Origin: Chloroflexota bacterium
Lineage (GTDB): Bacteria > Chloroflexota > Limnocylindria > P2-11E
DNA: 64,000 nt
NCBI GenBank assembly: GCA_005883625.1
Contig: VBDU01000069.1
Location: 17,003 to 81,002, forward strand
Direction: 5' to 3'
Shown here: positions 1 to 64,000 of the stretch, piece by piece
Layout: the number at the start of each line of letters is the position of its first letter
Numbering within the stretch: position 1 is the first letter of the stretch
Translations under genes and position numbers: made by a program
The notes under the pieces: generated by a model
What the model saw: only the letters and a program-made list of their open reading frames with translations
Database searches by the model: none
Told to the model about the DNA's origin: nothing

Positions 1-96
1 AACGTCGGTGTAGAACGGCACGCTCTTCGCGACGTCCCGGACGATGAGGTTCACGGTCAGTCCCGTGAGCGTGCGGCCGTACGCATCGGCGCTCAT
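1..96 (-). CDS. VOC/glyoxalase-family protein, N-terminal part, runs off left edge
   Basis: Reverse translation MSADAYGRTLTGLTVNLIVRDVAKSVPFYTDV resembles the start of VOC-family proteins. Confidence 0.6.
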   Translation of the reverse strand, partial: MSADAYGRTLTGLTVNLIVRDVAKSVPFYTDV

Positions 97-122
97 CCAG
101 GGCTGACCGGTACGTTTCCTGG

Positions 123-1301
123 TCACGCCGCCACCGTAACGCGCGCCTGGGCGCGACGCGCGAGCGCCCACGCGGGGATGGTCAAGACCACCAGCGCGAC
201 GCCGACGCCGAGCGCGACGCCAGTCCCGAGCGCGGCGAGCGCGCCACCCGCGAACGCGCCCGCCGCGGCGCCGGCGTCCTGTGCCGTGTGGAATGCCGCG
301 AGCACGCGCGGGCGATCGGCGCTCGAGGCGAGCCGCGCGACCGCGAGCTCGGCGACGATCGCCCCGTTCAGCCCGGCGAAGTACGCGGCGCCGCCGGCGA
401 CGACGAACGTCACCGCGTCGAGCGGGAGCGTCAGCGCACCGACTCCCGCGGCGACGACGATGGCGGCCGCGAAGAACGTCGCGTCGATGGCGCGATCGGC
501 GAAGCGACCGGCGAACGGCTGCCAGACGACCTGCGCGACGCGCTGCGTGAGCACGAACGCGCCCGCGATGAAGGTCGCGGGGATGACGACGCCGAGCACG
601 CCGGCGCCCGCCGGAAAGAGCTCGGCGATGCGCAGGCCTCCCGCGACGCCCTGGATGCCCGCGCTCACGGCCAGCTGCGCCGCGCCGATCACGAGCAGGA
701 GCACGAGCCTCGCGTCCCGGAGCCTGATACGCACGTCGCCGACCTCGATCGCGACGGTCCGCCGCCAGGGCGCGGCGACGACGGCCGGGCCGATCCCGGC
801 GACGAGCGTGAGGACGGCCGCGCCGGCGACCGCGAGCTCCCAGCCGACCGCCTCGACCGCCAGCGGTGCGTACAGCGCCCCGGCGAGATAGCCGACGCCC
901 CAGATCGCGCGCGTCTCGCCGAGCCGGCGGCCCGCACCCTCGCCGGCCTCATCGACGGCGGACACGATCGAGCCGAGCCGGAGGAGCGAGAAGGCGAATC
1001 CCCAGACGCACCGCGCCCCGAGGAACACGAGGACCCACGCCGGCTCTACATAGAGCGCGGTCGACGCGGCCGAGACGACGATGGCCACGAGGACGAGCCG
1101 GCCGGCGGGCCAGCGCGCGTACAGCCGGGCGGCGAGCGGATTGGTGAAGAGCCGCACCCAGCGATTCACCGACAGGACGATCCCGACCATGAGCGGCGCG
1201 ACCCCGAGTCGCGCCGCGCTCACGGGCAGGACCGTGTAGAGGAACGTGTCGCCGAGCAGCGACGCGGCGACGACGAGCGCGACCGGGACGGCCGGCCGCA
1301 T
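123..1301 (-). CDS. MFS transporter
   Basis: Hydrophobic MFS-like protein starting [36 protein letters not shown] overlaps the carB stop (ATGA). Confidence 0.85.
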   Translation of the reverse strand: MRPAVPVALVVAASLLGDTFLYTVLPVSAARLGVAPLMVGIVLSVNRWVRLFTNPLAARLYARWPAGRLVLVAIVVSAASTALYVEPAWVLVFLGARCVWGFAFSLLRLGSIVSAVDEAGEGAGRRLGETRAIWGVGYLAGALYAPLAVEAVGWELAVAGAAVLTLVAGIGPAVVAAPWRRTVAIEVGDVRIRLRDARLVLLLVIGAAQLAVSAGIQGVAGGLRIAELFPAGAGVLGVVIPATFIAGAFVLTQRVAQVVWQPFAGRFADRAIDATFFAAAIVVAAGVGALTLPLDAVTFVVAGGAAYFAGLNGAIVAELAVARLASSADRPRVLAAFHTAQDAGAAAGAFAGGALAALGTGVALGVGVALVVLTIPAWALARRAQARVTVAA

Positions 1302-4300
1302 CAGTCCGCGGCGGCGAGCGCGGGCGCGGCGCGATACTCGGCGAGCGGCGCGACCGTATGCGTGACACCGCTCGCGCGGAGCGCGGTCACGACCGCGAGC
1401 GCGGTGTCCAGCGAGGTGAGGCAGGGGACCCGCGCCTCGACGGCGGCGCGCCGGATGAGGAAGCCGTCGCGGTCGACGGTCTTGCCGAGGGTCGGCGTGT
1501 TGATGACCGCCGCGCACTCGCCCGAGCGGATGAGCCGCAGGATCGACTGGTCGCCCTCGCCGAGCTTCCCGATCTCGGAGACCTCGATCCCGAGCGAGCG
1601 GGTGAGCGCGGCCGTGCCGCTCGTCGCGACGAGCTCGTAACCGAGCCAGTGGAAGCCCTCGATGATCGGCACGACCTCCTGCTTGTCCTTGTCGGCGACC
1701 GTGACGAGGACCTTCCCGCTCGACGCCGGCGCCAGGCCGGCCGCGACGAGCGACTTCCAGAGCGCGGGCGCGAACGCCCGATCGACCCCCATGACCTCCC
1801 CCGTGCTCTTCATCTCAGGGCCGAGGTACGTATCGACGTCGAGGAGCTTCGCCATCGAGAACACCGGCGCCTTCAGCGCGACGAGCTCGGGCTCCGGAGC
1901 GATGCCGTCCGGGCGCGCGTAGCCCTCGGCGGCGAGCGTGGAGCCGAGGGCGATTGCCACGGCGAGGCGCACGAGCGGCACGCCGCTCACCTTCGTGAGG
2001 AACGGGACGGTGCGGCTCGCCCGGGGGTTGACCTCGAGCACGTAGACCAGGGTCTCGTCTGTCGGGGGCCGGGGGGCCGAGCCCCCCGACTGAACGATGA
2101 ATTGGATGTTGAGCAGTCCCTTCACCGGCAGCGCCTCGGCGATGCGACGCGTGAGGGCCACGATCTCCGCGCGCTCCGCGGGCAGGAGATTCTGGGCGGG
2201 ATACACCGCGTAGCTGTCGCCCGAGTGGACCCCGGCGCGCTCGATGTGCTCCATGATCCCGGCGACGAGCGTGTCGCGGCCGTCGCTCACGGCGTCGACC
2301 TCCACCTCCTTGCCGCGCAGGTACTTGTCGACGAGAACCCGGCCGGTTCCCGCCTCGAGCGCAGAGTGGAAGTAGCGCTCGAGATCCTCGGCGCTGTACG
2401 CGATCTCCATGCCCCGCCCGCCGAGCACGTACGAGGGGCGCACGAGCACCGGATAGCCGACCTCGCCCGCGACGGCGAGCGCCTCGGCGAGCGACTCCGC
2501 GGTCCCGCCGGGCGGCTGGGGGATGCCGAGCGCGTCGGCGAAGTCGTGGAAGCGGCGGCGATCCTCGGCGAGCGCGATCGCGTCCGCGCTGGTGCCGGCG
2601 ATCTCTCCACCGATGCCCGCGATGCGGTCGGCGAGGTTGAGCGCGGTCTGCCCGCCGAATTGAACGACGGTCGGAAGGGGCTTCGCCCCCTCCGGCTCCC
2701 CCGCGCGCTCGTTCGCGATGACGCTGGCGATCGACTCCTCGTCGAGGGGCTCGAAGTAGAGCCGCGCGGATGCGTCGAAATCCGTGGACACGGTCTCGGG
2801 ATTGCTGTTCACCATGATCGGCGCGACGCCACGCTCCTGGAGCGCACCCGCCGACTGGACGCAGCAGCAATCGAACTCGATCCCCTGTCCGATGCGGATG
2901 GGCCCGGAGCCCAGGATGAGGACCTTCTCTCCGGCGAGGGGCTCGGCCTCGTTCTCCTGCTCGTACGTCGAATAGAAGTACGGCGTCACCGCCTCGAACT
3001 CGGCGGCGCACGTGTCGACCATCTTGTAGACGGGAGCGATCCCCCACTGGGCGCGAAGCCGGCGGATGTCCGTCGCGAGCATCCCGGTCAGCGTCGCGAT
3101 GTCGGCATCCGCGAAGCCGAGACGCTTCGCGTGGCCAAGCAGCGCGGGCGTCGGCGTCCGGCCTTGCAGCTCGCCCTCGGCGAAGCGGACCAGCGCGGCC
3201 ATCTTCCGCAGGAACCAGCGATCGATGTGCGTTCGCTCGTGGATGCGCTCGACCGAGGCGCCGCGACGGAGCGCCGCCAGAAGGCGCCACAGCCGATCGT
3301 CGGTAGGCGCGCCCGAGAGGAAGCGGTCGACGAACGTGTCCGGCGCGACGACGTCGACCCAGGTCCGGTCCTCCCAGAGCACGCCCTGGCCTTTCACCTC
3401 GAGGGAGCGGAGCGCCTTCTGTAGCGCGGCCTCGAACGAGCGGTCGATGGCCATGACCTCGCCGGTCGCTTTCATCTGCGTCCCGAGCGTGCGGTCCGCG
3501 GCGGCGAACTTGTCGAACGGCCAGCGCGGGATCTTCACGACGACGTAGTCGAGGGCCGGCTCGAACGCCGCCGAGGTCCGCTTCGTGACGGCGTTCGGGA
3601 TCTCGTGCAGCCGCTTGCCGATGGCGATCTTCGCGGCGACGCGCGCGATCGGATAGCCGGTCGCCTTCGACGCGAGCGCCGACGAGCGCGACACGCGCGG
3701 GTTCACCTCGATGACGTAGTACGGCATCTGCGCCTCGGGATCGTCGCTCGGCGCGCGATCGGGATGGAGCGCGAACTGGACGTTGCAGCCGCCCTCGATG
3801 CCGAGCGCGCGGATGATCCGCAGCGCCGCGCTGCGGAGCATCTGGTATTCCTTGTCGGTCAGGGTCTGCGACGGCGCGACGACGATGGAGTCGCCGGTGT
3901 GGACGCCCATCGGGTCGACGTTTTCCATGTTGCAGACGGTGATGCACGTATCGCCGCCGTCGCGCATGACCTCGTACTCGATCTCCTTCCAGCCGAGGAG
4001 CGATCGCTCGACGAGGACCTGGCCGATCGGCGACGCGGCGATGCCGCGCGCGACGCGCTCGCGCAGCGCGACTTCGTCATGGGCCATGCCCCCGCCCGTG
4101 CCACCGAGCGTGAACGCGGGACGGACGACGAGCGGGTAACCGATCTCGCCGGCGAGCGCGATCGCGTCGTCGACCGCCGTGACCGTCCGCGACTCCGGGA
4201 CCGGCTCGCCGATCGAAAGGAGAAGCTGCTTGAACGCCTCGCGGTCCTCGGCGTGCTGGATCGCGGAGAGCGGCGTGCCGAGAAGCCGCACGCCGTGGCG

Positions 4301-4606
4301 CTCGAGCACCCCGACCTCGGCGAGCGCGACAGCGAGGTTGAGGCCGGTCTGGCCCCCGAGCGTCGCGAGGAGACCGCCGGGCCGCTCCTTCGCGATGACC
4401 CGCTCGAGCACCTCGACCGTGAGCGGCTCGAGGTACGTGACGTCGGCGACGCCGGGGTCGGTCATGATCGTCGCCGGGTTCGAGTTCACGAGGACGGTCT
4501 CGACGCCCTCCTCGCGCAAGGCGCGGCAGGCCTGCGTCCCGGCGTAGTCGAATTCCGCAGCCTGCCCGATGAGGATCGGTCCGGAGCCGATGATCAGGAC
4601 TTTCAC
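1301..4606 (-). CDS. carB: Carbamoyl-phosphate synthase large subunit
   Basis: [25 protein letters not shown] start, two ATP-grasp halves, MGS-like C-terminus; GTG start overlaps the upstream stop. Confidence 0.97.
2061..2092. repeat. GC-rich palindromic repeat inside carB (in frame, encodes [10 protein letters not shown])
   Basis: gtcgggggccggggggccgagccccccgactg; near-identical to 53073..53104. Confidence 0.8.
2673..2695. repeat. Second palindromic insertion inside carB (ggaaggggcttcgccccctccgg)
   Basis: Perfect GC-rich inverted repeat at a site where CarB homologs such as E. coli are shorter. Confidence 0.65.
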
Positions 4607-5472
4607 AGGTCGAACCAGCCGCCCCCGACCGGGATGACGTTGCCGCCGACATGGACGGCCGTGATCCGCTCGGCGGAGCCGTCGATGCGCGCGTAGAGCA
4701 ACGACGGCCGGCCGATCTCGAAGCCCTGTTCGATGACGAACCGCTCGCCTGTCTTCGCGAGGCCATGGCGCACCAGGTACGCGGCGAGAGGACCGGCCGC
4801 GCTGCCCGTCGCCGGATCCTCGGCGATGCCCACGCCCGTCGGGAACATCCGGCCGTGCACGGCCGATCCCGGCCGCTCGGTCTCGGTCGTCCAGACGAAG
4901 ATCCCCATCGCACCGACGTCGCCCAGGACCACGGCCAGAGCGCTCGGATCCACGCGCAGCTCCCGCATCCCGCGCAGCCCGGCGACCGACACAAAAAGGA
5001 ATGCGTTCCCGCACGAGACGACCTGGTACGGCGCCGTCGATCTCAGATCGAGCACGTCGCCGATCGCGGCGCGAACCTTGGGACGGAGCGGCTCGGTGGG
5101 AAGTCCTGCGCCGAACTGCGGCAGCGGCTGGTCCATCTCGACGAAGCCGCCACTCACGCGGACCGAGAGCGTGCCGACGCCGAGCTCCAACCGGAGCGTG
5201 CCGTCGCGGCCGCCGCTCAGGACCCAGGTGGTTCCGACCGTCGGATGACCGGCGAACTGGAGCTCGCGCCCGGGGGTGAAGATCCGCACTCTGTGGTCGC
5301 CATCCTTCTCGCGCGGAAGGACGAACGTCGTCTCCGAGATCATCAGCTCCTTCGCGATCGCCTGCATGTCCGCGTCGGCGATGCCCTGTCCATCGCGAAA
5401 GACGGCGAGCTGGTTGCCACCGAACCGCCGCTCCGTGAAGACGTCGACGAGCGTGTACTCATGGCGCGTCAT
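4603..5472 (-). CDS. PhzF-family isomerase/epimerase
   Basis: [20 protein letters not shown]...ISETTFVLP...[17 protein letters not shown]...[16 protein letters not shown] are PhzF-family signatures. Confidence 0.93.
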
Positions 5473-6602
5473 CCGCGGGCCGCGACGGCCACGCGCACGT
5501 CGGACAGGAAGGCGTCGAAGACCGGCTCGTTGTCGCGAGGACCCGGGGCACCCTCGGGGTGGTACTGGTACGTGCGGATCGGCAGCGTCTGGTGTGCGAG
5601 GCCTTCGACCGATCCATCGTTCAGGTTCCGCGCGCTCACGACGAAACCCGAGCCGGCCGGGACGGAGGCCTCGTCGACCTGGAATTCGTGGTTCTGGCTC
5701 GTGATCACGACGCGGCCGCTGCGCAGGTCCTGCACGGGATGGTTCGCGCCGTGATGGCCGAACGGCAACCGTGACGTCGTCGCGCCGATCGCGCGGCCGA
5801 CGAGCTGGTGGCCGAGGCAGATGCCAAGGATCGGCAGCGGGCGGCCGGACGCGCGCGAGAAGGCTGCGTCCAGCAGCGTGCGCGTCGACGCGGCGATCTG
5901 CGGGATCGCCGCGGGGTCGCCCGGGCCGTTCGAGATCACGATGCCGTCGGGCGACCACTCGAGGATCTCCCGGGCCGTAGCGGTCGCGGGAAACGCCTTC
6001 ACCGTCGCGCCGCTTTTTACGAGGCAGCGGATCTGGTTCTCCTTGACGCCCGTGTCCAGGAGCGCGATCTTCGCGCCGCTTCCGACCTGGCGCGCGATCC
6101 CGGTCGACTCGACGACGAGGGGCTTCGCGGCGAGCGGTGCCGTCGCCCGCGCCTTCGCGACCGCCTCCCGCGCGATGCTCGCGTCGCCGGATCGCTCGGG
6201 CGCCACCTGCAGGATCGCGCCACGCAGCGTCCCCTTCGCGCGCAGGCGTCGCACGAGCGCGCGCGTGTCGATGCCGGCAAGCCCCGGCACGCCGTACGCG
6301 CGCAGGTACGCGTCGAGGTCGGTCGTGCGCTCACGGCATGTCGGGACCAGCTCGCGGACGACGAGCGCCTCGACCCACGGGCGCCGCGATTCCGCGGCAC
6401 GATCGAACGTCCCGTAGCTGCCGATGAGGGGATACGTGAGGACGACGATCTGACCGTTGTACGAGGCGTCCGTCGCGATCTCCTGGTAGCCGGTCATCGC
6501 GGTGTTGAAGACGACCTCGCCCGACGCCGGCTGCGCGTCCCCGAACGCCTCGCCCCACCACGCCGAGCCGTCTTCCAGCCCGAGGACCGCCGCCCTGGTC
6601 AT
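5469..6602 (-). CDS. carA: Carbamoyl-phosphate synthase small subunit
   Basis: MTRAAVLGLEDGSAWWGEAFG...GICLGHQLVGRAIGATTSRLPFGHHGANHPV class I glutamine amidotransferase. Confidence 0.97.
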   Translation of the reverse strand: MTRAAVLGLEDGSAWWGEAFGDAQPASGEVVFNTAMTGYQEIATDASYNGQIVVLTYPLIGSYGTFDRAAESRRPWVEALVVRELVPTCRERTTDLDAYLRAYGVPGLAGIDTRALVRRLRAKGTLRGAILQVAPERSGDASIAREAVAKARATAPLAAKPLVVESTGIARQVGSGAKIALLDTGVKENQIRCLVKSGATVKAFPATATAREILEWSPDGIVISNGPGDPAAIPQIAASTRTLLDAAFSRASGRPLPILGICLGHQLVGRAIGATTSRLPFGHHGANHPVQDLRSGRVVITSQNHEFQVDEASVPAGSGFVVSARNLNDGSVEGLAHQTLPIRTYQYHPEGAPGPRDNEPVFDAFLSDVRVAVAARG

Positions 6603-6674
6603 CGGTGCATAACTATACGTTAATGATGCATAAAGATGCAACTGCTGCCGGCTGTCTATCGGCGCGAGGTACCC

Positions 6675-6707
6675 AGGGGGTGCGGGGGACCGCCCCCGCG
6701 ATGAGAC
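6675..6707. repeat. GC-rich palindromic repeat in the carA-pyrC gap
   Basis: agggggtgcgggggaccgcccccgcgatgagac; shares the CGATGAGAC flank with copies at 7952..8038. Confidence 0.7.
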
Positions 6708-6714
6708 GCTACGG

Positions 6715-7938
6715 TCAGCGGACGGCGAGCGGCGCTGCACGAAGGTCTCCTTCGTAGCGAACGTCGCCGCCCACGACGCTCATGACCACACGACCACGCA
6801 GCTCCCTCCCCAGGAGCGGCGTGTTCTTTCCCTTAGAGGCCAGCCCCGCCGCGGTGACGATCCAGGTCGCGGCACGGTCGACGACGGTCCAATCGTCGTC
6901 CGGGACGTCGATCCCGAGCACGCGCGCCGGCCCCGTCGTGAGCGCGGCGATGACGGTGTCGAGCGCCGCCCAGCCTGCGTCGACGCCGCCGAGCAGGAGC
7001 GGGAGCGCGGTCTCGAGACCCGAGATGCCGAACGCCGCCAGGTCGTACTCGACGTCCTTCTTCACCGACGCGTGCGGCGCGTGGTCGGTGGCGATCGCGT
7101 CGATCGTCCCGTCGGCGAGCGCGTCCCAGAGCGCGCGAACGTCGCCTTCGGTCCGCAGCGGCGGGTTCACCTTCGTCGACGCGTCGAACGGCGTAGCCCG
7201 CGGCGACGGTCGGCCCTCCCACGCGACGGTCCGGTCACCCGCGACCCAAGCGTCGGTGAGCGCGAGGTGGTGCGGCGTGACCTCGCATGTCACGGCGAGG
7301 CCGTCGGCTTTCGCTCGCCGGACGAGCTCGACCGAGCGCGCTGTCGACACGTGCTGCAGGTGCAGGCGGGCGCCGCTGAGCTTCGCGAGCGCGAGATCGC
7401 GGGCGATCGCGGCCTCCTCCGCGGCCGCGGGGATCCCCGGCAGGCCGAGGTCCGCGGAGACGCGCCCCTCGTGCATGACGCCCCGCGCCGAGAGCGCGAG
7501 GTCCTGCGGGTGCTCGAGGACCGGCCGATCGGCGGCGCGCGCGTACTCGAGCGCGCTGCGGAAGAGACGCGCGTCGTCGACCGGAGAGCCGTCGTCCGAG
7601 AAGGCGACCGCTCCCGCCGCCGCGAGCTCGACGAGATCCGCGAGCTCCTTTCCTTTGCGGCCCCGGGTGATCGTCGCGACCGGGAGCACGCGGGCGGCAT
7701 TCGCCGCTTTCGCCCGAGCGACCAGCTCGGCGATGAGGCCCGGCGAGTCGATCGCGGGCTCGGTGTTCGGCATCGCGCAGACCGTCGTGAACCCGCCGCG
7801 AAGCGCCGCGCGCGCGCCGCTCGCGATGGTCTCCGAATCCTCGAAGCCAGGTTCGCGCAGGTGGACGTGGAGGTCGATGAACCCAGGGACGACCAGGTAG
7901 CCCGCGGCCTCGAGCGCGCGCCGGTCGAAGGTTGTCAT
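6715..7938 (-). CDS. pyrC: Dihydroorotase, apparently short at the N-terminus
   Basis: PGFIDLHVHLREPGFEDSETIASGARAALRGG ... AIATDHAPH; ATG overlaps pyrB stop. Confidence 0.93.
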   Translation of the reverse strand: MTTFDRRALEAAGYLVVPGFIDLHVHLREPGFEDSETIASGARAALRGGFTTVCAMPNTEPAIDSPGLIAELVARAKAANAARVLPVATITRGRKGKELADLVELAAAGAVAFSDDGSPVDDARLFRSALEYARAADRPVLEHPQDLALSARGVMHEGRVSADLGLPGIPAAAEEAAIARDLALAKLSGARLHLQHVSTARSVELVRRAKADGLAVTCEVTPHHLALTDAWVAGDRTVAWEGRPSPRATPFDASTKVNPPLRTEGDVRALWDALADGTIDAIATDHAPHASVKKDVEYDLAAFGISGLETALPLLLGGVDAGWAALDTVIAALTTGPARVLGIDVPDDDWTVVDRAATWIVTAAGLASKGKNTPLLGRELRGRVVMSVVGGDVRYEGDLRAAPLAVR

Positions 7939-8960
7939 ACGACCCCCGTAGGCAGGGGGGTTGCAGGGGGTTCTCCCCCTGCGATGGATGTGGGGGGTTC
8001 CGCCCCCACGATGAGACGGGGTTCTCCCCCTGCGATGAGGAGATACAGCAGGGCCATCCGGACCGCGACACCGTTGGTCACCTGCTCCTCGATGAGCGAG
8101 CGAGCACCGTGCGCGACGGCCGCGTCGATCTCGACGCCCTCGTTCATCGGTCCGGGGTGCATCACCGGCGCGCCCGGGCGCATGGTCGCGACGCGCGGCT
8201 CCGTGAGGCCCCAGGTCCGCGCGTACTCGCGGATCGAGGGGAGCAGCCCGGCCTCCTGGCGCTCGCGCTGGAGCCGGAGGGCGATGACGCCATCGGCGCC
8301 GTCGAGCGCCCGATCGACGTCGGGCTCGTAGCCGACCCCGCTCGGGAGATCGCCGCACCGCCACGCCGCCGGCAGGAGAGTTGGCGGGCCGGACAGCGTG
8401 ACGCGGGCGCCGAGCGGGACGAGCGCGTTGATGTCGCTGCGCGCGACGCGGCTGTGGAGGACGTCGCCGACGACGACGATCCGCTTCCCCGCGAGATCCC
8501 CGAGCTTCGCGCGCAGCGTGTACGCGTCGAGCAGGCCCTGGGTCGGATGTGCGTGAGCGCCGTCGCCCGCATTGATCACGGCCGCGCCGACGCGCTGCGC
8601 GACGAAATACGGCGCCCCCGACGACCCGTGCCGTATGACGAGGACATCACCGCCGAGGGCCTCGAGCGTGCGCGCGGTGTCGAGGAGCGATTCACCCTTC
8701 TCGACCGAAGAGCCCGTCGCCGTGATGTTCACGACGTCGGCCGAGAGCGCCTTCGCCGCGAGCTCGAAGGAGACGCGCGTGCGTGTCGAGGCTTCGGCGA
8801 AGAAGAGGATCACCGTGCGGCCGCGGAGCGGCGGCGCGCGGCGGATCGGCCGCGAGAGGACCTCGAGCATCCCGTTCGCGGTATCGAGGACGTGCTCGAT
8901 CTCCTCGCGTGACCAGTCGTCGGTCTCGAGGACGTGGCGGCGGCTCCACGTCACTTTCAT
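7935..8960 (-). CDS. pyrB: Aspartate carbamoyltransferase catalytic subunit with repeat-derived C-terminal tail
   Basis: [44 protein letters not shown] motifs. Confidence 0.96.
7952..8038. repeat. Cluster of about three GC-rich palindromic repeat units at the pyrB/pyrC junction
   Basis: gggggttctccccctgcgatgg / tggggggttccgcccccacgatgagac / ggggttctccccctgcgatgag. Confidence 0.8.
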
Positions 8961-9493
8961 ACGCGCGCCATCTCGACGACCTCGACCTCGTCGCGGCCGT
9001 CGGACTCCACGAGCCGGACCCGCACGTCGACGCCGAGCGACGTCGGGACGTTCTTGCCCACGAAGTCGGCGCGGATCGGCAGCTCGCGATGACCGCGGTC
9101 GACGAGCACCGCGAGGCGGATCGCCCGCGGCCGCCCGTAGTCGACGAGCGCATCCATCGCCGCGCGCACCGTGCGGCCGGTGAAGAGGACGTCGTCGACC
9201 AGCACGACGACGCGGTCGTCGACGGTGAAGTCGATCGCGGTCTCGCGGACGACGGGCGCGTAGCCGACGCGCGTGAGGTCGTCGCGGTACAGCGTGATGT
9301 CCAGAGCACCGAGCGGTACCTCGACACCCTCGTTCGCCCGGATCGCGTCGCGCAGCCTTTTCGCAAGCGCATCCCCGCGCGCGCGAATGCCAACGATGGC
9401 GAGCGAGGAGAGGTCGCGCTCGCGCTCGACGATCTCGTGCGCGATCCGGTTGACGGTGCGACGCACGTCGTCGGCACCGAGCAGCGTGGTCGT
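8957..9493 (-). CDS. pyrR: Pyr operon regulator / uracil phosphoribosyltransferase; start codon unresolved (possible ACG or CTG)
   Basis: [14 protein letters not shown]...ITLYRDDL...[53 protein letters not shown], PyrR signature. Confidence 0.93.
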
Positions 9494-9507
9494 TCTCGCA
9501 CTCCTTC

Positions 9508-9525
9508 CCGGCCTCGCAGGACCGG
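9508..9525 (-). promoter_or_regulatory. Candidate PyrR-binding RNA hairpin in the pyr leader
   Basis: Minus strand CCGGTCCTGCGAGGCCGG: matches the PyrR binding-loop consensus ARUCCNGNGAGGYU at 12 of 14 positions; CCGG/CCGG stem; SD-like GGAAGGAG directly follows. Confidence 0.65.
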
Positions 9526-9559
9526 TCCTTAAAGGTGGCGCGTTAGCGTTTCCGAGTAT

Positions 9560-10294
9560 ATGCGGCTCGTCATCGCCGTCAGCGGGGTCCTGCTCTTCGG
9601 GACGATCGCGGTACTCGTCTCCGCGAGGCCGCCCAGCGCCGCGACCACGCGCGCGGTCGCGACCGCGCGCTACACCGCGGCGCCGCGCGAGGCCGTCGAT
9701 CCGGGGAGCGACCCCGCGGCTCGCGCGCCGACGACGGACACCGAGCGCACCGTGACCGCGCACGCGCGGCCGCGCGCCGTGCGCGGTCTCGCTCTGCCCA
9801 TCGACGGCGCGACGTTACCGACCGATCCGGAGCTGCTGCCGAACTCGCCGCGCGAGTACCGCGCGGGCTGGCACGAGGGGATCGACTTCCCCGCCCCGCC
9901 CGGCACGCCCGTGCTCGCCGTCGCCGACGGCGTCGTGATCCGGGTCGACACCGCCTTCGTCGAGTGGACCGCCGACGAGGAGGGGCGCGCACTCGACGAA
10001 GCGGTCGCCCTGGGGTACACGCCGGCCGAGACGCTCGATCGCCTCCGCGGCCGGCAGGTCTGGATCGACCACGGCCAGGGCATCGTCTCGCGGTACGCGC
10101 ACCTGTCGGCGGTCGCGCCGCTCGTCGTCGGGGCGCGCGTGGAGCGCGGCCGGAGGATCGGCGCCGTGGGCAGCTCGGGCTACGAGGAGGGCGGCCCGCA
10201 CCTACACCTCGAGGTGCGCGTGGGCGACGCCTACCTCGGCGAGGACCTCGCCGGCGACACGCTCATCGCGACGATCTTCCGCGCGTTCGACTGA
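9560..10294 (+). CDS. M23-family metallopeptidase (LytM-like), exported
   Basis: N-terminal TM/signal; [22 protein letters not shown] ... [11 protein letters not shown]. Confidence 0.88.
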
Positions 10295-10329
10295 GCGGTG
10301 TCCTCAGCTCGCGGGCGCCTCGTCGGTCG

Positions 10330-10920
10330 TCAGCCTTTGCGATCCTCCTCGGACCGCTCCTCGCGCACCCGCTCGCCGCCCTTCGCGCCGGCCTGCTGGG
10401 GCAGGACGCGGTCGCGGTAGACGCGCTCGGTCGGCGCCGGCGGCGGGACGTACGCGGGGCGCGCCAAGGCGCCCGTCACGATCCGCGACGGAGCGGCGAG
10501 CCCGCCAAGCCACGCGGCGAGGATGAAGACGGCGATGCCGACGATCGCGAGCGGGAACATGCCGTAGCCCGCGACCCAGGGTCGCGCGCCCGCGGTGAGG
10601 GCCATGCCGGAACCGAGCCACGAGACGCCCCAGGCGTCGGCCCCCGTCACGATGCCGACGACGGCGAGCGCGAGCATCCCGGTGAGCAGGCCGTGGTATC
10701 CCGTGCGATGACCGGCGAGAGAGCCGGCGGCGTAGCCCCCGATGAGGAACGCGATCGCGAGCACGACGATGAACGGCAGCGCCATGAGCGGCGCACCGAG
10801 CAGCGGCGCGGCGAGCATCGCGAGCGGAACGAGCACGGCGCAGAATCCGGCGGCGACGAGCCAGCCCACGAACGCCGCGCTCCCCGATGAAGTGCCCGAG
10901 ACGTGGTCGGTGCGCACCAT
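10330..10920 (-). CDS. Hypothetical multi-TM membrane protein
   Basis: Several hydrophobic helices, charged C-terminus. Confidence 0.7.
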   Translation of the reverse strand: MVRTDHVSGTSSGSAAFVGWLVAAGFCAVLVPLAMLAAPLLGAPLMALPFIVVLAIAFLIGGYAAGSLAGHRTGYHGLLTGMLALAVVGIVTGADAWGVSWLGSGMALTAGARPWVAGYGMFPLAIVGIAVFILAAWLGGLAAPSRIVTGALARPAYVPPPAPTERVYRDRVLPQQAGAKGGERVREERSEEDRKG

Positions 10921-11072
10921 CTCACAAGCCTCCTGCGCTGATCGCCCTCACAGGCGGACGAGCGAGCCTCGGCAAGACCAGTGCCCGACCGTTAGAGGGG
11001 CTCGTTGCGGTCCTGTAACGGGGCGTGGAAGGCAGCCCGAGCGAGCGCGGACCGGGGTCGGAGTGCGCGCCT

Positions 11073-11537
11073 CTAGCGGAGGCCGGTGCGACGGGCGCGG
11101 AGAGCGGCTTCGAGGACGAGCTCGACGGAGTCCGACGCGAGGGGGTACGGCGTCTTCTTGAAGAGCCCGACCTCGGCGACCTTGTCTTTGTCGGGGGAGT
11201 CGTACCACCACGAGAGATGTGAGACCTCACACATGTACACGTACGACGTCGTCTGTTTCGGGAGCACATAGCGGACGGCGCCGAGGAGATCGAGCTTCGG
11301 CGCGACGATGCGGGCCGCATCCCAGAGCTCACGCCTCGCGACCTCGAGGATCGTCTCTCCCGCGCGGCGCCCGCTCGACGGGAAGTGCCAGCCGGCGGCG
11401 TCGGCCTTGCGCACCCACACGGTCAGGTCGCCATAGAAAGGAACGATCATCGCGATCTGCGCGGACGCGGGTGGGTATTCACGGAATGTGCTGTCGCGGC
11501 GCGAGACGAACGAGTGTTCGGCCACCGTCTCGCACAC
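11073..11537 (-). CDS. NUDIX-like domain protein with degenerate Nudix box
   Basis: GWHFPSSGRRAGETILEVARRELWDAARIV resembles GX5EX7REUXEEXGU but lacks catalytic EE. Confidence 0.55.
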   Translation of the reverse strand: MCETVAEHSFVSRRDSTFREYPPASAQIAMIVPFYGDLTVWVRKADAAGWHFPSSGRRAGETILEVARRELWDAARIVAPKLDLLGAVRYVLPKQTTSYVYMCEVSHLSWWYDSPDKDKVAEVGLFKKTPYPLASDSVELVLEAALRARRTGLR

Positions 11538-11585
11538 TACGCAAGGGAGTTAGCGAGCGTCAATAGCGGCGGAGTGGCGATGCCG

Positions 11586-12704
11586 CTAGCTCTGTAACGC
11601 CTCCACGACCCGGAATGGATCGGCCGCGACGACGCTCGCCGCATAGAGCTCCATCGCACCGATGTCGCTCGTCTTGTTCGCCGGATCGCCACGGTCGACG
11701 AGGCGCGCCTGCGGTGGGAAGCGCCGCCAGTCGTTCCCGTCCGTCGAGAGCGGCGGCAGGAAGAGCGCGAAGTTGTACGCGACGACGCCGCGGGCGCGGA
11801 ACGCGCCGATCGCGAGCGCGATGGCCGGCGCGAGCGTCACCTCGTCCTCACCCGCACGCCCGAGTATCACGACCTCGCTCTCCTTGACAGGCGTGAGCGA
11901 CGCGAAGACGCGGGCGCCGCCTCGCTCCACGCCCAACCCGAGGGCCTCGTGCACACGCCACAGATCGTCGAAGTAATCCCTTTGGTGCCGCTCGTCATAT
12001 GCGATCGCCTGCTGCCGCAGCTGCTCGATCTTCGGGTAGTGCATGCCTCTCGTCGCGGTCATCTGCATGTGGCCGTGCACGATCGAGCCGCCGGCACGCC
12101 AGAGGCAGTTCCAAAGCAGGAAGTAGTAACGGGCGGCCGGATCGTCATCGTGCGCGGCCTGGGCCCAGCGCCGGGCGGTCACGAGACGGTCGCGGATGAC
12201 GTCGTCGGTCATCGGCACGAGCGGGTCGTGATCGTCGAAGACGAGGACGCCGTGGTACCCGTCGTACTTCGCGACGTTCGACGCCGTGATCCCGTGCGCG
12301 CCCTTGATCCGGCCGAAGGTGTCCGCCGGCGTCCCGCTCTCCGGATGGCAGAACGGGTCGCCACGCGCCTTCTCGATCGTCTCGCGCGTGTCCGCGCCGC
12401 CCTTCACCTCGGCCGGGCGGCGCGCGCGAAGGTCGTTGAACAGGGCGCCCTCGAACGTCACGAGGTTCGTCACGCGCACGACGGTCTGCGCGATCACCGC
12501 GTCGACCGAGCCGAACTGCTTCGTGATCCATTCGCGCATCTCGACGGGCGGATCGAGACGGCCGACCGTCGTGGTCACCGAGAAGATGCGCTCCGCCGCG
12601 GCCCGGGTCTCGGGGTCGAGCGAGGCGATGCGCTCCTCGAGCTCGACGATGGACACCGACCGTGGGGGGTCCTCGGGGGGCGGAGCCCCCCGGACGACGG
12701 TCAC
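11586..12704 (-). CDS. GalT/HIT-superfamily nucleotidyltransferase-like protein
   Basis: CHPESGTPADTFGRIKGAHGITASNVAKYDGYHGVLVFDDHDPL ... GGSIVHGHMQM; GTG start overlaps the glgA stop. Confidence 0.65.
   Translation of the reverse strand: MTVVRGAPPPEDPPRSVSIVELEERIASLDPETRAAAERIFSVTTTVGRLDPPVEMREWITKQFGSVDAVIAQTVVRVTNLVTFEGALFNDLRARRPAEVKGGADTRETIEKARGDPFCHPESGTPADTFGRIKGAHGITASNVAKYDGYHGVLVFDDHDPLVPMTDDVIRDRLVTARRWAQAAHDDDPAARYYFLLWNCLWRAGGSIVHGHMQMTATRGMHYPKIEQLRQQAIAYDERHQRDYFDDLWRVHEALGLGVERGGARVFASLTPVKESEVVILGRAGEDEVTLAPAIALAIGAFRARGVVAYNFALFLPPLSTDGNDWRRFPPQARLVDRGDPANKTSDIGAMELYAASVVAADPFRVVEALQS
12664..12693. repeat. GC-rich palindromic repeat in the 5' end of the GalT-like gene
   Basis: tggggggtcctcggggggcggagccccccg; core GGGGGGCGGAGCCCCCC identical to the copy at 53073. 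Confidence 0.75.
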
Positions 12705-14116
12705 GCCGCGCGCCGCGCCTTCGACGCGGCGCGATAGAGGTCGACGTACCGCATTGCCGAGGATGTCCATGAATGGTCCTCGCGCATCGCGCGTGCCCGG
12801 AGCTGCGTCCACTGGTGGCCGCCGAGATGGAAGCGGCGCGTCGCACGCTCGACCGCGTCCGCGAACGCCGCCGGGTCGTAGGTCGCGAACGAGAAGCCGT
12901 TCCCCCGGCGCGGATCGGTGTCGAGATCGCGTACCGTGTCCGCGAGGCCGCCGACGGCGCGCACGACGGGGATCGTCCCGTAGCGGAGCGAGATGAGCTG
13001 GCCCAGCCCGCACGGCTCGAATCGCGACGGCATGAGGAAGAGGTCCGCGCCGGCGTAGATGCGCTGCGCCAGTGCGGCGTCGAAGCCGAGCGTGAGCGCG
13101 AGCCGGCCCTTCTGCTTCCCGGCGAGCCCGCGCCACTTCGCCTCGTACGCGGGATCGCCCGTCCCGAGCACCACGAGCTGCCCGCCGGCGGCGAGGACCT
13201 TCGGCGCGACCGCCGTGAGCAGGTCGACGCCTTTCTGCTCGACGAGCCGTCCAATCACGCCGAACAACGGGGCGAGCGCGTCGACCTGCAGGCCGGTCTC
13301 CTTCTGGAGCGCTGCCTTACAGACGTCCTTCCCGGTCTGGTCGTCGGCGTCGTAGGAGGCGGCGATCTGCGGATCGTGCGCGGGGTCGAAGACCTTGGTG
13401 TCGATGCCGTTCGTGATGCCCCAGAGATCCGCACGGCGCTGCGCGAGAAGTCCCTCGAGGCCTTCGCCGAACTCGGGCGTGAGGATCTCCTCCGCGTACC
13501 GCTCGCTCACGGTCGAGACGATGTCCGCGGATGCGATCGCGCGGGCCATCGGGTTGCACTCGTCGCGGGCTTCGACCGGGAGGCGCGAGCGCGGCAGTCC
13601 GGCCAAGCGCAGCACGCTCGCGCTCGTGCGGCCCTGGTACGCGAGGTTGTGGATCGTGAACGCCGTGCCGCTGCCCCGCAGCTGCTTGGCGCGGTCGACC
13701 ATCGGCACGAGCAGCGCCGCGTGCCAGTCGTGCGCGTGCACGACGTCCGGCGGACGATCGACGAGATCGGCGAGGACCGCCCGGCAGAAGAGCGCGTAGC
13801 GCTTCGCGTCGTCGGGGTACCCGTAGACCTTGTCGCGGCCGATCCGCGCGCTGCGCACGAAGATGGTGCGCACGCCGTCGCGCAGGATGGCCGGATAGCC
13901 GGCGCGCGCGGTCGACGCGCCGTAGGGGATCGAACGGGTCTCAGCCTTCTCCGGGATGGCGAACTTCGCCGCGTCGATGATGCGGTGCGCCGGCAGGTAG
14001 ACCGTGACCTCGTGGCCGAGCCCGGCGAGAGCCTGCGGGAGCGACCCGGCGACATCGGCCAGGCCGCCGACCTTGGCGTAGGGGGCGACCTCGGCGGCCG
14101 CGAAGATGATGCGCAC
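12701..14116 (-). CDS. glgA: Glycogen synthase (GT5)
   Basis: MRIIFAAAEVAPYAKVGGLADVAGSLPQAL ... PSRFEPCGLGQLISLRYGTIPVVRAVGGLADTV. Confidence 0.96.
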   Translation of the reverse strand: MRIIFAAAEVAPYAKVGGLADVAGSLPQALAGLGHEVTVYLPAHRIIDAAKFAIPEKAETRSIPYGASTARAGYPAILRDGVRTIFVRSARIGRDKVYGYPDDAKRYALFCRAVLADLVDRPPDVVHAHDWHAALLVPMVDRAKQLRGSGTAFTIHNLAYQGRTSASVLRLAGLPRSRLPVEARDECNPMARAIASADIVSTVSERYAEEILTPEFGEGLEGLLAQRRADLWGITNGIDTKVFDPAHDPQIAASYDADDQTGKDVCKAALQKETGLQVDALAPLFGVIGRLVEQKGVDLLTAVAPKVLAAGGQLVVLGTGDPAYEAKWRGLAGKQKGRLALTLGFDAALAQRIYAGADLFLMPSRFEPCGLGQLISLRYGTIPVVRAVGGLADTVRDLDTDPRRGNGFSFATYDPAAFADAVERATRRFHLGGHQWTQLRARAMREDHSWTSSAMRYVDLYRAASKARRAA

Positions 14117-14245
14117 TGGGGCGGAAAGATGTTAGCGGGCTGTAAGGACCTGGTCGTCCGGTACCGAGACCGTATGGCGGGGCGAACCTTCTGCGTTACA
14201 CCGGCGGTAGACCAGGTGGGAGCCCACCCAGGAGGTAGGGATCAG

Positions 14246-15202
14246 ATGCGCTTCATCGACCGCAAGGTAGGTCTCGCGATCGGGGCCGGCGTCGCCAGCC
14301 TCGGTCTTTTCGGGGCCGTCGCCCTCGCCGCATTCGCACCGGACGCCGCCCCGGCCGCAGCCACGCTCGTCCCGGCGAACGCCCAGGACCTCGCGAAGGA
14401 CGGCAAGCACGCGGACAAGCTCAAGGACCTTCTCGACGGCCTCGTGAAGAAGGGCGTCATCACCCAGCCGCAGGAAGACGCCATCCTCGCCGCGCTCAAG
14501 GACGCGGCGGGCGACCGCGAGCACGAGCGCGCCGCGAAGCACGTTCTCGAGGGTCTTTTCGCCGCATCGGCGAAGTATCTCGGCCTGACCGAGAAAGACC
14601 TCCACGCGAAGCTTCCCGGCCACAGCCTTGGGGAGATCGCGAACACGACGGCCGGCCACGACCGGGCCGGGCTTATCGCGGCCCTCAACACCGCGGCGAA
14701 CGACGCGATCGCGAAGGCGCTCGCGGACAAGAAGATCACCGACGACCAGGCCAAGAAGCTTCGCGATTCGCTCGCGACGCGCATCCCGGAGTTCGTCGAC
14801 CGCAAGTGGCCGACGAAGCCCGCGGTCGCTCCGCGTGCCGGGTCCGACGCGCGCGGCTTCCTCGGCGACATCACGAAGGCCGCGCTCGACTACCTCGGCC
14901 TTAGCAAGGACCAGCTCGAAGCCGCGATGCGCGGAGGCAATAGCCTCGCGCAGATCGCGGTCGGCCAGGGCAAGACCCGCCAGGGCCTGTACGACGCGAT
15001 CACGTCGGCGGCGTTCAAGCGCGTCGACGACGCGCAGGCCGCAGGCAAGCTGACCGCGGACCAGGCCAAGGCCGCGAAGGACCGGATCGCGATCGAGGTC
15101 AACACCTTCATCGACCGCAAGCCCGGCGCGACGACGAACGGCGTCCGGACGGCGATCGGGAACCTGCCGACCGTCAAGCGACCGACGACGGGAACGCCCT
15201 AA
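14246..15202 (+). CDS. Exported protein with internal repeats (YLGL...L...G.SL..IA)
   Basis: Signal peptide, Ala/Lys-rich, two related segments; SD ggaggt upstream. Confidence 0.75.
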   Translation: MRFIDRKVGLAIGAGVASLGLFGAVALAAFAPDAAPAAATLVPANAQDLAKDGKHADKLKDLLDGLVKKGVITQPQEDAILAALKDAAGDREHERAAKHVLEGLFAASAKYLGLTEKDLHAKLPGHSLGEIANTTAGHDRAGLIAALNTAANDAIAKALADKKITDDQAKKLRDSLATRIPEFVDRKWPTKPAVAPRAGSDARGFLGDITKAALDYLGLSKDQLEAAMRGGNSLAQIAVGQGKTRQGLYDAITSAAFKRVDDAQAAGKLTADQAKAAKDRIAIEVNTFIDRKPGATTNGVRTAIGNLPTVKRPTTGTP

Positions 15203-15228
15203 ACAGGACCCCCTCCTCTCTCCGCAGG

Positions 15229-15254
15229 AACGCCGGGCGACAGCGCCCGGCGTT
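15229..15254 (+). terminator. Rho-independent-like terminator
   Basis: AACGCCGGGC-GACAGC-GCCCGGCGTT stem-loop followed by tctcgtt. Confidence 0.75.
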
Positions 15255-15416
15255 TCTCGTTGGGCGGTATCCGTTCGGTGACGAAGGAGCGCCGCCCGCA
15301 TGCGGTATTCAGGCGGCCGCGACCAAGGGTAAGCGCCGGCGCGCCATCGGGACGAGTAACGGTCGCGCCTGTGTGGGCGTTCTTGTGGTGGCAGGGGAGT
15401 GGGGCGGAGGCGGACG

Positions 15417-17402
15417 ATGGCAAACCCGCTTGCGCACGTAATAACCCACAGAACGGGCGGTATAGTCGGCGCGCCTCGGAGGGGAACGGAACTGGGACTC
15501 GAGCGCGTTCTGCAGAGCCGCTACAGGATCGTCGAGCCTATCGGGACCGGAGGCTCGTCGCAGGTCTACCTCGCCCAGGACACCGCCCTCAACCGCGAGG
15601 TCGCGATCAAGGTCCTCGATCCCGCGGCCGCCGCCGATGGCAAGACCCGAGGGATGTTCGTCAAGGAGGCGCGCGCGCTCGCGCAGCTCTCGCATCCGAA
15701 CATCGTCGCCGTCTACGACGTGGGCGAGGTCGACGGCGCCCCGTTCATCGTGATGGAGCACCTGCCCGGCGGCTCGCTGAAGCAGCGGATCGAGCGCGGC
15801 GGGGCGCTGCGGGCCGGCGACGCCGTCCGCATCGCGATCGAGGTCGCGAACGGCCTCCAGTTCGCCCACGGGAAGGGCATCATCCACGCGGACCTCAAGC
15901 CGTCGAACATCCTCTTCGACGCGAACGACACCGCGAAGATCTGCGACTTCGGCATCGCGCGGACCCCGCAGGAGGACGCCGACACGCCGCAGCTCTTCGC
16001 GACCGCGATGTACGTCGCTCCCGAACGCGTCGAGGGCAAGGGCGCCTCGATCGCGTCCGACGTCTACGGCCTCGGGCTCGTCCTCTACGAGATGCTCGTG
16101 AGCAAGCCACCGTTCACGAGCACGAACGCGTCGGTGCTCCTACGCGACCACGTGGTCCGGCAGCCGGTGCCGCCGAGCCACCTGCGCCCGTCGCTTCCCA
16201 AGGAGCTCGACACGGTCGCGTTGAAAGCGCTCGCGAAGCAACCGAATCTGCGGTACCAGAAGGCGCACGACTTCGCGAACGCGCTCGGCCACATTGAGAA
16301 CGTCGACAAAGAGCTCGCGACCACGCGGCTCGCGGTCGTGAGCGAGCCGATCCAGGACTTCCTCCCGCAGATCGAGCAGAGCCCCGTCGTGTACCTCCTC
16401 TCGCAGTTCGGACAGCCGATCCGTCACGCGTTCTTCGGCGTCCTCGCCGCGCTGCCGGTCTTCGGCCTCGCGCTGCTGGCGGGCTTCGGGCCGATCGCGG
16501 CCGGGCTTGCCGCGGGCCTCGTCGCGATCGTCGGTTTCGGCGGTCAGCTCGCGCTGGCGCTCGCGATCGCCTGGATCATCGAGAGTCTGCTCCTGTTCAT
16601 CTTCGTGCCGGTCCTCGCGGTGCTCTTCGCGCTCCTCGGCGTGATCCTGTGGGCGCGCGACGTCGCCCCGGAACGCACCGCGCTCGCCATGGCGATGCCG
16701 GCGACCGCACCGTTCGGGCTCGCGCCGGCGGTGATCCTCACGTCTGCCGCGGTGCACGGCCTCTCCGGCGTGCTCACCGTCGCATGGGGCGCGGTCGTGA
16801 CGATGATCTATGCGATCGCGCTCGGCGAGCAGTCCATCGGTCCGTTCGCCTCGACCGGTCTGTCGCTCCGTCAGGAGTCGCTGTTCAGTCGCGCGCGCGC
16901 CGAGGACACCAAGGCCGCGCTCCTCAACATGCTCCAGAACCCCGGCGATCGGTTCGGGCCGCTCGGCACGCAGCTCGATCCCAGCACGCTCACGAACCAG
17001 GTGTACGGACTGGTCTCGCGGATCAGCGCCGCCGACGTGACGGCGATCGCGACGGTGCTTGCCTGGACGATCGCGGCGCTGACCGTGTGGACGCTCACGC
17101 GGATCCTGCGCACGTTCTTCGACACCCTGCTCCGCCGGCCGAAGCGCTGGTTCACGCTGTACGTGTTCGCGACCGCGGTCGGCGTCGGCAGCGGTGCGAC
17201 GATCCTTTACATGCTCGCGGAGACCTGGTCGCCACTCGCCCTCGCGCCGGGGCGCCCGGCGGGTGGCCTGCTGTTCGTGTCCGCGCTCGTCGGTGCCCTC
17301 ATCGCGCTCGCGGCGGGCGTCGTGATCAGCGCGACCGAGAAGCCCGAGCTCGCCGAGGAGCGCGCACCGTCGATGGCGGCCAGGAGAGTGCCCGTCCGCT
17401 AG
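15417..17402 (+). CDS. Ser/Thr protein kinase with C-terminal multi-TM region
   Basis: RYRIVEPIGTGGSSQVYLAQD, VAIKVL, HADLKPSN, DFGIA, followed by many hydrophobic helices. Confidence 0.93.
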   Translation: MANPLAHVITHRTGGIVGAPRRGTELGLERVLQSRYRIVEPIGTGGSSQVYLAQDTALNREVAIKVLDPAAAADGKTRGMFVKEARALAQLSHPNIVAVYDVGEVDGAPFIVMEHLPGGSLKQRIERGGALRAGDAVRIAIEVANGLQFAHGKGIIHADLKPSNILFDANDTAKICDFGIARTPQEDADTPQLFATAMYVAPERVEGKGASIASDVYGLGLVLYEMLVSKPPFTSTNASVLLRDHVVRQPVPPSHLRPSLPKELDTVALKALAKQPNLRYQKAHDFANALGHIENVDKELATTRLAVVSEPIQDFLPQIEQSPVVYLLSQFGQPIRHAFFGVLAALPVFGLALLAGFGPIAAGLAAGLVAIVGFGGQLALALAIAWIIESLLLFIFVPVLAVLFALLGVILWARDVAPERTALAMAMPATAPFGLAPAVILTSAAVHGLSGVLTVAWGAVVTMIYAIALGEQSIGPFASTGLSLRQESLFSRARAEDTKAALLNMLQNPGDRFGPLGTQLDPSTLTNQVYGLVSRISAADVTAIATVLAWTIAALTVWTLTRILRTFFDTLLRRPKRWFTLYVFATAVGVGSGATILYMLAETWSPLALAPGRPAGGLLFVSALVGALIALAAGVVISATEKPELAEERAPSMAARRVPVR

Positions 17403-17424
17403 GAGGGCGCACTACCCTTGCGGC

Positions 17425-17631
17425 GTGACAGCGGACGAGCTCAAGGCCCTCGTCGGCCGCCGTGTTGCGCTCGAGCTCGCACCCGCCTCGGGTGAGCGCG
17501 AGATCCAGGGCCGCGTTCTCGGAACGATCGACGCGTCCGACGGCCTCGTGCTCGTCCTCGAGCCCGAGCGGATCCCCGGCATGAGGCGCACGGTGCACTC
17601 ACACCACGTGCGGAGCGCGCGGGCGATCTGA
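17425..17631 (+). CDS. Hypothetical small protein
   Basis: 68-aa ORF with GTG start, ordered after the kinase. Confidence 0.5.
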   Translation: MTADELKALVGRRVALELAPASGEREIQGRVLGTIDASDGLVLVLEPERIPGMRRTVHSHHVRSARAI

Positions 17632-17634
17632 GCG

Positions 17635-17853
17635 ATGGAGCGGTCCCTCATCCAGTGGATCTGCGTCCGGCCGGAGCACCGCAAGAAGCGACCCGTCGAT
17701 CCGTCCAGCCCGTTCAACGTGCACGAAGAGGGCGGTTGGTCTTATTGCCCGGCGGGCGAGCTCGAAGGTCATCGCTGGTACCGCACGGGTGGCGTCACCC
17801 GCGAGGCGCTCGCGCGCTTCGTGTGGCCGGACGAGCCGGAGGACGGCGACTGA
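17635..17853 (+). CDS. Hypothetical small protein (WSYCPAGELEGHRW)
   Basis: Compact ORF directly after the previous one. Confidence 0.55.
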   Translation: MERSLIQWICVRPEHRKKRPVDPSSPFNVHEEGGWSYCPAGELEGHRWYRTGGVTREALARFVWPDEPEDGD

Positions 17854-17854
17854 T

Positions 17855-18253
17855 CTAGGAGCGCGCCGTGCCGTCGAGCGCGCGCGCGATCGTCTCGCGG
17901 ATGCGCTCGAGGTCGAACGGTTTCTGGACGTACCCGTCGGCCCCGACGCGCTCGGCTTGAGCCGCGAGGTCGGGATGACCCGACAGCAGCACGATCTTGG
18001 ACACGCCGTTCGGGTGCCGGCGGTACTGCTCCAGGAACGACCAGCCATCCATGATCGGCATGCGGAGGTCGAGGAGGATCACCGCGGGGTGATGGTGCTT
18101 CGTCAGCGCGAGCGCCGCCGCGCCATGCGGAACGGTCGCGACGGCGTATTCGTCGGCGAGCGCGTCGCGAAGCACGTTGCAGAGCTCGTCGTCATCGTCG
18201 ATGACGAGGACGCGCGGGCGCTCGGTCCTGCCGGTGCGCGGTGGCTCGCTCAG
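17855..18253 (-). CDS. Response regulator receiver-domain protein, apparent CTG start
   Basis: PRVLVIDDDDELCNVLRDAL ... AVILLDLRMPIMDGWSFLEQYR ... KPFD; in-frame stop at 18266 and no ATG/GTG/TTG before the acidic cluster. Confidence 0.8.
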   Translation of the reverse strand: MSEPPRTGRTERPRVLVIDDDDELCNVLRDALADEYAVATVPHGAAALALTKHHHPAVILLDLRMPIMDGWSFLEQYRRHPNGVSKIVLLSGHPDLAAQAERVGADGYVQKPFDLERIRETIARALDGTARS

Positions 18254-18396
18254 GCGTCGATCTCCCTACCCACCCGATCTCGCTCGCCGAGGGGCTCGTC
18301 GAATGCCGACGTCCGTCTCGCTGCGGGTCTGACGGTAGTCGATGAATCGCGGTCATTGGCGCGGGTTTTGTTCTTGTGCGGCGGGCGTTCGTGCGT

Positions 18397-18412
18397 TAGA
18401 ATGTCTGTTCTA
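18397..18412. promoter_or_regulatory. LexA-like palindrome (TAGAATGTCTGTTCTA)
   Basis: Dyad GTTAGAAT-GTCT-GTTCTAAC ahead of the HNH gene; similar to sites at 33971 and 35075. Confidence 0.55.
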
Positions 18413-18517
18413 ACGGTCTCTGTGCGCTGAAGGTTCATCGGCGTTCCAGCGGGGAGGATCGCTCCGCGATCGGAGTTTCCTTCCCTGGATACGGCGCTCC
18501 AGTCGACCTGGATCGAA

Positions 18518-19492
18518 TTGCTCGCCACGCGGCGCTGCTCGCGCTGTGGCGTGTGGAAGCCGATGCGGGACTTCGCGTTCGCGGACCTCCTCAGCGGTAA
18601 GAGACAGTCCCACTGCCGACGGTGTCAGGCTACCTACCGTCGGCAGCACTACCTCGCGAACCGCGATGAGTACATCGAGCGCGAGGCCGCGCGCATCAAA
18701 ACGCGGCGCGAACGGAACCGCGCCCGCATATGCGATTACTTGGGTTCTCATCCCTGCGTGGGCTGTCATGAGACCGATCCGTTGGTGCTCCAGTTCGACC
18801 ACCGCGATCCGGCCAAGAAGGTCCTCGAGGTTGCGATTCTCGCTGCCTCTCGTTCCTGGACGACGATCCTCACCGAGATCAAGAAATGCGAAGTCCGGTG
18901 CGCGAACTGTCATCGGCTGCGGACGGCACGGCAGTTCAACTGGACGAAGCTGGGGACGGCCGTCACATCAAAGACCGAGGCATCGCCACGAGCCCGGGGC
19001 ACGAAGGCGGTCCCGGACGAGCTACGCGCGTGCACCGGTTGCGAACAAGAAAAGGCTCCCACGGAATTCGCGTTCCGCGACAAGGCGCGAGGATGCCGGC
19101 GTCGACGGTGTAAGGACTGCATGAGGAAATACGCCAGCGCGCACTATCGACTGCACCGCGACAAATATGCGTCCGGCGGATGGGCTCGGAACCGCCAGGG
19201 TCGCGCGACGATGCGACGATACGTCCATCAATACCTCGGCGCGCATCCATGCGTTGACTGCGGCGAGACGAACATCGTCGTGCTCGACTTCGATCATCGC
19301 GACGGTTCCGAGAAGGTCGAGACGATCGCATGGCTGCTCGCGCGCGGCCGGACCGCCGAACTCCTCTCCGAGATCGCCAAATGCGAGGTGCGATGCGCGA
19401 ACTGCCATCAGCGGCGCACAGCCGCTCAGTTTGGCTGGACCAAGGCCAAGCGTGCGGCGGGTACAATCAGCGAGCCTGCGGGTGTGTTGTAG
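18518..19492 (+). CDS. Tandem zinc-ribbon/HNH endonuclease-like protein
   Basis: Two repeated units: HPCVGCHETDPLVLQFDHRD...CEVRCANCHRLRT and HPCVDCGETNIVVLDFDHRD...CEVRCANCHQRRT; start (TTG) uncertain. Confidence 0.8.
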   Translation: MLATRRCSRCGVWKPMRDFAFADLLSGKRQSHCRRCQATYRRQHYLANRDEYIEREAARIKTRRERNRARICDYLGSHPCVGCHETDPLVLQFDHRDPAKKVLEVAILAASRSWTTILTEIKKCEVRCANCHRLRTARQFNWTKLGTAVTSKTEASPRARGTKAVPDELRACTGCEQEKAPTEFAFRDKARGCRRRRCKDCMRKYASAHYRLHRDKYASGGWARNRQGRATMRRYVHQYLGAHPCVDCGETNIVVLDFDHRDGSEKVETIAWLLARGRTAELLSEIAKCEVRCANCHQRRTAAQFGWTKAKRAAGTISEPAGVL

Positions 19493-19548
19493 CGGTAGCA
19501 AACAACCTTCCCAAGGTTGCAGTGGCAGTTCGACTCTGCTCACCCGCT
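19478..19548 (+). tRNA. tRNA-Gly (anticodon CCC)
   Basis: GCGGGTG...CACCCGC acceptor stem; CAACC-TTCCCAA-GGTTG anticodon arm; GCAGTTCGACTCTGC T arm. Confidence 0.95.
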
Positions 19549-19588
19549 CAGTGATCCTCGGATAACAAATCGCTCCTTGCTGCAGTTC

Positions 19589-20908
19589 ATGATTTCGGTG
19601 GGTCAATTCATCGCCACGCTCACGCTGCTCATCGCATCGCTCCTACCCGCTCGCTCGCTCGCCGCGCTCCCGCCGCAAGCCACCGCATCCGCGACCGCGA
19701 CCTGCGTGTCGCAGACCGGCCCCGGCATCCCGCCGCCCGCCGTCATCCCGACAAAGCTCTCCGGATTCCACGCGGCCTGGTACGGACAGAGCGGCTACAT
19801 GCAGCTCTGCGCCGGCGAGCGCGCGACCGCGACGCTCGCGTACCTCAACTCGGGATCGCGGGGCTGGGTCTCCGGTCGCATGGGCGAGGTCGCGTACCTC
19901 GGCACGTGGGCAAGCGAGCCGGGCCAGGACCAGCCGAGCATCCTCGGTGGCGACGGGCAGCGCGGCTCGCCGGCCACCGGCTGGCCACGCTGGAATCGCA
20001 TCGCGATCCAGCCGGCCGACTATGTCGGCCCGGGACAGGTCGCCTGGTTCCAGTTCAGCGTCCAGGCGCCGAACACGCCCGGCACGTACCGCCTGTACGT
20101 GCGACCGCTCGTCGAGGGCGCGACGTGGCTCGAGGATGTCGGCGTCTTCTGGCAGGTGACGGTCCTGAATTCGGACGGCACCACGCCGAGGCCCACGCCG
20201 CCCGATCCGGCGGGCGTCCGCTTCCAGATCGACGACGGGGTGGGCGCGCGCGACATCGCGCTCGTGCATCAAGGCGTGCAGCACGTCGCCGCGTATCTCG
20301 ACACGAACGCGGGCGGCGCGCGGCGCACCGCGTCGCTCGTGCACGTCTACGTCGGCGACGGAACGGAGCGGTACTGCTGCCTCACGTCGGGGGACCGCTA
20401 CGAGGTCGTGACGTCGAACAAGGCGTGGGCGGCGCCGCAGGCCGCGGCGCCCGACACGTGGGCGCCAGACACCGAGCGCACTGAGCTCGCGGCGCACGAG
20501 TACGTGCACCTCTGGCAGTACGCGCTCGGCGGGCGGCCCTGCATGCTCGGCGTGCGCTGGCTCTCGGAGGGCATGGCGGAATCGTTCGCGTACCGCTCGC
20601 TCATTGCGGACGGGATCATCCCGCAGGCGAACCTCGACACGTTCACCAAGCGGCAGCTGCGGAACGCCACGAACCCCGTCCCGCTCCGCACCCTCGAGAC
20701 CGCGTGGCCCTCCGATGCGAACCCGTTCGCGGTCTCCTACCTCGCGGTCGATCGCCTCCTGGGGTCGAACGGTCCGCGGATCAGAGACTTCTGCGTGCGC
20801 GTGGGCCGCGGCGAAGAGTGGCGCACGGCGTTCGCGTCATCGTTCGGCATGACGACCGACGCGTTCTACCAGAGCTTCGAGCAGCTCCGCGCCGACTACG
20901 TCCGCTAG
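19589..20908 (+). CDS. Secreted HExxH metallopeptidase-like protein with N-terminal shared module
   Basis: Signal peptide; shared module 19703..20169; ELAAHEYVHLWQYALGG...WLSEGMAESFAYRS gluzincin-like. Confidence 0.8.
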   Translation: MISVGQFIATLTLLIASLLPARSLAALPPQATASATATCVSQTGPGIPPPAVIPTKLSGFHAAWYGQSGYMQLCAGERATATLAYLNSGSRGWVSGRMGEVAYLGTWASEPGQDQPSILGGDGQRGSPATGWPRWNRIAIQPADYVGPGQVAWFQFSVQAPNTPGTYRLYVRPLVEGATWLEDVGVFWQVTVLNSDGTTPRPTPPDPAGVRFQIDDGVGARDIALVHQGVQHVAAYLDTNAGGARRTASLVHVYVGDGTERYCCLTSGDRYEVVTSNKAWAAPQAAAPDTWAPDTERTELAAHEYVHLWQYALGGRPCMLGVRWLSEGMAESFAYRSLIADGIIPQANLDTFTKRQLRNATNPVPLRTLETAWPSDANPFAVSYLAVDRLLGSNGPRIRDFCVRVGRGEEWRTAFASSFGMTTDAFYQSFEQLRADYVR

Positions 20909-20928
20909 GCGCGCGCGCCGGACGACGG

Positions 20929-21759
20929 TCAGCGGCCGGCCGCGACGAGAGCGCGCGCCGCCTCGGCGGCGATGAGACCGCGGCTCCGCAGGAACTCCGC
21001 GACGTGACGGTCGTAGTCCCACGGCCGCTCGAGGTTGGCGCAGTGCCCGGCGCCGTCGATGACGCGGATCTCGGCGTCGGCGATCTGCCGGGCGAGCTCC
21101 TCCTGGGCGGGACGTGAGCGGTCCGCGCTCCCGCACACGATCATGGTCGGCGCACGGATCCCCGCGTGCAGCCCGGGCGGGTCGGGCTCTTCGAGCGCGA
21201 GGAGCAGGTTCACGATGCTCTCGGCGTCCCCGCCGCGTTCGATCGCGACGTCGACGAGGTAGCGGTAGAAGACCGACGCCCGGAAAGCGTTCGTGAAGTT
21301 CCGTGCGAAGTGCTCGCGGCGGTAGGCGAGGCCGGCGCTCCGGTACCGCGGGACGTGACGTGGCGCGATGCCCTTCGTCACCGGGAAGCTCGGCCGGCCC
21401 GCGCCGTAATAGCCGCCGCCGGTGAGCACGAGCGCGCGCGCCTGCTCGGGCCGCTGGTTCGCCATGTGCTTCGCCGTGACCGCGCCGACCGACAGGCCCA
21501 CGATGACGGCGGGCCCGCGTCGGGCCTCGTCGACCGCGTTCCAGCACGCCGCCGCGACGTCGCTCATCGCGAGCCCGCGCTGCGACGCCGGCGAGCGCCC
21601 GAGCCCCGGCAGGTCGATCGCGACGCAGGTCGCCCAACGCGCGAAATGCGCGAGCTGGAACGTCCAGCAGGTCAGGTCGTGCGGGAGCGGGTGCAGGAAC
21701 ACGAGCGTCGGCCCGTCACGGCCGACGCGCTCCCAGTACAAACGGCCCCCGATGTGCAT
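20929..21759 (-). CDS. Alpha/beta hydrolase
   Basis: LVFLHPLPHDLTCW...VGLSVGAVTAKHMANQRPEQARALVL...GAGHCANLERP. Confidence 0.88.
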   Translation of the reverse strand: MHIGGRLYWERVGRDGPTLVFLHPLPHDLTCWTFQLAHFARWATCVAIDLPGLGRSPASQRGLAMSDVAAACWNAVDEARRGPAVIVGLSVGAVTAKHMANQRPEQARALVLTGGGYYGAGRPSFPVTKGIAPRHVPRYRSAGLAYRREHFARNFTNAFRASVFYRYLVDVAIERGGDAESIVNLLLALEEPDPPGLHAGIRAPTMIVCGSADRSRPAQEELARQIADAEIRVIDGAGHCANLERPWDYDRHVAEFLRSRGLIAAEAARALVAAGR

Positions 21760-21853
21760 CACCACCCGCCACCAGACTACGAGCGAACGCGCGAGAGGCG
21801 TCGCGGCGCGTCTTGAATAGACTCGTCGCAAGACCGCAGGGGAGGTCCGTCGA

Positions 21854-22312
21854 GTGGAGCTCAAGCCCGGTGACGTCGCGCCCGCGTTCACGCTGCCCGA
21901 CACGGACGGAAAGATGGTCTCGAGCACGGATTTCCCCGGGAAGCCCTTCGTCGTGTACTTCTATCCCAAGGACGACACGCCGGGGTGCACGACCGAGGCC
22001 TGCCAGTTCACCGACAACATCTCGCAGTTCGAGTTCCTTGGCGTTCCCGTGCTCGGGATCTCGCAGGACGACGCGGCGTCGCACCGGGCCTTCGCCGACA
22101 AATACCGGCTGCGCGTCCGTCTGCTGAGCGACCCGGACCGCAAGGTCCACGAGGCCTACGGCGCCTGGGGCGAGCGGCCCGGCCGCGGTATCGGCGTCAT
22201 CCGCTCGACCTTCCTCGTCGGCACCGACGGGAAGATCCATCGTGCGTGGTACTTCGTGAAGCCCGACGGCCACGCGCTCGAGGTGCTCAGCGCGTTGAAG
22301 CCCGCCGCGTGA
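21854..22312 (+). CDS. bcp: Thioredoxin-dependent peroxiredoxin (Bcp family)
   Basis: YFYPKDDTPGCTTEACQFTDN motif. Confidence 0.95.
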   Translation: MELKPGDVAPAFTLPDTDGKMVSSTDFPGKPFVVYFYPKDDTPGCTTEACQFTDNISQFEFLGVPVLGISQDDAASHRAFADKYRLRVRLLSDPDRKVHEAYGAWGERPGRGIGVIRSTFLVGTDGKIHRAWYFVKPDGHALEVLSALKPAA

Positions 22313-22313
22313 G

Positions 22314-22502
22314 CTAGGCCCTGCGCCGCAGGAACGCGACCGCGGCCGCGCCGAAGAGGTAGAAACCGGCGCCGATCGCGGCCGTCGTGTAGTCGGTCAC
22401 CGGCTTGCCGCCTACGAACCACACGACGCTCACACCGAGGCCGTAGAGGCCGCCGACGAAGAGGAGCCACATCGCGACCGTCATGACGGCGCGGTCGATC
22501 AC
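22314..22502 (-). CDS. Small membrane protein
   Basis: 62 aa, two hydrophobic helices. Confidence 0.6.
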   Translation of the reverse strand: MIDRAVMTVAMWLLFVGGLYGLGVSVVWFVGGKPVTDYTTAAIGAGFYLFGAAAVAFLRRRA

Positions 22503-23236
22503 TGCTCGAGCGGCGGCCGCTGGTCCAGCCGAATGAGCCGCCAGGACTCGCCGTACGAGTAGCCTGCGTCCTTCCCGATCTGCTTCGCGAACCCGCGGAT
22601 CAGCTGCTCGACGGTGGGGTCGTCGAACTGCGAACGGTGCGCGCGGACCGCGCGGAGCTTGGTCTCGAACACGTCGCTCACGTCCACCACGACGTCCCCG
22701 CGCTCGAAGGACTGGAGGAAGAGCGCCTTCGGTTTGTGCGGCTCGAGTCGCTCGTCCTTCCAGAGCTCGGGGAACATCTGGCGCGTCGACGCGTCCGGAT
22801 TGATCGACCGGAGCACGACCTCGCCGGTCGCGATGTGATCCGGATGGTTCACGTAGAAGTCGCCGGCGTAGCGCGTTGTCGGGTCCATCGTGAGGATCGC
22901 GTCCGGGCGATGGACGCGGACCTGGCGGGCGACGTCCTTCCGCACCTCAAGCGTCGGGTAGAGGTAGCCGTCCTCATGACCCAGGAAGACCACGTCCTTC
23001 ACGCCAAGGATCCGCGCGGCCTCGCGCTGCTCGGCGAGACGGACGTCGCGCAGCTTCTCGCGCGTCATGGTCTCGTCCTGCGATCCGGACGCGCCGTTGG
23101 TGACCATGCAGTAGGTCACCTCGACACCGGCTTTCGTCCACTTCGCGACCGTTCCTGCCATGCCGAACTCGGCGTCGTCGGGATGGGCGTACACGACGAG
23201 CTCGCGCTCGATCTCGAGCTGGTCGTAGAACTTCAT
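22499..23236 (-). CDS. PIG-L/LmbE-family deacetylase
   Basis: VVYAHPDDAEFGMAGTVAKW ... NHPDHIATGEVVL. Confidence 0.93.
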   Translation of the reverse strand: MKFYDQLEIERELVVYAHPDDAEFGMAGTVAKWTKAGVEVTYCMVTNGASGSQDETMTREKLRDVRLAEQREAARILGVKDVVFLGHEDGYLYPTLEVRKDVARQVRVHRPDAILTMDPTTRYAGDFYVNHPDHIATGEVVLRSINPDASTRQMFPELWKDERLEPHKPKALFLQSFERGDVVVDVSDVFETKLRAVRAHRSQFDDPTVEQLIRGFAKQIGKDAGYSYGESWRLIRLDQRPPLEQ

Positions 23237-24081
23237 GCTGCGGCGAAGAGCCGGGCGAGCAGCACGGCCCCGTCGACCAGGCGCGGCCCCGGCCGGCTGA
23301 AGAACGCATTGCCGTCGACCGGATGGACGCGACCCGCGCGCACCGCCGGGACCTCGTCCCACCCGGGGAGCCTTCGCAGGCGCTGGCCGTCGCTCGCCGC
23401 GCGCCGCTCGTCGAAGCCGCACGGCATGAGCACGAGCACGTCGGGCGACGCCGCGACGACCTCGGCCCACGCGATCTCGCGGGAGCGCTCGCCGGGCGAT
23501 CCGAGCACGTCGGTGCCGCCGGCGATCTCGACCTGCTCCGGCACCCAATGGCCGCCGTTGAAGAGCGGGTCCAGCCATTCGAGGCAGGCGACCCGCGGGC
23601 GCGAGCGGCCGGCGCTGCGCGTCCGCACCGCCTCGAGGCGCGCGCGGAGTGACGCGACGAGCAGCTCGGCGGCGCGCGCGCGCCCGATCGCGTTGCCGAC
23701 GCGCCTGACGTCCTCGAGCATGCCGTCGAGCGAGCTCGCGTCGAGGGGCACGACCGGTGCGCGCAGCGCTCTCGGCACCTGGTCAAGCGTGATCGCGCAG
23801 ACCGCGCAGAGCGTCTGACCGAGGATGAGGTCGGGCCGTGCGTCGCGGAGCGCGCCCGCGTCGAGATGGAACGTGCTCTCGCGTCGCTCTGCGGCCGTCT
23901 TCACCGCGGCATCGATCTCGTGGCTCGTCGCATCCGGAGGGAGCGAGGTCCGCGTCACGCGCGGAAGGCGGCGGACCTGCGGCGGATGGTCGTCGTCGTG
24001 CGTCACCGCCACGAGATCGTCCGCGGCGCCGAGCGCACACGCGATCTCGGTCGCGGCGGGAACCAGAGAGACGAGTCGCAT
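23233..24081 (-). CDS. BtuF-like cobalamin/ABC substrate-binding protein
   Basis: RLVSLVPAATEIACALGAADDLVAVTHDDDHPP ... no obvious signal peptide. Confidence 0.85.
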   Translation of the reverse strand: MRLVSLVPAATEIACALGAADDLVAVTHDDDHPPQVRRLPRVTRTSLPPDATSHEIDAAVKTAAERRESTFHLDAGALRDARPDLILGQTLCAVCAITLDQVPRALRAPVVPLDASSLDGMLEDVRRVGNAIGRARAAELLVASLRARLEAVRTRSAGRSRPRVACLEWLDPLFNGGHWVPEQVEIAGGTDVLGSPGERSREIAWAEVVAASPDVLVLMPCGFDERRAASDGQRLRRLPGWDEVPAVRAGRVHPVDGNAFFSRPGPRLVDGAVLLARLFAAA

Positions 24082-24734
24082 CAGGGCGCGCCGAGGATGT
24101 CGAGCTGCACGAAGCCATTCTCGCCGCGCCGCTCCCCTGGGCGCCACCGCAGGGGTCGGCCGAAGAGCGGACCGGCGAAAGCGAAGGAGTGGTATTCGCC
24201 GTTCTCGCCGCACGGATCGATGGGCAGGCCGGTCACCTCCGTGAGGAACCGCTCGTCGATCACCCGGCCGAGCCAGGCCGCGTCGAGCTTGGCCGTCTCG
24301 CAGCAGGTGATCACCGCGCGGCCCCCGCCCGCGACGAACTCGGCGAGCAGCGCCGCGGGACGCTCGCCCCACAGCGGCTCGACGTGCTCCAGGCCCGCGC
24401 CACACACGCGCTTCTCGTACCACGCGCGAACGTCGGCGAGATGGATGTCGCCGAAGACGACGCCGGCGAACCCCTCCGCCGCCAGGGCACCGAGCGCCGC
24501 GCGCAGGGCCAGGTCGAAGCCCTCCCAGGTCGTGCCGATCGGGCGAAGGTCCGCGCCGATCGCCGCGGCCTGTGCGCGAATGAGCTCGACGCGGGTGGCG
24601 TGGAAGCGGACGCGACCGGTGGCGGCGTCGTGGAAGCAGAGCAGCGTGTCGACCGAGAGCCCCCGGGCTCGCGCGCGCGTCACCGCGAGCGCGCTGTCCT
24701 TGCCGCCGGACCACATGGCGGCGTAGCGCTTCAC
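24081..24734 (-). CDS. Diphthine-ammonia ligase-like (Dph6/MJ0570) ATP pyrophosphatase
   Basis: AAMWSGGKDSALAVTRAR ... VVFGDIHL ... PIDPCGENGEYHSFAF. Confidence 0.9.
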   Translation of the reverse strand: MKRYAAMWSGGKDSALAVTRARARGLSVDTLLCFHDAATGRVRFHATRVELIRAQAAAIGADLRPIGTTWEGFDLALRAALGALAAEGFAGVVFGDIHLADVRAWYEKRVCGAGLEHVEPLWGERPAALLAEFVAGGGRAVITCCETAKLDAAWLGRVIDERFLTEVTGLPIDPCGENGEYHSFAFAGPLFGRPLRWRPGERRGENGFVQLDILGAP

Positions 24735-24750
24735 GGGCGTGTCGGACCGC

Positions 24751-26808
24751 TCAGTCGGGCGCGCCGAGCACTCCGTCCGGGGAGGCCAGGACGTCCCAGG
24801 GATTCCCGGCGAGGTCGCTGATCCCTGCCGCCTCGCTGATGGTCGCCGGCAGCTGCAGCCCCGGGTTCGTTCCCGCCTGCACGATCGTCGGGCTGGCCTT
24901 CAGCACGATCGTGAGGACGCGATTGGGCGGGTAGGGCGTGCCGGCGAGCGCCTCGGTGGCGGTGTTCAGAGTGCAGGCGTTCGTGCCGCACACGATGTCA
25001 GCGAACGTCCCATCCGCGTCGACGCCCTGGATCCTCGCCCCGGGTGCGATCTTCATGTCCTTGCTGAAGGCGATCTTGATGACGTCCCCGGCGTCGAACG
25101 TGTTCGCCAGGCCCGCGACCGTCGTGACGCGCGCGTCGATCGAACGCGGGTCGGCGTTCGGACCGACCGGCGTCGGCGGCGTCTCGACCGTGATGAAGTT
25201 GCCGTACGCCCAGAGCGTCGCGTTCGTGACCGGGTTCGTCACGCCGACGCGATAGCAGTAGAACCCGCTCGAGATCTGTCGATCGAGGAACGCGACCGTG
25301 TCCTGGCCGCGCGGGATCTGGACGGTCCCGCGCGGGGCATACCCGCCGCCGCTCGACTCGCACGACGGGCCGATCGCCGTGACCGACGTGCCCCAGACCT
25401 GATACACGATGTCGTCGACGTTCGTCGGCGGCTCGGTGATCGTGATCTGGATGTCGTCCTGCACGTTCTCGTTGTCGTAATCGTCCACGTTGCCGACGAC
25501 GGTGACGGCGGCGCGCCCGACGTCGTTCGTGATCGTGAAGCTCGACATCCCGGTGGGATCGGCGCTGTACGTCATGGTGATGCCGTCGCCCGTCGAGAGC
25601 AGCTGCTCGAACTGCGCGAGCGACAGGGTCATGTTCCCGAGCATGAACACGTCGTTGCCGTCGTAACGGAACGTCTTCGTGCCACCCGAGTCCACGAAAT
25701 AGTGCTCGTCCAGATTCACGGCGCCGACCGCGATCGTGTACGAGGACGAGGTCGCGGGTGGCGGGATGAAGCGGACCGGCGCCCCGACGCCGACGATCTC
25801 GGTCGGGAAGTTCGTCGCGTTCAGGTCGAGGGCGTTGTTGTTGTTGGTGTCCTGGAAGAAGATGGGCCGCACGTTCGCGTTGCCGTTCGTCGACGTGACC
25901 GTGACGTCGATCGTCCCCGAGGGCGGGATGACGACACAGTCCACGTAGCTCGTCCCTTTCTGGATGCCGCCCACGGTCGCGAACGTCGCCGCAGTCGAAA
26001 GGTCGGCCTTGTCGTCGCCCACGACCTTGCCGCTCGCATCGGTCTCGGCGTCCCGGAACGAGCCGTTCACCGGGTACGTCGCGGCGTCGACGAACGCGAG
26101 ATCGAGGCAGCCGGTGATCCCGTTCGCCTGCGCGGTGTACGACCGGGTCGTGTTGATGGCCTGCGTCAGCGCTGTCGTCGGCGAGACGAGGACACCGGTG
26201 AGATCGACGGCCCTTACGGTCACCTGCCAGAAGACGCCGAAGTCCTCCATCCAATTGGCTCCCTCGACGAGCGGACGGATGTAGAGGCGGTACGTCCCTG
26301 GCTGCTGCGGCGCCTGGATGGTGAACTGGAACCACGAGACCTGGTTCGGCCCGACGTAGTCGGCCGGTTGCGCCGCGACCCGGTTGTAGCGCGGCCAACC
26401 GGTCGCGGGCGAGCCGTTCGTCCCGTCGCCGCCGAGCGAGCTCGGCTGGTCCTGCCCCGGGAGCGGGGTCCACGTTCCGAGGAACGCCATCTCGCCGAGC
26501 CGGCCGCTCACCCAGCCGCGGGTGCCCGAGTTGTAGTAGGCGACGACCGCGGTCGACTTATCGCCGGGGCAGAGCGTCGGATAGCCGGACTGCCCGTACC
26601 ACGAGGCGTGGAAGCCCGGGAGGCCGGACGGCACGGTCCCAGGAGGGGCGATTCCGGGGCCGACCGACGACACGCAGGCCTGCGCTCGCGATGTCCCGGA
26701 GGGCGCGACCTGCGCGGCCCGGCTCGGCCCGGCGGGCGCCGTCGCGGCGACGAGCGCCACGACGGCGAACGCTGTGAGGAGGCGGACGGCGACACGCACC
26801 CGCTCCAT
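24751..26808 (-). CDS. Large secreted protein with N-terminal shared module and Ig-like/adhesin-like C-terminal regions
   Basis: Signal peptide; shared module 26210..26676; Thr/Asp/Asn-rich remainder. Confidence 0.8.
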   Translation of the reverse strand: MERVRVAVRLLTAFAVVALVAATAPAGPSRAAQVAPSGTSRAQACVSSVGPGIAPPGTVPSGLPGFHASWYGQSGYPTLCPGDKSTAVVAYYNSGTRGWVSGRLGEMAFLGTWTPLPGQDQPSSLGGDGTNGSPATGWPRYNRVAAQPADYVGPNQVSWFQFTIQAPQQPGTYRLYIRPLVEGANWMEDFGVFWQVTVRAVDLTGVLVSPTTALTQAINTTRSYTAQANGITGCLDLAFVDAATYPVNGSFRDAETDASGKVVGDDKADLSTAATFATVGGIQKGTSYVDCVVIPPSGTIDVTVTSTNGNANVRPIFFQDTNNNNALDLNATNFPTEIVGVGAPVRFIPPPATSSSYTIAVGAVNLDEHYFVDSGGTKTFRYDGNDVFMLGNMTLSLAQFEQLLSTGDGITMTYSADPTGMSSFTITNDVGRAAVTVVGNVDDYDNENVQDDIQITITEPPTNVDDIVYQVWGTSVTAIGPSCESSGGGYAPRGTVQIPRGQDTVAFLDRQISSGFYCYRVGVTNPVTNATLWAYGNFITVETPPTPVGPNADPRSIDARVTTVAGLANTFDAGDVIKIAFSKDMKIAPGARIQGVDADGTFADIVCGTNACTLNTATEALAGTPYPPNRVLTIVLKASPTIVQAGTNPGLQLPATISEAAGISDLAGNPWDVLASPDGVLGAPD

Positions 26809-26861
26809 TGAAACGCATCGGGCGACCGGGGCGCCGGTGGCCTCCATAGACTCCCGGGACC

Positions 26862-27971
26862 GTGGGACTGGGGAAGCCCGACGACGGGCTGGCGGCGACG
26901 CCCCCGATGGGCTGGAACAGCTGGAATCGGTTCGGCACGAAGGTCGACGAGGCCCTGGTCCGCGAGACCGCCGAGGCGATCGTCGCAACCGGGATGCGCG
27001 AGGCCGGCTACCGCTACGTCGTCATTGACGACGGGTGGGAGGCCGGCGAGCGCGACGCCCATGGCGACCTCGTCGCCGACCCGGCGAAGTTCCCGCACGG
27101 GATCCGGGCCGTCGCCGATCACGTGCACGCGCTGGACCTGCGGTTCGGCATCTACACCGACGCCGGGACGAACACGTGTCAGGGACTTCCCGCGAGCCTC
27201 GGCTACGAGTTCCGTGACGCGCGACGGTTCGCCGAATGGGGCGTCGACTACGTGAAGGTCGACTGGTGCCATACGAACGGCCTCGGGCCGCGCGCGCTCT
27301 ACGCGAAGTGGGCGCTGGCGATCGCGGCGGCCGAACGACCCATCGTGCTATCGATCTGCGAGTGGGGCCGCTCGCGTCCGTGGGAGTGGGCGCCGTCGGT
27401 CGGGCACCTGTGGCGCACCTGCTGGGACATCCAGGACACGTGGGCCTCCCTCACGGGCGTGCTCGACCGTCAGGCGGGCCTCTACAGCTACGCCGGGCCG
27501 AGCCACTGGAACGATCCGGACATGCTCGAGATCGGGAACGGCGGGATGACCGCGCTCGAGTACCGCACACACCTGGGGCTCTGGGCGATGCTCGCGGCGC
27601 CGCTCATGGCGGGGAATGACCTCCGCACGATGACCGACGAGACACGCGCGCTCCTCAGCGCGCCGGAGGTCCTCGCGATCGATCAGGATCCGCTCGGCCG
27701 TCAGGCGCGTCGCGTGCGTGCGAGCGACGGGGCCGAGGTATGGGTCCGCGACCTCGCCGGTGGCGCGCAGGCCGTCGCGTTGGCGAATCGCGACGACTGC
27801 GCGCGCGAGATCGCGGTCGAGTGGACGGACCTCGGGCTTCCGGCGGGGACGATCCGCGGCGTGCGCGACCTGTGGCTCCGTGAGGACGTGGGGCACCTCC
27901 GCGACGGCCATGCGATCTCGGTGCCGCCGCACGACACGGCGCTCCTGAGGATCGCTGCGCCGCTAGGCTAG
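26862..27971 (+). CDS. GH27-like alpha-galactosidase
   Basis: TPPMGWNSWNRFGTKVDEALVRETAEAIV...YVVIDDGWE...VDYVKVDWCH...HWNDPDMLEIGNGGMT. Confidence 0.95.
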   Translation: MGLGKPDDGLAATPPMGWNSWNRFGTKVDEALVRETAEAIVATGMREAGYRYVVIDDGWEAGERDAHGDLVADPAKFPHGIRAVADHVHALDLRFGIYTDAGTNTCQGLPASLGYEFRDARRFAEWGVDYVKVDWCHTNGLGPRALYAKWALAIAAAERPIVLSICEWGRSRPWEWAPSVGHLWRTCWDIQDTWASLTGVLDRQAGLYSYAGPSHWNDPDMLEIGNGGMTALEYRTHLGLWAMLAAPLMAGNDLRTMTDETRALLSAPEVLAIDQDPLGRQARRVRASDGAEVWVRDLAGGAQAVALANRDDCAREIAVEWTDLGLPAGTIRGVRDLWLREDVGHLRDGHAISVPPHDTALLRIAAPLG

Positions 27972-27980
27972 CGGCGCCCC

Positions 27981-28997
27981 GTGAAGCTGGACGTCTTTCC
28001 TCACATCCTTCCACGTCCGTACTTCGATCGGATCATGAAGATCGCGTCCGGACCCGCGTCCTACATGCAGAAGCGCGTCGCCTCGATCCCCTGCATCTAC
28101 GACCTCGACGAGCGCTTCCGCGTCATGGAGCGCTTCCCGGAGTACGTCCAAGTCCTCACCCTCGGCTCGCCGCCGGTCGAAGCCCTGGGCGAGGCGGCGC
28201 TCACGCGCGACCTCGCGCGCCTCGCGAACGACTCCATGGCCGAGCTCTGCCGCAGGCATCCCGACCGCTTCCTCGGCTTCGCGGCGGCGCTGCCGATGAA
28301 CGATCCCGACGCATCGGTCGAGGAGACCGCGCGCGCGGTCCGCGACCTCGGCGCCCTCGGCGTGCAGATCTACACGAACGTGAACGGCGTGCCCCTCGAC
28401 GATCCCCGCTACGCGCCGCTCTTCGCTCGCGTCGCGGAGCTCGATCGGACGATCTGGGTGCACCCGGCGCGGACCGCGAAGACGGCCGACTACCCGGGCG
28501 AGTCCGGTTCGCGCTACGAGCTGTGGTGGGCCTTCGGCTGGCCGTACGAGACCGCGGTCTTCATGGCGCGGCTCGTCTTCGCCGGGATCTTCGACCGCCA
28601 TCCCAGTCTGCGGATGCTCACGCACCACGCGGGCGGCATGGTGCCGCACTTCGCCGGGCGCATCGGGCTCGGCCTCGATCAGCTCGGCGCACGCACCCCA
28701 GACGAGGACCTCGCGAAGGTCCGCGCGTCCCTCGCGAAGCGGCCCTACGACTACTTCCGCATGTTCTACGGCGACACGGCGCTCTTCGGCGCCGGCCACG
28801 CGGTCGCCTGCGCGATCGAGTTCTTCGGGGTCGACCACATCCTCTTCGGGACGGATATGCCTTTCGACCCCGAGAAGGGCCCGCAGTTCATCCGCGAGAC
28901 GATCGCCGACCTCGACGCGCTCGAGGTCTCAGCCGCCGAGCGCGCCGCGCTCTACGAGGGGAACGCCCGCCGCCTGCTGCGCATCCAGCCCCGCTAA
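27981..28997 (+). CDS. Amidohydrolase family 2 (ACMSD-like) protein
   Basis: LDVFPHILPRPYFDRI...HPARTAKTADYPGES...LTHHAGGMVPHFAGRI...DHILFGTDMPFDPEKG. Confidence 0.92.
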   Translation: MKLDVFPHILPRPYFDRIMKIASGPASYMQKRVASIPCIYDLDERFRVMERFPEYVQVLTLGSPPVEALGEAALTRDLARLANDSMAELCRRHPDRFLGFAAALPMNDPDASVEETARAVRDLGALGVQIYTNVNGVPLDDPRYAPLFARVAELDRTIWVHPARTAKTADYPGESGSRYELWWAFGWPYETAVFMARLVFAGIFDRHPSLRMLTHHAGGMVPHFAGRIGLGLDQLGARTPDEDLAKVRASLAKRPYDYFRMFYGDTALFGAGHAVACAIEFFGVDHILFGTDMPFDPEKGPQFIRETIADLDALEVSAAERAALYEGNARRLLRIQPR

Positions 28998-29099
28998 ACG
29001 GGACCCCCGGACCTTCGTACTACCCGCGAAGGTGTGATACCGCGCTGACAGCGGTCCTCCCCCGGATGGGTACCCGGCGCGACGCCGGCGAGCCCACGC

Positions 29100-30128
29100 T
29101 TGCTCGCGGTGGGTGTGGTGGGACGCATCGCGGTGGCCGCGCTGTTCGGCATGGGCTTCCTTTCGATCGTCTTTTCCGTGGAAAGCCCGGCCTCGAGCTC
29201 CCGCTCCGCGCTGCTCGACGCGCTCGCCTCCCGCGTGAGCGTCGAGCGCGCCGGCGTGGTCTCCCGCGTGACCGTCGAGCGCGTCGTCGGCAGCGGCGAC
29301 ACCGTGCGCACGGACGCCTCAGGGAGCGCGCTCATCACCTACCCCGACGGCTCGACGGCGATGCTCGACCCGGAGTCGGAGCTCACGATCGAGCTCGTTC
29401 GTGCCGACGGCGGGGACGTGATCGTGCGGATGCAGCAGACCCTCGGTCGCGTGTGGTACGCGGTGAAGCGGACGGTGTCGTCGGGGAGCCGCTACGAGGT
29501 GCGCAGCTCGGCCATGGCGTCCGTCATCCGCGCGGGCTCAGGCTCGTACGTCGTCGTCTCGCCTGACGGCGTCACCACGATCGTCGCGACGGACGGCGAT
29601 GTCGACACGACGGCGAACGGCGCCAGCGTCACCATCCCGGCCGGCTCGGGGACGACGGTGGCCGCGGGCTCGACACCCACGCCACCCCAGCCGGCCCCCG
29701 CGCCGCCTCGCGCGGGCACGCCGTCGCCGGCGGTCTCGGCGACCCCTGCTCCGACCCCGAGCCCGACGCCGAGCCCGGATCCGACGAGCAAGGAGGACTC
29801 GAAGTCGAATAGCTCCAGCTCGTCGAGGTCGAGCGCGCCGCAGGCCTCGACCGAGCCGAATGTCGAGCCGAGCGCGGCGCCGGTCACGAAGACGAGCGAC
29901 AAGGTGAAGGCGTCGAGCGATCCGGTCGTCGCGCCGAGCGCCGAACCGATCACGAAGACGGACCCCGTGAAGAACACCGACCCGGTGAAGCAGAGCGACC
30001 CGCTGATCAAGCCCGATCCGGTCAAGGCCGATCCGGTCAAGCGCGACCCGCTCTCGAAGCCGGAGCCGAAGCACGAGCCCAAGCCGGTCTTCGAGCTTCC
30101 GACCCTCCCGACCCTCAGCGGCCGCTAG
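29100..30128 (+). CDS. FecR-domain exported protein with low-complexity (DPVK) C-terminus
   Basis: GDTVRTDASGSALITYPDGSTAMLDPESELTI; C-terminal Pro/Lys/Asp repeats. Confidence 0.8.
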   Translation: MLAVGVVGRIAVAALFGMGFLSIVFSVESPASSSRSALLDALASRVSVERAGVVSRVTVERVVGSGDTVRTDASGSALITYPDGSTAMLDPESELTIELVRADGGDVIVRMQQTLGRVWYAVKRTVSSGSRYEVRSSAMASVIRAGSGSYVVVSPDGVTTIVATDGDVDTTANGASVTIPAGSGTTVAAGSTPTPPQPAPAPPRAGTPSPAVSATPAPTPSPTPSPDPTSKEDSKSNSSSSSRSSAPQASTEPNVEPSAAPVTKTSDKVKASSDPVVAPSAEPITKTDPVKNTDPVKQSDPLIKPDPVKADPVKRDPLSKPEPKHEPKPVFELPTLPTLSGR

Positions 30129-31147
30129 GGGAGGCGGTTGAACCAGAAGAGCGAGAGACCGCCCGCGATGATGGCGAGGATCGCCGCGGCGGCGGTGAAG
30201 AACGCGGTGATCTCCGTCTTCTCCTGACGGATCACGAGCTGCGTGGTGAGCGTCTCGTAGACCTTGCGCAGATCCGTCTCGGTCGACGCGTTGTAGTACT
30301 CACCCTCGGTGAGCTCGGCGATCTTCTTGAGCGTCACCTCATCGAGCGCGGTACGGATCTGGCGGCCCTGGATGCGGACGATCGCCCCCTGCGCGCTGCC
30401 CACGCCGATCGTGTAGATGCGCACGCCGCGGCTCGCTGCCTGGTCGACGACGGCGAGGGGGGGCGGGAACTGGTTGTTCTGGCCGTCGGTGAGGAGGACG
30501 ATCGAGGCGGGCGCTTTCTGACCGCCTGGCAGCGGCGGCAGGGTCGGCCGCGGTGATGCGGCGTTCGGGTCCAGGTTCTGGAATGCGGCGCTCGGGAGAT
30601 CGTCCTCGGCGCCCTCGAAGATCGCGTCGAGCGAGACGAGGATCGCGCGGCCGATCGCCGTGGCGCGCTGCGGCCGCAGGCGGTTGATCGCCGCGATGAT
30701 GAGGTTCTTGTCCGTCGTCGGTGATTGCACGATCGATGCGTCGGTCGAGAACGAGACGATACCGATGCGCAGGTTCGCGTTCTGGCGCTCGACGAATGCG
30801 CGCGCGGCGGCCTTCGCGGCCTCGATCCGGTTCGGCTTCATGTCCTCGGCCAACATCGATCCGGAGACGTCGATCGTGAGGATGACGGTGCCCTCCTGGC
30901 TCGGCACGGTGACGACCGCGACGGGACGTGACATCGCGAGGACCATCACGCCGACCGCGACGAGGAACAGCACCGGGGGCACGTGCCGGCGCCAGCCCGG
31001 ACCGCGGCCGAGGGCCTCGCGGACGAGCGAGACGTTGGCGTAGCGAAGCGCGTACCGATGCCGGCGGCGCTGCGCGAGGACGTAGAGGACCGCGAGCGCG
31101 GCGACCACGGCCAGCAGGCCGAGCGCCCACGGCCATTGGAAGCTCAC
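30125..31147 (-). CDS. VWA-domain protein (BatA-like)
   Basis: VILTIDVSGSMLAEDMKPNRIEAAK, N- and C-terminal TM segments. Confidence 0.92.
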   Translation of the reverse strand: MSFQWPWALGLLAVVAALAVLYVLAQRRRHRYALRYANVSLVREALGRGPGWRRHVPPVLFLVAVGVMVLAMSRPVAVVTVPSQEGTVILTIDVSGSMLAEDMKPNRIEAAKAAARAFVERQNANLRIGIVSFSTDASIVQSPTTDKNLIIAAINRLRPQRATAIGRAILVSLDAIFEGAEDDLPSAAFQNLDPNAASPRPTLPPLPGGQKAPASIVLLTDGQNNQFPPPLAVVDQAASRGVRIYTIGVGSAQGAIVRIQGRQIRTALDEVTLKKIAELTEGEYYNASTETDLRKVYETLTTQLVIRQEKTEITAFFTAAAAILAIIAGGLSLFWFNRLP

Positions 31148-32058
31148 GCGCTGGCCCTCGCGGCGACCGATCGCGCCGCACGCTGCTTACGCGCGTACGC
31201 GAAGCGCACGATCGAGCGAACGAGGTCCTCGTCGGTGCGCAGCACGAGGACATCGACGCCGGCCTTCGCGAACGCCTCGGCGAGATGCTGCTCGCGGCGG
31301 CGCGCGGCCGCGGTGAGGCGCGACCGGAAGCCACCGTCGTGTGTGTTCACCCAGAGCTGCTCGCCGGTCTCGCTGTCGGTGAGGATGAGCGGTCCGACGT
31401 CGGGAAGCTCGTTCTCGCGCGGGTCGACGAGCCGCACGGCGAGCGTCTCGTGGCGTCGCGCGAGCATCGTCAGCCGATCTTCCCACCCCTGGGAGCTGAA
31501 GAAGTCGGAGATCACGAACACCAGCGAGCGGCGCTTGAGCGCCCGCAGGCCGGCGTCGATGAGCTCGCTCAGGGAGGTGAGCGGCGCGCGCTCGAGGCGG
31601 GGCCGCCGCTCGAGCTCGTTGAGAAGGCGCAAGACCTGGATGCGGCCGCCGCGCGCCGGGACGACGCGCTCGACGTGCGCGCCATACATCGTGGCGCCCA
31701 CGCGGTTCCCGTGTCGCGTGAGCAGCCGGGCGAGGATACCGGTGAAGTCGATGAGCAGGTCACGCTTGCGGCGGTCCGCGGTGCCGAAGTCGACCGACGG
31801 CGAGAGATCGAGGAGGAACTGCGCCGTGATCTCGCGGTCCTCGAGGAACTCGCGGACGTACGGCGCGTCGAGCCGCGCGGTGACGTTCCAGTCGATGTGC
31901 CGTACGTCGTCGCCGAACGCGTACTCGCGGATGTCCGCGAGGTCGAGGCCGTGACCCCGGAACACGGTCCGGTAGTCGCCCTGCAGCAGCCCGTCGAGGC
32001 GGCGCAGGACGGTCCACTCGAGCCGCGCGAGGCGGCGCTCAGGCGTGGAGGGCGACAT
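31144..32058 (-). CDS. DUF58-domain protein
   Basis: GLDLADIREYAFGDDVRHIDWNVTARLDAPYVREFLEDREI. Confidence 0.93.
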   Translation of the reverse strand: MSPSTPERRLARLEWTVLRRLDGLLQGDYRTVFRGHGLDLADIREYAFGDDVRHIDWNVTARLDAPYVREFLEDREITAQFLLDLSPSVDFGTADRRKRDLLIDFTGILARLLTRHGNRVGATMYGAHVERVVPARGGRIQVLRLLNELERRPRLERAPLTSLSELIDAGLRALKRRSLVFVISDFFSSQGWEDRLTMLARRHETLAVRLVDPRENELPDVGPLILTDSETGEQLWVNTHDGGFRSRLTAAARRREQHLAEAFAKAGVDVLVLRTDEDLVRSIVRFAYARKQRAARSVAARASA

Positions 32059-33037
32059 GTTCCTGCAGCGGTTCGGTCGGCGTCGGGAGGCGCTCGAGGA
32101 CCCGGCGGAGGATCGTATCCGCGTTCACGTCGTCGGAGAGCGCCTCAAAGCTCAGCACGAGGCGGTGGCGGATCACGTCCAGGACGAGGTCCTGGATGTC
32201 CTGGCCGGAGACGTAGCCCCGCCCGCGGAGGAACGCGAGAGCGCGCGCGGTGAGGATGAGGTTGATCGAGGCGCGCGGGCTCGCCCCGTAGCTCACGTAC
32301 TTCGCCAGGTCCTTGAGTCCGTAGTCGGCCGGCTGGCGCGTCGCGGAGACGATGCGCACGACGTACTCCATGAGCCGCGGATCGACGAAGACGTCGTCGA
32401 CCTCGCGCTGAAGCTCGAGAAGCCGCTCGGTGGTCATCACCGGGACGACCGTCGCGTGGCGCCCGGTGACCCGCTCGACGACGACGAACTCGTCCATCTC
32501 GCCGGGATACCCGACGAGGACCTTCATCATGAAACGGTCGACCTGCGCCTCGGGCAGCGCGTACACGCCCTCGGTCTCGATCGGGTTCTGCGTCGCCATG
32601 ACGAGGAACGGGTCCGGCACCTTGTGCGTCTCCCGGCCGATCGTGACCTGCCGCTCCTGCATGACCTCGAGGAGCGCGCTCTGCACTTTGGCCGGCGCGC
32701 GGTTGATCTCGTCCGCCAGCAGGAGGTTGGTGAACACCGGCCCGAGCGAAGTCTGGAAGTCGCCGGTCCGCTGGTTGTAGATGCGGGTGCCCACAAGGTC
32801 GGCGGGCACGAGGTCCGGCGTGAACTGGATCCGCTTGAAGTCGCCGGTGATCGCTTGCGCGACCGTCTTCACGCTGAGCGTCTTCGCGAGCCCGGGCACG
32901 CCCTCGACGAGCAGGTGCCCGCGCGCCAAGAGCGCGACGAGGATGCGCTCCAGCAAATGGTCCTGCCCGACGATGACCTTCTTGATCTCGAAGAGAAGCC
33001 GGGCCATGTCGCCCGGGAGCGTCTCTGTGTCCTTCAT
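32039..33037 (-). CDS. MoxR-family AAA ATPase
   Basis: LLVEGVPGLAKTLSVKTVAQ ... LLADEINRAPAKVQSALLEVMQERQVTIG ... MATQNPIETEGVYALPEAQVDRF. Confidence 0.96.
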   Translation of the reverse strand: MKDTETLPGDMARLLFEIKKVIVGQDHLLERILVALLARGHLLVEGVPGLAKTLSVKTVAQAITGDFKRIQFTPDLVPADLVGTRIYNQRTGDFQTSLGPVFTNLLLADEINRAPAKVQSALLEVMQERQVTIGRETHKVPDPFLVMATQNPIETEGVYALPEAQVDRFMMKVLVGYPGEMDEFVVVERVTGRHATVVPVMTTERLLELQREVDDVFVDPRLMEYVVRIVSATRQPADYGLKDLAKYVSYGASPRASINLILTARALAFLRGRGYVSGQDIQDLVLDVIRHRLVLSFEALSDDVNADTILRRVLERLPTPTEPLQEHVALHA

Positions 33038-33054
33038 CCTTTCGTACCCTCCCG

Positions 33055-33894
33055 CTAATCCACCGGGATGCCGAGCGCGCCGCCCGCGGCATCGATCGTG
33101 ATCGCGAAGCCGAGGCCGCTGAAGACAGGGAACCCGGTCGGGTTCGCGATCGCGGTGACGATACCGATGACGTCGCCGTTGCGGTTGAAGAGCGGCCCGC
33201 CCGAGTTCCCGGGGTTCGCGGCCGCGTCGAACTGGATGAGACCGGTCAGCGGCTTCGCATAGCCGGGCACCTGGAGCGACCGGTTCAGTCCGCTGATGAC
33301 GCCCGTCGAGAGCGAGCGAGTCATGCCAAAGGGGCTGCCCACGACGAGCGCGTCGTCGCCGATCCGGACTTTCGAGCCGTCCCCGAGCACGGCCGGGACG
33401 ACGGTCTGCGGCGGCTCGAGCGCGCGCAGGACGGCGATGTCGTTGTCCGCGAGCACCGCGATGACCACGGCCTTCGACTCCTTCCCGTCCGAGAAGATGA
33501 CGCTCACGTCCTTCGCCGCGCCCACGACGTGCAGCGCCGTGATGATGTCGGCGGCCTCGTCGATGATCACGCCGGCGCCGGCCGAGGGCTGCACCGAACC
33601 GTCGTACCGCGTGATCTTCACCTGCACCACGGTCGGCGCCACCTTCTCGTACAACGCCGCGATCGTGGGCGGCGGTCCTGGGCTCGGCTCGATGACGGGT
33701 GGAGCTTTCGGTATCGGCGCGAGGGCGATCGGCACGAGGACGGCGGCCGCCGCGAGGGTCGTCACGAGAAGGAGGGCGTGGCGGCGCACCGCACCGACGC
33801 GGACCGGCCGCACCGTCGTGTCTGGTGTGGCCTCCGGCTCGTCGGGACGGGCCCGGAGGAACGAGCCGTACGGCCTATCCGCTCTGCTGGGCAC
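33055..33894 (-). CDS. Trypsin-like serine protease (S1C/HtrA-like, no PDZ seen), membrane anchored
   Basis: ITALHVVG, DNDIAVLRA, NPGNSGGPLFN; N-terminal TM. Confidence 0.9.
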   Translation of the reverse strand: MPSRADRPYGSFLRARPDEPEATPDTTVRPVRVGAVRRHALLLVTTLAAAAVLVPIALAPIPKAPPVIEPSPGPPPTIAALYEKVAPTVVQVKITRYDGSVQPSAGAGVIIDEAADIITALHVVGAAKDVSVIFSDGKESKAVVIAVLADNDIAVLRALEPPQTVVPAVLGDGSKVRIGDDALVVGSPFGMTRSLSTGVISGLNRSLQVPGYAKPLTGLIQFDAAANPGNSGGPLFNRNGDVIGIVTAIANPTGFPVFSGLGFAITIDAAGGALGIPVD

Positions 33895-33970
33895 GACCTC
33901 TTCGGAGTGTAGGGAGGGGATCGGCCCGTCGGATATGAGTTCGATAAGGGCCGAGTCGCTTTTCGCCTCA

Positions 33971-33986
33971 TAGAACCGATGTTCTA
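33971..33986. promoter_or_regulatory. LexA-like palindrome TAGAACCGATGTTCTA
   Basis: 6-nt perfect inverted half-sites; about 77 nt upstream of the protease start (minus strand). Confidence 0.65.
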
Positions 33987-34032
33987 ACCGGATTCGCCCG
34001 CACGATGCGTGCGGAAGATCGCTTCACCGCAC

Positions 34033-34932
34033 TCAGATGGCGAGCTGGAGTTGCTGTACGTCAGCAGGGTCCTGATGGACTCTGCGCGGCGGCCTCTCGC
34101 GGAACGAGTATCGGGACCGAACCACAGCAACGCGTCTGTCGAGCTCGCGCTGGTATTCGCGCGTCGGCTGTTTGCTTCCCCCATAGAGAGCGGTATGCAT
34201 CGGGACGAGGACGGGAAAGTCCGTCGCTAAGAAATCGAAGTAGTAGTCACGGATCTCCGAGTCAATCTTCAGCGGACGGTGGCGGAAAGCCGTCGCTCCG
34301 GCCTCGCTCGCGGCGCGGGCGGCGCGGTCGATGGACTCCACGCTGTCGCTGATGCCCGGAAGGAGCGGCGCGCACAACACGGCCGCGTCGAGACCCGCCT
34401 CCCGGAGCATTTTCAGCGCGCGTAGGCGTTGCCGCGGCGACGGAGCACCGGGTTCAGCTTTGCGCCAGACGTCGTCGTCGACGCAGGGCACACTGAAGTA
34501 CACCGTCAGGTCGGTCCTCGCGTCGAGCGCTTGCAGGACGTCGATATCCCGAACGATCAGCGTGCCCTTCGTGACGATGCTGGTCGGCATGGGATAGCGG
34601 ACGAGCGCCTCGAGACACCCACGCGCCAATCGGTATTTCGCCTCGATCGGCTGGTACGGATCGGTCGCCGTTCCGATCGCGAGCGAGCCCTCGGGATGCC
34701 GCCGGACTTCTGACCAGAAGCGCTCGACAAAGTTCGCTCGTATCTCGATGCTGCGATCGAACCCGGGACCAACATCGCGCCCGCGAAAACGTGCGTTGTA
34801 GGCCCGGCTGTAACAAAATCGGCACGCGTGAACGCATCCGACATAGGGATTGAGGCTCCAGTCGAACGGCATGCCGTGAACCCGATTGAGTGCGCTCTTC
34901 GCTTCGATTTCGCGGTAGCTGATTTCACTCAC
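34033..34932 (-). CDS. Radical SAM protein (SPL/Rv2578c-like)
   Basis: NPYVGCVHACRFCYSRAYNA (CX3CX2C), TATDPYQPIEAKYRLARGCLEAL. Confidence 0.9.
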   Translation of the reverse strand: MSEISYREIEAKSALNRVHGMPFDWSLNPYVGCVHACRFCYSRAYNARFRGRDVGPGFDRSIEIRANFVERFWSEVRRHPEGSLAIGTATDPYQPIEAKYRLARGCLEALVRYPMPTSIVTKGTLIVRDIDVLQALDARTDLTVYFSVPCVDDDVWRKAEPGAPSPRQRLRALKMLREAGLDAAVLCAPLLPGISDSVESIDRAARAASEAGATAFRHRPLKIDSEIRDYYFDFLATDFPVLVPMHTALYGGSKQPTREYQRELDRRVAVVRSRYSFRERPPRRVHQDPADVQQLQLAI

Positions 34933-35074
34933 GCCGGTGCTCCCTCGCCCCGAAGCCGAGACGCTCCGCGACTTCCTGCCACGTCGCTATTTGGGTTCGC
35001 GTGTCGCTGGCATCAGTTCTCGATCGCGCGCAGATCGCTGCCCGCTTTCCGCCGCCCCTGACATCGCAGCATGA

Positions 35075-35090
35075 TAGAACAGATGTTCTA
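35075..35090. promoter_or_regulatory. LexA-like palindrome TAGAACAGATGTTCTA
   Basis: Perfect half-sites; upstream of the radical SAM gene on the minus strand. Confidence 0.65.
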
Positions 35091-35138
35091 GAAGGTCGCG
35101 AGCGCAGACCCAACGTCGGTTCTTAGCCCGGACCCGTC

Positions 35139-35729
35139 CTAGTTGGAATAGTTGGCGAGGACCGCTTCGGGCTCCACGTCGGCAGCCTCGACGCGTTTCG
35201 GCTCCGCCTGCTCTCGCAGCTCTTCGGCGCGCAGCCTCTCGGCCGCTTCGTGGATCTCACGCTGCAGCGCCACGACCACACCCGTGCTTAGTCCGGCGAT
35301 GGCGAGCAACGAGAGCCACCAGGGAGCGCGCGTCCCCAAGACGCGGTCGAGGGAGATCGCGCCGGGCCCGGCGAGGACCAGCGCACCGGCGATCGCGAGG
35401 TTCGTGGCGGGAAGCTCGGCACCGCCCTCGGTGACCCAGATCGGCTTGCCCCAGTGCACCTTGCGCCAGGCGACGATCATCGGCGCCATCGTCGTGAGCG
35501 GGCCGAGCGGCGAGAGAAGACCGAGCGCCGTGAGCGCGCCGCCGGTCATCTCCGCGGAGCCTCCGATCCGCGCCCACAGGGGACCCGGGCGCAGACCGAC
35601 CTTCTCGAAGCGCTGTCCGGTCCCGTACGGACCGTGGCCGCCGAACATGCCGTAGACCTTTTGCGAACCGTGGCCGACGAGCAGGCCACCCATGACAAGC
35701 CGAAGCAACAAGAGACCGAGCGACGTCAT
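35139..35729 (-). CDS. DoxX-family membrane protein
   Basis: LLLLRLVMGGLLVGHGSQKVYGMFGGHG ... RIGGSAEMTGGALTALG. Confidence 0.9.
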   Translation of the reverse strand: MTSLGLLLLRLVMGGLLVGHGSQKVYGMFGGHGPYGTGQRFEKVGLRPGPLWARIGGSAEMTGGALTALGLLSPLGPLTTMAPMIVAWRKVHWGKPIWVTEGGAELPATNLAIAGALVLAGPGAISLDRVLGTRAPWWLSLLAIAGLSTGVVVALQREIHEAAERLRAEELREQAEPKRVEAADVEPEAVLANYSN

Positions 35730-35999
35730 CTGTCGCACCTCCAGGCCATGGCGGTCGAGCGAGCAGAAATGACGCCAGCGCGGTGCCGATCGAAGTCGTG
35801 ATCGGCCAGAAGCTCGTCCAGTGCGCGGTGCAGCTGCCTGCGCGCTGCCGCGCTCGCCGTTACGCGGGCGACACGTTCGGCGAGCGTTTCCAGAAAGCAA
35901 CGGTGATCGGTCCGGACCTCCGCGCCCGGCCGCACGGCGGGGCATCGAGCGTGCGACTGCGTGCCAGAAGATGGCAGCGCGTGTGCATGGACGTCGCCC

Positions 36000-36287
36000 A
36001 TGAGCTGGATCGATCAGCTGATGCGGCATCTCGAGCAGGTCACCTGCACCGGCTGCGGTGAGTACTTCCGCAGCGGTGACCTCGCGGCCGTCGTCAGCGA
36101 GCCCATGCGTCTCATCGTCCGGCTGCGCTGTCGCTCTTGCGGTCAGGACGGGATCGCGATCCTCGACTTCGGCGCGGGCGGTATCGCTCCGGCGCCGATC
36201 ACCGCCGACGACGTCCTCGACGCGCACGACCTCCTCGCGCACGCCGACCACCCGCCGGTCGAGCTCTTCCCCGCCCTCAGCGTCTAG
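36000..36287 (+). CDS. Small zinc-ribbon-like protein
   Basis: CTGCGEYF ... CRSCGQDG two CxxC motifs. Confidence 0.65.
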   Translation: MSWIDQLMRHLEQVTCTGCGEYFRSGDLAAVVSEPMRLIVRLRCRSCGQDGIAILDFGAGGIAPAPITADDVLDAHDLLAHADHPPVELFPALSV

Positions 36288-36294
36288 CGCGCGC

Positions 36295-37389
36295 TCACGC
36301 GGCGCGCTTGGCCTTTCGCGAGGCCCGTCGTTCGCTTCGCTCCAGCAACGCAAGGACCGCACGCTCGTCGCGAGAGAGGCCACCGTGCGGGACGTCACCG
36401 GTACGCTTCGAGCCGAGCGCCCGCGGGAGCGTGCCCGTCAGGTACGCCTCGACCACCGCCGGATGTACGTAGCAGCGGCGGCAGATCGCGCGAGTGTTCC
36501 CGAGGCGCGCCGCCACCTCGTCGATCGCCGCGACAAGCTCGCCCTGCGCGCGCCGCTCGTTCTTGTGCGCCGGTCGCGACGCGAGGGCGCGCGCCGCATG
36601 AACGGTTCCGGCCCAGGTGCGGAGCTCCTTCGCGGTGAGATCCTCGCCCGAGATCTCTCGCAGGTACGCGTTCACGTCGTCGGAGCCGAGCGGATGCGTC
36701 GCCCCTTCGTCGTCGAGGTACTGGAAGAGCTCCTGACCGGGAAGCTCCTCGAGCTTCGCGACGATCCGCGCGAGCCGGCCGTCGCGCAGCCGGACCTCGT
36801 GCTCCTTCCCGCTCTTGCCGCGGAAACGAAAGACGATCCGCGTCCCGCTGACGTCGACGTGGCGATTCCGCAGCGTCGTCAGGCCGAACGATCGGTTCGC
36901 GCGCGCGTATTCCTCGTTGCCGACGCGGATCGCGGTCTCCTCCAGGAGGCGTACGACCGCCGCGAGCACCTTTTCGCGCGGTACGCCCTGGCGAGCAAGG
37001 TCGCGCTGTACGCGCCCGCGTATCCGAGTGAGCAGCTTCGCCAGAGGGACGAGGCGGCCGTACTTCGTCTCGTCCCGCACGGCGCGCCAGCGCTCGTGAT
37101 AGCGGTACTGCTTGCGGCCCCTTGCGTCCCGCCCGGTCGCCTGCAGATGACCGAGCGGGTCCGGCGAGATCCAGACGTCCGTCCACGCGGGCGGTATCGC
37201 CAGTCGCTCTATGCGGCGCCTCTCCGCGCGGTCACGGATCGCGCGTCCGCCCCGATCGACGAAGGTGAAGTCGCGACCCTGTCGCTTCCGACGGATCCCC
37301 GGCCGGTCATCGCTCGTGTAGCGCAGTCCCGCGAGCTCAGCGGCCTCGAGCGGATCGGACGCGAGCGCGGTCGCCATGCCGGCGGTCAA
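36295..37389 (-). CDS. DNA topoisomerase IB
   Basis: RYTSDDRPGIRRKRQGRDFTFVD ... GRKQYRYHERW ... IRVGNEEYARANRSFGLTTLRNRHV ... LGNTRAICRRCYVHPAVVEAYL. Confidence 0.95.
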   Translation of the reverse strand: MTAGMATALASDPLEAAELAGLRYTSDDRPGIRRKRQGRDFTFVDRGGRAIRDRAERRRIERLAIPPAWTDVWISPDPLGHLQATGRDARGRKQYRYHERWRAVRDETKYGRLVPLAKLLTRIRGRVQRDLARQGVPREKVLAAVVRLLEETAIRVGNEEYARANRSFGLTTLRNRHVDVSGTRIVFRFRGKSGKEHEVRLRDGRLARIVAKLEELPGQELFQYLDDEGATHPLGSDDVNAYLREISGEDLTAKELRTWAGTVHAARALASRPAHKNERRAQGELVAAIDEVAARLGNTRAICRRCYVHPAVVEAYLTGTLPRALGSKRTGDVPHGGLSRDERAVLALLERSERRASRKAKRAA

Positions 37390-37504
37390 CGCAAGCGCGG
37401 GACCAATGCTCGCTCGCTCGCTCTACCGATCGGCGCGCACACACCCGAGCGCTCACATCCCGATTCTCAAAGCCGAGGGCCCGCGCGATGCCGCGAGCTC
37501 GAAG

Positions 37505-37849
37505 TCAGCGCAAAGCTCTCCGACGACCTGGACTTACCTGACCCTCTGGAGGCACCGAGCGAGCTGATCTCGCGGGACTGACCGTGTCGGCGGACGCGGC
37601 GGCTGCGGCGGTCACGCGTCCGCTGGGCCGCAGCAGTCCACGGCCGGCTTCCAGACGGATCCGCTGGCGGAGCTCATCGATCGACGCGGACGCGATCGCC
37701 TGCCACACATGACCAGAGGCGCGTACGTCGCGCGGGCAGTACGCCCACTTGCCGTCATAGACCGTGAGCTGGTCCGCGTTGCCATCCCCCGAGGCATGAT
37801 CGGTCGCCCGGCATTCAAAGGCGATCAACCCGCTCGAGAACGCACCCAC
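37505..37849 (-). CDS. Hypothetical small protein (KWAYCPRDVRASGHVW)
   Basis: Core resembles the 17635..17853 product; start uncertain. Confidence 0.5.
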   Translation of the reverse strand: MGAFSSGLIAFECRATDHASGDGNADQLTVYDGKWAYCPRDVRASGHVWQAIASASIDELRQRIRLEAGRGLLRPSGRVTAAAAASADTVSPARSARSVPPEGQVSPGRRRALR

Positions 37850-37974
37850 CCACGTCAGGTATAGCGGATGACGTCAAGCCTGTGCGTGCCCTTGCCGGGC
37901 GAGGCTGGCAGCGAACGGATGACAGGCTGTAATCCCGAGAGTCGTGGACGGTCGCATGCATCTCACCCACGCCG

Positions 37975-39228
37975 ATGGCGGCGGACGCGATCACGAACGC
38001 GGACATCGCCGAGCTCCTCGCGCGCGAGTCAGAGCGCACCGAGGGGCGTGCCGCCAAGGCGCTACGGCGCGCGTCGCGGGCTGCCCTCATGTGGCCGGAG
38101 GAGGCCGGCCGCCTGCGCGACGCCGACCGACCCTTCACCGAGCTCCGCGCGGTGGGCCCCTTCACCGCGCGCTTCCTCTCGACCTGGCTGCGCGAGGGGA
38201 CCAGCGTGCGCGAGCGTCCGCCGCTGCGGGACGGGTTCCTCAGCTACGCGCAGGCACGCGAGGTCGTTGCGAGCCACGCCGATTGGCGGACCGGACTCGA
38301 GGGCGACCTGCAGATGCACACCGACGAGACCGACGGCGCCGCGAGTGTGGAGGACATGGTCGCGGCGGCCCGCGCGCTCGGCCATCACTACGTCGCGATC
38401 ACGGACCACAGCAAGACGCTGCGCATCACGAACGGAATGGACGAGACCCGACTGGCGGCCCAGGGCGAGCGGATCGACGCCCTCAACGCCACGGGCATGC
38501 CGACCTGGGCCCTCCGAGCGATCGAGATGGACCTCACGCCGGAAGGCGCCGGCGACATGGATCCGTCCGCGCTCGCGCGGCTCGACCTCGTGCTCGGCGC
38601 GTTCCATTCCAAGCTCCGTCTCCGGGAGGATCAGACGGAGCGCTATCTCACGGCGCTCGCCAACCCCGACGTTCACGTGCTCGCGCATCCGCGCGGCCGC
38701 ATCTACAACTTCCGGGCGGGCCTCAGCGCGGACTGGGAGCGCGTCGCCCGCCGCGCCGCGGAGACCGGGACGGCGCTCGAGATCGATGCTTACCCGGACC
38801 GTCAGGATCTCGACGTCGACCGGCTCCGGGTCGTCGCCGAGTCGGGTGGCTGGGTCTCCATCGGCACGGACGCCCATACGCCGAGCGAGCTCGTTTTCTT
38901 CGAGATCGGGATCGCGGCCGCCATCCTCGCGGGGCTGCCGCGCGAGCGCATCCTGAATTACCTTCCGCTCAGGCAGCTGCGCGAGTGGGCTGGTCGTATT
39001 CGTGCACGGAGGCACGGCGATCCAGCGAAAAGGAGCGTGGCCATGGCGGGCAAGCGCGAGACGATCGACACGACCCCGGGCAAGCAGGGCGGGTCCCGTT
39101 ACGTCCGGCGCGACAGCGGCGGCCGGTTCAGCACGGACCAGGTGCGGGCGGGACGGTCCGTCGCCCAGGACCGCCGCGTCAAGGCGAAGAACAAGGCGCC
39201 GAAGGGGATGAAGGACCGCGGCGACTAA
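37975..39228 (+). CDS. PolX-like PHP-domain phosphoesterase reading in frame into a small basic C-terminal protein
   Basis: DLQMHTDETDGAASVEDMVAAARALGHHYVAITDHSKTLRITNGMDE ... LAHPRGRIYNF ... IGTDAHTPSEL. Confidence 0.88.
   Translation: MAADAITNADIAELLARESERTEGRAAKALRRASRAALMWPEEAGRLRDADRPFTELRAVGPFTARFLSTWLREGTSVRERPPLRDGFLSYAQAREVVASHADWRTGLEGDLQMHTDETDGAASVEDMVAAARALGHHYVAITDHSKTLRITNGMDETRLAAQGERIDALNATGMPTWALRAIEMDLTPEGAGDMDPSALARLDLVLGAFHSKLRLREDQTERYLTALANPDVHVLAHPRGRIYNFRAGLSADWERVARRAAETGTALEIDAYPDRQDLDVDRLRVVAESGGWVSIGTDAHTPSELVFFEIGIAAAILAGLPRERILNYLPLRQLREWAGRIRARRHGDPAKRSVAMAGKRETIDTTPGKQGGSRYVRRDSGGRFSTDQVRAGRSVAQDRRVKAKNKAPKGMKDRGD
39043..39228 (+). CDS. Nested small basic protein, possibly separately translated
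   Basis: MAGKRETIDTTPGKQGGSRYVRRDSGGRFSTDQVRAGRSVAQDRRVKAKNKAPKG with SD aaaaggag upstream of its ATG. Confidence 0.5.
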   Translation: MAGKRETIDTTPGKQGGSRYVRRDSGGRFSTDQVRAGRSVAQDRRVKAKNKAPKGMKDRGD

Positions 39229-39847
39229 GTCGCGCGATCTCAAGGAGTACGAGCGCAAGCGCGACTTCGCGGCGACGCCGGAGCCGCGGGCCAAAGGCGG
39301 GAAACGCCGGGGGTCCGAGGGGGCAACGCCCCCTCGACTCTTCGTCGTCCAGAAGCACCGCGCTAGCCAGCTGCACTACGACTTCCGCCTGGAAGCCGGC
39401 GGCGTCCTCGTCTCCTGGGCGGTCCCGAAGGGCCCGTCGCTCGACCCCCGAGACAAGCGGCTCGCGATGGCGGTCGAGGACCACCCGCTCGACTACGCGC
39501 GCTTCGAGGGCGTGATCCCGGAGGGCGAGTACGGTGGCGGCACCGTCATGGTCTGGGACATCGGCACGTACACGCTGGAGGACGACGAGAGCTTCGAGGC
39601 CGCGCTCCGCCGCGGTCGGATCGTGTTCACGCTCGAGGGCAAGAAGCTGAAGGGCGCGTGGACGCTCATCCGCACGAGTGGGCGCAAGTGGCTGCTCACG
39701 AAGCGCCGCGACCGCTCTGCCTCGACCACGCGGATCGCGGAGGCCAAGCCGCGCTCGGTGCTGACCCGCCGCCTGCTCGCGGGGATCGCGCGCGACGAGG
39801 GCGGCGACGTCGCGAAGGCCGCGACCGGCGATCCCGGCGGCGGGTGA
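39224..39847 (+). CDS. LigD-type 3'-phosphoesterase (PE) domain protein; start codon unresolved
   Basis: FVVQKHRASQLHYDFRLEAGGVLVSWAVPKGPSLDPRDKRLAMAVEDHPLDYARFEGVIPEGEYGGGTVMVWDIGTY. Confidence 0.88.
   Translation, partial: TKSRDLKEYERKRDFAATPEPRAKGGKRRGSEGATPPRLFVVQKHRASQLHYDFRLEAGGVLVSWAVPKGPSLDPRDKRLAMAVEDHPLDYARFEGVIPEGEYGGGTVMVWDIGTYTLEDDESFEAALRRGRIVFTLEGKKLKGAWTLIRTSGRKWLLTKRRDRSASTTRIAEAKPRSVLTRRLLAGIARDEGGDVAKAATGDPGGG
39308..39337. repeat. GC-rich palindromic repeat inside the LigD-PE gene
   Basis: cgggggtccgagggggcaacgccccctcga; shares CGGGGGTCCGAGGGG with the reverse complement of 49092..49126. Confidence 0.7.
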
Positions 39848-40773
39848 ACGTCCCGCCGAGACCGATGCTCGCGACGCTGTCGCCCGAGGTGGTCACCGGT
39901 CCGGAGTGGGTCTTCGAGGAGAAGTACGACGGCATCCGCGCGATCGCGACCCGCCAGGCAGGCGCCATCCGGCTCTGGTCGCGCATGCTCCAGGACCTCA
40001 CGGCCGGGTTTCCCGAGATCGTGGCCGCGGTCCGTGCGCTCCCGGACGGCGACCTCGCCGTCGACGGCGAGCTGGTCTCGCTGGACGAGCACGGCGTCTC
40101 GCGATTCCAGCTGCTCCAGCGCCGCGGGGCCAAGGGCGCGACGGCGCCGCGGTACGCCGTCTTCGACATCCTCGAGCTGGACGGGCGCTCGCTGCGCTCC
40201 AGGCCACTCGCGGAGCGCCGGACCGCGCTCGAGAAGCTCCTCGCGCGCACGACCGGGCCGATCTTCCTCTCGCGACGGCTGCCGCGCGACGGCGAAAAGG
40301 CGGACGCGATCGCGCGCGAGAAGGGCTGGGAGGGGATCATCGCGAAGGACGAGCGATCGATCTACGAGGCGAACACGCGCTCGCGCTCGTGGCGAAAGGT
40401 CAAGGTTCGCAAGGAGTCCGAGTTCGTGATCGGCGGCTACACAGCGCCGGCCGGGAGCCGCGAGCAGTTCGGCGCGCTCCTCGTCGGCCTCTATCAGGGT
40501 CGCGACCTCCGGTTCGTCGGCAAGGTCGGCACCGGCTACACCCGCGAGACGCTGGCGTCGCTTGGCGCGCGGCTCGCGCGCTTGCGCACGCCGCGCTGTC
40601 CATTCACGCCGCCGCCCCGGATCGGCGGTGCCACCTGGGTGCGGCCGAAGCTCGTCGCCCAGATCGCGTACGCGGAGTGGACCGCGGGCGACAAGCTCCG
40701 CCAGCCGGCGTTCCTCGGCCTGCGCACCGACAAGGATCCGACCGAATGCACCTGGAGCTCGCGTGAGATTTGA
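39844..40773 (+). CDS. ATP-dependent DNA ligase (LigD-type ligase domain)
   Basis: EEKYDGIRAIA, GELVSLDEHG, GWEGIIAKD, KVKVRKESEFVIGGYT; GTG overlaps PE stop. Confidence 0.94.
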   Translation: MNVPPRPMLATLSPEVVTGPEWVFEEKYDGIRAIATRQAGAIRLWSRMLQDLTAGFPEIVAAVRALPDGDLAVDGELVSLDEHGVSRFQLLQRRGAKGATAPRYAVFDILELDGRSLRSRPLAERRTALEKLLARTTGPIFLSRRLPRDGEKADAIAREKGWEGIIAKDERSIYEANTRSRSWRKVKVRKESEFVIGGYTAPAGSREQFGALLVGLYQGRDLRFVGKVGTGYTRETLASLGARLARLRTPRCPFTPPPRIGGATWVRPKLVAQIAYAEWTAGDKLRQPAFLGLRTDKDPTECTWSSREI

Positions 40774-40797
40774 CGAGAGTCGCGGGTCCTGTCCCGG

Positions 40798-41703
40798 TTG
40801 AAAGACCCACTGCGCCGTGCCAGCCGCGATCCCCGTGTCGCCGGCGTGCTCGTCAGCAATCCGACGAAGGTGTGGTGGCCCGACGACGGGATCACGAAGC
40901 TCGACATGGCGCGGTTCTACGACGGCCTCTGGACGAAGCTGCGTCCATGGCTTCGCGATCGCCCGCTGACCGCGGAGCGCTGCCCCGACGGCATGCTCGG
41001 GAGCTGCTTCTACCAGAAGGACTTCGCGCTCGACGGCCCGCCGGCCGGGACGCCGCGCTTGCGCCTCCGTGCGGCGAGCACCGGCAAAGACGTGCACTAC
41101 CTCGTGGGCGGGTCGCGCGCGACGCTCGCCGCGATGGTGAACCTCGGGTGCATCGCCATACACGTCATGAGCACCCGTGCCTCGAACATGCGCGACGCGG
41201 ACTGGCTCGCCTTTGACCTCGATCCGTCGAGCGGCGAGTTCGCCGACGCGGCGCGAGCCGGTCTCGCCCTGCGCCCGCTCCTCGACGACGCCCGCCTCAC
41301 GTCCTTCCCGAAGACGTCGGGGAGCCGCGGCCTCCATGTCTTCGTGCCGCTCCGGGCCGGGCAGTCGCTCGACGAGGCACGCCGCGTCGCGGTCGCGATC
41401 GGCGAGGAGCTGGCCCGCCGCGAGCCGAAGCTCGTCACGGTCGCGCACCGCAAGTCCGCCCGCGGCGGACGCGTGTTCGCCGACGCGTTTCGCAACGGCT
41501 ACGGGCAGACGATCGTGCCGCCGTACTCGGTCCGCCGGCGGCCGCATGCGGTGGTCTCGACGCCGCTCGCCTGGGACGAGGTCTCCCCGCGACTCGATCC
41601 GTCGCGCTTCACGATCCGCACGCTCGACCGCCGGCTCGCGAAGGCCGACCCGTGGGCCGCGTTCTGGCGCACACGCCAATCGCTCCGGAACGTCGCGATG
41701 TGA
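40798..41703 (+). CDS. LigD-type DNA polymerase/primase domain protein
   Basis: VSNPTKVWWPDDGITKLDMARFY ... FDLDPSSGEF ... FPKTSGSRGLHVFVPL ... PYSVRRRPHAVVSTPLAWDEV; TTG start. Confidence 0.93.
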   Translation: MKDPLRRASRDPRVAGVLVSNPTKVWWPDDGITKLDMARFYDGLWTKLRPWLRDRPLTAERCPDGMLGSCFYQKDFALDGPPAGTPRLRLRAASTGKDVHYLVGGSRATLAAMVNLGCIAIHVMSTRASNMRDADWLAFDLDPSSGEFADAARAGLALRPLLDDARLTSFPKTSGSRGLHVFVPLRAGQSLDEARRVAVAIGEELARREPKLVTVAHRKSARGGRVFADAFRNGYGQTIVPPYSVRRRPHAVVSTPLAWDEVSPRLDPSRFTIRTLDRRLAKADPWAAFWRTRQSLRNVAM

Positions 41704-41758
41704 GAGCCGCGTCGGCGGCGACCCCGTCGAGCGGCCCGCCGTCACGGGTCGCGACATC

Positions 41759-41920
41759 ATGATGAGGGGCGAACCGACCCGGTGGTATCGCTTCGATGGA
41801 GCGAACGGCTATCCGGAGTGGCCGCCGGATGACAGCGTCGATCTCGAGATCACGGCGCTGGCCGACGGCTCGGCGTTCCGGATCCGCGTGCCCGGCGTCC
41901 CGATCGTCAGGATGGGCTAG
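41759..41920 (+). CDS. Hypothetical small protein
   Basis: 54-codon ORF MMRGEPTRWYRFDGANGYPEWPPDDS. Confidence 0.35.
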   Translation: MMRGEPTRWYRFDGANGYPEWPPDDSVDLEITALADGSAFRIRVPGVPIVRMG

Positions 41921-42053
41921 CCAGGACCGGCGCGGTCACCGCCACCGCCTGGCGACCCGACACGTCGGACGCACGACCCACCGAACGTCGCCGCGGGCAC
42001 GTCGAGGGCGGAACACCCACGGCACGCTCGCGTCCGTGGGGCACCTGAATCGG

Positions 42054-42701
42054 ATGGGACTGCGGCAGCGGATCGCTCGCGCCGCGATCCGCGCGCTCTT
42101 TCGGATCCTCTTCCGGCCGCGGCTCGTGGGCGCGCCACCCCGAGATGGGCCGTACCTCATGGTCGCGAACCATCAGGGCTGGGCGGACGGCTTCCTCCTG
42201 TCCGCGTTCCTTCCCGCCGAGCCGCGCGTCGTCTTCCTGGGCGACCGCGACGGGACGATGGGCATCTGGTGGCATCGTGCGATCCTCCGCACGATCGGGC
42301 TCGTCATCCCGATCGACCGGACGACGCGCTCGGACCGCAGCGCGATCGACGCCGCGCTCGCCTCTCTCGCCGAGGGCTGCGCACTCGTCGTCTTCGCGGA
42401 AGGGCAGGTCTCGCACGCCGAAAACGCGCTCGTGCCGTTCCGGCGCGGCGTGGGTTACCTCGCGCTGCGCGCCGGTGTTCCGGTCGTCCCGGTCTGGCTC
42501 TCGGGAACGGCGGAGCTCTACCTTGGACGCGAGCTCGCCGTGACCGTGGGCCAGCCACGCGAGGTCGTTGGGAAGCCGACGAAGGAGGCGACGCTCGCCG
42601 TCGCGCGAACGCTCCACGCCGACGTGGCCGCGCTCGCGCCGCGAGAGGGCCCACGCGCGCCCGCGCGCAAGCGCTGGGTCTGGCTCACGAACCTCTTCTA
42701 G
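42054..42701 (+). CDS. 1-acyl-sn-glycerol-3-phosphate acyltransferase-like (PlsC family)
   Basis: MVANHQGWADGF (HX4D), VFAEGQVS. Confidence 0.9.
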   Translation: MGLRQRIARAAIRALFRILFRPRLVGAPPRDGPYLMVANHQGWADGFLLSAFLPAEPRVVFLGDRDGTMGIWWHRAILRTIGLVIPIDRTTRSDRSAIDAALASLAEGCALVVFAEGQVSHAENALVPFRRGVGYLALRAGVPVVPVWLSGTAELYLGRELAVTVGQPREVVGKPTKEATLAVARTLHADVAALAPREGPRAPARKRWVWLTNLF

Positions 42702-43372
42702 GGACGCACCTCGCGGAGCAGGAGCGCCTCGTCGATGACGCGGACGTTGCGCCGTTCGACGTCGATGAGCCCGCGCTTCTCGAAGTCGGCGAGGAGCTTG
42801 TTCACCGTCATGCGCGTCGACCCGATCGCGGCCGCGAGGTCGTCCTGCGTGAGGGGGAGCGGGAGGCCCGTCTTCGCGATCTCGAGCAGGTATTTCGCGA
42901 GGCGGCTCGTCACGTCGAGGAAGGCGAGGTCTTCGGCCTTCACCTCGAGCGTGCGGATGGTCCGGCTGAGCCGCTCGAACATGAACCGGCTCGCTTCCGG
43001 ATTGCGCCGGAGCACCCGAAGCGCGCCGTCGCGCTCGATCTGCAGAGCGGTCGTGGGGATGATGGCCATCGCCGTCCCGTCGCGTGGCGCCTTCTCGAAG
43101 AGCGCGAGCTCGCCGAAGAACTCGCCGCGGCGCATGATCGAGACAAGGAGCTCGTGGCCCTGCTCGTCGAGGAGCAGCACCTTCACCAACCCCTCGAACA
43201 CGACGTACGCGTGCTCGGCGGGGTCGCCCTGGTGGTAGACGACTTCGTCCTGCTTGAACTTGCGGACGGCCATGTGCGAGACGAGCTCGAGCCGGTCAGG
43301 CTCGGGCAGCAGGTCTATGGGCAGGACGTCGCCGAGGGTGGCCGCCATCCGCCGGAGCTCTTCGAGCTGCAC
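42698..43372 (-). CDS. Crp/Fnr-family transcriptional regulator
   Basis: cNMP-binding domain plus HTH: LPLTQDDLAAAIGSTRMTVNKLLADFEKRGLIDVERRNVRV. Confidence 0.93.
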   Translation of the reverse strand: MQLEELRRMAATLGDVLPIDLLPEPDRLELVSHMAVRKFKQDEVVYHQGDPAEHAYVVFEGLVKVLLLDEQGHELLVSIMRRGEFFGELALFEKAPRDGTAMAIIPTTALQIERDGALRVLRRNPEASRFMFERLSRTIRTLEVKAEDLAFLDVTSRLAKYLLEIAKTGLPLPLTQDDLAAAIGSTRMTVNKLLADFEKRGLIDVERRNVRVIDEALLLREVRP

Positions 43373-43426
43373 GCGCGAAGTCTGCTGGACCGTGTCAAAC
43401 GGCCCGGCGCGCCATACTCGCCCACC

Positions 43427-45562
43427 GTGGACGGGGTCTGGGAGGCGGTCCGCACGCGCACCGACTACGCCGCGTTGGTGCCGCGCCCGCGGACGGACAT
43501 CGAGCGCGCGGACCTTCGCAAGCGCGACGGCACGCCGTACACGGTGCTGAAGAATCCCGCCGGCGACTCGGGCGCCGGCACCTACGTCCGTCTCGAAGGC
43601 CCCGACGTCGAGCTCTACGAGCTCATGGACGGTAGGCGCACGACGTCGGAGATCATCGTCGCGTACCTCGAGCGAAAGGGCGTGTTCGCGCTCGACCGTC
43701 TCGCGCGTCTCACCGCCGCCCTCGGGGTGAACGGCTTCTTCGGGGAGCAGCGGCTCGACGCGTACCGCCGTCCGCGCATCCGGCGCGCGCGGCGCGATCC
43801 GATCGTCCGCATGTCGGGGTGGCTACGGCGCCTCGTCGTCTGGAACATCGCCACGTGGAACAACGCGGAAGGCTTCGTCGACGTGCTCTACCGCGCCGGC
43901 GGCGGGCTCGCGTTCACGCGCGCCGGCGCGACGGTCGTGCTCGCGTTCTCCCTCTTCGGCCTCGGGGTGTGGCTGCGCGAGTTCACCTCGCCGCGCCATC
44001 AGCTGTTCACGGTCGAGGGCAGCTTCCTGCTCGGCCTCCTCGCCCTGATCCTCCTGCAGGTGCTCGCGATCACGGTCCACGAGGCCGGGCACGCGCTCGC
44101 GATCCGCCACTACGGCCGACGGGTGCGTCAGCTCGGCGTCGCGCTCTACTACCTCTTCCCCTGCGTCTATGTCGACTCGACCGACATGACGCTCGCCTCA
44201 CGCCGCCAGCGCGTCGTCGTGTCGCTCGCCGGTCCGCTCGCCGGCGTCGCCGTCGCGGGCGCCTGCGCGCTCGTCGCCGCGGCACAGCCCGAGACCCTCC
44301 TCGGCGCGATCGCGTTCAAGGCGGCGACGCTGCTCGTCTTCCAGTTCGTGATCAACCTGCTTCCGATCCTCGAGCTCGACGGCTATCACGTCCTCGTCGA
44401 CGCGCTCGACGTCCCGCTCCTGCGACAGCGCGCGCTCGGGTTCGTCCGAGGCGGTCTCACGCGAAAGCTGCGGCGCCGCGAGCGCTGGTCGCGCGCCGAG
44501 CTCGGGCTCGCGCTGTATGGCGTCCTTGCGATCGCGGTCTCGCTCGTCACGCTCGGTTTCTCCTTGTGGATCTGGGAGTCGCGGCTACAGGTCGCCGCGC
44601 GAGAGCTCCTCCGCGGGGGCGTCTTCGGTGTCGCTGTCCTCGCGCTCCTGGTCGTGGTCTTCGTCGGCCCGCTGCTCCTTGCTCTCGTCGCGCGGCTCGT
44701 CGGACTGGGGCGCACCGCCATGCGGACCGTCGCGGCACGGCGCCGGCAGGCGCACGAGAACGTCATCGCCGAGCGCGTCGCGCTCCTCGATCGGATCCGC
44801 TTTCTTCGCGGCCTGCCGCGCCCCGCGCTCGCCGCGATCGCCGATCACCTCGTCGAGGAGCGGTTCGCCGCGGGCGACATCGTCGTGACCTACGGCGAGC
44901 CGGGCGACCGCTTTTACCTCGTGCGGTCGGGGCGCCTCGAGGTGCTGCTCGCCGACGGCGAGCCGAAGGGCGCGATGATCGTCCCCGGCGAGGGCTTCGG
45001 GGAGCTTGCGCTCCTCGACCGCGTGCCGCGGTCCGCGACGGTGCGCGCCACGGAGCCGACCGAGCTCTGGTCCCTCGACCGAGGCCACTTCCATCGCTGG
45101 GTCGCCGAGCGCTACGAGGTCGCCGGGCGCATCCGCGCGTCGGTCGACGAGCGTGACACGCTCGCCCGCCTTCCCTTCTTCCGCGGGCTCGACGCGATGG
45201 AGCTCACGCGCATCGCGGCGCGGATGCGGACCGAGCGGGTGAGTGCGGGCGACGCCGTCTTCGCCGAGGGCGAGCGCGCCGACCGCTACTTCGTCATCCG
45301 CTCGGGCGAGGCGGAGATCCGCTCGGCGGACGGCGGCAGCCGGCGCATCGGGCCCGGGGAGGGCTTCGGCGAGATGGGCCTTCTCTACGGGCGGCCGCGG
45401 GGCGCGACCGTGGTCGCCGCCACCGACCTCGTCCTCTCCGCGATCGACCGCGCCGATTTCGGCGCGCTCGTGCGAGCGTCGGGTGAGACGGTGGGTGAGT
45501 TTCGGGCCAGGACGGCGCATTATCTCGGGGCCGGCCTGGCCGGGGCGGTCGGGGGAGGCTAG
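43427..45562 (+). CDS. PqqD-like domain + M50 site-2-type metalloprotease + two cyclic-nucleotide-binding domains
   Basis: N-term YVRLEGPDVELYELMDGRRTTSEIIVAYLE; VHEAGHALAIRHYGRRV; LLPILELDGYHVLVDAL; two CNB repeats with FGELALLDRVPRSATV and FGEMGLLYGRPRGATV. Confidence 0.9.
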   Translation: MDGVWEAVRTRTDYAALVPRPRTDIERADLRKRDGTPYTVLKNPAGDSGAGTYVRLEGPDVELYELMDGRRTTSEIIVAYLERKGVFALDRLARLTAALGVNGFFGEQRLDAYRRPRIRRARRDPIVRMSGWLRRLVVWNIATWNNAEGFVDVLYRAGGGLAFTRAGATVVLAFSLFGLGVWLREFTSPRHQLFTVEGSFLLGLLALILLQVLAITVHEAGHALAIRHYGRRVRQLGVALYYLFPCVYVDSTDMTLASRRQRVVVSLAGPLAGVAVAGACALVAAAQPETLLGAIAFKAATLLVFQFVINLLPILELDGYHVLVDALDVPLLRQRALGFVRGGLTRKLRRRERWSRAELGLALYGVLAIAVSLVTLGFSLWIWESRLQVAARELLRGGVFGVAVLALLVVVFVGPLLLALVARLVGLGRTAMRTVAARRRQAHENVIAERVALLDRIRFLRGLPRPALAAIADHLVEERFAAGDIVVTYGEPGDRFYLVRSGRLEVLLADGEPKGAMIVPGEGFGELALLDRVPRSATVRATEPTELWSLDRGHFHRWVAERYEVAGRIRASVDERDTLARLPFFRGLDAMELTRIAARMRTERVSAGDAVFAEGERADRYFVIRSGEAEIRSADGGSRRIGPGEGFGEMGLLYGRPRGATVVAATDLVLSAIDRADFGALVRASGETVGEFRARTAHYLGAGLAGAVGGG

Positions 45563-45567
45563 GGGGG

Positions 45568-45783
45568 TTGGACTGCTGGACGTGCGAGCGGACGGCGCTC
45601 GGGGCGTGTCGCTTCTGCGGTCGGGGCGTGTGCCGCGACCACGCGAAGCTCCACCCGTTCATCGTGGATGTGTTCCGCGGCCAGCGGCACCAGACGCTGC
45701 GCGCGCTCGTCGTCGACGATGCCCTCCACTGCGGGGTCTGCCGGCCGCGAGGCGATCCGATCGAGCTGCCCGAGCTCGAGTGA
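45568..45783 (+). CDS. Small Cys-rich putative zinc-binding protein
   Basis: CWTCERTALGACRFCGRGVCRDHAK ... LHCGVCRP. Confidence 0.75.
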   Translation: MDCWTCERTALGACRFCGRGVCRDHAKLHPFIVDVFRGQRHQTLRALVVDDALHCGVCRPRGDPIELPELE

Positions 45784-45811
45784 AGCGGAGAGGAGTGGGA
45801 AGGGGGCGCCA

Positions 45812-45830
45812 GGACTGTTAACCAGTTGAC
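45812..45830 (+). promoter_or_regulatory. Duplicated upstream element copy 1 (GGACTGTTAACCAGTTGAC)
   Basis: 17/19 identical to 46687..46705, same distance to the ATG; contains TTGAC. Confidence 0.6.
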
Positions 45831-45922
45831 GGTGCGCGGGTGTCCGATTTGGCCGTGCGACGGGCCAAGCCGGAGGAATGTGGCGACGAACCACCGACCA
45901 GAAGTGGCGAAGGAGGGACTGG

Positions 45923-46552
45923 ATGTCCAGGATCAACGACGTCGTGCAACGCGCGATCAGTGACGCGGCATTCCGCAGCCAGCTACGGTCCGACCCGGCG
46001 AAGGCGCTTCGCGGCTTCAGCCTGAGCCCCGAGGAGACCCGGGCGCTCACGAGCGGCGACTCCGCGAGGCTCGTCGCCCTGGGTGTCGACCAGCGGATGT
46101 CGAAGATGTTCACGGCCGGCCCCGACGCGAGCACGCACAGCATGGTGAGCACGGCCCAGTCCGACACGTCGCCCGCGGTCCACACGGCGCTGACCTCGAC
46201 CGGCGGCGCGGCGGCGGGCGTGAACGTCAGCAACCCGTACGAGGGTGAGTTCATCATCGTGCCGGACACGGCGGACGCCCATGCGGCGCTTCAGCCGAGC
46301 CTGTCCCGAACGGGCGGTGAGGATCTCCTCGTGGGAGTCGGCGACGACAGCGCGAGCACTTTCCTCCCGGGCGAGCCGCACGACGCGACCGACAGCCTGC
46401 CGGTCCTCGGCGACACCTCCAACGCGGCGATCGTCTCGCCGGCCCCGTTGGACGCGGACGCCGTCCCGGACTTCCACTCCGCCGGCGAGACGCACTACGG
46501 CGGCGACGCGACGGATCCCGGCACTCCCGACGCGAACGAGATCACGCCCTAA
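45923..46552 (+). CDS. Putative RiPP-like precursor protein A (NHLP/Os1348-like leader)
   Basis: MSRINDVVQRAISDAAFRSQLRSDPAKALRGFSLSPEETRALTSGD, SD aggaggga upstream; Cys-free divergent C-terminus. Confidence 0.75.
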   Translation: MSRINDVVQRAISDAAFRSQLRSDPAKALRGFSLSPEETRALTSGDSARLVALGVDQRMSKMFTAGPDASTHSMVSTAQSDTSPAVHTALTSTGGAAAGVNVSNPYEGEFIIVPDTADAHAALQPSLSRTGGEDLLVGVGDDSASTFLPGEPHDATDSLPVLGDTSNAAIVSPAPLDADAVPDFHSAGETHYGGDATDPGTPDANEITP

Positions 46553-46572
46553 AAGCCCACGACGAAGCTCCG

Positions 46573-46600
46573 AACAGCCTCCCGATTCCGGGAGGCTGTT
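46573..46600 (+). terminator. Rho-independent-like terminator after precursor A
   Basis: AACAGCCTCCCG-ATTC-CGGGAGGCTGTT followed by ccttttcc. Confidence 0.85.
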
Positions 46601-46686
46601 CCTTTTCCGGCAGGCTGTTCCCTTTCCGGTCGGAACGGCGCACTATCGGGGTGTCGCGAACGAAGAAGGGGAGGCAGGAAGGGCCG

Positions 46687-46705
46687 GGACTGTTGCCCAG
46701 TTGAC
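46687..46705 (+). promoter_or_regulatory. Duplicated upstream element copy 2 (GGACTGTTGCCCAGTTGAC)
   Basis: See copy 1. Confidence 0.6.
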
Positions 46706-46796
46706 GAAAGATGCGTGACGAGTTTGCTCGAGCGGGTGCGCTGACCGGCGCAGGCTGCCGAGGACACCACTTCTGAGTGGCGGAAGGAGAGTGCGA

Positions 46797-47435
46797 ATGA
46801 CGAAGCTCAACGACGTCGTGCAGCGCGCGATCAGCGACGCGGCGTTCCGCAGCCAGCTTCGGAGCGACCCGGCAAAGGCGCTCCGCGGCTTCAGCCTCAG
46901 CCCGGAGGAGACGCGGGCCCTGACGAGCGGCGATCCGGCCAAGCTCGTCGCGCTCGGCATCGACCAGCGGATGTCGAAGGTCTTCGTCACGGGCGGCGCG
47001 ACCGGCACACCGTTCGAAGCGAACCAGACGGGCGATGTCGGTATCTCGCACGCGGCCCTCACCTCGACGGGCGGCAGGCTCGCCGGCGGTCAGACCGTCA
47101 ACATCGGCGACCCGGACGCGATCCTCATCAGCGGCCGGGACGAGCGTGACGCGCTCGCCGCGCCGCACTACCGGGGCGACCCGGACTACATCGCCTCGAG
47201 TGGCGACGAGAGCGCGCACGCGGCGCTCCAGCCGAACCGGATCGGCGGCGACCCCGACTTCGTCGCGCCGACGAGCGGGCAGGTCGACTCCGGCGCGACG
47301 ATCGACCCGGGCTCGGTCGACAGCGCATCGCTCCAGACCGGCGAGAACCAGGTCGACACCGGCGCCCAGGTCGACAGCACCGATGCCGCTCACAACACGA
47401 TCACGCCGGGCGGAGACCACGTCACGGACTACTAG
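46797..47435 (+). CDS. Putative RiPP-like precursor protein B (NHLP/Os1348-like leader)
   Basis: MTKLNDVVQRAISDAAFRSQLRSDPAKALRGFSLSPEETRALTSGD, SD aaggaga upstream; Cys-free divergent C-terminus. Confidence 0.75.
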   Translation: MTKLNDVVQRAISDAAFRSQLRSDPAKALRGFSLSPEETRALTSGDPAKLVALGIDQRMSKVFVTGGATGTPFEANQTGDVGISHAALTSTGGRLAGGQTVNIGDPDAILISGRDERDALAAPHYRGDPDYIASSGDESAHAALQPNRIGGDPDFVAPTSGQVDSGATIDPGSVDSASLQTGENQVDTGAQVDSTDAAHNTITPGGDHVTDY

Positions 47436-47460
47436 AGGGGCTTCGCGGCTTTTCTGAGCG

Positions 47461-47484
47461 AAGGAGCGGCACGGGCCGCTCCTT
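47461..47484 (+). terminator. Rho-independent-like terminator after precursor B
   Basis: AAGGAGCGGC-ACGG-GCCGCTCCTT followed by cctctttct. Confidence 0.8.
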
Positions 47485-47493
47485 CCTCTTTCT

Positions 47494-48165
47494 CTAGTAC
47501 CGGATCTGCTTGCGGAGCCGGTCGACGTCCTTCACCACGATGTGCCGGCGACCCACGCTGAGCGCGCCCTGGCTCTCGAGGTCGGCGAGCGCGCGGTTCA
47601 CCGAGACGCGCGTGGCGCCGACGAACGCGGCGACGTCGTCCTGCGTCATCTCGATCTCGCTCTTCCCCTGTGCCGTCGAGATGTCGAGAAGGCACTTCGC
47701 GACCCGCCCGGAGACGTCGAGGAAGACGAGGTCCTCGATGCGGCCCGAGGCGCGCCGGATCATCCGTGCGAGCAGGGCAAGCAGCTCCTTCATCGCCTTC
47801 GGGTTCCGCTCGATGACGCGCAGGAAGTCCTCGCGCGACAGGGCGAGCACCTGCGTCTCGTTGATCGCGGTGACGGTGGCGGATCGAGGGGCGTCGTCGA
47901 AGAGCGCCAGCTGGCCGAAGATGCCGCCGCCCCGCTCCATCGCGATCACGACCTCGTGTCCGCTCTCGTCGGGGATCGCGACCTTCACCGTGCCGGCGAC
48001 GATCACGTACATGTGCGCCGCGGGATCGTCGCGGTGGAACACGACCTCGTCGCGCGCGAAGCGCCGGGCACGCATGTGCGTCGCAGCCTCGACACGGTCC
48101 GGCTGGCTCAGCGCGGCGAACACCGGGACCTCCGCGAGCAGGTCCGCGACCACTTTGGTGTCCAC
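47494..48165 (-). CDS. Crp/Fnr-family transcriptional regulator
   Basis: cNMP-binding domain plus HTH EMTQDDVAAFVGATRVSVNRALADLESQGALSVGRRHIVV. Confidence 0.93.
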   Translation of the reverse strand: MDTKVVADLLAEVPVFAALSQPDRVEAATHMRARRFARDEVVFHRDDPAAHMYVIVAGTVKVAIPDESGHEVVIAMERGGGIFGQLALFDDAPRSATVTAINETQVLALSREDFLRVIERNPKAMKELLALLARMIRRASGRIEDLVFLDVSGRVAKCLLDISTAQGKSEIEMTQDDVAAFVGATRVSVNRALADLESQGALSVGRRHIVVKDVDRLRKQIRY

Positions 48166-49000
48166 GGCCAGCGAACGATACGCTCGCCTCGCGAAGGGTC
48201 CGCGTCCCAGCCCCTACCTCCGCTCGGCGACCGGACGCGTCCGGGTCGTCGGGCATCGCGGCGCCGCCGCGCACGCGCCCGAGAACACGATCGCGTCACT
48301 CGAGCTGGGCGTCCGTGAGGGCGCCGACGACGTCGAGTTCGACGTCCAGCGGACGGCCGACGGCGTGCCCGTCCTCCTCCACGACGAGACCTGCGACCGC
48401 ACCACGGACGGCAGCGGACCGCTGCGCGAGCGCACATCGGCGGCCGTGAGCGCGCTCGACGCCGGGAGCTGGTTCGGGCCGTCGTTCGCCGGCGAGCGCG
48501 TCCCCACCCTGGCCGCCGTCTGCGAGTGGGCCGGGCGGAACGCGGCCGGCCTCTCCGTCGAGCTGAAGCAGCCCGCGCCGGGGGAGGGCCTGCCGGTGGA
48601 CGACGGGCTCGCGGCCACAGTGATCGGCCTCCTGCGCGAGCGCGGCCTGCTCGACCGCGCGGTCATCCACTCGTTCGACCACCCGACGATCGCACGCGTC
48701 CTCGCGCTCGCCCCGGAGGCGACGGCGGCGCTTCTCTACAGCGGGCCGAACCTCGCGGACCCGCTCGCGATCGCGCACAGCGTGTCCGGGATCAGCGGCC
48801 TGCACGTCCGCTGGTACTGGATCTCGCGGGAGCTCTGCGCCGCGGCGCACGACGAGGGCCTGCACGTCCACGCGTACGGCCTTCCGGAGCCCCTCGAGCG
48901 CGACGCGGTGCTCCGCATGGTCGAGCTCGGCGTCGACTCGCTCTCGGCCGACGCGCCCGACGCCCTCGTCGCGCTGCTGGTCGGCGAAGGTCTGCGCTGA
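48158..49000 (+). CDS. Glycerophosphodiester phosphodiesterase
   Basis: RVVGHRGAAAHAPENTIASLELGVREGADDVEFDVQRTADGVPVLLHDETCDRTTDGSG; start uncertain. Confidence 0.92.
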   Translation: MSTASERYARLAKGPRPSPYLRSATGRVRVVGHRGAAAHAPENTIASLELGVREGADDVEFDVQRTADGVPVLLHDETCDRTTDGSGPLRERTSAAVSALDAGSWFGPSFAGERVPTLAAVCEWAGRNAAGLSVELKQPAPGEGLPVDDGLAATVIGLLRERGLLDRAVIHSFDHPTIARVLALAPEATAALLYSGPNLADPLAIAHSVSGISGLHVRWYWISRELCAAAHDEGLHVHAYGLPEPLERDAVLRMVELGVDSLSADAPDALVALLVGEGLR

Positions 49001-49896
49001 GCGGGCGCGAGCCGCGCGAGGGCTGGCTCGAGCGCGACGGGACGCGACTGCATTACCTCGAGTGGCTCGTCGAGGGGGCTGTCGCTTCGCGCCCAGGGGC
49101 CCCTACCCCTGCCCCTCGGACCCCCGAAGCGCCGCTGTTCCTCCTCCACGGCCTCTCGTCGAACGCGCGCTTCTGGACCCGCTTCGTGGCGCGCTTCCCG
49201 CGGCGGCGCGTCATCGCGCTGGATCAGCGCAGCCATGGCCTGTCGGATCCGGCGCGAGGGACGGACACGACCGCCACGTTCGTCGCCGACGCGGCGTTCG
49301 CCATCATGCGCGCGGTGGCCGCGCCCGCCCTCGTCGTCGGCCATTCCTGGGGCGCGGCGGTCGCGCTCGAGCTCGCGGCCGCGCATCCAGAGCGCTGCGC
49401 CGCCCTTGCGTTCGTCGACGGGCCCGCCTGGCCGCTGGCGGAGGTGCTGTCGTGGGAGGACTTCGCGGCCCGCGCGCAGCCGCCGCTTCCGCGGCACGCC
49501 GATCTGCCCGCGGCGCTCGCCTCGGCCAGGGCCGCGCTCGCGGGAGCCTGGGACGAAGACCTCGTCGACTTCGTGCGCGCCGGATACCGAGAGGAGGAAG
49601 GAGCGCTCGTGCTCCCGCTCAGTGCGGAGGTGCGTCGGGCGATCCTGCGCGACATGCACGCGGCGCGACAGGACCTGCGCTGGCGCGAGGTCCGCGTGCC
49701 CGCGCTCGCCGCATTCGCGACGCGGAAGAGCGCGCTCATGCTCGAAGCGACCAAGCGTGCCGTCGACAAGCTCGTTCGGGCGGCCCCGAACGTAACGGTC
49801 AGGTGGTACGAATCACCCCACGACATCCCACTCTTCGTGCCGGACGAGCTCGCGCGCGACATCGCCACGCTCGAGAGACCGCAGAACGCGACCTGA
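48997..49896 (+). CDS. Alpha/beta hydrolase, apparent CTG start overlapping the upstream TGA (CTGA)
   Basis: LFLLHGLSSNARFWTRFVARFPRRRVIALDQRSHGLSD ... VVGHSWGAAVALELAA. Confidence 0.85.
   Translation: MSGREPREGWLERDGTRLHYLEWLVEGAVASRPGAPTPAPRTPEAPLFLLHGLSSNARFWTRFVARFPRRRVIALDQRSHGLSDPARGTDTTATFVADAAFAIMRAVAAPALVVGHSWGAAVALELAAAHPERCAALAFVDGPAWPLAEVLSWEDFAARAQPPLPRHADLPAALASARAALAGAWDEDLVDFVRAGYREEEGALVLPLSAEVRRAILRDMHAARQDLRWREVRVPALAAFATRKSALMLEATKRAVDKLVRAAPNVTVRWYESPHDIPLFVPDELARDIATLERPQNAT
49092..49126. repeat. GC-rich palindrome-like repeat inside the alpha/beta hydrolase gene
   Basis: cccaggggcccctacccctgcccctcggacccccg; encodes a Pro-rich segment before the conserved LFLLHG strand. 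Confidence 0.55.
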
Positions 49897-49921
49897 GCCG
49901 GTACGTTAGCTCCGTCGAGGA

Positions 49922-52054
49922 ATGGGAACCCTGATCCACGTCTCCGTCTACCTGCTTGCCTTCTGGCTCGCGATCGCGCCGGCTTCCGTCCCGACGCCGC
50001 AGAACGAGCCCGCGCCGGTGGCGAGCGGCGAGCTCCGCGCGTTCTGGGCCGACGCGTTCGGCGAGGGCATGAATTCCCAAGCGGAGATCGATCAGCTCGT
50101 CGCTGCGACGAAGGCCGCGCACCTCAACGCGATCGTCGCGCAGGTCGTGCGGCGCGGCGACTGCTTCTGCAACCGCGCCGCGGTGCCGCGGACGGACGCG
50201 CCGATCTCGGCGCTCCCCTTCGATCCCCTCGACGCGCTCATCGCGACCGCGCACGCGAACGGGATCGAGGTGCACGCCTGGGTCATCGCCAACGCTATGT
50301 GGCAGACGCCGGGTACCCCGACGTCACCGGACCACGTCTACAACGTGCATGGCCCAAGTGCCGCCGGGCGCGCGAACTGGGTCATGACCCGGTCCGACGG
50401 CCTCGCGACGCTCAACCGCGATGTCTACCTCGATCCGGGACATCCCGACGCCGCGGCGTGGGTCGTGAACGTGGCGACGAGCATCGTCCGCAGCTACGAC
50501 GTTGATGGCATCAACCTCGACCGCATCCGCTACCCCGATGGCAACCTCGGCACGAACGTTCCGTCGTGGGGCTACAACCCGACCGCGCTCGACCATTTCC
50601 GCGGCGACACCGGCCGCAGCGACACGCCGGCGCCGTCGGATCCGCAGTGGACGCAGTGGCGCCGCGATCAGATCACCGACATCGTGCGCCGCGTGTACGT
50701 CGAATCGACGGAGCTCAAACCGCGCATCCGCGTGAGCGCGGACCTCATCACGTACGGCTTCGGCCCCCAGACCGCCGGCGCGTTCGAGAACACGCGTACC
50801 TACGCCGAGGTCCTGCAGGACTGGCGTGGCTGGCTGCGCGAAGGGATCCTCGACACCGCGATCCTCATGGACTACAAGCGCGACACCCTCACCACGGGCG
50901 GGAACGACCAGCGCCGCATGTACGCGGAGTGGAGCGACTTCGCCAAGGACAACCAGTTCCGCCGATCGGCCGTGATCGGCGCTGGCCTGTACATCAACGA
51001 CATCGCCTCGAGCGCCCGCCAAGCGCGCGTGGCGCTCGCGCCGAGCCCGTCAGGCAACAGCGCGATCGGCTGGGCCGGGTACTCGTACCGCACGCCGGAT
51101 GACCTCACGGACAATGGCACGCGCTCAGGCGCGGCGAGCCGCGTCGAGCTCATCAAGGCGCTCACCGCGCAGAGCCAGTACGACGCGGTCGCGCCACCGG
51201 TCTTCGCCGAGACAAAGGGCGTCCCCGGCATGGCCTGGAAGGTGAACCCGCTCTTCGGTCACATCAAGGGCCTGGTCCACGGCGCCGATGGGACGCCACT
51301 CGGCGGCGCGAAGCTGGCGCTCCTCGACGACGCGACCGGGTTCCTCGTGCGCTCGGCCGTCTCCGACGGGAACGGCTGGTTCGGCTTCGTCGACCTTCCG
51401 GCGAACGCGTATCGCGTGACGACCGACGCGCCGGCCGTCGCGGGCGGCGTCGTGGGGCGCGCGACGGTGACCCCCGGCGCCGTCGCCGTGGTGAGCGCGA
51501 CCGCGGCGCCCGCGCCGACGCCGATCGCGACGCCACTGCCGAGCGCGATCCCGATCCCGACGCCGCCGCCGCCCGCCCCAACGTGCCAGTCGAGCGCCGG
51601 CCCCGGCATCCCGCCGCCCGCGAAGATCGCGTCCGGCGTGCCCGGGTTCCACGCGTCGTGGTACGGCCAGTCGGGGTATCCGACCCTCTGCCCGGGCGAG
51701 CGCGCGACCGCGGTCGTCGCCTATTACAACAGCGGGACGCGCGGCTGGGTCGCGGGGAAGCTCGGCGAGGTCGGGTACCTCGGTACGTGGAACCCCGAGC
51801 CCGGGCAAGACCGGATGAGCATCCTCGGCGGCGACGGCGCCGCGGGCTCGCCCGACACCGGCTGGCCTCGCTACAACCGCGTCGCCGTGCAGCCGTCCGA
51901 CTACGTCGGGCCGAACCAGGTCGCCTGGTTCGAGTTCACGATCGTGGCGCCCGCCGTCCCCGGGACGTACCGGCTCGCGATCCGTCCGCTCATCGAAGGC
52001 GCGCAGTGGATGGAGGACTACGGCGTCTTCTGGTACGTGACCGTCAAGAGCTGA
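49922..52054 (+). CDS. Secreted GHL10-like (DUF187-type) glycosyl hydrolase with C-terminal shared module
   Basis: ELRAFWADAFGEGMNSQAEIDQLVAATKAAHLNAIVAQVVRRGDCF ... VDGINLDRIRYPDG; module 51584..52054. Confidence 0.87.
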   Translation: MGTLIHVSVYLLAFWLAIAPASVPTPQNEPAPVASGELRAFWADAFGEGMNSQAEIDQLVAATKAAHLNAIVAQVVRRGDCFCNRAAVPRTDAPISALPFDPLDALIATAHANGIEVHAWVIANAMWQTPGTPTSPDHVYNVHGPSAAGRANWVMTRSDGLATLNRDVYLDPGHPDAAAWVVNVATSIVRSYDVDGINLDRIRYPDGNLGTNVPSWGYNPTALDHFRGDTGRSDTPAPSDPQWTQWRRDQITDIVRRVYVESTELKPRIRVSADLITYGFGPQTAGAFENTRTYAEVLQDWRGWLREGILDTAILMDYKRDTLTTGGNDQRRMYAEWSDFAKDNQFRRSAVIGAGLYINDIASSARQARVALAPSPSGNSAIGWAGYSYRTPDDLTDNGTRSGAASRVELIKALTAQSQYDAVAPPVFAETKGVPGMAWKVNPLFGHIKGLVHGADGTPLGGAKLALLDDATGFLVRSAVSDGNGWFGFVDLPANAYRVTTDAPAVAGGVVGRATVTPGAVAVVSATAAPAPTPIATPLPSAIPIPTPPPPAPTCQSSAGPGIPPPAKIASGVPGFHASWYGQSGYPTLCPGERATAVVAYYNSGTRGWVAGKLGEVGYLGTWNPEPGQDRMSILGGDGAAGSPDTGWPRYNRVAVQPSDYVGPNQVAWFEFTIVAPAVPGTYRLAIRPLIEGAQWMEDYGVFWYVTVKS

Positions 52055-52093
52055 CCGCGCGACCGTATTGCGGAGCCGCGCTCGGGGCCGCGG

Positions 52094-53116
52094 CTACTCC
52101 TCCGCGGGCGCGACCGCCGCGGCGAACGCGAGGTCCTGGGGGCGGACCTTCTTGGGATCGAACTTCCGCACGTTCGCCGTCATGCGCGTGAGCGCTTCCG
52201 CCATCGTCAGCGGCGGCTTCTCGCCCCGCTTCTGCGGGATCCAGCGCACCGGGTTGCAGCGCGCGACGACGACCTGGCGCAGGTACGGGCTCTTCATCCC
52301 CGCCTCCTGCATCGCCTTCACGTGCGCGCTCACGCGGTCGTCGATATCGAGGAGCCGCACCGCCCATTGCTCGCGCTGGCGGAGCGCCGCCGGCACGGTC
52401 GCGTCGAGGAAGCGGTCGACCCGCCGGAGCATGGAGTGGTACGAGGATCCCGCGAACCGGTCGCGGCGCTCGTACGCGGCGCCGAGCGTGAGGAAGGCCG
52501 GCTGCTCGAAGCTCACGGCGTGCTCGGATTCCTTGGAGCGCGGCGATTCCTTGGCGAGGGCGCGCGCCATGCGGATGACCTCGAGGCTGCGGTCGCGGAG
52601 GTTGTGCGCCTTCTCGGTGTTGAGCGCGAGGATGCGGTACGCGAGCGCGAGATCGCCTGTGACGAGCGCGGTGACGGCGCGCTGACCCAGCTGTTTCGCC
52701 GCCGCGAGCCGGTGCCGGCCGTTGGGCGACCAGAAGCCGTCGCGGGTCGGGATCGCGATCACCGGATCGAGGAACAGGCCCGCCGCGCCGATCGCGGTCG
52801 CGAGCCGCTCCGCGTGCGTGCGCGAGAGGTCGCGCTGGAACGGCGTCGCCTCCACGGCCGCGAGAGGGAGGCTCGCGACGACGACCGGCTCGCCGGCGTA
52901 CGGATCGCGATACGCGCCGATGATCGCCCCCTTCGCCTTCTCGATCCGCTCGGCGATCGCGCCGACCGCGGCGTCGTCGCGTCCGAGCACCGACGCGCCG
53001 GGCTCGGGACCGCGCGGCTCCGCCGGCCCACGCCGCTTGCGGGTCGTCCGCTTCGTGGTCGATTTCTTCCTGGCCGGGGGCCGGGGGGCGGAGCCCCCCG
53101 ACTGTGCTGGGCTCAT
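52094..53116 (-). CDS. ParB-like nuclease/partition-domain protein
   Basis: VVVASLPLAAVEATPFQRDLSRTHAERLATAIGAAGLFLDPVIAIPTRDGFWSPNGRHRLAAAKQLG. Confidence 0.85.
   Translation of the reverse strand: MSPAQSGGSAPRPPARKKSTTKRTTRKRRGPAEPRGPEPGASVLGRDDAAVGAIAERIEKAKGAIIGAYRDPYAGEPVVVASLPLAAVEATPFQRDLSRTHAERLATAIGAAGLFLDPVIAIPTRDGFWSPNGRHRLAAAKQLGQRAVTALVTGDLALAYRILALNTEKAHNLRDRSLEVIRMARALAKESPRSKESEHAVSFEQPAFLTLGAAYERRDRFAGSSYHSMLRRVDRFLDATVPAALRQREQWAVRLLDIDDRVSAHVKAMQEAGMKSPYLRQVVVARCNPVRWIPQKRGEKPPLTMAEALTRMTANVRKFDPKKVRPQDLAFAAAVAPAEE
53073..53104. repeat. GC-rich palindromic repeat in the 5' end of the ParB-like gene (encodes [10 protein letters not shown])
   Basis: gccgggggccggggggcggagccccccgactg. 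Confidence 0.8.
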
Positions 53117-53120
53117 GTGG

Positions 53121-54386
53121 CTAGTCTCCCCCACCCGCGGCGGCGACGGCGGCGGGCTCCAGGCCGGGCGGCGCGGCGCCGGCGAAACGGCGCAGTCGCG
53201 GGCTGCGAGCGGCCACCCCGAGGACGGTGAGGCCGATGACGGCGCCGCCCACCGCGGCGGCGACGGCCGGCCCGAAGAGGGCGACGGCCGCGCCGGTCTG
53301 CAGCTGTGACGCCTGCGTCAGGCCGCGCGAGGTGATGACGATGAGGGACATCACGCGCCCGCGGTAGGCGTCGCTCGTCGCGAGCTGCGCGATCGCGTTG
53401 CGCATCGTGCCCCACGTCGCGTCCGCGAGGCCGAGCACGAAGAGGACGGCGACCGACAGCGCGAAGGAGCGCGAGAACGCGAACGCGACGAGCGTCGCCG
53501 AGTAGACGAGCCCCGCGGCGACCATGAAGGCCCCCTTCCGGCGGACGTCGCCGACGGCGACGAGCGTCACCATCCCGAGGAGCGCGCCCGCGCCGACCGC
53601 GCCGAGCAGGATGCCGAGGCCCTCCGCACCGACCCCGAACACGTCGCGCGCGAAGATCGTCGTCAGCGCGCTGTTGTGCCCGAAGACCGAGAGGCAGGCC
53701 TCGACCGCGAGGACGAGCGGGAGGATCGGGCTCGCGAAGGCGTAGCGCAGGCCGCCGGCGACGTCCGCGCGAAGCGACGCCTGCGAGCGCCGGGGCATCT
53801 CCGGCGCGCGGATCGCGACGAGCGCGACGATGATCGTGACGTAGCTCGCCGCGTTCACGAAGAACGGCGCCGAGGTGCTCACGCCGGCGATGAGGAGACC
53901 CGCGACCGGCGGGCCGATGAGCGTCGAGATGCGGAAGAGCATGGAATTCAGCGCGACGGCGTTCTGTATCTGGCCGCGGGGCACCAGCGTGGGGAACAGA
54001 GCCTGTCTCGACGGGGTGTCGAACGCGGCCAGCGTCGAGTTCACGAACCCGATGACGTAGATGTGCCAGAAGGTGACGGCGTTCGTCGCGACGAGCGCGC
54101 CGAGGATGAGCGACGTCACCACCGACGAGCTCTGCGTGACCAGAAGCAGCCGCTTGCGCGCGACGCGGTCCGCGATCGCGCCGCCGAAGAGCGAGAGGCC
54201 GATGATCGGTACCGCGCGGACCAGGCCGTTCACGCCGAGGAGGAGCGGCGAGGACGTGAGCTGGTAGAGCAGCCAGCTCGTCGCGGTGAGCTCGATCCAG
54301 GTGCCCGACAGCGAGACGAGCTGGCCGACCCAGTACAGCGCGAAGTCGCGGTGGCGGAGCGGCGCGAGGCCGGGGAGTGCGCGCAC
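53121..54386 (-). CDS. MFS transporter (enterobactin-exporter-like fold)
   Basis: LRHRDFALYWVGQLVSLSGTWIELTATSWLLYQLTSSPLLLGVNGLVRAVP. Confidence 0.93.
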   Translation of the reverse strand: MRALPGLAPLRHRDFALYWVGQLVSLSGTWIELTATSWLLYQLTSSPLLLGVNGLVRAVPIIGLSLFGGAIADRVARKRLLLVTQSSSVVTSLILGALVATNAVTFWHIYVIGFVNSTLAAFDTPSRQALFPTLVPRGQIQNAVALNSMLFRISTLIGPPVAGLLIAGVSTSAPFFVNAASYVTIIVALVAIRAPEMPRRSQASLRADVAGGLRYAFASPILPLVLAVEACLSVFGHNSALTTIFARDVFGVGAEGLGILLGAVGAGALLGMVTLVAVGDVRRKGAFMVAAGLVYSATLVAFAFSRSFALSVAVLFVLGLADATWGTMRNAIAQLATSDAYRGRVMSLIVITSRGLTQASQLQTGAAVALFGPAVAAAVGGAVIGLTVLGVAARSPRLRRFAGAAPPGLEPAAVAAAGGGD

Positions 54387-54393
54387 TCGCGTC

Positions 54394-54909
54394 CTAGCGG
54401 TTGCGAAGCTGCCGGATGTGGCGGTGCATGCGCTGGGTCTTGTGCCCCGCGCGCGGGATGATGCTGATCGAGCCGTCGCGCTCGAGGATCGCCGCGTGCA
54501 CGTCCCGCAGGTCGTCGATCCCATGCTCGCGGGCGGACATCTCGATGTCCTCGAGGCTGATGTTCTCGCGCTGGCACGCCTTGTCCACCGGCTTGCCGTC
54601 CTCGAGCAACAGCGTGGGCTCGCTCGTGAACAGATTCTCGAGGACGGGCAGGCGGATGCCGACGCGATCGAAGAGGAGGTTCATCGCGACGAGCGTGGAT
54701 GCGGCGAGGACGCCGCCGAGCAGCGAGTTGTCCCCGCCGGTCATGGCGTTCTGCACGGCGTTGGCGATGACGAGGATCACGACGAGGTCCACCGGGCTCA
54801 TCTGCCCGAGCTCGCGCTTGCCAGCGATGCGCAGCAGCACCAGGACGAGGACGTAGACGACAGCGGTGCGCAGGATGATCTCCCACCACGGTGTCGTGAG
54901 GTCGAACAC
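54394..54909 (-). CDS. DUF421 (YetF-like) membrane protein
   Basis: LLRIAGKRELGQMSPVDLVVILVIANAVQNAMTGGDNSLLGG. Confidence 0.92.
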   Translation of the reverse strand: MFDLTTPWWEIILRTAVVYVLVLVLLRIAGKRELGQMSPVDLVVILVIANAVQNAMTGGDNSLLGGVLAASTLVAMNLLFDRVGIRLPVLENLFTSEPTLLLEDGKPVDKACQRENISLEDIEMSAREHGIDDLRDVHAAILERDGSISIIPRAGHKTQRMHRHIRQLRNR

Positions 54910-54913
54910 CCCC

Positions 54914-55660
54914 TCAGGATGACAAAACCTGGCGCGCGAAGCGCGCCGGGGAGTCCCCGACCCGGGCGAGGGTCGCCCGCGGATCCACCACGACGCCGTG
55001 GCGGCGGAAGTAGCCGGCGAGGCGGTCGACGTCGCGCACCAGCAGGGCTCGAGCGGCCGGGTGTGTGATCGCGTCCACCGCCTGCGACAGATCGATGAGC
55101 ACGGCGCGCCCGCGCCACCAGAGCACGTTGAACGCCGAGAGGTCGCCGTGCACGACGTCGACCGCGAGCATCCGGGCGACCTCCTCCTCGAGCTCGGCCC
55201 AGACGCGCGTCGCCGTCCGCGGGTCGAGGTGCGTCTCGGAGAGCCGCGGCGCGGCGCGCGCGCCGTCGCCGATGAACGCCATGCGGTAGCCGTCCTCGGT
55301 CGGCTCGACGGGTGGCGGTACGGTGACGCCGGCGTCCGCGAGCCGGACGAGCGTGTCCCATTCGTGCGCGATCCAGCGGGCGTGAACGGCGACGTGTCCG
55401 TAGCGGGTGTTCTTGCGCATGGCGCGGCTCTCGCGGCGCGTACCCTGGCCCCAAACACCGCGGTACGTCGAGTCGTCGCGGAACGACCGCCGGTCCCACG
55501 CCTTGAAGCGTTTCTCCGCGAGGAGCGCGGTCTTCGACGTGCCGGTCCGCGCGACGAGGTGGACCTCGCTTTCTTTGCCGGTCTTGAGCAGGCCGAGAGG
55601 CACGTCCTGATACGAGCCGACGTCGAGCCAGTCGGCGGGAAAGAGCCGCGTCGCGGGCAT
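54914..55660 (-). CDS. RIO-type serine kinase-like protein
   Basis: LLKTGKESEVHLVAR ... VVHGDLSAFNVLWWRGRAVLIDLSQAVD. Confidence 0.92.
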   Translation of the reverse strand: MPATRLFPADWLDVGSYQDVPLGLLKTGKESEVHLVARTGTSKTALLAEKRFKAWDRRSFRDDSTYRGVWGQGTRRESRAMRKNTRYGHVAVHARWIAHEWDTLVRLADAGVTVPPPVEPTEDGYRMAFIGDGARAAPRLSETHLDPRTATRVWAELEEEVARMLAVDVVHGDLSAFNVLWWRGRAVLIDLSQAVDAITHPAARALLVRDVDRLAGYFRRHGVVVDPRATLARVGDSPARFARQVLSS

Positions 55661-55834
55661 GCGTCCTCCCTATCGGAGGCGGCGAGAGACGAGCGACCGC
55701 GCGGGCGCTAGCGGCCGGCGGCGACCTCTGTGCGGAGGCCGGCGGCGTCACGTGCGGTACGTTCGCTCATCTCCGGCCTCCAGTGCAGCGATGTCGACCC
55801 CGTGGGTCGCGAGGGTGATGGTAGCGCTCCGGCG

Positions 55835-56743
55835 CTACGGAGCGCTCGGGTTGGGGCTGCGCAGCGGCAGCTGCGGGACGACGAGCTCTTTGCCGAAGAT
55901 CTGGTCCCTCGGCGTTTCGTTCAGGAAGCGGAGGAGCCCGTTCGCGATCCCCGCGGCGACGGCGTCGGAGTGGTCGACAAGGATCGCGCGGTCGTCGTCG
56001 TTCGAGAGGTAACCCATCTCCAGGATCGTTCCCGGCGTGTAGGGCGACACCGCGTGCTGGTAGCGGCTCCAGTTGTAGACGAAATAGCCGAGCATCGACC
56101 TCGTGACATGGAGACCGTCGTAGTCCATCTTCGTCGACTTCGCGTACTCCTCGCGGACCGTCTGCAGCAGCCGGTCTTCGAATGGACCGCGACGTGCGTT
56201 GTGCGCCATCTTGAATCCGCTGTTCTCGCCGGTGCCGTCGCCGTCCGCGTGCAGCGCGATGAACGCGTCGGCGACGTACCCGGCCGGGACGGCGGCGCCG
56301 AAGATATCGACGGCCACGCCCTTCGCTTTCAGGAGCGCCCCGACGCGCTGGGCGACGTCGAGGTTGACGTCGACCTCCTTGACGCCGTTCCAGGTCGTGC
56401 CGGTCTGCACGACGAGTCGCGTGAGCTCGTCGGGGACCTCGTCCAGCTTCCAGTGCCCCACCTGGATGCCGACCTTGCGCGGGCCGGCGGGCGCCTTCGG
56501 CTGCGGGACGCGCACCGTCCCCGGCTGCACGATGACGCCACCAGGCGGCGCGACCGCGTACGGGGTCATGTCGCTGTCACCGTAGGACTCCTCGAGGAGC
56601 GGGATCGGCGCACCCGCGGGCACGAGGAGGACCTTCGCGTCGGTGGGCCTCTGCGGTGAGGCGAGCGATGCGGCGCGGGCGATGAACGTCGCGGCGATGA
56701 CGACGCTCGTGATCGCGACGGCGATGGCGAGAACGCGGATCAT
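55835..56743 (-). CDS. N-acetylmuramoyl-L-alanine amidase-like (Amidase_3 family), exported
   Basis: VGIQVGHWKLDEVP ... EVDVNLDVAQRVGALLKAKG ... FIALHADGDGTGENSGF ... ILEMGYLSNDDD. Confidence 0.85.
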   Translation of the reverse strand: MIRVLAIAVAITSVVIAATFIARAASLASPQRPTDAKVLLVPAGAPIPLLEESYGDSDMTPYAVAPPGGVIVQPGTVRVPQPKAPAGPRKVGIQVGHWKLDEVPDELTRLVVQTGTTWNGVKEVDVNLDVAQRVGALLKAKGVAVDIFGAAVPAGYVADAFIALHADGDGTGENSGFKMAHNARRGPFEDRLLQTVREEYAKSTKMDYDGLHVTRSMLGYFVYNWSRYQHAVSPYTPGTILEMGYLSNDDDRAILVDHSDAVAAGIANGLLRFLNETPRDQIFGKELVVPQLPLRSPNPSAP

Positions 56744-56769
56744 GCGGCCCTCACTTCCTCATTGTCCCG

Positions 56770-57759
56770 TCACCGTCGCGTAACGGCGACCTCGCCGACC
56801 CACTTGATCCAGGTGAATCCCCTTCTCCCGGGCACCACGAGACGCAACGGATACCCGTGACCCGCGGAGATGGATTCGTCCCCGACGTGCGTCGCGAGGA
56901 TCGCATGCTCGGCCTCGGCACGATCGAAGGACCAGCGATGCCCGGTCACCGAGATGACCTCGACCAGCGCCGTTGGCGCCGCGCCGTGCACGTCCAGCAG
57001 GTCCGCGAGCGAGACGCCGCGCCAGCGCTGCTCCGTCCACCAGCCGCCCGTGCAATCGAGCACGGCGGCGACCTCGCGCCGCGGGAGCGTCCCGAGCTCG
57101 TCGAGGGAGAGCAGCCCCCGTCGCATGACGTCGCCGGACACGATGAGCCGCCAGCTCGCCGGATCGAGCGTCGGGATCGCGTCGAACGTCCAGCTGGTGA
57201 GCGGGAAGTCGTTGCCGGTGAACGAGCCGGCGCCCCGCGAGCCGGTCGCGCGACGATCGGCGGACACTCGGTCGAGCGCCGCCGTCGCGACGACGCCGAG
57301 CACGCCGAGCGCGCCCAGGCGCAGCAGCGAGCGCCGGCCGGCGAGCGTGGCGAGCGCGGGCCGGCCCTCGACGCGGCGGAGGGCATGCGCGATCACGAGC
57401 CCGGCCAGACCGAGACCGGCGAACACATGAAGGTTCAATGCCGAGTATCCCCAGGGCCGATCGAAGGACACCAGCCCCGCCGTCCAGGCAAGGCCGAGCC
57501 CGGCGCTCGGGACGAGGAGCGCCGCGGACAGCACGCCGAGCCATACGCTGCGGTCGCCGCGCGGGATGCGACGGGCCAGCGAGCGCCGGGCGATGGCGTA
57601 CTTCCAGAGAAGTGCGGCCACGAGCGTCAGGCCGGCGACGCGGTGCGCGAGATAGAGCGGAAGCGCCGACGACTCGGGGAGCAGCCACGCGACGAGCCCC
57701 GTCGCGACGAGGGTGCCCACCGCGACGAGGAGCACGAGGTTCGTGGCGCGGCGTGGCAC
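56770..57759 (-). CDS. Membrane-anchored sulfite-oxidase-family molybdopterin oxidoreductase
   Basis: N-terminal multi-TM region; AVLDCTGGWWTEQRWRGVSLADLL. Confidence 0.88.
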   Translation of the reverse strand: MPRRATNLVLLVAVGTLVATGLVAWLLPESSALPLYLAHRVAGLTLVAALLWKYAIARRSLARRIPRGDRSVWLGVLSAALLVPSAGLGLAWTAGLVSFDRPWGYSALNLHVFAGLGLAGLVIAHALRRVEGRPALATLAGRRSLLRLGALGVLGVVATAALDRVSADRRATGSRGAGSFTGNDFPLTSWTFDAIPTLDPASWRLIVSGDVMRRGLLSLDELGTLPRREVAAVLDCTGGWWTEQRWRGVSLADLLDVHGAAPTALVEVISVTGHRWSFDRAEAEHAILATHVGDESISAGHGYPLRLVVPGRRGFTWIKWVGEVAVTRR

Positions 57760-57792
57760 GCGAAGATGCTATTCCGCTGGCACACTGCGCCG

Positions 57793-58857
57793 ATGCCCGA
57801 GCGCATCGTCGTGACGTCCGAGCCGCTGAACGCGGAGACGCCGCTCGGTCGGGACACCGCGGCCATCACGCCGGTCGGACGGCATTACGTGCGCACGCAT
57901 TTCCCCCGGCCCTCGCCGCCTCACGAGATCGTCGTCGACGGCGCCGTGCGGAACGGCGCGCGCTACGACCTCGCCGCATTACAAGCGCTGGCCGCGCGAA
58001 CGCTCACCGTGACGCTCGAATGCGCGGGCAACGGCCGCGCGTACCTCGAGCCGAAGGTCCCCGGCGAGCAGTGGCGGCTCGGCGCCGTCGGGACCGCGGA
58101 GTGGACGGGCGTTCCCCTGCGGACGCTGCTCGAGCGGGCGGACCTGGGGCCGAGCGCGAGGGAGATCCTCTTCCGCGGGGCGGACCGCGGCACACCGAAG
58201 GAGCTCGCGCGCGAGATCGCGTTCGAGCGCTCGCTGCCGATCGCGGACGCGCTCGCGGACGACGTGCTCGTTGCGTACGCGATGAACGGCGCTCCGCTCG
58301 CGCCGGAGCACGGTGCGCCCTGGCGCCTCATCGTGCCCGGCCGGTACGGCATGGCGTCGGTGAAATGGCTCGAGCGCGTCTCGGCGATCGAGGAGCCCTT
58401 CGCCGGCTTCTACCAGCACACGAAGTACGTCATCGATGGTGCCCCCTTGCCGGCGATCGCGCCGCGGGCGGTCATCGTCGAGCCCGCCGACGGCGCGCGG
58501 ATCCCCAGACCGCTGCCGGACACGGAGGGCCGCGCAGGAACGTTCGAGATACGCGGGTACGCTTGGTCGGGTGTCGGCGGGATCGCGCGCGTGGACGTGA
58601 GCGTGGAGCCCGCCAGGTCGCGAAGCGAGCGCCACTGGCGCGCGGCGACGCTGGGACAGCAGGTCTCGCCGGATGCGTGGCGCGAATTCACGCTGAAGAT
58701 GCTGATCATCGGCGCCGGGTCCAGCGGCGAATTCGAGACCGAGATCCTGGCTCGGGCGACGGACGCGACGGGGACGACGCAGCCGCTGGAGCAGCGGCAC
58801 AACGCCCTTGGCTACATGAACAACCAGGCGCGGCCGGTGCGCGTGCGGATCGTCTAG
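57793..58857 (+). CDS. Sulfite-oxidase-family molybdopterin oxidoreductase
   Basis: TVTLECAGNGRAYLEPKVPGEQWRLGAVGTAEWTGVPLRTLLERA ... Mo-Co dimerization-like C-terminus. Confidence 0.92.
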   Translation: MPERIVVTSEPLNAETPLGRDTAAITPVGRHYVRTHFPRPSPPHEIVVDGAVRNGARYDLAALQALAARTLTVTLECAGNGRAYLEPKVPGEQWRLGAVGTAEWTGVPLRTLLERADLGPSAREILFRGADRGTPKELAREIAFERSLPIADALADDVLVAYAMNGAPLAPEHGAPWRLIVPGRYGMASVKWLERVSAIEEPFAGFYQHTKYVIDGAPLPAIAPRAVIVEPADGARIPRPLPDTEGRAGTFEIRGYAWSGVGGIARVDVSVEPARSRSERHWRAATLGQQVSPDAWREFTLKMLIIGAGSSGEFETEILARATDATGTTQPLEQRHNALGYMNNQARPVRVRIV

Positions 58858-59972
58858 ACCGGAAGCTCCTGCGCCACGTCGGCGAGCATGTCCGCGACGC
58901 GCGCGACGACCTCGGGCAGGAGGGCCTGCCCCGCGACGATGTTCGCCTCGGCGCCCGAGTGGAGGTTCAGCCGCCCGTGGTCGATACCGTCGTTGACACG
59001 CCCGTTCGCGCGGTCGTACACGGGCAGACCCGCCGTGTTGCGGCCATCGAACCAGGCGCGCGCGTGGTCGCGGAGCGTCGCGAACGCGGCCTCGCCGGTC
59101 GCCGCGTGCAGCCGGTCCATCACGTAGACCGCCGACGCGACCGCGTACGGCTGGACCATCGGACCCGCGAACGCGATCTCGATCTGGGGGACGATGAAGG
59201 CGAGGGCGCTGCGGCGCGCTACGGCGACGAGCTCTGGCCGGTCGAGGATGACGCCGGCCTCGGCGAGCACGCCCTCCTGGACGTGACCCCAGAGGTGCGG
59301 CTCCCCCTTCTCGTCAGGGCTGTTCATGAGAACGTCCCCGGAGCGGCACGACGCGATCTCGTCGCACCAGCCGTCGAGCGTCTCGCGGAGGACCGGCGTC
59401 AGGCCCGCGCGGACGAGGTCGACGGCCGCGAGGACGTGGATCGCGCGCACGTCCGGCGGAGCGGCGTTCTCCGCCGCCCAGCTGAAGCCCCGCGCCAGCG
59501 GCATCGCCACGCGCTCGTCGCGGAGCAGGACGTGCGCCTTCGCGAGGGCGCGCACCCCGCGCGCCTGCCAGAAGGTGCTCCCGGGGTACGACGTCGGGCC
59601 GTCTTCGTTGATCGTGCCGTCCCAGTCATGGACGAAGTTGCGGAAGCGGCCGTCGTCACCCTGCATGTAGAGGACGAAGTCGAGCAGACCTTCGGCCCAG
59701 CTGCGCAGCCGCGCGAGCTTGGTCTCGCGCCAGAGGTCGCACAGGAGCACGAAGGCTCGCGCGGCGTCGTCCACACAGGCCACGCCTTCAGGTCCTTTGT
59801 CCTCCGCCAGGAGCCAGGAGCCCGCTCCGTCCGCGTACACGGCGATGGCACAGGCGCGCTCCCCAGCGGCGGGAAGGGGTCGCGTGAGCCGCGCGAGCTG
59901 CCTCAGGATGTGTGCCGCTCCTGGAGGCTGGCGAGGATCTCGTTCACCGAGAAATCGGCCGCCGCGATGCAC
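58854..59972 (-). CDS. Alpha/alpha-toroid glycosidase-like protein of unknown function
   Basis: CVDDAARAFVLLCDLWRETK ... RFRNFVHDWDGTINEDGPTSYPGSTFWQARGVRAL; start uncertain (M or internal). Confidence 0.75.
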   Translation of the reverse strand: MHRGGRFLGERDPRQPPGAAHILRQLARLTRPLPAAGERACAIAVYADGAGSWLLAEDKGPEGVACVDDAARAFVLLCDLWRETKLARLRSWAEGLLDFVLYMQGDDGRFRNFVHDWDGTINEDGPTSYPGSTFWQARGVRALAKAHVLLRDERVAMPLARGFSWAAENAAPPDVRAIHVLAAVDLVRAGLTPVLRETLDGWCDEIASCRSGDVLMNSPDEKGEPHLWGHVQEGVLAEAGVILDRPELVAVARRSALAFIVPQIEIAFAGPMVQPYAVASAVYVMDRLHAATGEAAFATLRDHARAWFDGRNTAGLPVYDRANGRVNDGIDHGRLNLHSGAEANIVAGQALLPEVVARVADMLADVAQELPV

Positions 59973-61114
59973 GAGTCCGCCGCGCCGTAGTACATGCGGA
60001 TCCGGTCATCGTCGAGACGCACGACGCCGCACGAGAAGATCGTGTCGTTGAAGAGCCCGAGTCGCTCGTAGGCGGCCCCTGGCGCGAGGATCGGCGCGGG
60101 CGATCGCGCCAGCACCTTCCGTGGATCATCCGCGTCGAGGAGGACGCCGCCCATCGCATAGCGGTGGGTCCGGTTCACGCCGTGGTAGAGCTCGAGCCAG
60201 CCCTCCTTCGTGCGGAACGGCACCGCGGACCCGCCGGTGCGCAGCTCGTCCCAGTGGTCCCAGCGTGGGAGACAGACGGTCTCGTGGCCGCCCCATTTGA
60301 GGAGGTCGTCGGAGAACGCTATCCAGATCCCGGAGATGCGGCTGAACGATTGCGGCATCGGTCGCGTGAGCGCGACGTACTGACCCGCGATCCGCTCGGG
60401 GAAGATCACGACGTCCTTGTGATCCGGCAGGAAGATGACGCCACGCCGCTCGAAGGAGTGAAAGTCCTTCGTCGTGGCGAGGCTCGTGGTGATGCCCCAG
60501 CGCGAGACCGACACGTACGTGATGTAGTGGAGCCCGTCGATGAGCGTGACGCGCGGATCCTCGACCCCGTACTCCTCGAGGTCCACGTGCGGCGAGATCG
60601 CGGGCGTCTCGTCGATCCGGAACTTCACGCCATCGGCGCTGCGCGCGACGCGCAGATGGCTCATCTGGGCGAGGTAGTCGGTGTAGCCCTCGCTCGTGAC
60701 CCCGAGCACGCCGGTCCCATTGCGATACCGGATGGAGCGGGGATCGCGGAGGTCGAGCCCCGGCAGGTCCTTGGGGATGTACGCGACGATCACGCGCGGC
60801 TTGCCGCCGTTCGCGTCGAGGAAGCACATGCCGATGACGTCATGTCTCGAGTAGCCATTCGGCAGCGGCCGGAGCACCGGGTGCGGGCCGTCGAGATCGA
60901 GCGTCATCGCGCCGGGCGGCGGGTCGATGTCGCTGCGCGGGCGCTCGGCGACCCGCATCAGGAGCACGGTCTCTCCGTCGAGCTGCGCCGTCGCGGCGTT
61001 GAAGACGGACACGACCTCGAGCTCCGGCAGCGACGGCTTCACGTCGCGCGCGGTGATGAGCGGGTTCTGCTCGAGACGCCGACCGAGCGTCGTGCGATCC
61101 AGCCGGACCGTCAT
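59903..61114 (-). CDS. GH130-family glycoside phosphorylase/hydrolase
   Basis: RRLEQNPLITARDVKPSLPELEVVSVFNAATAQLDGETVLLMRVAERPR ... VEDPRVTLIDGLHYITYV ... LYYGAADSCIAAADF-like C-terminus. Confidence 0.9.
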   Translation of the reverse strand: MTVRLDRTTLGRRLEQNPLITARDVKPSLPELEVVSVFNAATAQLDGETVLLMRVAERPRSDIDPPPGAMTLDLDGPHPVLRPLPNGYSRHDVIGMCFLDANGGKPRVIVAYIPKDLPGLDLRDPRSIRYRNGTGVLGVTSEGYTDYLAQMSHLRVARSADGVKFRIDETPAISPHVDLEEYGVEDPRVTLIDGLHYITYVSVSRWGITTSLATTKDFHSFERRGVIFLPDHKDVVIFPERIAGQYVALTRPMPQSFSRISGIWIAFSDDLLKWGGHETVCLPRWDHWDELRTGGSAVPFRTKEGWLELYHGVNRTHRYAMGGVLLDADDPRKVLARSPAPILAPGAAYERLGLFNDTIFSCGVVRLDDDRIRMYYGAADSCIAAADFSVNEILASLQERHTS

Positions 61115-62334
61115 GCGCTGTGTACGGGAGCCTCGATGTCTTCCGGCTCGTCCACCGGACTCGCCTGCGCCGGCACCACGACCTCGGCGTGCCCGAGCAG
61201 CTCACGCGTGAGCGCGAGCACGCGGCGGCCCACGTTCGGCCAGGCCATCTCTTTGCCGTACTCGTAGGCCCGCCGCTCCAGCTCGGCCTTGAGCGCCGGA
61301 TCGTCGAGGATCGCGAGGACCGCGCGCACGAGGCCGTCGGCGTCGCGCACGTCGACGAGCAGGCCACGCCCGTCGGCGAGCGCCTCGGCGGCGTGCAGGT
61401 ACCGCGTGGAGACGATCGCCTTGCCTGCGCCGAGCGCGTACGCGAGGGTGCCGCTCGTGATCTGGTTCAGGTCGAGATACGGCGTCACGTAGACGTCGGT
61501 CGCGAGCAGGTAGTCCACGATCTCGCGCTGCCTGAGGTACTGGTTCACGAAACGCACGTGCTCAGCCATTCCGGAGCTCTCGATCTTCGCCACGAGCTCG
61601 TTGCGGTAGCGCTCGCCATCCTTCCTCAGAAGCTCGGGGTGGGTCTGCCCGACGATGAGGTAGAGCGTGTTCGGATGCCGCGCCGCGATCTGGGGCATGG
61701 CGGCGATCATGTATTCGAGGCCCTTGCGCGGATCGACGAGGCCGAAGGTCGAGATGATCGTGCGGTGATCCATGCCGAGCTGGCGCTTCAGCCGGCGGCG
61801 TCCACGCGGGACGATCGCGGGCATCCCGTGCGGGATCACGATCGAGGGACGCTCGATCCCGTAGACCTCCCCCAGCAGGCGCGCCGCGGTCTCGGCCATG
61901 ACGACGATGGCCGAGCTGCGCTCCGCGATCCGCCGCACGACCTCGCGGATCTGTGCCTCGGGCTTCGGCAGGACCGTATGCAGCGTCGTGATCACCGGCT
62001 TCTTGAGCTCCTCGAGCATCGGCACGCAGTGATCGTCGTAGGCACCGTCGCGCCAGACGCCGTAGAGCCCGAACTCGTGCTGCAGGTTGACCACGTCGGC
62101 GGACGACTCGTTGATCGCCCGCGCCGCGCCCCGATAGCTTGCCTTGTCGCCCTGGCGGATCCGCCACCGGACCTCGGGCCCATACGCGTGGGTCGCGTTT
62201 GGCTCGTCGATCGCGGCCGCGATGCAACGAACCGCCGGGTCGGCCGCTTTCACGGCGGCCATGAGATCAGCCGTGAACGTGGCGATGCCACAGCGGCGCG
62301 GGACGGCGGAGGCGACAAAGGCGATGCGGATCAC
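61111..62334 (-). CDS. GT4-family glycosyltransferase
   Basis: IRIAFVASAVPRRCGIATFTADL ... VNLQHEFGLYG ... IPHGMP ... GLVDPRKGLEYMIAAMP; GTG start. Confidence 0.93.
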   Translation of the reverse strand: MIRIAFVASAVPRRCGIATFTADLMAAVKAADPAVRCIAAAIDEPNATHAYGPEVRWRIRQGDKASYRGAARAINESSADVVNLQHEFGLYGVWRDGAYDDHCVPMLEELKKPVITTLHTVLPKPEAQIREVVRRIAERSSAIVVMAETAARLLGEVYGIERPSIVIPHGMPAIVPRGRRRLKRQLGMDHRTIISTFGLVDPRKGLEYMIAAMPQIAARHPNTLYLIVGQTHPELLRKDGERYRNELVAKIESSGMAEHVRFVNQYLRQREIVDYLLATDVYVTPYLDLNQITSGTLAYALGAGKAIVSTRYLHAAEALADGRGLLVDVRDADGLVRAVLAILDDPALKAELERRAYEYGKEMAWPNVGRRVLALTRELLGHAEVVVPAQASPVDEPEDIEAPVHSA

Positions 62335-62441
62335 ACCATTTTGCGCTGCCAGCGCTGGCTCGCTCGGCAAGGCAAGGCCCAGGGGGAGGACCTCAGGGTG
62401 GATCGCCACCTGTATTCGGCGAGCAGGATGCGTGCCCGGAA

Positions 62442-63791
62442 TCAGTCGTCTGAGGCGATGGGAAGCTCCGCGTTTCGCCATGCGGTGAAGCCGCCTCGCA
62501 TGTTGAGGACCTCACGGCCTGTGAGCTCGAGGATGCTCGCCGCGAGGCTCGAACGGATGCCCCCCGCGCAGTAGACGACGATCCTCCCCCTGGGAAGCTC
62601 GCCTGCGCGCTCGCGCACCTCGGAATAGGGCATGTGGACCGCGCCGGACGCGTGGCCGTCGCGCCACTCGCCGATCTCGCGGACGTCGAGCAGCACCGCG
62701 CCTTCCTCCGCGCGCGCCGCGGCGGTCCGCGCATCGACCTGCTCGATGCGCAGGACCTCGCCGTCGTCGGGCTCCGGCGAGGCGTATCCGCGGACGTCGT
62801 CGTACCCGATGACCGCGAGCTGCGAGCGCAAGCGCTCGGCCTGCTCGACGTCGACCGTCAGGATGACGAGCGGCGTGCCGAACGGGACGGTCGAGCCGAC
62901 GCGGACCGCGAACGAATCGTTGCCGACGACGTTCAATGCGCCGCGCCGGTGGCCGGCCCCGAAGAGGTGCGGGGGCCGCGGATCGATGACGGTCGCGCCG
63001 GCGAGTGCGCTCTGACGCAGCAGGGGCAGCGGTCGCCGATCGGCGAACGGCGCGCCCTGCGCGTTGAGCGCGCGGACGTGCGGGTAGTACGCGGGCGCGA
63101 CCGGAAGGCCCGCCTGGATCGTCCGGTGGAAGGTGGCGAAGTCCTCGAGCGCGGCGCGCGCCACGTGGTTGTGGCGCCGTTCGAAGCCGAGGGTCGTCCA
63201 GCGCGAGCCCGCGACCGTGGCCGCGCAGGCGCTCCCGCCACCGTGCGTCGGGAAGACCGCGAGGTGGTCCGGGAGCTTCAGAACATGCGAGCGCAGCGTG
63301 TCGTAGGCCGCGCGCGCCAGGCTCGCCTCGAGCGTCGCGCCGAGGAGATCGACGCGGGCGATCTGGCCGACGAGGAGCGCGCCGCCCGAGAAGAGGTATT
63401 GCGGATCGTCTGCGCGCCGCAGGTCGGACACGAGGTAGGCGACGTGCTCCGGCGTATGTCCGGGCGTCGCGACGCACCGCACCGCGAGCTCACCCACGTG
63501 GACCACTTCGTCGTGCGCGAGACCGACGTGGGGGTAGGCGACGCTCGCGTCCGCGCCGGTGTGGACGGTGATCGGACGGAGCTCCGCGAGCGCGCGCGAG
63601 CCCGAGAGATAGTCGTTGTGGACGTGCGTCTCGAACGAATGCGTCACGAGGACGCCGAGCCGCGAGGCGACCGCGAGGTACGCGTCGATGTGGCGGTCGG
63701 GATCGACGAGGAAAGCGACGCCCGCGTCTGGGTCGGCGCACAGGTAGCTCGCGTGGCCGAGCCCGGTGTCGAAGAGCTGCTCGATCAGCAT
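62442..63791 (-). CDS. MBL-fold hydrolase with two rhodanese domains (persulfide dioxygenase-like)
   Basis: THVHNDYLSG ... CVATPGHTPEHVAYLV ... VLLDVREIGEWRDGHASGAVHMPYSEV ... VVYCAGGIRSS. Confidence 0.93.
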   Translation of the reverse strand: MLIEQLFDTGLGHASYLCADPDAGVAFLVDPDRHIDAYLAVASRLGVLVTHSFETHVHNDYLSGSRALAELRPITVHTGADASVAYPHVGLAHDEVVHVGELAVRCVATPGHTPEHVAYLVSDLRRADDPQYLFSGGALLVGQIARVDLLGATLEASLARAAYDTLRSHVLKLPDHLAVFPTHGGGSACAATVAGSRWTTLGFERRHNHVARAALEDFATFHRTIQAGLPVAPAYYPHVRALNAQGAPFADRRPLPLLRQSALAGATVIDPRPPHLFGAGHRRGALNVVGNDSFAVRVGSTVPFGTPLVILTVDVEQAERLRSQLAVIGYDDVRGYASPEPDDGEVLRIEQVDARTAAARAEEGAVLLDVREIGEWRDGHASGAVHMPYSEVRERAGELPRGRIVVYCAGGIRSSLAASILELTGREVLNMRGGFTAWRNAELPIASDD

Positions 63792-63802
63792 CGCCGGACG
63801 AT

Positions 63803-63830
63803 ACAGTCGGGGGGCCCCCGGCCCCCGGGA
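63803..63830. repeat. Partial copy of the GC-rich palindromic repeat (intergenic)
   Basis: acagtcggggggcccccggcccccggga; matches the ends of the 2061/53073 element with the centre deleted. Confidence 0.65.
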
Positions 63831-63838
63831 AAAAGGGC

Positions 63839-64000
63839 CTAGCGCCCGGGCGGCTGGCGCACTCCCTTGCGCTCGAGGTCGAGGACGCGCTCGCCCGGTC
63901 CGGGCGGGTCGTCGTGGGGCGGGATCACCTCGGGAATGCGCTCGTCGACGCTCTTGCTCTTCTCTTCGGCTTCGTCCGGCGAATCAGTCGGTGTCGGTGC
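63839..64000 (-). CDS. Hypothetical acidic/charged protein, C-terminal part, runs off right edge
   Basis: ...SVDERIPEVIPPHDDPPGPGERVLDLERKGVRQPPGR stop. Confidence 0.5.
   Translation of the reverse strand, partial: APTPTDSPDEAEEKSKSVDERIPEVIPPHDDPPGPGERVLDLERKGVRQPPGR

Follow-up and report, generated by a model that had tools for sequence, protein, structure and literature searches.

A candidate leader-guided, cyclic-nucleotide-linked proteolytic maturation cassette for repeat-cored polypeptides in Chloroflexota

Leader removal in RiPP pathways is usually regarded as constitutive or transporter-coupled, and M50 proteins classically act in regulated intramembrane proteolysis. Proteins with paired cyclic-nucleotide-binding (CNB) domains of the TIGR03896 type are linked to NHLP/Nif11 transport. 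Among Os1348-type precursors, PosA has been shown to be enzymatically modified, and the pos/pfl clusters encode a GNAT protein, a HEXXH oxygenase and an MNIO-nitroreductase, with no protease gene (PMC12636437). Folded NHLP leaders engage different enzymes via different surfaces (PMC12455567). M50 proteases with leader-removal roles are known in RiPP pathways: EpeP is thought to cleave and export EpeX, and the pearlin proteases TglG and TmoG are membrane M50 enzymes that act on a leader or scaffold peptide (PMC10885120). Three ingredients are already known, each on its own: this leader family, M50 proteases of RiPP pathways, and proteins with CNB pairs that are annotated with bacteriocin-type systems. 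The locus analyzed here brings such elements together, and in open-licence papers we found no description of the single-chain fusion, its permuted twin, the constant zinc-finger partner or the repeat-array cores.

Architecture of the cassette

The window, the whole 64,000-nucleotide stretch of DNA that was analyzed (C82:17003-81002), belongs to a high-GC genome of 3.19 Mb in 129 contigs, from the same family as Chloroflexi MAG L014 (DAIDAP010000004, apparently the same contig as G141:C38). A preliminary description had proposed a peptide-maturation system made up of a PqqD-like/M50/CNB-CNB protein, a small Cys-rich protein, two precursor-like proteins and flanking Crp/Fnr genes. The features are as follows.

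42698..43372, - strand: second Crp/Fnr regulator (CNB + HTH_Crp_2), divergent from the M50 gene
43427..45562, + strand: PqqD-like/M50 intramembrane protease/CNB-CNB protein, 711 aa, GTG start
Residues ~20-118 of the 711-aa protein: PqqD-like domain
Residues 166-420 of the 711-aa protein: M50 part with six hydrophobic segments, HEAGH at 218-222 and LDGY at 317-320 (from motifs and hydropathy)
Residues ~459-575 of the 711-aa protein: CNB1, phosphate-binding cassette FGELALLDRVPRSATV
Residues ~584-690 of the 711-aa protein: CNB2, phosphate-binding cassette FGEMGLLYGRPRGATV
45568..45783, + strand: putative zinc finger, small Cys/His protein, 71 aa, TTG start
45816..45831, + strand: candidate Crp-family operator TGTTAACCAGTTGACG, 107 bp upstream of precursor 1 (7/10, P 0.26)
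45923..46552, + strand: precursor-like protein 1, 209 aa; leader 1-62, ending QRMSK, and 147-aa core
46691..46706, + strand: candidate Crp-like element TGTTGCCCAGTTGACG upstream of precursor 2 (6/10 to the Crp palindrome)
46797..47435, + strand: precursor-like protein 2, 212 aa; same leader and 150-aa core
47494..48165, - strand: Crp/Fnr regulator (CNB + HTH_Crp_2) on the precursor side, convergent, conserved cassette member

The M50 core and the two CNB domains proposed for the 711-aa protein hold up well. Pfam M50 matches at 41.5 bits against a cut-off of 27.2, both CNB domains are above the Pfam cut-off (137 bits), and HEAGH and LDGY are in place. Family alignments retain the HExxH and DG motifs in 11 type A and 9 type B relatives (locus types are defined below), and the protease looks intact. 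The phosphate-binding cassettes (FGE...R.A) of both CNB domains are canonical; across the 11 type A proteins aligned, the phosphate-binding Arg is invariant in CNB1 and CNB2, as is the cassette Glu in CNB1. With ligand-contact residues present, the pair, which is similar to the regulatory tandems of PKA and PKG, is predicted to sense cAMP or cGMP. The even number (six) of hydrophobic segments would place the N- and C-terminus of the protein on one side of the membrane.

The PqqD-like N-terminal domain could be supported through homologs, but in the window protein itself PF05402 stays below its gathering score (13.0 vs 23.4 bits, E 0.13). This model matches 6 of the 13 family members tested, with a best E of 0.001, and across 28 family genomes type A and type B proteins supply many of its best matches, still sub-threshold. 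The homologous domain of an FHA-PqqD-M50 protein from family f9 passes at 25.4 bits, and hhalign pairs the window domain with this Pfam-confirmed one at prob 97.1 and E 4.8e-11. An AlphaFold model of the 711-aa protein built on a two-sequence alignment (pLDDT 53.6) gives the order beta-beta-beta-alpha-alpha-alpha at residues 26-101 with modest confidence; the PqqD fragment modeled separately reached a pLDDT of 48.2, and a PDB search with the PqqD-like profile returned no real match. Taken through its homologs, the domain is probably PqqD-like.

The small Cys-rich protein is likewise present. Its motif reads CxxC-x7-CxxC-x4-C-x2-H ... CGVC, and orthologs occupy the same place in 7 more type A loci and also in families f19 and f10. 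Pfam matches are sub-threshold (C5HCH 24.4 vs 26.3 bits, DUF2180 20.9 vs 22.2 bits) and an NCBIfam scan gave none. It is a conserved cassette member.

The preliminary description saw no modifying enzyme in the cluster, and we agree: neither a tailoring enzyme nor an ABC transporter was recognized in the cassette loci, and a modifying enzyme of the kind that partners NF038399 leaders was not found in the window cluster. Neighboring window genes include an acyltransferase, LigD parts and GHL10. LigD is encoded as three separate + strand ORFs at 39467-41703 (3'-phosphoesterase, ATP-dependent ligase and primase-polymerase, each over its Pfam cut-off), near a PHP-domain gene (37975-39228) and a bacterial topoisomerase IB (36295-37377, - strand). 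Three window proteins (19589-20908, 24751-26808 and 49922-52054) have a CVSQTGPGIPPP-like stretch in common; two are without a Pfam match and the third combines GHL10 and CarboxypepD_reg domains.

Conserved leaders and hypervariable cores

The precursor-like proteins join conserved leaders to cores that are hypervariable, Cys-free, acidic and repetitive. The NHLP/Os1348-like character ascribed to the window leaders was borne out by NF038399 ('Os1348 family NHLP clan'), which scores 61.0 bits for precursor 1 and 62.1 bits for precursor 2 against a curated cut-off of 40; related NHLP models match both weakly, and Pfam Frankia_peptide is sub-threshold (34.7 and 35.4 vs 48). The N-terminal block reported as common to the two proteins is indeed identical save a few residues. 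At the codon level 22 of 59 positions differ, 17 of them synonymously (dN 0.06, dS 0.56, dN/dS ~0.1). Because the differences are mostly synonymous and dS is 0.56, the likeness points to purifying selection and not to a fresh copy. Recent gene conversion of the window leaders is ruled out by the same dS. The leader end, QRMSK/ERMSK-like or R[M/L/I/V]SK, is conserved even in distant relatives. Elsewhere NF038399 scores 40.5-42.7 for the f19 proteins and 48.4 for f38 (cut-off 40).

The reading of these leaders as RiPP-like was sustained insofar as they fall in a named RiPP-type leader family; the domain is also found in plainly non-RiPP settings, namely a formate-dehydrogenase/Nuo-like cluster, a LigA-like protein and single-pass membrane proteins, so an Os1348-type leader alone is no proof of a RiPP. 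At L148 (G402:C55) a 94-aa Os1348-like protein lies beside Nuo/formate-dehydrogenase-like genes, a non-RiPP use of the fold, and a sequence similar to the domain also ends a 741-aa protein. At L150:6398-7552 and L151:6570-7970 the domain is N-terminal in apparent single-pass membrane proteins with a large C-terminal domain.

Both window cores lack Cys, as had been noted for the C-termini, and also Lys. The core of precursor 2 holds about three degenerate ~23-aa GDPD... repeats (repeat score 53 vs a shuffle maximum of 38); the same scoring found no significant repeat in precursor 1. Across the window family the cores contain 0 Cys in 4,611 residues and 1% Lys and are rich in Ala, Gly, Asp, Ser and Thr. 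They measure 83-477 aa in the copies read, some of which are cut by contig ends, and carry a negative net charge in every case examined. Internal repeats beat all 40 shuffles in most of the 22 cores scored; examples are NVIHDDPNGFLAANAD and VRTGDDWKF in g2 and DQAQRAGERIAGEASFATNANV in g1. Several contigs terminate inside precursor genes, as is expected because repeats break assemblies. Cys-based RiPP chemistry is excluded by this composition.

The pattern is most extreme in f19, where the tails are almost pure arrays of 4-6-aa units on conserved, similar leaders: (NSAEAL)n in G192, (STVESQ)n in G525, (SDTLAQ)n in G528, (GSAEA)n in G494 and (ARNT)n in G268. The DNA of f19 loci L174 and L235 repeats with a period of 18 bp. 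In G345 a leaderless tandem (ASKRV)n ORF (L175:9541-9948) sits in the precursor slot of an otherwise typical cassette.

Linkage, locus types and candidate control elements

Leaders over the NF038399 cut-off occur in 20 of 177 genomes of the class, all 20 in the window family. The PqqD-M50-CNB gene is present in 19 of these, nearly always on the same contig and within about 3 kb; in the twentieth (G140) the contig ends inside the upstream precursor. Two locus types were distinguished. Type A runs in the order PqqD-M50-CNB-CNB protein, small zinc-finger-like protein, one to three leader proteins (three paralogs in L106) and Crp/Fnr. Type B encodes a CNB-CNB-PqqD-M50 protein convergent with a 77-89-aa leader peptide and mostly adjoins ftsH and a 2'-5' RNA-ligase-like gene; it is also found in the window genome, on contig C30, and in sister genomes. 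Only the protease, the zinc finger and Crp/Fnr recur beside the leaders in the type A loci read, and no tailoring gene does.

The type B locus of the window genome (G000:C30) is flanked by a RimK-like ATP-grasp gene (L027:2580-3566, 25.1 vs 21 bits) and by a thioredoxin-like membrane protein recognized by eye (L027:1888-2583); similar ATP-grasp genes are seen at three other type B loci.

The four-gene type A cassette recurs across the window family and in a second Chloroflexota family, f19, where it is complete in L174. There the M50-CNB gene is present in 8 of 18 genomes, all 6 leader genes lie directly downstream of it at 0.4-0.6 kb, and the 10 genomes without it contain no leader. A related three-gene set in f10 (L240) comprises two short leaders, the zinc-finger protein and a 1036-aa PqqD-M50...CNB-CNB protein, and in f38 (L155) two 70-71-aa leader peptides stand in operon order with CNB-CNB-PqqD-M50. 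In an f9 genome, leader proteins numbering at least five and ranging from 324 to 1463 aa accompany a zinc-ribbon/FHA/PqqD/M50 protein and a kinase-like protein. The preliminary description had called for a survey of M50-CNB genes next to leader homologs, where their absence would have told against it, and the linkage indeed holds in several families; many Os1348-type matches in the phylum are without an adjacent M50-CNB gene, and at the f16 and f53 leader loci checked, over about 1.5 kb each side, no adjacent M50 gene was found.

The f9 cluster (L146:5455-20000 and L147:1269-5660, G217:C20) consists of low-complexity, repeat-rich leader proteins with FHA in the place of CNB. A 1037-aa protein at L172:7392-10505 (G242:C257) has an FHA-like start, judged by eye, three CNB matches and PqqD-M50; it adjoins an ABC-permease-like gene, and the G242 leaders are on other contigs.

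Both flanking Crp/Fnr genes of the preliminary description were confirmed as such, but they differ in standing. Most type A loci, and f19 as well, have a Crp/Fnr gene next to the precursor, and none was seen at the position of 42698-43372 in other type A loci. Judged by this distribution, the gene at 42698-43372 is outside the conserved cassette and only that at 47494-48165 belongs to it.

The regions upstream of precursors 1 and 2 both match CTGTTNNCCAGTTGACG exactly, at equal distance. With up to 3 mismatches allowed, shuffled sequence equals this number of matches in 17 of 100 trials, so the window motif is by itself insufficiently rare and was judged by its cross-genome footprint. This footprint, ~TGTTA-N6-TCACA, precedes most precursor starts of the window family by some 95-107 bp; 14 of 20 precursors reach at least 7/10 to TGTGA-N6-TCACA in that zone, compared with 17 of 59 control upstream regions at any position. 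The palindrome upstream of many precursors is a candidate site for the linked Crp/Fnr protein, suggestive only in view of the poor match in the window and of a footprint inflated by relatedness. Genes with receiver and class III nucleotide cyclase domains adjoin the cassette in G139 and are nearby in G153, and in G145 such a gene, its cyclase split into two frames, adjoins a third leader gene. The window genome has 12 class III cyclase matches. Cross-lineage conservation, the permuted second locus, tandem-repeat cores, linked cyclases and the upstream Crp-like element all go beyond the preliminary description.

Proposed mechanism, alternatives and relation to known systems

We see about an even chance that the cassette matures repeat-cored polypeptides by proteolysis that is guided by the leader and gated by a cyclic nucleotide. 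In this scheme the PqqD-like domain of the membrane protein, in the cytosol, would grip each precursor by its folded Os1348/NHLP-type leader, and the M50 protease fused to it would cleave close to R[M/L/I/V]SK, where the leader ends, or inside the core. Also on the cytosolic side, the tandem CNB domains would switch the protease on or off in response to cAMP or cGMP, and the linked Crp/Fnr protein may switch precursor transcription via the upstream palindrome. The core would then be released or exported, and the M50 protein may also aid its passage across the membrane, as proposed for EpeP. The leader would stay fixed because the machinery reads it, while the core could take on nearly any repetitive sequence that lacks Cys and is, as a rule, acidic; side-chain chemistry, if any, would come from enzymes outside the cassette. 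Several observations weigh against this reading. Cores of ~480 aa in the window family and ~1,400 aa in the FHA-protease family are very long for a RiPP, no tailoring enzyme or ABC transporter was recognized in the cassette, and the Os1348-type domain is also found in non-RiPP proteins. Moreover, the PqqD match is sub-threshold and the Crp-like site weak in the window, and the structure predictions are of low confidence.

An unlikely competitor holds that these are tagged secreted or surface proteins. The Os1348 domain would be an export or processing tag, the repeat tail itself the product (e.g., disordered matrix, adhesin-like or mucin-like), and the M50-CNB protein would remove the tag at the membrane on a cyclic-nucleotide signal, with no RiPP chemistry. 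Long, acidic, hydrophilic, repeat-rich cores without Cys suit such a role, as do the weak, low-complexity match of f19 arrays to Ser/Asp-rich adhesin repeats and the giant f9 leader proteins (324-1463 aa) beside the FHA-PqqD-M50 protein. Yet no signal peptide or transporter was recognized, and leader peptides of 70-90 aa beside the same protease type have almost no tail for a structural role.

We consider it improbable that enzymes encoded elsewhere modify the cores and the M50 protein only removes the leader. The leader family is RiPP-type, PosA shows that such leaders guide modifying enzymes (PMC12636437), and the RimK-like ATP-grasp gene (25.1 vs 21 bits) at the second locus of the window genome has similar counterparts in three others; that gene, however, is confined to type B loci and to a minority of genomes, no tailoring gene recurs beside the type A cassettes read, and 4,611 core residues with no Cys and rare Lys exclude Cys-based chemistry. 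Quite improbable, in our view, is a regulatory circuit in which the leader protein is an intracellular regulator or sensor, degraded or released by the M50-CNB protein on a cyclic-nucleotide signal, with no secreted product. The adjoining Crp/Fnr genes and cyclases and the classical role of M50 proteins are in keeping with it, but the precursors have no evident transmembrane segment, their hypervariable tandem-repeat cores are unlike a regulator, and paralogs multiply (three in L106). Chance adjacency of a LigA/NHase-like domain protein and an M50 protein is hardly credible: although Os1348-type domains also turn up in unrelated contexts and the strongest matches in the phylum mostly have no adjacent M50 gene, the linkage recurs in four families whose flanking genes differ, in both domain orders and at both locus types, and f19 contradicts it outright (6/6 leaders beside the gene, none without it).

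Within leader-guided proteolytic maturation, a bolder claim is possible but doubtful: that this is a distinct maturation class, in which a single membrane protein recognizes an NHLP-type leader and, under cyclic-nucleotide control (phosphopeptide control in the FHA variant), sets free oligopeptides or a repeat polymer, with minisatellite-encoded cores whose 4-6-aa unit is swapped wholesale between near relatives. If true, this would be an evolvable multicore peptide system that is gated by a second messenger and in which only proteolysis is obligatory. Since second-messenger receptors and a leader-recognition-like domain share one chain, one protein is enough to test whether a cyclic nucleotide directly gates maturation. 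In f19, precursors whose leaders are alike but whose short units are wholly different offer a natural experiment on the speed of core replacement, and such loci can be sought in uncultured lineages by the architecture, in its two domain orders, together with the leader.

Among described systems, the Os1348/PosA-type precursors of the NHLP clan (NF038399; Pseudomonas pos/pfl) have in common with the cassette a leader over the cut-off and the leader/core layout. In contrast to pos/pfl, the window cassette is without the enzymes of those clusters, its constant partner is a protease, and its cores are long and repetitive. With TIGR03896, the double-CNB 'bacteriocin-type transport-associated protein' (cyc_nuc_ocin), it has in common the paired CNB domains and the annotated bacteriocin-type link; the window protein scores 48.8 against a cut-off of 161 bits, its CNB domains are fused to PqqD-M50, and the cassette contains no transporter. 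TglG and TmoG cut a C-terminal modified amino acid off a reusable scaffold, and no CNB domain or NHLP leader is described there. Anti-phage defense of the Pycsar type (CNB effector with Pyc cyclase) was set aside, the PADLOC matches running via the CNB domains only.

The closest parallels are two families of M50 protease. The epipeptide proteases EpeP/YydH/LiaK (NF058609) also pair an intramembrane M50 protease with an adjacent peptide precursor, and EpeP is the nearest working analogue because it is thought both to cleave and to export EpeX. The window protein scores 61.6 bits with this model against a cut-off of 225, and its cassette differs in having no radical SAM epimerase, an added CNB pair and a different leader. 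To the daptide protease (NF041824) it is homologous through the PqqD-like and M50 parts, scoring 126.2 against a cut-off of 300 bits; an f19 homolog aligns to positions 19-377 of 379 at 170.6 bits. The CNB domains lie outside that model, and no daptide-type cluster was seen. On the best reading, the cassette would work like EpeP- or daptide-type M50 maturation while being a member of neither, and it is a real possibility that its product class is new.
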